This document shows positions 1 through 8,687 of a DNA stretch of 8,687 nt, in pieces. The translations under genes were made by a program, and so were the position numbers. The stretch's first letter is position 1, and each line of letters starts with the position of its first letter. Source of the DNA: Actinomycetes bacterium (GTDB taxonomy: Bacteria > Actinomycetota > Acidimicrobiia > Acidimicrobiales > SZUA-35); the NCBI GenBank assembly GCA_024227975.1, contig JAAETV010000123.1:1-8687 (forward strand), written 5' to 3'. The notes beneath the pieces are model-generated. The model ran no database searches and was not told the DNA's origin. It saw only the letters and a program-made list of their open reading frames with translations.

Positions 1-88
1 CAGCATCGTCGTCGCTGTCGCTACCGCAAGCGGCAGCTATCAACGCAAACGCGAACAGCAGGCTCAATAATTTGGTCAGTTTGCTCAT
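1..88 (-). CDS. Solute-binding lipoprotein, probably of the Liv ABC transporter (5' end only)
   Basis: Only the first 29 codons are in the window; the rest continues past base 1. They encode a lipoprotein signal peptide: a short basic start (MSKLTK), a hydrophobic stretch (residues 7–19), and I-A-A-A-C with the acceptor cysteine at residue 21. A G-S-D-S-D-D-D linker follows, typical of secreted actinobacterial binding proteins. A strong Shine-Dalgarno (AGGAG, minus strand, 99–103) sits 10 bases before the ATG at 88. As the last gene after livG-livF-livH-livM, it most likely encodes the extracytoplasmic receptor that delivers substrate to that permease, held to the membrane by lipid. The ligand-binding domain is not visible, so the LivK-type assignment rests on position and the lipobox. 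The 123-base gap from livM leaves room for separate regulation of this component. Confidence 0.75.
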   Translation of the reverse strand, partial: MSKLTKLLSLLFAFALIAAACGSDSDDDA

Positions 89-98
89 TGGTTGGTTT

Positions 99-180
99 CT
101 CCTCTCGCCAAGCCCGTCAAAAGTCGGACCTAGATCATTCATAACTAGATGGTGCCGCACGATGCCTGGGGGTAGGCACC
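99..180 (-). promoter_or_regulatory. livM–binding-protein spacer: hairpins and ribosome binding site
   Basis: The spacer between livM and the lipoprotein gene contains two overlapping, mutually exclusive inverted repeats. One is GGTGCC (151–156) with GGCACC (175–180). The other is TGCCT (163–167) with AGGCA (174–178) around a 6-base loop. Further towards the lipoprotein start, CTAGAT occurs twice (130–135 and 145–150) around an AT-rich patch that reads TATGAAT on the minus strand and could be a weak -10 box. No matching -35 is seen. The Shine-Dalgarno AGGAG is at 99–103. In Liv-type operons an intercistronic hairpin can protect upstream mRNA or change the ratio of binding protein to permease; that role here is inferred. 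Confidence 0.4.
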
Positions 181-211
181 TACGAACGTTGGAAAGCGGA
201 ACTGCTAAAAC

Positions 212-1351
212 TCACACTGCCGGTTCGGGAACCGCTTCTTCCCCTTCTCCCCCGGCTGGATCCACACTCGAAGACTCCAGCGCCACTCCGACCGGGGGTT
301 GTGGCACCACCTGGATGATAAGCGCCTTCACCTTCTTCGTGAGACCTATGACGCCACCGGGGCTGAAGAACGTAACCAAAATCAAGATCAGCCCGAACAA
401 CGACTGAGACAAGATGTCGAGCCCAAGATTCTTGGTGAACTCACCGACAAACACGACAACCAAGGCACCAACGAGACCGCCTTCGAGAGTGGCGACACCA
501 CCGACTACCAGGCCGACCAGTAGGGGGATGGCCAGCGGAGCGAAGCCGAAGTCCTGCTCACCGACGAAGGCTGACTGCATCACCCACATCACTCCCGCCA
601 AGCCGCCGAGGGCGGCGCTGACGCCAAAGGTGAGAGTCTTGTAGAGGGGCAGGTTGATGCCGCTCACGGCAGCCCCGGTCTCGTTGTCGCGGATGGCGAC
701 GATGGCTCGGCCCGGCCGGCTCTTCAGCAGATTCCTGGTACCGATCCAGGCCAGCATGGCCAGCGCGGCGATGATGTAGTACTTGTAGATAGCTTGCTGC
801 TGGGGAGTGTCGTCGATCCGGATGATCGATCGGACCCACGACGGAGCCACTAGCTTCTCATCGATGTTGCGACCGTTCACCCCTCCGGTTCGGTCGGCAA
901 TCCCCCATTTGTCGAGCTTCATCAATGTGGGGAACACCGCAGCGAAGGCGATCGTCAACAGGGCCAAGTAGAGGCCCTTGATCCGCAGCGCCGGCACCCC
1001 GAGTAGAACACCGACGGCGAAGGCCGCGATCATGGCGGCCGGGATCGTCATCCAGTAGTCCCACCCATGATCCATTATCAGGGTCGTTGTCAGGAAGGCC
1101 CCGGTACCCATGAACGCGCTCTGAGCCAGGGCGATCAAGCCCGAGTAGCCAACGACCAGGTTGAGGCCGAGTATGGCTACGCCGAGGTAGATGGCCCGGT
1201 TCATACGCCCAACCTGGAACTCACCGAACACTGCGGTGAGGATGTGGGGCAGCAACAATGCGAACACTAGGAACAATCCCCAAGTCACAACCAGGTAGGT
1301 GCGGTGCTGGGAAGACCCCTGCTTGAAGGTGAACATGGCCCCGCGGTTCAT
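212..1351 (-). CDS. livM: Branched-chain amino acid ABC transporter permease LivM
   Basis: This is one of the two membrane subunits of a HAAT-family importer; it pairs with LivH to form the channel. The 379-residue protein has multiple hydrophobic helices and the LivM landmarks. These include N-L-V-V-G-Y-S-G-L near residues 64–72 followed by L-A-Q-S-A-F-M-G-T-G-A-F, and A-L-R-I-K-G-L-Y-L-A-L-L-T-I-A-F (121–136). The cytoplasmic coupling loop is S-R-P-G-R-A-I-V-A-I-R-D-N-E (211–224), then G-V-A-T-L-E-G (285–291), and the family ending is F-S-P-G-G-V-I-G-L (329–337). A roughly 40-residue tail, acidic and Pro-rich at its end, follows. I chose the ATG at 1351 because GAGAGG (1361–1366) lies 9 bases upstream. 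The reading frame is open back to 1441, but that start would overlap the end of livH and lacks a good ribosome site. It lies 31 bases after livH, in the same operon. Confidence 0.93.
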   Translation of the reverse strand: MNRGAMFTFKQGSSQHRTYLVVTWGLFLVFALLLPHILTAVFGEFQVGRMNRAIYLGVAILGLNLVVGYSGLIALAQSAFMGTGAFLTTTLIMDHGWDYWMTIPAAMIAAFAVGVLLGVPALRIKGLYLALLTIAFAAVFPTLMKLDKWGIADRTGGVNGRNIDEKLVAPSWVRSIIRIDDTPQQQAIYKYYIIAALAMLAWIGTRNLLKSRPGRAIVAIRDNETGAAVSGINLPLYKTLTFGVSAALGGLAGVMWVMQSAFVGEQDFGFAPLAIPLLVGLVVGGVATLEGGLVGALVVVFVGEFTKNLGLDILSQSLFGLILILVTFFSPGGVIGLTKKVKALIIQVVPQPPVGVALESSSVDPAGGEGEEAVPEPAV

Positions 1352-1382
1352 ATGCGTTGTCCTCTCACGAAAGTCGACTGCA

Positions 1383-2342
1383 TCACACTCGCTCCACTCG
1401 GGCCGTGCCAAAGAGGCCAGCAGGCCGGAACCAGAGAACAATCAGGATCACCACGAAGGCGACAGCCAGGCTCAAAATGATGAACGCTGGGTCATAGTCG
1501 CCCAGGTAGCCGACCAGCAGGCTCTGGATGAGCCCGATGGCGATACCACCGACAACGGCGCCAGGCAGGGAGTCGAGGCCCCCGATGGTGGCAGCGGCGA
1601 AGGAGAAGATGAGCAGGGTCGCCATCATGTTCGGCTGGATGAACAGCTTTGGTGCCACCAGGGAGCCACCCAGGGTGCCGAAAGCGGCAGCCAGGGCCCA
1701 CCCGAACATCAGGGTGCGGCCAACACGGACACCAACCAGACGGGCTGACTCGGTGTTCGACGATACGGCTCTGAAGGCCAGACCGACCTTGGTCCTGATC
1801 AACAGGAACCACAGGACAACGAACATCAGACCCAACACGGCCCAAGTTCCTACGACCGTGTAGCGGAGGCGAGCACCTCCTATGCCGATGAAGTCATCAG
1901 ATCCGTTGGGGAACAGGCTGGGAAAGGCCCGAGGGTTGAAGTTCCACAGGTAGCCAGCGACCGAGTTCAGGATCAGGAATAGCCCAAACGTGATCAGCAC
2001 TACCGGTAAGTGGTCGGTTGGATCGAATGGGCGTATCAACACCCGCTCGATCGCCGCCCCCGCCCCGGCGCTGATGGCCATGGCCACCAGGATGGCCAGT
2101 ATCAGTCCCAGCGGGATGCCACCAGGTCGGAAGTCATTCCAACCAAGGGTGTAGCTGAGAAGCGAGTCCTCTTGAGGGGCCGCTATCACATAGGCGATGA
2201 ACGTCCCGAACATTGCCAGCTCACCCTGAGCGAAGTTGATCAGCGTGGTGGCCTTGAAGATCAGGACTAGGGCGACGGCGACGACGGCGTAGACCGCACC
2301 GTTGTCCAGACCGTCAAAGAGTCTTTGGAGGAAGAGTTGCAC
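1383..2342 (-). CDS. livH: Branched-chain amino acid ABC transporter permease LivH
   Basis: This is the second membrane subunit of the HAAT importer, 319 residues. It opens with the characteristic G-L-D-N-G-A-V-Y-A-V-V-A-V-A-L-V-L-I-F (11–29) and I-N-F-A-Q-G-E-L-A-M-F-G (35–46), the equivalent of the INFAHGEL motif of LivH. The cytoplasmic loop that contacts the ATPases is T-K-V-G-L-A-F-R-A-V-S-S-N-T-E-S-A-R-L-V-G (184–204). G-G-L-D-S-L-P-G-A-V-V-G-G (254–266) and the terminal R-P-A-G-L-F-G (306–312) are also family hallmarks. The start codon is GTG (2340–2342), supported by an AAAGGGG Shine-Dalgarno about 10 bases upstream (around 2353–2360). It follows livF by 50 bases and precedes livM by 31, so it is almost certainly co-transcribed. 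The substrate could be leucine/isoleucine/valine or another small acid or amide, since this family is broad. Confidence 0.95.
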   Translation of the reverse strand: MQLFLQRLFDGLDNGAVYAVVAVALVLIFKATTLINFAQGELAMFGTFIAYVIAAPQEDSLLSYTLGWNDFRPGGIPLGLILAILVAMAISAGAGAAIERVLIRPFDPTDHLPVVLITFGLFLILNSVAGYLWNFNPRAFPSLFPNGSDDFIGIGGARLRYTVVGTWAVLGLMFVVLWFLLIRTKVGLAFRAVSSNTESARLVGVRVGRTLMFGWALAAAFGTLGGSLVAPKLFIQPNMMATLLIFSFAAATIGGLDSLPGAVVGGIAIGLIQSLLVGYLGDYDPAFIILSLAVAFVVILIVLWFRPAGLFGTARVERV

Positions 2343-2392
2343 GTTGGGCGAACCCCTTTCACTTTCTACCGAACGTTGTGGACATGACGGTG

Positions 2393-3148
2393 CTATGCAC
2401 CGAGGTAGGCGTCTTGGACAGCGCTGTCGTTCTGCAATGCTTCGGCCGTCCCGTCGAGCACGATCTGACCGGCTTCAAGTACATATCCGTAGCTAGCCAG
2501 TTCGAGCGCCAGGTTGGCGTTCTGCTCGACGATGAGCATGGTCACGCCAGATTCCTCGTTTAGCTCTTTGAAGGTGTTGAACAGATCTTCGATGATCAGT
2601 GGCGCCAGGCCGAGTGACGGCTCGTCGAGCAGCATCAGCCGTGGCCGGGACATCAGGGCTCGGCCCACAGCCAGCATCTGCTGCTCACCACCACTCAGCG
2701 ACCCAGCGAGCTGGTCCTTGCGCTCCTTCAGTCGAGGGAACATCTGGAACCAGCGATCCAAGTCATCGCGGAGATTGTCTGTGCGGGTGTAGCCCCCGAT
2801 CTCCATATTGTCCTGGACCGACAGTTCGGGGAACGTGCCCCGCCCCTGAGGAACGTGGGCCAGGCCCATATGAACGATCTTGGCGGTATCGGCCTTACTG
2901 ATATCCACGCCATCGAATACGATTGACCCGGTCGAGGACACCATGTTGCACACTGCACGCAGGGTGGTGGTCTTGCCGGCGCCGTTGGCCCCCAGGATGA
3001 CCGAAACCTCGCCTTCGGGTACCTCGAAGTCGATCCCCCGCAAGACCTGAACTTGCCCGTACCGGGCGGTGACGTTCTCGGCCTTCAACATGATGCCCTT
3101 GGGGGCTGAAGACCCGTTCGTGTTGTCTTGGCTCGTATCTTCGCTCAT
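2393..3148 (-). CDS. livF: Branched-chain amino acid ABC transporter ATPase LivF
   Basis: This is one of the two cytoplasmic ATPases that power the LivHM permease. Motifs in the 251-residue product are: Walker A G-A-N-G-A-G-K-T (53–60), Q-loop Gln101 in H-V-P-Q-G-R, the ABC signature L-S-G-G-E (151–155), and Walker B L-M-L-L-D-E-P (171–177). The switch segment is I-V-E-Q-N-A, with Gln209 in place of His, which is normal for LivF. The ATG at 3148 overlaps the livG stop as ATGA, indicating translational coupling, and GGGAG lies about 11 bases upstream. This start adds a polar N-terminal tail (Ser/Asn/Asp-rich, residues 2–17) that most LivF proteins lack. An alternative ATG at 3091 (residue 20), preceded closely by AAGGG, would give a more typical 232-residue protein. 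Confidence 0.95.
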   Translation of the reverse strand: MSEDTSQDNTNGSSAPKGIMLKAENVTARYGQVQVLRGIDFEVPEGEVSVILGANGAGKTTTLRAVCNMVSSTGSIVFDGVDISKADTAKIVHMGLAHVPQGRGTFPELSVQDNMEIGGYTRTDNLRDDLDRWFQMFPRLKERKDQLAGSLSGGEQQMLAVGRALMSRPRLMLLDEPSLGLAPLIIEDLFNTFKELNEESGVTMLIVEQNANLALELASYGYVLEAGQIVLDGTAEALQNDSAVQDAYLGA

Positions 3149-3915
3149 TGCGACATGCTCCCACTCCCGAGGTAGGCCTCGATCACCGACGGATCCTCTC
3201 GCACGGCGTCCGGAGCCCCCTCGGCAATCTTTTTACCGAAGTTCAGCACGACGACGTTCTCGGAGATGCCCATCACCATCCTCATGTGGTGCTCAACCAG
3301 CAAGATGGTGAGGTTGTGGTCATCGCGGAGTTGGCGAACGGTCTCCCCGAGCGAATCGACTTCACTATGGGTGAGGCCGGATGCTGGCTCGTCGAGCATG
3401 ATCAACCTCGGGTTCCCAATCAGGGCCCGGGCCAGCTCGATTCGCTTGAGCGTCCCGAAGGGCAGCCCAGCGGCTGGATGGAAGGCATGCTCCTCGAGGC
3501 CAAGCTCTTCGAGAGCCCGCCAAGCCTTGAGTTTCGACTGGCGCTCCTCACCACTGGTCCCGAGCCGTAGCATCGAGGTGATGAAGTTGGCCTTGGTGCT
3601 GGTGTGGTCGCCGACCATCACATTCTCCAGCACTGTCATCCCTGGCCAGAGGGCCAGGTTCTGGAAGGTGCGGTAAACACCTTTCTGGGAGATGACGTGT
3701 GGAGCGAGGCTCAACAAATCGAGGTCGTCGAAGGTCACCGTTCCTTCGGTTGGGTCGTAGATACGGCTCACGACGTTGAAAAGGGTCGTCTTCCCGGCTC
3801 CGTTGGGTCCGATCAACGCGCAGATCTGGCCTTCTTCGATACCGAATGAAAGTCGATCCAGCGCGGTGATACCGCCAAACTTCACCGTGATGTCAGAGAC
3901 ATCGAGCAGAGACAC
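3145..3915 (-). CDS. livG: Branched-chain amino acid ABC transporter ATPase LivG
   Basis: This is the first gene of the transporter operon and the second ATPase of the pair. With the start chosen here it is 256 residues, the usual LivG length. Motifs: Walker A G-P-N-G-A-G-K-T (36–43), Q-loop Gln85 in Y-R-T-F-Q-N-L, signature L-P-F-G-T-L-K-R (151–158), a LivG-style variant of LSGGQ. Walker B is L-I-M-L-D-E-P (171–177) with Glu176 as catalytic base, followed by L-L-V-E-H-H with switch His209. The insertion between Q-loop and signature (about 100–150) is typical of LivG. I prefer the GTG at 3913–3915 because GGGGGAGG (3924–3931) lies 8 bases upstream. The ATG at 3960 would add 15 residues (MLQNPDPW…) absent from the family and has no ribosome site. 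Its stop overlaps the livF start by four bases. Confidence 0.94.
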   Translation of the reverse strand: MSLLDVSDITVKFGGITALDRLSFGIEEGQICALIGPNGAGKTTLFNVVSRIYDPTEGTVTFDDLDLLSLAPHVISQKGVYRTFQNLALWPGMTVLENVMVGDHTSTKANFITSMLRLGTSGEERQSKLKAWRALEELGLEEHAFHPAAGLPFGTLKRIELARALIGNPRLIMLDEPASGLTHSEVDSLGETVRQLRDDHNLTILLVEHHMRMVMGISENVVVLNFGKKIAEGAPDAVREDPSVIEAYLGSGSMSQ

Positions 3916-3923
3916 GTACTGTT

Positions 3924-3931
3924 CCTCCCCC
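3924..3931 (-). promoter_or_regulatory. Ribosome binding site that fixes the livG start
   Basis: On the minus strand this reads GGGGGAGG, containing a near-perfect anti-Shine-Dalgarno match, and lies 8 bases upstream of a GTG codon (3915). No comparable site precedes the in-frame ATG at 3960. This favours GTG as the true livG initiator. Confidence 0.75.
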
Positions 3932-4019
3932 TGCGTCCATGGGTCTGGGTTCTGTAGCATCCGGACGGTAGAGGGGAACGGTAGGCCACGTCAAAGTGAA
4001 CTGCCCCACAGCCGCACGG

Positions 4020-4042
4020 CGTCCCCCCAACCTGGGGAGACG
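4020..4042. repeat. Imperfect inverted repeat in the livG leader
   Basis: CGTC (4020–4023) pairs with GACG (4039–4042), and CCCCA (4025–4029) pairs with TGGGG (4033–4037). There is one mismatch at 4024/4038 and a 3-base loop. Further pairing is possible outside (4017–4018 with 4044–4045, around a mismatch). It lies about 105 bases upstream of the livG start, in the presumed transcribed leader, and could be an RNA hairpin or a protein site. No U-tract follows on either strand, so a simple intrinsic terminator is unlikely. Confidence 0.35.
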
Positions 4043-4070
4043 GCGTAGCCATTGTCACACCTCCGCCCCT

Positions 4071-4082
4071 GACAGGAGTGTC
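4071..4082. promoter_or_regulatory. Short palindrome and AAACG repeats, possible operator
   Basis: GACA-GGAG-TGTC is a dyad with 4-base arms and a 4-base centre. On the plus strand it is directly followed by three CGTTT motifs (within 4082–4097), which read as AAACG on the strand of the liv operon. The cluster sits between the candidate promoter box and livG. Short dyads next to repeated motifs are compatible with a regulator site, but arms this short can arise by chance. Confidence 0.25.
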
Positions 4083-4185
4083 GTTTACGTTTCGTTTCAG
4101 CGTCAGCGAAGTGGCGAGATGAAGACGGATTCGCCTTCGCGTCGACCGCCTGCCCCGGAAGCCAAGCGAGGGCGGACATGAGCTA

Positions 4186-4195
4186 CTTATATATA
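4186..4195 (-). promoter_or_regulatory. Candidate -10 box upstream of livG
   Basis: The minus strand reads TATATATAAG, a ten-base AT-rich island in otherwise GC-rich DNA. TATATA and TATAAG both resemble the sigma-70 -10 element. No clear TTGACA-like -35 lies at the expected distance upstream, so it would be a -10-dominated promoter, as is common in actinobacteria. It points towards livG, about 270 bases away. Confidence 0.35.
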
Positions 4196-4223
4196 GTGAC
4201 CGGGCGTCTAGGAGGAGGCCGAC

Positions 4224-4238
4224 CCTGCGGATTGCAGG
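4224..4238 (-). terminator. Weak hairpin after the VOC gene
   Basis: CCTGC (4224–4228) and GCAGG (4234–4238) form a 5-bp stem with a 5-base loop, starting 7 bases past the VOC stop codon. There is no U-tract. Position fits a terminator for the minus-strand VOC gene, but the stem is short. Confidence 0.25.
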
Positions 4239-4244
4239 ACGGCG

Positions 4245-5021
4245 CTAGCGAAGGTTCACCCTCAACCCGGCGACCATGACCTGATCGTCGGTGACGTAGC
4301 AGTCGCGAGACCGAGCCCCAGCCAGGATGGCGTCGCGGTCATTGGCGATCACGTCGATGCCTCCCAACCCCTCGCCCCGACCGTCGACCTCCTCAACGAA
4401 GCGGACCACGGCGTTGTCCAGCTCGATCTGGGGGTTGCCGTCATCGTCGCTCGACAGATCGATCTCGGCCATGGCAGACCAGCGAGCGGCCAGGGCATCA
4501 GCATCGGGGCTCTGGAGCTCGGCGGCCGAAATGCCGCCGACGATGTCGGTGCGGACGTAGGGCTGCCAGTTCTTGCCCGCTGGAACCCAGGGGCCCCCGT
4601 CAGTGTCGCCCCCCTCCATCGTCATCTGGTCCATCTCGAAGAAACTGCCACCGGTGTCGCCTGGGTGGAGCTGGATCCCATCATGGCCCTGTTCGGGGTG
4701 GTTGAGATCCCAGGCAATCCGGATGTCGAGCTCGGCCGCTCGTTGCCGACGACGGGCAACATCATCGACCTGGGTGATCACCATGTAGCCACCATCACCC
4801 CCCCGACGCTGTATGTAGCGTCCCCCGGCGGTGTCGGCTTCGATCGGGGTGACGACCTCCAGGAATTGGGTTCCGATGGGCCACAGGGTGTTCTTCAGAC
4901 CGAAGGTCTTGACTCCTGGATCAGTGAAGCAGGCTTCGGCCCCGAGCACGGTTCCGATGTCCAAAGCTGATTTCCGGAGATCCTCAGTCACAACAGCGAT
5001 TTGACGAAGACGTATCCACAT
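4245..5021 (-). CDS. VOC-family (glyoxalase-fold) protein
   Basis: The predicted 258-residue cytoplasmic protein has the paired beta-alpha-beta-beta-beta modules of the vicinal oxygen chelate superfamily. The first module starts I-R-L-R-Q-I-A-V-V-T-E-D-L (3–15), with Gln7 where metal-binding His/Gln is usual, and ends Q-F-L-E-V-V-T-P (52–59, Glu55). The second contains G-G-Y-M-V-I-T-Q-V-D-D (77–87) and Q-L-H-P-G-D-T-G-G-S-F-F-E (117–129), resembling the HP..TGG..E stretch of methylmalonyl-CoA epimerases, with Glu129 a plausible metal ligand. The C-terminal third (about 155–258) looks like a further, degenerate module. The family includes epimerases, dioxygenases and lyases; the reaction cannot be fixed here. 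ATG at 5021 is chosen because AGGA lies 8 bases upstream and the VOC fold begins at once. The ATG at 5063 would add 14 unrelated residues. It diverges from the oxidoreductase gene across 96 bases. Confidence 0.85.
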   Translation of the reverse strand: MWIRLRQIAVVTEDLRKSALDIGTVLGAEACFTDPGVKTFGLKNTLWPIGTQFLEVVTPIEADTAGGRYIQRRGGDGGYMVITQVDDVARRRQRAAELDIRIAWDLNHPEQGHDGIQLHPGDTGGSFFEMDQMTMEGGDTDGGPWVPAGKNWQPYVRTDIVGGISAAELQSPDADALAARWSAMAEIDLSSDDDGNPQIELDNAVVRFVEEVDGRGEGLGGIDVIANDRDAILAGARSRDCYVTDDQVMVAGLRVNLR

Positions 5022-5117
5022 ACCCCTGATCCTGTCACACCACTCTTTCCGGTGCTCAGGCAACGAACAGGCCCGACTACGGTCAACCCGTCAATCCACA
5101 TCGATCGAGAGGACTCC
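5022..5117. promoter_or_regulatory. Divergent promoter region between VOC and oxidoreductase genes
   Basis: This 96-base gap must hold signals for both divergent genes. On the minus strand there are two TTGAC hexamers in tandem, TTGACG (5089–5094) and TTGACC (5081–5086), spaced 8 bases apart. They resemble -35 elements for the VOC gene, although no strong -10 follows. Towards the oxidoreductase, TACGGT (5078–5083) fits a TANNNT -10 without a clear -35. The two GTCAA repeats could instead be a regulator site. Ribosome sites: AGGA before the VOC ATG, and GAGAGGA (5107–5113), only 4 bases before the oxidoreductase ATG. Confidence 0.4.
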
Positions 5118-6107
5118 ATGGACAAGATCGGCTTCATTGGCCTCGGCAACGTCGGAGCGAAGCTTGCGGGATCGCTGGCGCGAAACGGGGTCGAGCTCAC
5201 CGTTCGCGATCTGGACCGCGCCGCGGCCGCTGCGCTCCTTGCTCAGGGCGCAACCTGGGGAACCAGCCCTCGCCAGATGGCCGAGGACTGTGATGTCGTC
5301 ATCACCTGCTTGCCCAATCCTGCGGCCTGCTCAGAGGTCATGGAAGCAGAGGACGGGCTGTTGGCCGGATTCGGGCCCGGATCGATCTGGGCTGAGATGA
5401 GCACCACCGACGAGACCGAGGTGCAGCGTCTCGGTCGCCTCGTTGATGAGCGCGGTGGGCACCCCGCTGACTGCCCCGTGTCCGGCGGTTGCCACCGAGC
5501 CACCACCGGCAATATCGCTATCTTCGCTGGCTGTGAACGCTCGGTCTTCGAGCGGCTCCTTCCCCTGCTCACCATCATGGGCCGCCAGATCCTCCACACC
5601 GGCGACCTCGGCTCGGCTTCTGTGCTGAAGGTGGTCACCAACTATTTGGCAACGGCCAACCTGATCACGCTGGGCGAAGCCCTCGTCACCGCCAAAGCAG
5701 CCGGGCTCGACCTGAACACAGCCTACGAGGCGATCAGGATCTCGTCTGGTAATTCCTTCGTCCACGAGACCGAGAGCCAGGTCATCCTCAACGGGAGCAG
5801 GGACATCAACTTCACTATGGACCTGGTGGTGAAGGACCTGTCGTTGTTTGCCGCCCTCGGCCAGCGGGCCGGCGTCCCCCTCGAGGTCTCCCCTATCCTC
5901 CTCGACGTCTTCCTCGATGCCCTAGACCGCTATGGCCCTCGGGCCTGGTCGCCGAATGTGATCAAGAGGCTCGAGGAAGCAACCGGACTGAAGATCCTGG
6001 CCCCCGGTTTCCCAGCCGAGCTGATCGACGACGAGCCGGAACGAGTAGGGGCAGAAGTGATCCCTTTTGTTCCCGACCGGCCGGCAGCAGATCCTCACGA
6101 CCAATAG
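5118..6107 (+). CDS. NAD(P)-dependent oxidoreductase, 3-hydroxyisobutyrate dehydrogenase family
   Basis: This soluble beta-hydroxyacid dehydrogenase has 329 residues. The N-terminal Rossmann fold begins at once with I-G-F-I-G-L-G-N-V-G (4–13, GxGxxG), and Asp31 after the second strand is in the region that sets cofactor preference. D-C-P-V-S-G-G (118–124) is the substrate-binding motif, G-S-A-S-V-L-K-V-V-T-N (165–175) supplies catalytic Lys171 and Asn175, and V-V-K-D-L (237–241) is the conserved Lys-Asp pair of the helical C-terminal domain. Members oxidise 3-hydroxyisobutyrate (valine breakdown), reduce tartronate semialdehyde, or act on other short hydroxy acids. Substrate is not decidable from sequence alone. 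ATG at 5118 follows GAGAGGA; the frame is open back to 5001 but that overlaps the VOC gene and precedes the fold. A tail of about 35 residues, rich in Pro/Asp/Glu, extends beyond the usual family end. Confidence 0.92.
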   Translation: MDKIGFIGLGNVGAKLAGSLARNGVELTVRDLDRAAAAALLAQGATWGTSPRQMAEDCDVVITCLPNPAACSEVMEAEDGLLAGFGPGSIWAEMSTTDETEVQRLGRLVDERGGHPADCPVSGGCHRATTGNIAIFAGCERSVFERLLPLLTIMGRQILHTGDLGSASVLKVVTNYLATANLITLGEALVTAKAAGLDLNTAYEAIRISSGNSFVHETESQVILNGSRDINFTMDLVVKDLSLFAALGQRAGVPLEVSPILLDVFLDALDRYGPRAWSPNVIKRLEEATGLKILAPGFPAELIDDEPERVGAEVIPFVPDRPAADPHDQ

Positions 6108-6153
6108 TCGACTGCCTTTGAGGCCCCGAAGACGCCTCCAACGAGTCCGATCA

Positions 6154-6180
6154 GGGGGATGGGCTCAGAGCCCATCCCCC
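6154..6180. terminator. Perfect inverted repeat, probable bidirectional terminator
   Basis: GGGGGATGGGCTC (6154–6166) and GAGCCCATCCCCC (6168–6180) are exact reverse complements around a single central A. As RNA this gives a 12-bp GC-rich stem with a 3-base loop on either strand. It lies 46 bases after the plus-strand oxidoreductase stop and 7 bases beyond the minus-strand OmpA-Bmp gene stop, so it separates two convergent genes. There is no U-tract, as is frequent for terminators in GC-rich bacteria. Confidence 0.75.
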
Positions 6181-6187
6181 CTAGTCG

Positions 6188-8671
6188 TCACGCACCATTG
6201 GGGACGACGATCGCTCCGCTGACAATGCCAGCGATGAGCTGATCCGCTCGTTGGCGGACGCCTTCGGAGAGGGCATATGAGGGGTTGAACTCAACGACGA
6301 GTCCTCCGTTTGCCAAGTTGGCACTGGAGCTCTTGCCCTGCACTGCTCCAGCGTCGATGTCGACAATGATGGGCCGCAAGATCACTTCCCAGTGATAGAC
6401 CTGCGAGGCGACAACCAGCGTCGGGGCCAACGATGCCTGATTGGACTGGGTCCCGAACCAGAGTGCCCCGTTCTCGCTGGCGATCGAGACGGCTCCGACC
6501 ACCATCTGGGCCGAGCCCGTCATCACATCCGCTCCAGCACCGACATGAGCCTGGGCTGCCTCTGCCGCCAGCGTCAGGTCGGAGAACGAACCGGTGTAGG
6601 TCACCTGAACATCGACCCCTGACGCCTCGGCTCGGGCTCCGGCCTGGAAGCCGTTCACATAGAGCTCGGCATCGCCGACCTCTATCGGTCCCACCACACC
6701 GATGACTCCAGAGCTGCTCAGCAGGCCAGCCATCCCACCCATGACATAGCCCCCCTCCTGGGAGGCAGCATCGTAGGCGTAGACATTGGGTAGCCCGAAG
6801 GTGTCGCTGGCAGTACCCCAGGCAAAAGCGACGTCCGGGAACTCCGGAGCGATTTCCAGCAAGGCTCCCCCGAACTGCGAACCGTGGGCAATCACTAGGT
6901 CATAGTCCTGGGCCGCATAGTCGCGAATGGCGGCTGCGGCTTCGTCGGGCACGAATGTGTTGTCGGTGATCGAGACCTCGACATTGCCCCGCTCGGCGGC
7001 AATGATGTTGACCGCGTCAACCATGCTCTGGGTGAAGGCAAGGTCGTTGCGAGCGCTCGGGGCGACGATGGCGATTCGAAGAAAGGCGTCGCTGCGGACC
7101 AGCGGAGAACCGACGGGGGCAATCACTTCAAACTCAACCCGTCGTTCCAGGCTGGCCAACGCTTCCGACCCTGAGGAGGTCTCCTCCCCTCGCGGCTCGA
7201 CTTCAAGCGCAGAGTCGGAAACACCGTGACCTACCAGATAGTCCTTGACGGCCTGGGCTCGGGCCCGACTGAGCTGTCGGTTGCTGTCATCAGGTCCACT
7301 GTCATCGGTGAATCCAACGATGGTGACGGGCAGATCGGGGTAGGCCACCATGATCGAGGCCACGGTGTTCAAGATCCTGATATGTAGCTCACTGAGCTTG
7401 GTCTCGCCGACGTCGAAGATGATCGGAGTTGTAGCAATGACCCGATCGAGCTCAGCCTGGAACGCGGCCGCTCGATCCCCTGCCCCCTGGCCAGTAGGGG
7501 GAACCGCAGCCGAGCCTTCGGTGACAGCTAGAGCCGATTGGTCGACCGGCTGGTCGCCGGCCAGGGCTCGGGCCGCACCGAGGGCCGTCTCTCGCTGGGC
7601 CTCCGAAGGGACCGTTCCTGACAGGTAGATAGTGCCATCACGGTCTTCGACACCGATGTTGTCGAAGCCGAGCCCTCGGAGCACAGCAACGATCTCATCG
7701 ACCCTCGTGTCGACGGCCGGGCCAGCAACCGCGGTCGTGTCACTGGCCAGCTCACTAGCCACCGTGCTCGGCTCCGAGCTGCGTCCAAACGGCATAGTCA
7801 GGGCCAGGTAGGCCACACCGATGACAGCCAAGACGACCCCGACCATTGCCGCCAGCCGGCGGGGCGGCACCTGGGATGGCGCCAACGCCGGTCCGGTCGC
7901 GCCTCGTCGACCAGCAGCAGCGGAGGGCGCCGCTGGCCGAGCAGAGCGGGCCGCAGCAGATGGAGGCATGGGCTGGCGATGACCCAAGGTGTGATCGTTG
8001 TCCCCTACCGGTCGCTCCCGGCCGACCTCGTGTTGATAGGTATGGTCGAATTGGCTGACCTGCCGACGTGGTGCGTCGTAGTAGGCGCCGGTTTCGAAAC
8101 TGATCTGATCCTCGAATCCGTCTTGGACCAGATCCTGCTCACGGCCATAGAGCTGCTCCCCACCCTTGTCATGATCGTTGGGAAGGCCTTGGGGCGGTTC
8201 GAACTGATCGAAACGGCCCAGTCGATCGACATGATCGGACTGGACACGCGGCAGCGGATGGGTGGACCGATCGGGCTGTGCCGGTTGGACAGGCACGTTC
8301 GCCGCCTGGGGCTGAACCGCAAGATCTCGTTCCGGGAGTTGGGCACGATCGAGGAAGGGCGGAGGGGCCAGACTTGGGTCGTGGGGTGGCCTCGGTTCAC
8401 GCTCAGCCAATGGGGCTCGCTCCAGCTGAGGAGCGGCCACGGACTGGGAAGCCGTCGACTCCACACGATCCGAGTCGTCACTATCAGACGGGTTGAGGTG
8501 GTGCACGGGAGCCAGCGGCGGCTCTTGGGCCACGGTTCGACTTGTCGCGACTGGATCGACGAGCTCTACCCGGTATTCGAGCTTGTTCACCTGGGAGATC
8601 TGAAGTCCGAGGGCCTCGCTCAGCCTGACGATGGATGCCCGGTTCTCACTGAAGTGAGAGAGCAGCGCCAT
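6188..8671 (-). CDS. Membrane-anchored BON–OmpA–Bmp fusion protein (peptidoglycan-binding plus solute-binding)
   Basis: This 827-residue mosaic has several regions. Residues 1–270 are polar, rich in Pro/Gln/Asp/Arg and probably disordered and cytoplasmic. One transmembrane helix spans about 273–293 after a basic R-R. A BON-like domain (320–385) follows. Next is an OmpA C-terminal domain (401–517) with G-F-T-D-D (453–457) and N-R-Q-L-S-R-A-R-A (464–472); Asp456 and Arg471 have the 15-residue spacing of the peptidoglycan (diaminopimelate) binding pair. The end is a Bmp/PnrA-type type-1 periplasmic binding domain (530–827) with N-D-L-A-F-T-Q-S (542–549), D-L-V-I-A-H-G-S-Q-F (591–600), Q-E-G-G-Y-V-M-G-G-M-A (638–648), G-V-I-G-V-V-G (655–661) and N-G-F-Q-A-G-A (673–679). 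TM–BON–OmpA matches mycobacterial ArfA (Rv0899); the binding domain is extra and lacks its own lipobox. The frame stays open from the ATG at 8671 to the window end with only a weak GGA ribosome site, so the true start may lie outside. Confidence 0.85.
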   Translation of the reverse strand: MALLSHFSENRASIVRLSEALGLQISQVNKLEYRVELVDPVATSRTVAQEPPLAPVHHLNPSDSDDSDRVESTASQSVAAPQLERAPLAEREPRPPHDPSLAPPPFLDRAQLPERDLAVQPQAANVPVQPAQPDRSTHPLPRVQSDHVDRLGRFDQFEPPQGLPNDHDKGGEQLYGREQDLVQDGFEDQISFETGAYYDAPRRQVSQFDHTYQHEVGRERPVGDNDHTLGHRQPMPPSAAARSARPAAPSAAAGRRGATGPALAPSQVPPRRLAAMVGVVLAVIGVAYLALTMPFGRSSEPSTVASELASDTTAVAGPAVDTRVDEIVAVLRGLGFDNIGVEDRDGTIYLSGTVPSEAQRETALGAARALAGDQPVDQSALAVTEGSAAVPPTGQGAGDRAAAFQAELDRVIATTPIIFDVGETKLSELHIRILNTVASIMVAYPDLPVTIVGFTDDSGPDDSNRQLSRARAQAVKDYLVGHGVSDSALEVEPRGEETSSGSEALASLERRVEFEVIAPVGSPLVRSDAFLRIAIVAPSARNDLAFTQSMVDAVNIIAAERGNVEVSITDNTFVPDEAAAAIRDYAAQDYDLVIAHGSQFGGALLEIAPEFPDVAFAWGTASDTFGLPNVYAYDAASQEGGYVMGGMAGLLSSSGVIGVVGPIEVGDAELYVNGFQAGARAEASGVDVQVTYTGSFSDLTLAAEAAQAHVGAGADVMTGSAQMVVGAVSIASENGALWFGTQSNQASLAPTLVVASQVYHWEVILRPIIVDIDAGAVQGKSSSANLANGGLVVEFNPSYALSEGVRQRADQLIAGIVSGAIVVPNGA

Positions 8672-8687
8672 CCGCGTTTCCGGATCC

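Follow-up and report, generated by a model that had tools for sequence, protein, structure and literature searches.

The window, meaning the whole 8,687-nucleotide stretch of DNA that was analysed, contains a single minus-strand open reading frame (ORF; 8671..6188) of 827 amino acids. By Pfam and hydropathy, it encodes a transmembrane helix, a BON domain, an OmpA domain, and a full-length Bmp domain, in that order. The frame is open to base 8686, at the window edge. P0003 (62% identical) has 46 residues ahead of the beginning of the window frame, and the start codons of other relatives lie about nine residues later than that of P0003; the true start codon is therefore placed outside the window. 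A sequence-only reading of this DNA had marked 6188..7800, which covers the transmembrane, BON, OmpA, and Bmp parts and misses the cytoplasmic half with its hairpin and linker. The features, from the N terminus, are as follows.

8594..8686, minus strand: N-terminal conserved segment, the second half of a helical hairpin whose first half lies beyond the window (matched in 29 of 34 fusions)
7868..8539, minus strand: cytoplasmic linker rich in Pro, Ala, Arg, Gln, and Asp, predicted to be disordered (composition; AF2 pLDDT about 30-40)
7799..7855, minus strand: single transmembrane helix, core residues 273-291, N-in by charge (hydropathy and flank charge; AF2 helix 270-292)
7532..7708, minus strand: BON domain, residues 322-380 (PF04972, 35.2 bits; AF2 pLDDT 86-93 over 321-380)
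7121..7489, minus strand: OmpA-type domain with leading helix, residues 395-517, motif GFTD..N..LS..RA (PF00691, 57 bits; Foldseek)
6203..7081, minus strand: Bmp/PnrA-like type-1 solute-binding domain, residues 531-823 (PF02608, 121.7 bits; predicted structure)

The joining of these four parts in one polypeptide, as the earlier reading proposed, is almost certainly correct. Each domain scores above its Pfam cut-off: BON 35.2 bits against 27, OmpA (residues 419-498) 57 bits against 27.2, and Bmp 121.7 bits (E 3.9e-35) against 24.1. The OmpA profile match ends at position 83 of 98. The sequence continues through LERRVEFEV (508-516), which resembles the way OmpA domains generally finish, so the domain is probably complete; the Bmp domain begins about a dozen residues after its end. 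The one hydrophobic helix (about 273-291) has a net charge of +4 ahead of it and -2 behind, which argues for an N-in/C-out topology. The protein contains no cysteine and thus, as claimed from the letters, no lipobox; in this it is unlike the ABC solute-binding lipoproteins, and its transmembrane helix is placed inside the chain. The stretch 45-268, with its high content of Pro, Ala, Arg, Gln, and Asp, is predicted to be disordered from both composition and AF2.

The OmpA region matched the Rv0899 C domain, Pal, and OprF by Foldseek. The OmpA motif has the Asp and Arg typical of peptidoglycan binders, and an alignment shows the motif kept in 34/34 fusions. With its one transmembrane helix, the protein would thus probably be held to both membrane and wall, in line with the initial proposal. 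The Bmp domain was modelled at pLDDT 94 as a two-lobed type-1 binding fold, the fold anticipated for the C-terminal domain, and the model matches structures of Lbp with guanosine, PnrA, and AtzT with guanine. Confidence in the whole-protein model is low (pLDDT 61), and domain orientation is therefore not claimed. Among weak NCBIfam matches, NF047927 (putative B6 transporter protein) scored 76.6 bits, far below its cut-off of 400.

The ABC genes of the window (212-3960) are LivM/H/F/G-like and lie about 2.2 kb from the fusion, separated from it by a dehydrogenase gene in the opposite orientation and by a glyoxalase-like gene that falls just under its Pfam cut-off. Bmp-type importer genes were absent beside the fusion within the window, which ends at 8687, in agreement with what had been read from the sequence. 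The permeases of the Bmp-type importer and purine-catabolism-type genes were absent from all 14 fusion loci, the window among them, and ATPase matches occurred only at 30% identity, in L105 and the window; the fusion is thus not adjoined by a cognate permease with a double-NBD ATPase. A blastp comparison among ORFs of the 13 fusion loci, the L110 locus, and the window found no shared operon partners. The sole ORF group present in more than two of those loci consists of generic ABC genes, in four loci, and the only window neighbours with matches in fusion loci are LivM, LivF, and LivG, at 24-37% identity. Neither the genes of the fusion loci nor hairpin matches named an output partner.

The architecture is conserved. 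Among 168 proteins (the window protein, the best 120 of 635 matches, those of 40 loci, L051-L055, L067, and L068), 34 hold both OmpA and Bmp, counting the window and its near copies, and the domain order is identical in all 34. P0002 is a 99% copy of the window protein, and P0047 and L001 are near copies. An assembly join of two genes, the artefact that the sequence-only reading had asked to be checked, is ruled out, as the order is shared by the 34 proteins and by ten genomes, and separate contigs carry the fusion. The BON region of the window protein was matched by phmmer in 34/34 fusions, and Pfam names BON in just 3 of 26 other fusions among the listed relatives and in 0/4 fusions scanned at E 1e-5. 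Exactly one transmembrane segment is present in 33/34 fusions; P0089 begins past this point. In each of the 33, the N-terminal flank of the helix is more positive than the C-terminal one, with a net charge before the helix of 0 or -1 in several. The position at which the helix starts varies in relatives between about residues 58 and 529.

The hairpin segment was matched in 29/34 fusions. The exceptions are P0007, P0064, and P0089, which are short and begin at or near the transmembrane helix, and L051 and L052, which are diverged copies; L052 had a weakly matched hairpin in a separate genome search. A hairpin search in six genomes gave matches at E 0.006 or less in five, exclusively in fusion frames. 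Four N-terminal sequences matched no Pfam family above cut-off, and no cytoplasmic output domain of a known kind, as a transmembrane ligand sensor would have, was recognized in them.

Fusions were found in ten genomes (G001, G002, G003, G222, G258, G472, G528, G547, G558, and G560), so the conservation in related genomes that had been looked for is present. In G558 and G560, the frames of 872 and 953 amino acids were judged to be fusions because they match the query across OmpA and Bmp. The fusion is carried by 6/39 genomes in the family of G001 and 4/50 in the family of G222. Wider surveys, in which up to three candidates were scored per genome, found it in 3/296 genomes drawn from the class of G001 and 2/298 from the order of G003; the family and wider samples overlap. 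Records are labelled Acidimicrobiia (L001), Acidimicrobiaceae (L002), Acidimicrobiales (L003, P0049, and P0052), and Actinomycetia (P0002). G528 holds four fusion copies, one of which, L107, appears by eye to lack BON and hairpin. The fusion genomes hold further OmpA proteins with added domains, DUF937 and CHRD.

In a tree of 73 Bmp rows, rooted at the midpoint on the very long AtzT branch, the fusions group together within free relatives, given a root on the AtzT side. The main fusion group has support of 100/100, the group of all fusions plus two tandem proteins has 95/94, and the join with L067/L068 is weak (81/35). Two label changes are needed for the 30 labelled fusions. The second stems from L053, which does not bear the fusion label, is a contig-edge piece that starts inside an OmpA end, and is thus itself a fusion fragment. 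The Bmp domain was most likely taken once, with its pocket retained, from the solute-binding lipoprotein of a purine-type ABC importer, a single capture being the simplest reading because the fusions share hairpin, BON region, and OmpA; given the weak L067/L068 fork, there may have been two separate captures.

The free Bmp relatives (L004-L039) have Bmp domains 51-69% identical to that of the fusion in the best segment. Most of the proteins have a lipobox-like motif near the start, and some have two Bmp domains. A double-NBD ATPase lies within 3.5 kb in 35/36 free loci, with at least 55% identity to the L014 reference, and a second permease is present in 34/36, that of L025 at only 30% identity. 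With neighbour-gene references picked from those same free loci, tblastn (E 1e-20) found at least one purine-catabolism-type gene in 17/36 loci and none in the stretch searched for the other 19, several of these stretches being short. Xanthine dehydrogenase (XDH) matches of at least 54% identity occur in nine free loci (L008, L010, L023, L029, L030, L031, L033, L034, and L037), L029 having supplied the reference. Matches of 32-36% in L004, L006, L013, L019, and L026 may be other molybdoenzymes, and the 32% match in L013 is the only purine gene there. In NCBIfam, the 8-oxoguanine deaminase and YqeC references score over cut-off, and the xanthine dehydrogenase, XdhB, SsnA, and YgfK references match the families of those names below cut-off.

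The part of PMC6834077 that describes the AtzT guanine site gives contacts from the side chains of Asn218, Asn220, Glu165, and Ser97 and the Phe98 backbone, stacking by Tyr45 and Trp194, and Asn169 and Thr139 behind, and names guanine and 2-hydroxyatrazine among the ligands. Of 20 numbering offsets tried for AtzT, 5 alone fits all nine letters, and the nine positions map to F546, G597, S598, G641, D667, Y671, F696, S720, and Q722. The exact nine-letter string of the window is carried by 33/40 fusion domains, the window included. Five others are altered at 598, 720, and 722 (four FGV[GA]DYFTE, one FSTGDYFTE), and two have Y671F, one of them also S720T. The pattern FGSGD[YF]F[ST]Q fits 195/207 free domains. 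The two stacking aromatics and the acidic residue of the AtzT guanine site have counterparts of the same kind in the fusion, and the other letters differ, which supports the class of ligand but no particular base. In alignments to guanosine-bound Lbp and to BmpA, the ribose-binding Asp and Lys of those proteins correspond to Q742 and Y759, and these replacements point to a base rather than a nucleoside. The ligand is probably a purine-type base, such as xanthine, guanine, or a degradation product, since the pocket equals that of free relatives that sit in importer operons, partly beside purine-catabolism-type genes. A nucleoside, sugar, or wall fragment had been suggested at first; pocket and operon context make a purine-type base likelier, and the sugar and the wall fragment are not favoured.

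The 208 free domains have 105 positions that are conserved in 95% of them, and 82 of these recur in at least 90% of the 34 fusions. The fusions depart most clearly at four positions. Relative to 18 free relatives of mostly actinobacterial label, V575 is P in 34/40 fusions and V or I in 18/18 free relatives; V699 is kept in 4/40 against 18/18, A700 in 6/40 against 15/18, and G729 in 2/40 against 14/18. Three of these four are near pocket positions along the chain and so may be at the cleft rim. K669 is lost in 33/40 fusions and also in 6/18 of the free relatives, which weakens the loss of K669-L670-D673 as proof of a lost permease contact; from the alignment, V575, V699, A700, and G729 are the cleaner departures.

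The importer that the free relatives serve is present in some fusion genomes and was not found in others. A cognate ATPase (63-70%), permease (61-72%), and free protein occur in G001, G002, G003, G222, G258, and G547; in G547 an in-frame TAG lies within the free gene. The cognate ATPase was not found in 4/10 fusion genomes (G472, G528, G558, and G560). All four have Bmp proteins and double-NBD ATPases of other kinds, and the absence may reflect missing sequence. The best ATPase in G472 and G528 is 50-52% identical and the best permease, searched for in these two, 37-39%; in G558 and G560, where the ATPase was searched, the best is 45-47% identical. No second Bmp match was found in G558 and G560 at E 1e-90. 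G528 has no free protein of the Bmp group of the fusion alongside its four fusions, and in G472 there is L110, a diverged, orphan protein that is lipoprotein-like. Of the 39 genomes in the family of G001, 21 carry the ATPase, 4/6 with the fusion and 17/33 without (Fisher p 0.67), and there is no association between the two.

Three other proteins in G558 and G560 also carry a Bmp domain toward the C terminus, behind one transmembrane helix as judged by eye. They are L120, a Pkinase protein, and the BTAD-nSTAND1 regulators L121 and L122; the start of L122 is cut off. None of the three has OmpA or BON at E 1e-5. In fusion-bearing genomes, such domains thus probably form the outer part of some regulators, and the parallel suggests a sensing role for the fusion by analogy.

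From these observations we tentatively propose that the protein is a wall-anchored receptor of purine type, captured from an importer, that acts as a sensor or scaffold and does not feed a permease. In the cytoplasm, the helical hairpin would be joined through the long, flexible linker to the one membrane helix; outside, BON and OmpA would fix the protein to peptidoglycan by the predicted wall binding, and the Bmp domain would be presented at the far end, where it would catch a purine-type base. Capture of the ligand would alter the availability of the hairpin to a cytoplasmic partner through clustering or recruitment, which are the more likely outputs because the linker, at about 220 residues, is unlikely to pass on a direct mechanical signal. 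On the narrower question of function, we lean towards sensing or scaffolding rather than import. The sequence-only reading had also favoured sensing: the missing ATPase in four of ten genomes, the lack of association in the G001 family, and the Bmp domains on kinase and nSTAND proteins speak for that part of its claim, and the signal itself is something we infer.

Of the alternatives, a wall-tethered accessory protein that captures purines in the wall and passes them to a purine-type or other Bmp-type importer is unlikely. Its pocket would be that of the free relatives, as found, and the 82 conserved positions that are kept may equally suit a domain still docking to a permease. A suitable partner is at hand in the six genomes with cognate ATPase, permease, and free protein, and possibly in the other four through their other Bmp proteins and double-NBD ATPases. 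However, the cognate ATPase is missing in those four, one of which has four fusion copies; the fusion loci lack the permeases of that importer and have ATPase matches of only 30% in two; V575, V699, A700, and G729 are replaced in most fusions; and wall anchoring would restrict docking at the membrane. It is quite improbable that the protein is an envelope-structural one of the Rv0899/ArfA kind, with Bmp as a ligand reservoir or adhesive module and no signalling. The BON-OmpA part does resemble Rv0899, and the fusion genomes have further OmpA proteins with DUF937 or CHRD, but the conserved hairpin and a set of nine pocket positions equal to those of the window in 33 of 40 fusion domains argue for selection on both ends. 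Least likely is a different ligand (a wall fragment, modified nucleoside, or B6-type heterocycle) by which the protein reports wall or nutrient state, for although the ligands of Bmp relatives are varied (4iil has riboflavin, AtzT binds guanine and 2-hydroxyatrazine), the NF047927 model matches weakly, and five of 40 domains have altered pocket letters, some free relatives with the same pocket adjoin XDH-, SsnA-, YgfK-, and 8-oxoguanine-deaminase-type genes.

If the wall-anchored receptor is the correct reading, an importer-type binding domain has been turned into a receptor with a probable class of ligand, natural variants of the pocket, and a conserved segment in the cytoplasm. Fusions of this kind may possibly form an undescribed receptor class, in which a purine-type binding domain from an importer was placed on a peptidoglycan-anchored membrane scaffold that has its own cytoplasmic hairpin domain, and multiplied with altered pockets, as in G528 with its four copies and no cognate importer found, to give wall-held sensors of heterocycles; we put this forward with considerable reserve. 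The idea of peptidoglycan-held binding proteins for purine sensing is testable, with L120-L122 as parallel cases. The database names "BMP family ABC transporter substrate-binding protein" and "basic membrane protein A" given to such proteins may be functionally wrong. All parts except the hairpin belong to known families. Among the matches listed from open-licence text on such fusions or their parts, no title or abstract describes this fusion, and neither the combination, its spread, and its occurrence in genomes without a cognate importer found, nor the pocket variants turned up there.

Several known systems share portions of this design. The ABC binding proteins of the Bmp/PnrA family (AtzT, 6pi5; Lbp, 7x0r; PnrA, 2fqw; BmpD, 6shu) have the same PF02608 domain and fold; unlike them, the fusion has no lipobox or cysteine, lies outside an importer operon, and carries the domain behind a transmembrane helix, BON, and OmpA. 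The free lipoproteins L004-L039, from Actinomycetota and Chloroflexota records, have the same pocket as the fusion, whereas they are mostly lipobox-like and sit in a permease-ATPase operon. Rv0899/ArfA (OmpATb) of Mycobacterium tuberculosis matches in sequence and fold, with BON followed by an OmpA-like domain as in the fusion. It carries a transmembrane helix too, and the fusion likewise has BON then OmpA behind one such helix. Rv0899 ends with its OmpA domain, whereas the fusion adds Bmp (531-823) after OmpA and the hairpin and linker ahead. L120, L121, and L122 resemble the fusion in placing Bmp after one transmembrane helix on a protein with a cytoplasmic part, and differ from it in having known output domains inside.

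Two Bmp domains are present in 99 of the 134 non-fusion proteins in the set of 168 (for example, in the related proteins P0008 and P0065 and those of loci L030 and L031). The copies inside one tandem protein share 76 to 100% identity and are exactly identical in 20 of the 99; this suggests that tandem Bmp copies have undergone repeated duplication or gene conversion. The free Bmp gene in the fusion genome G547 (G547:C39:72462-73475) contains an in-frame TAG inside the matched stretch.

Bmp domains also lie behind one transmembrane (TM) helix, read by eye, on three regulatory proteins, whose host genomes (G558/G560) carry the fusion too:

L120:1127-5020, + strand, Pkinase protein with Bmp domain
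L121:1254-4904, + strand, BTAD-nSTAND1 regulator with Bmp domain
L122:2920-6216, - strand, BTAD-nSTAND1 regulator with Bmp domain

The fusion has a conserved N-terminal helical hairpin (positions 1-95 of the relative P0003; window 8594-8686), for which no Pfam family scored over the cut-off in the four N-terminal sequences scanned. Searching six genomes with the hairpin gave matches at E values of 0.006 or less in five, confined to fusion frames.

The window also encodes LivM/LivH/LivF/LivG-like ABC importer genes (212-3960), with no binding-protein gene for this importer among the window ORFs inspected. Additional OmpA proteins were observed in these bacteria, each with a C-terminal OmpA domain:

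L057 (G003), OmpA protein with CHRD domain
L060 (G003), OmpA protein with DUF937 and BON domains
L066 (G004), OmpA protein with BON domain
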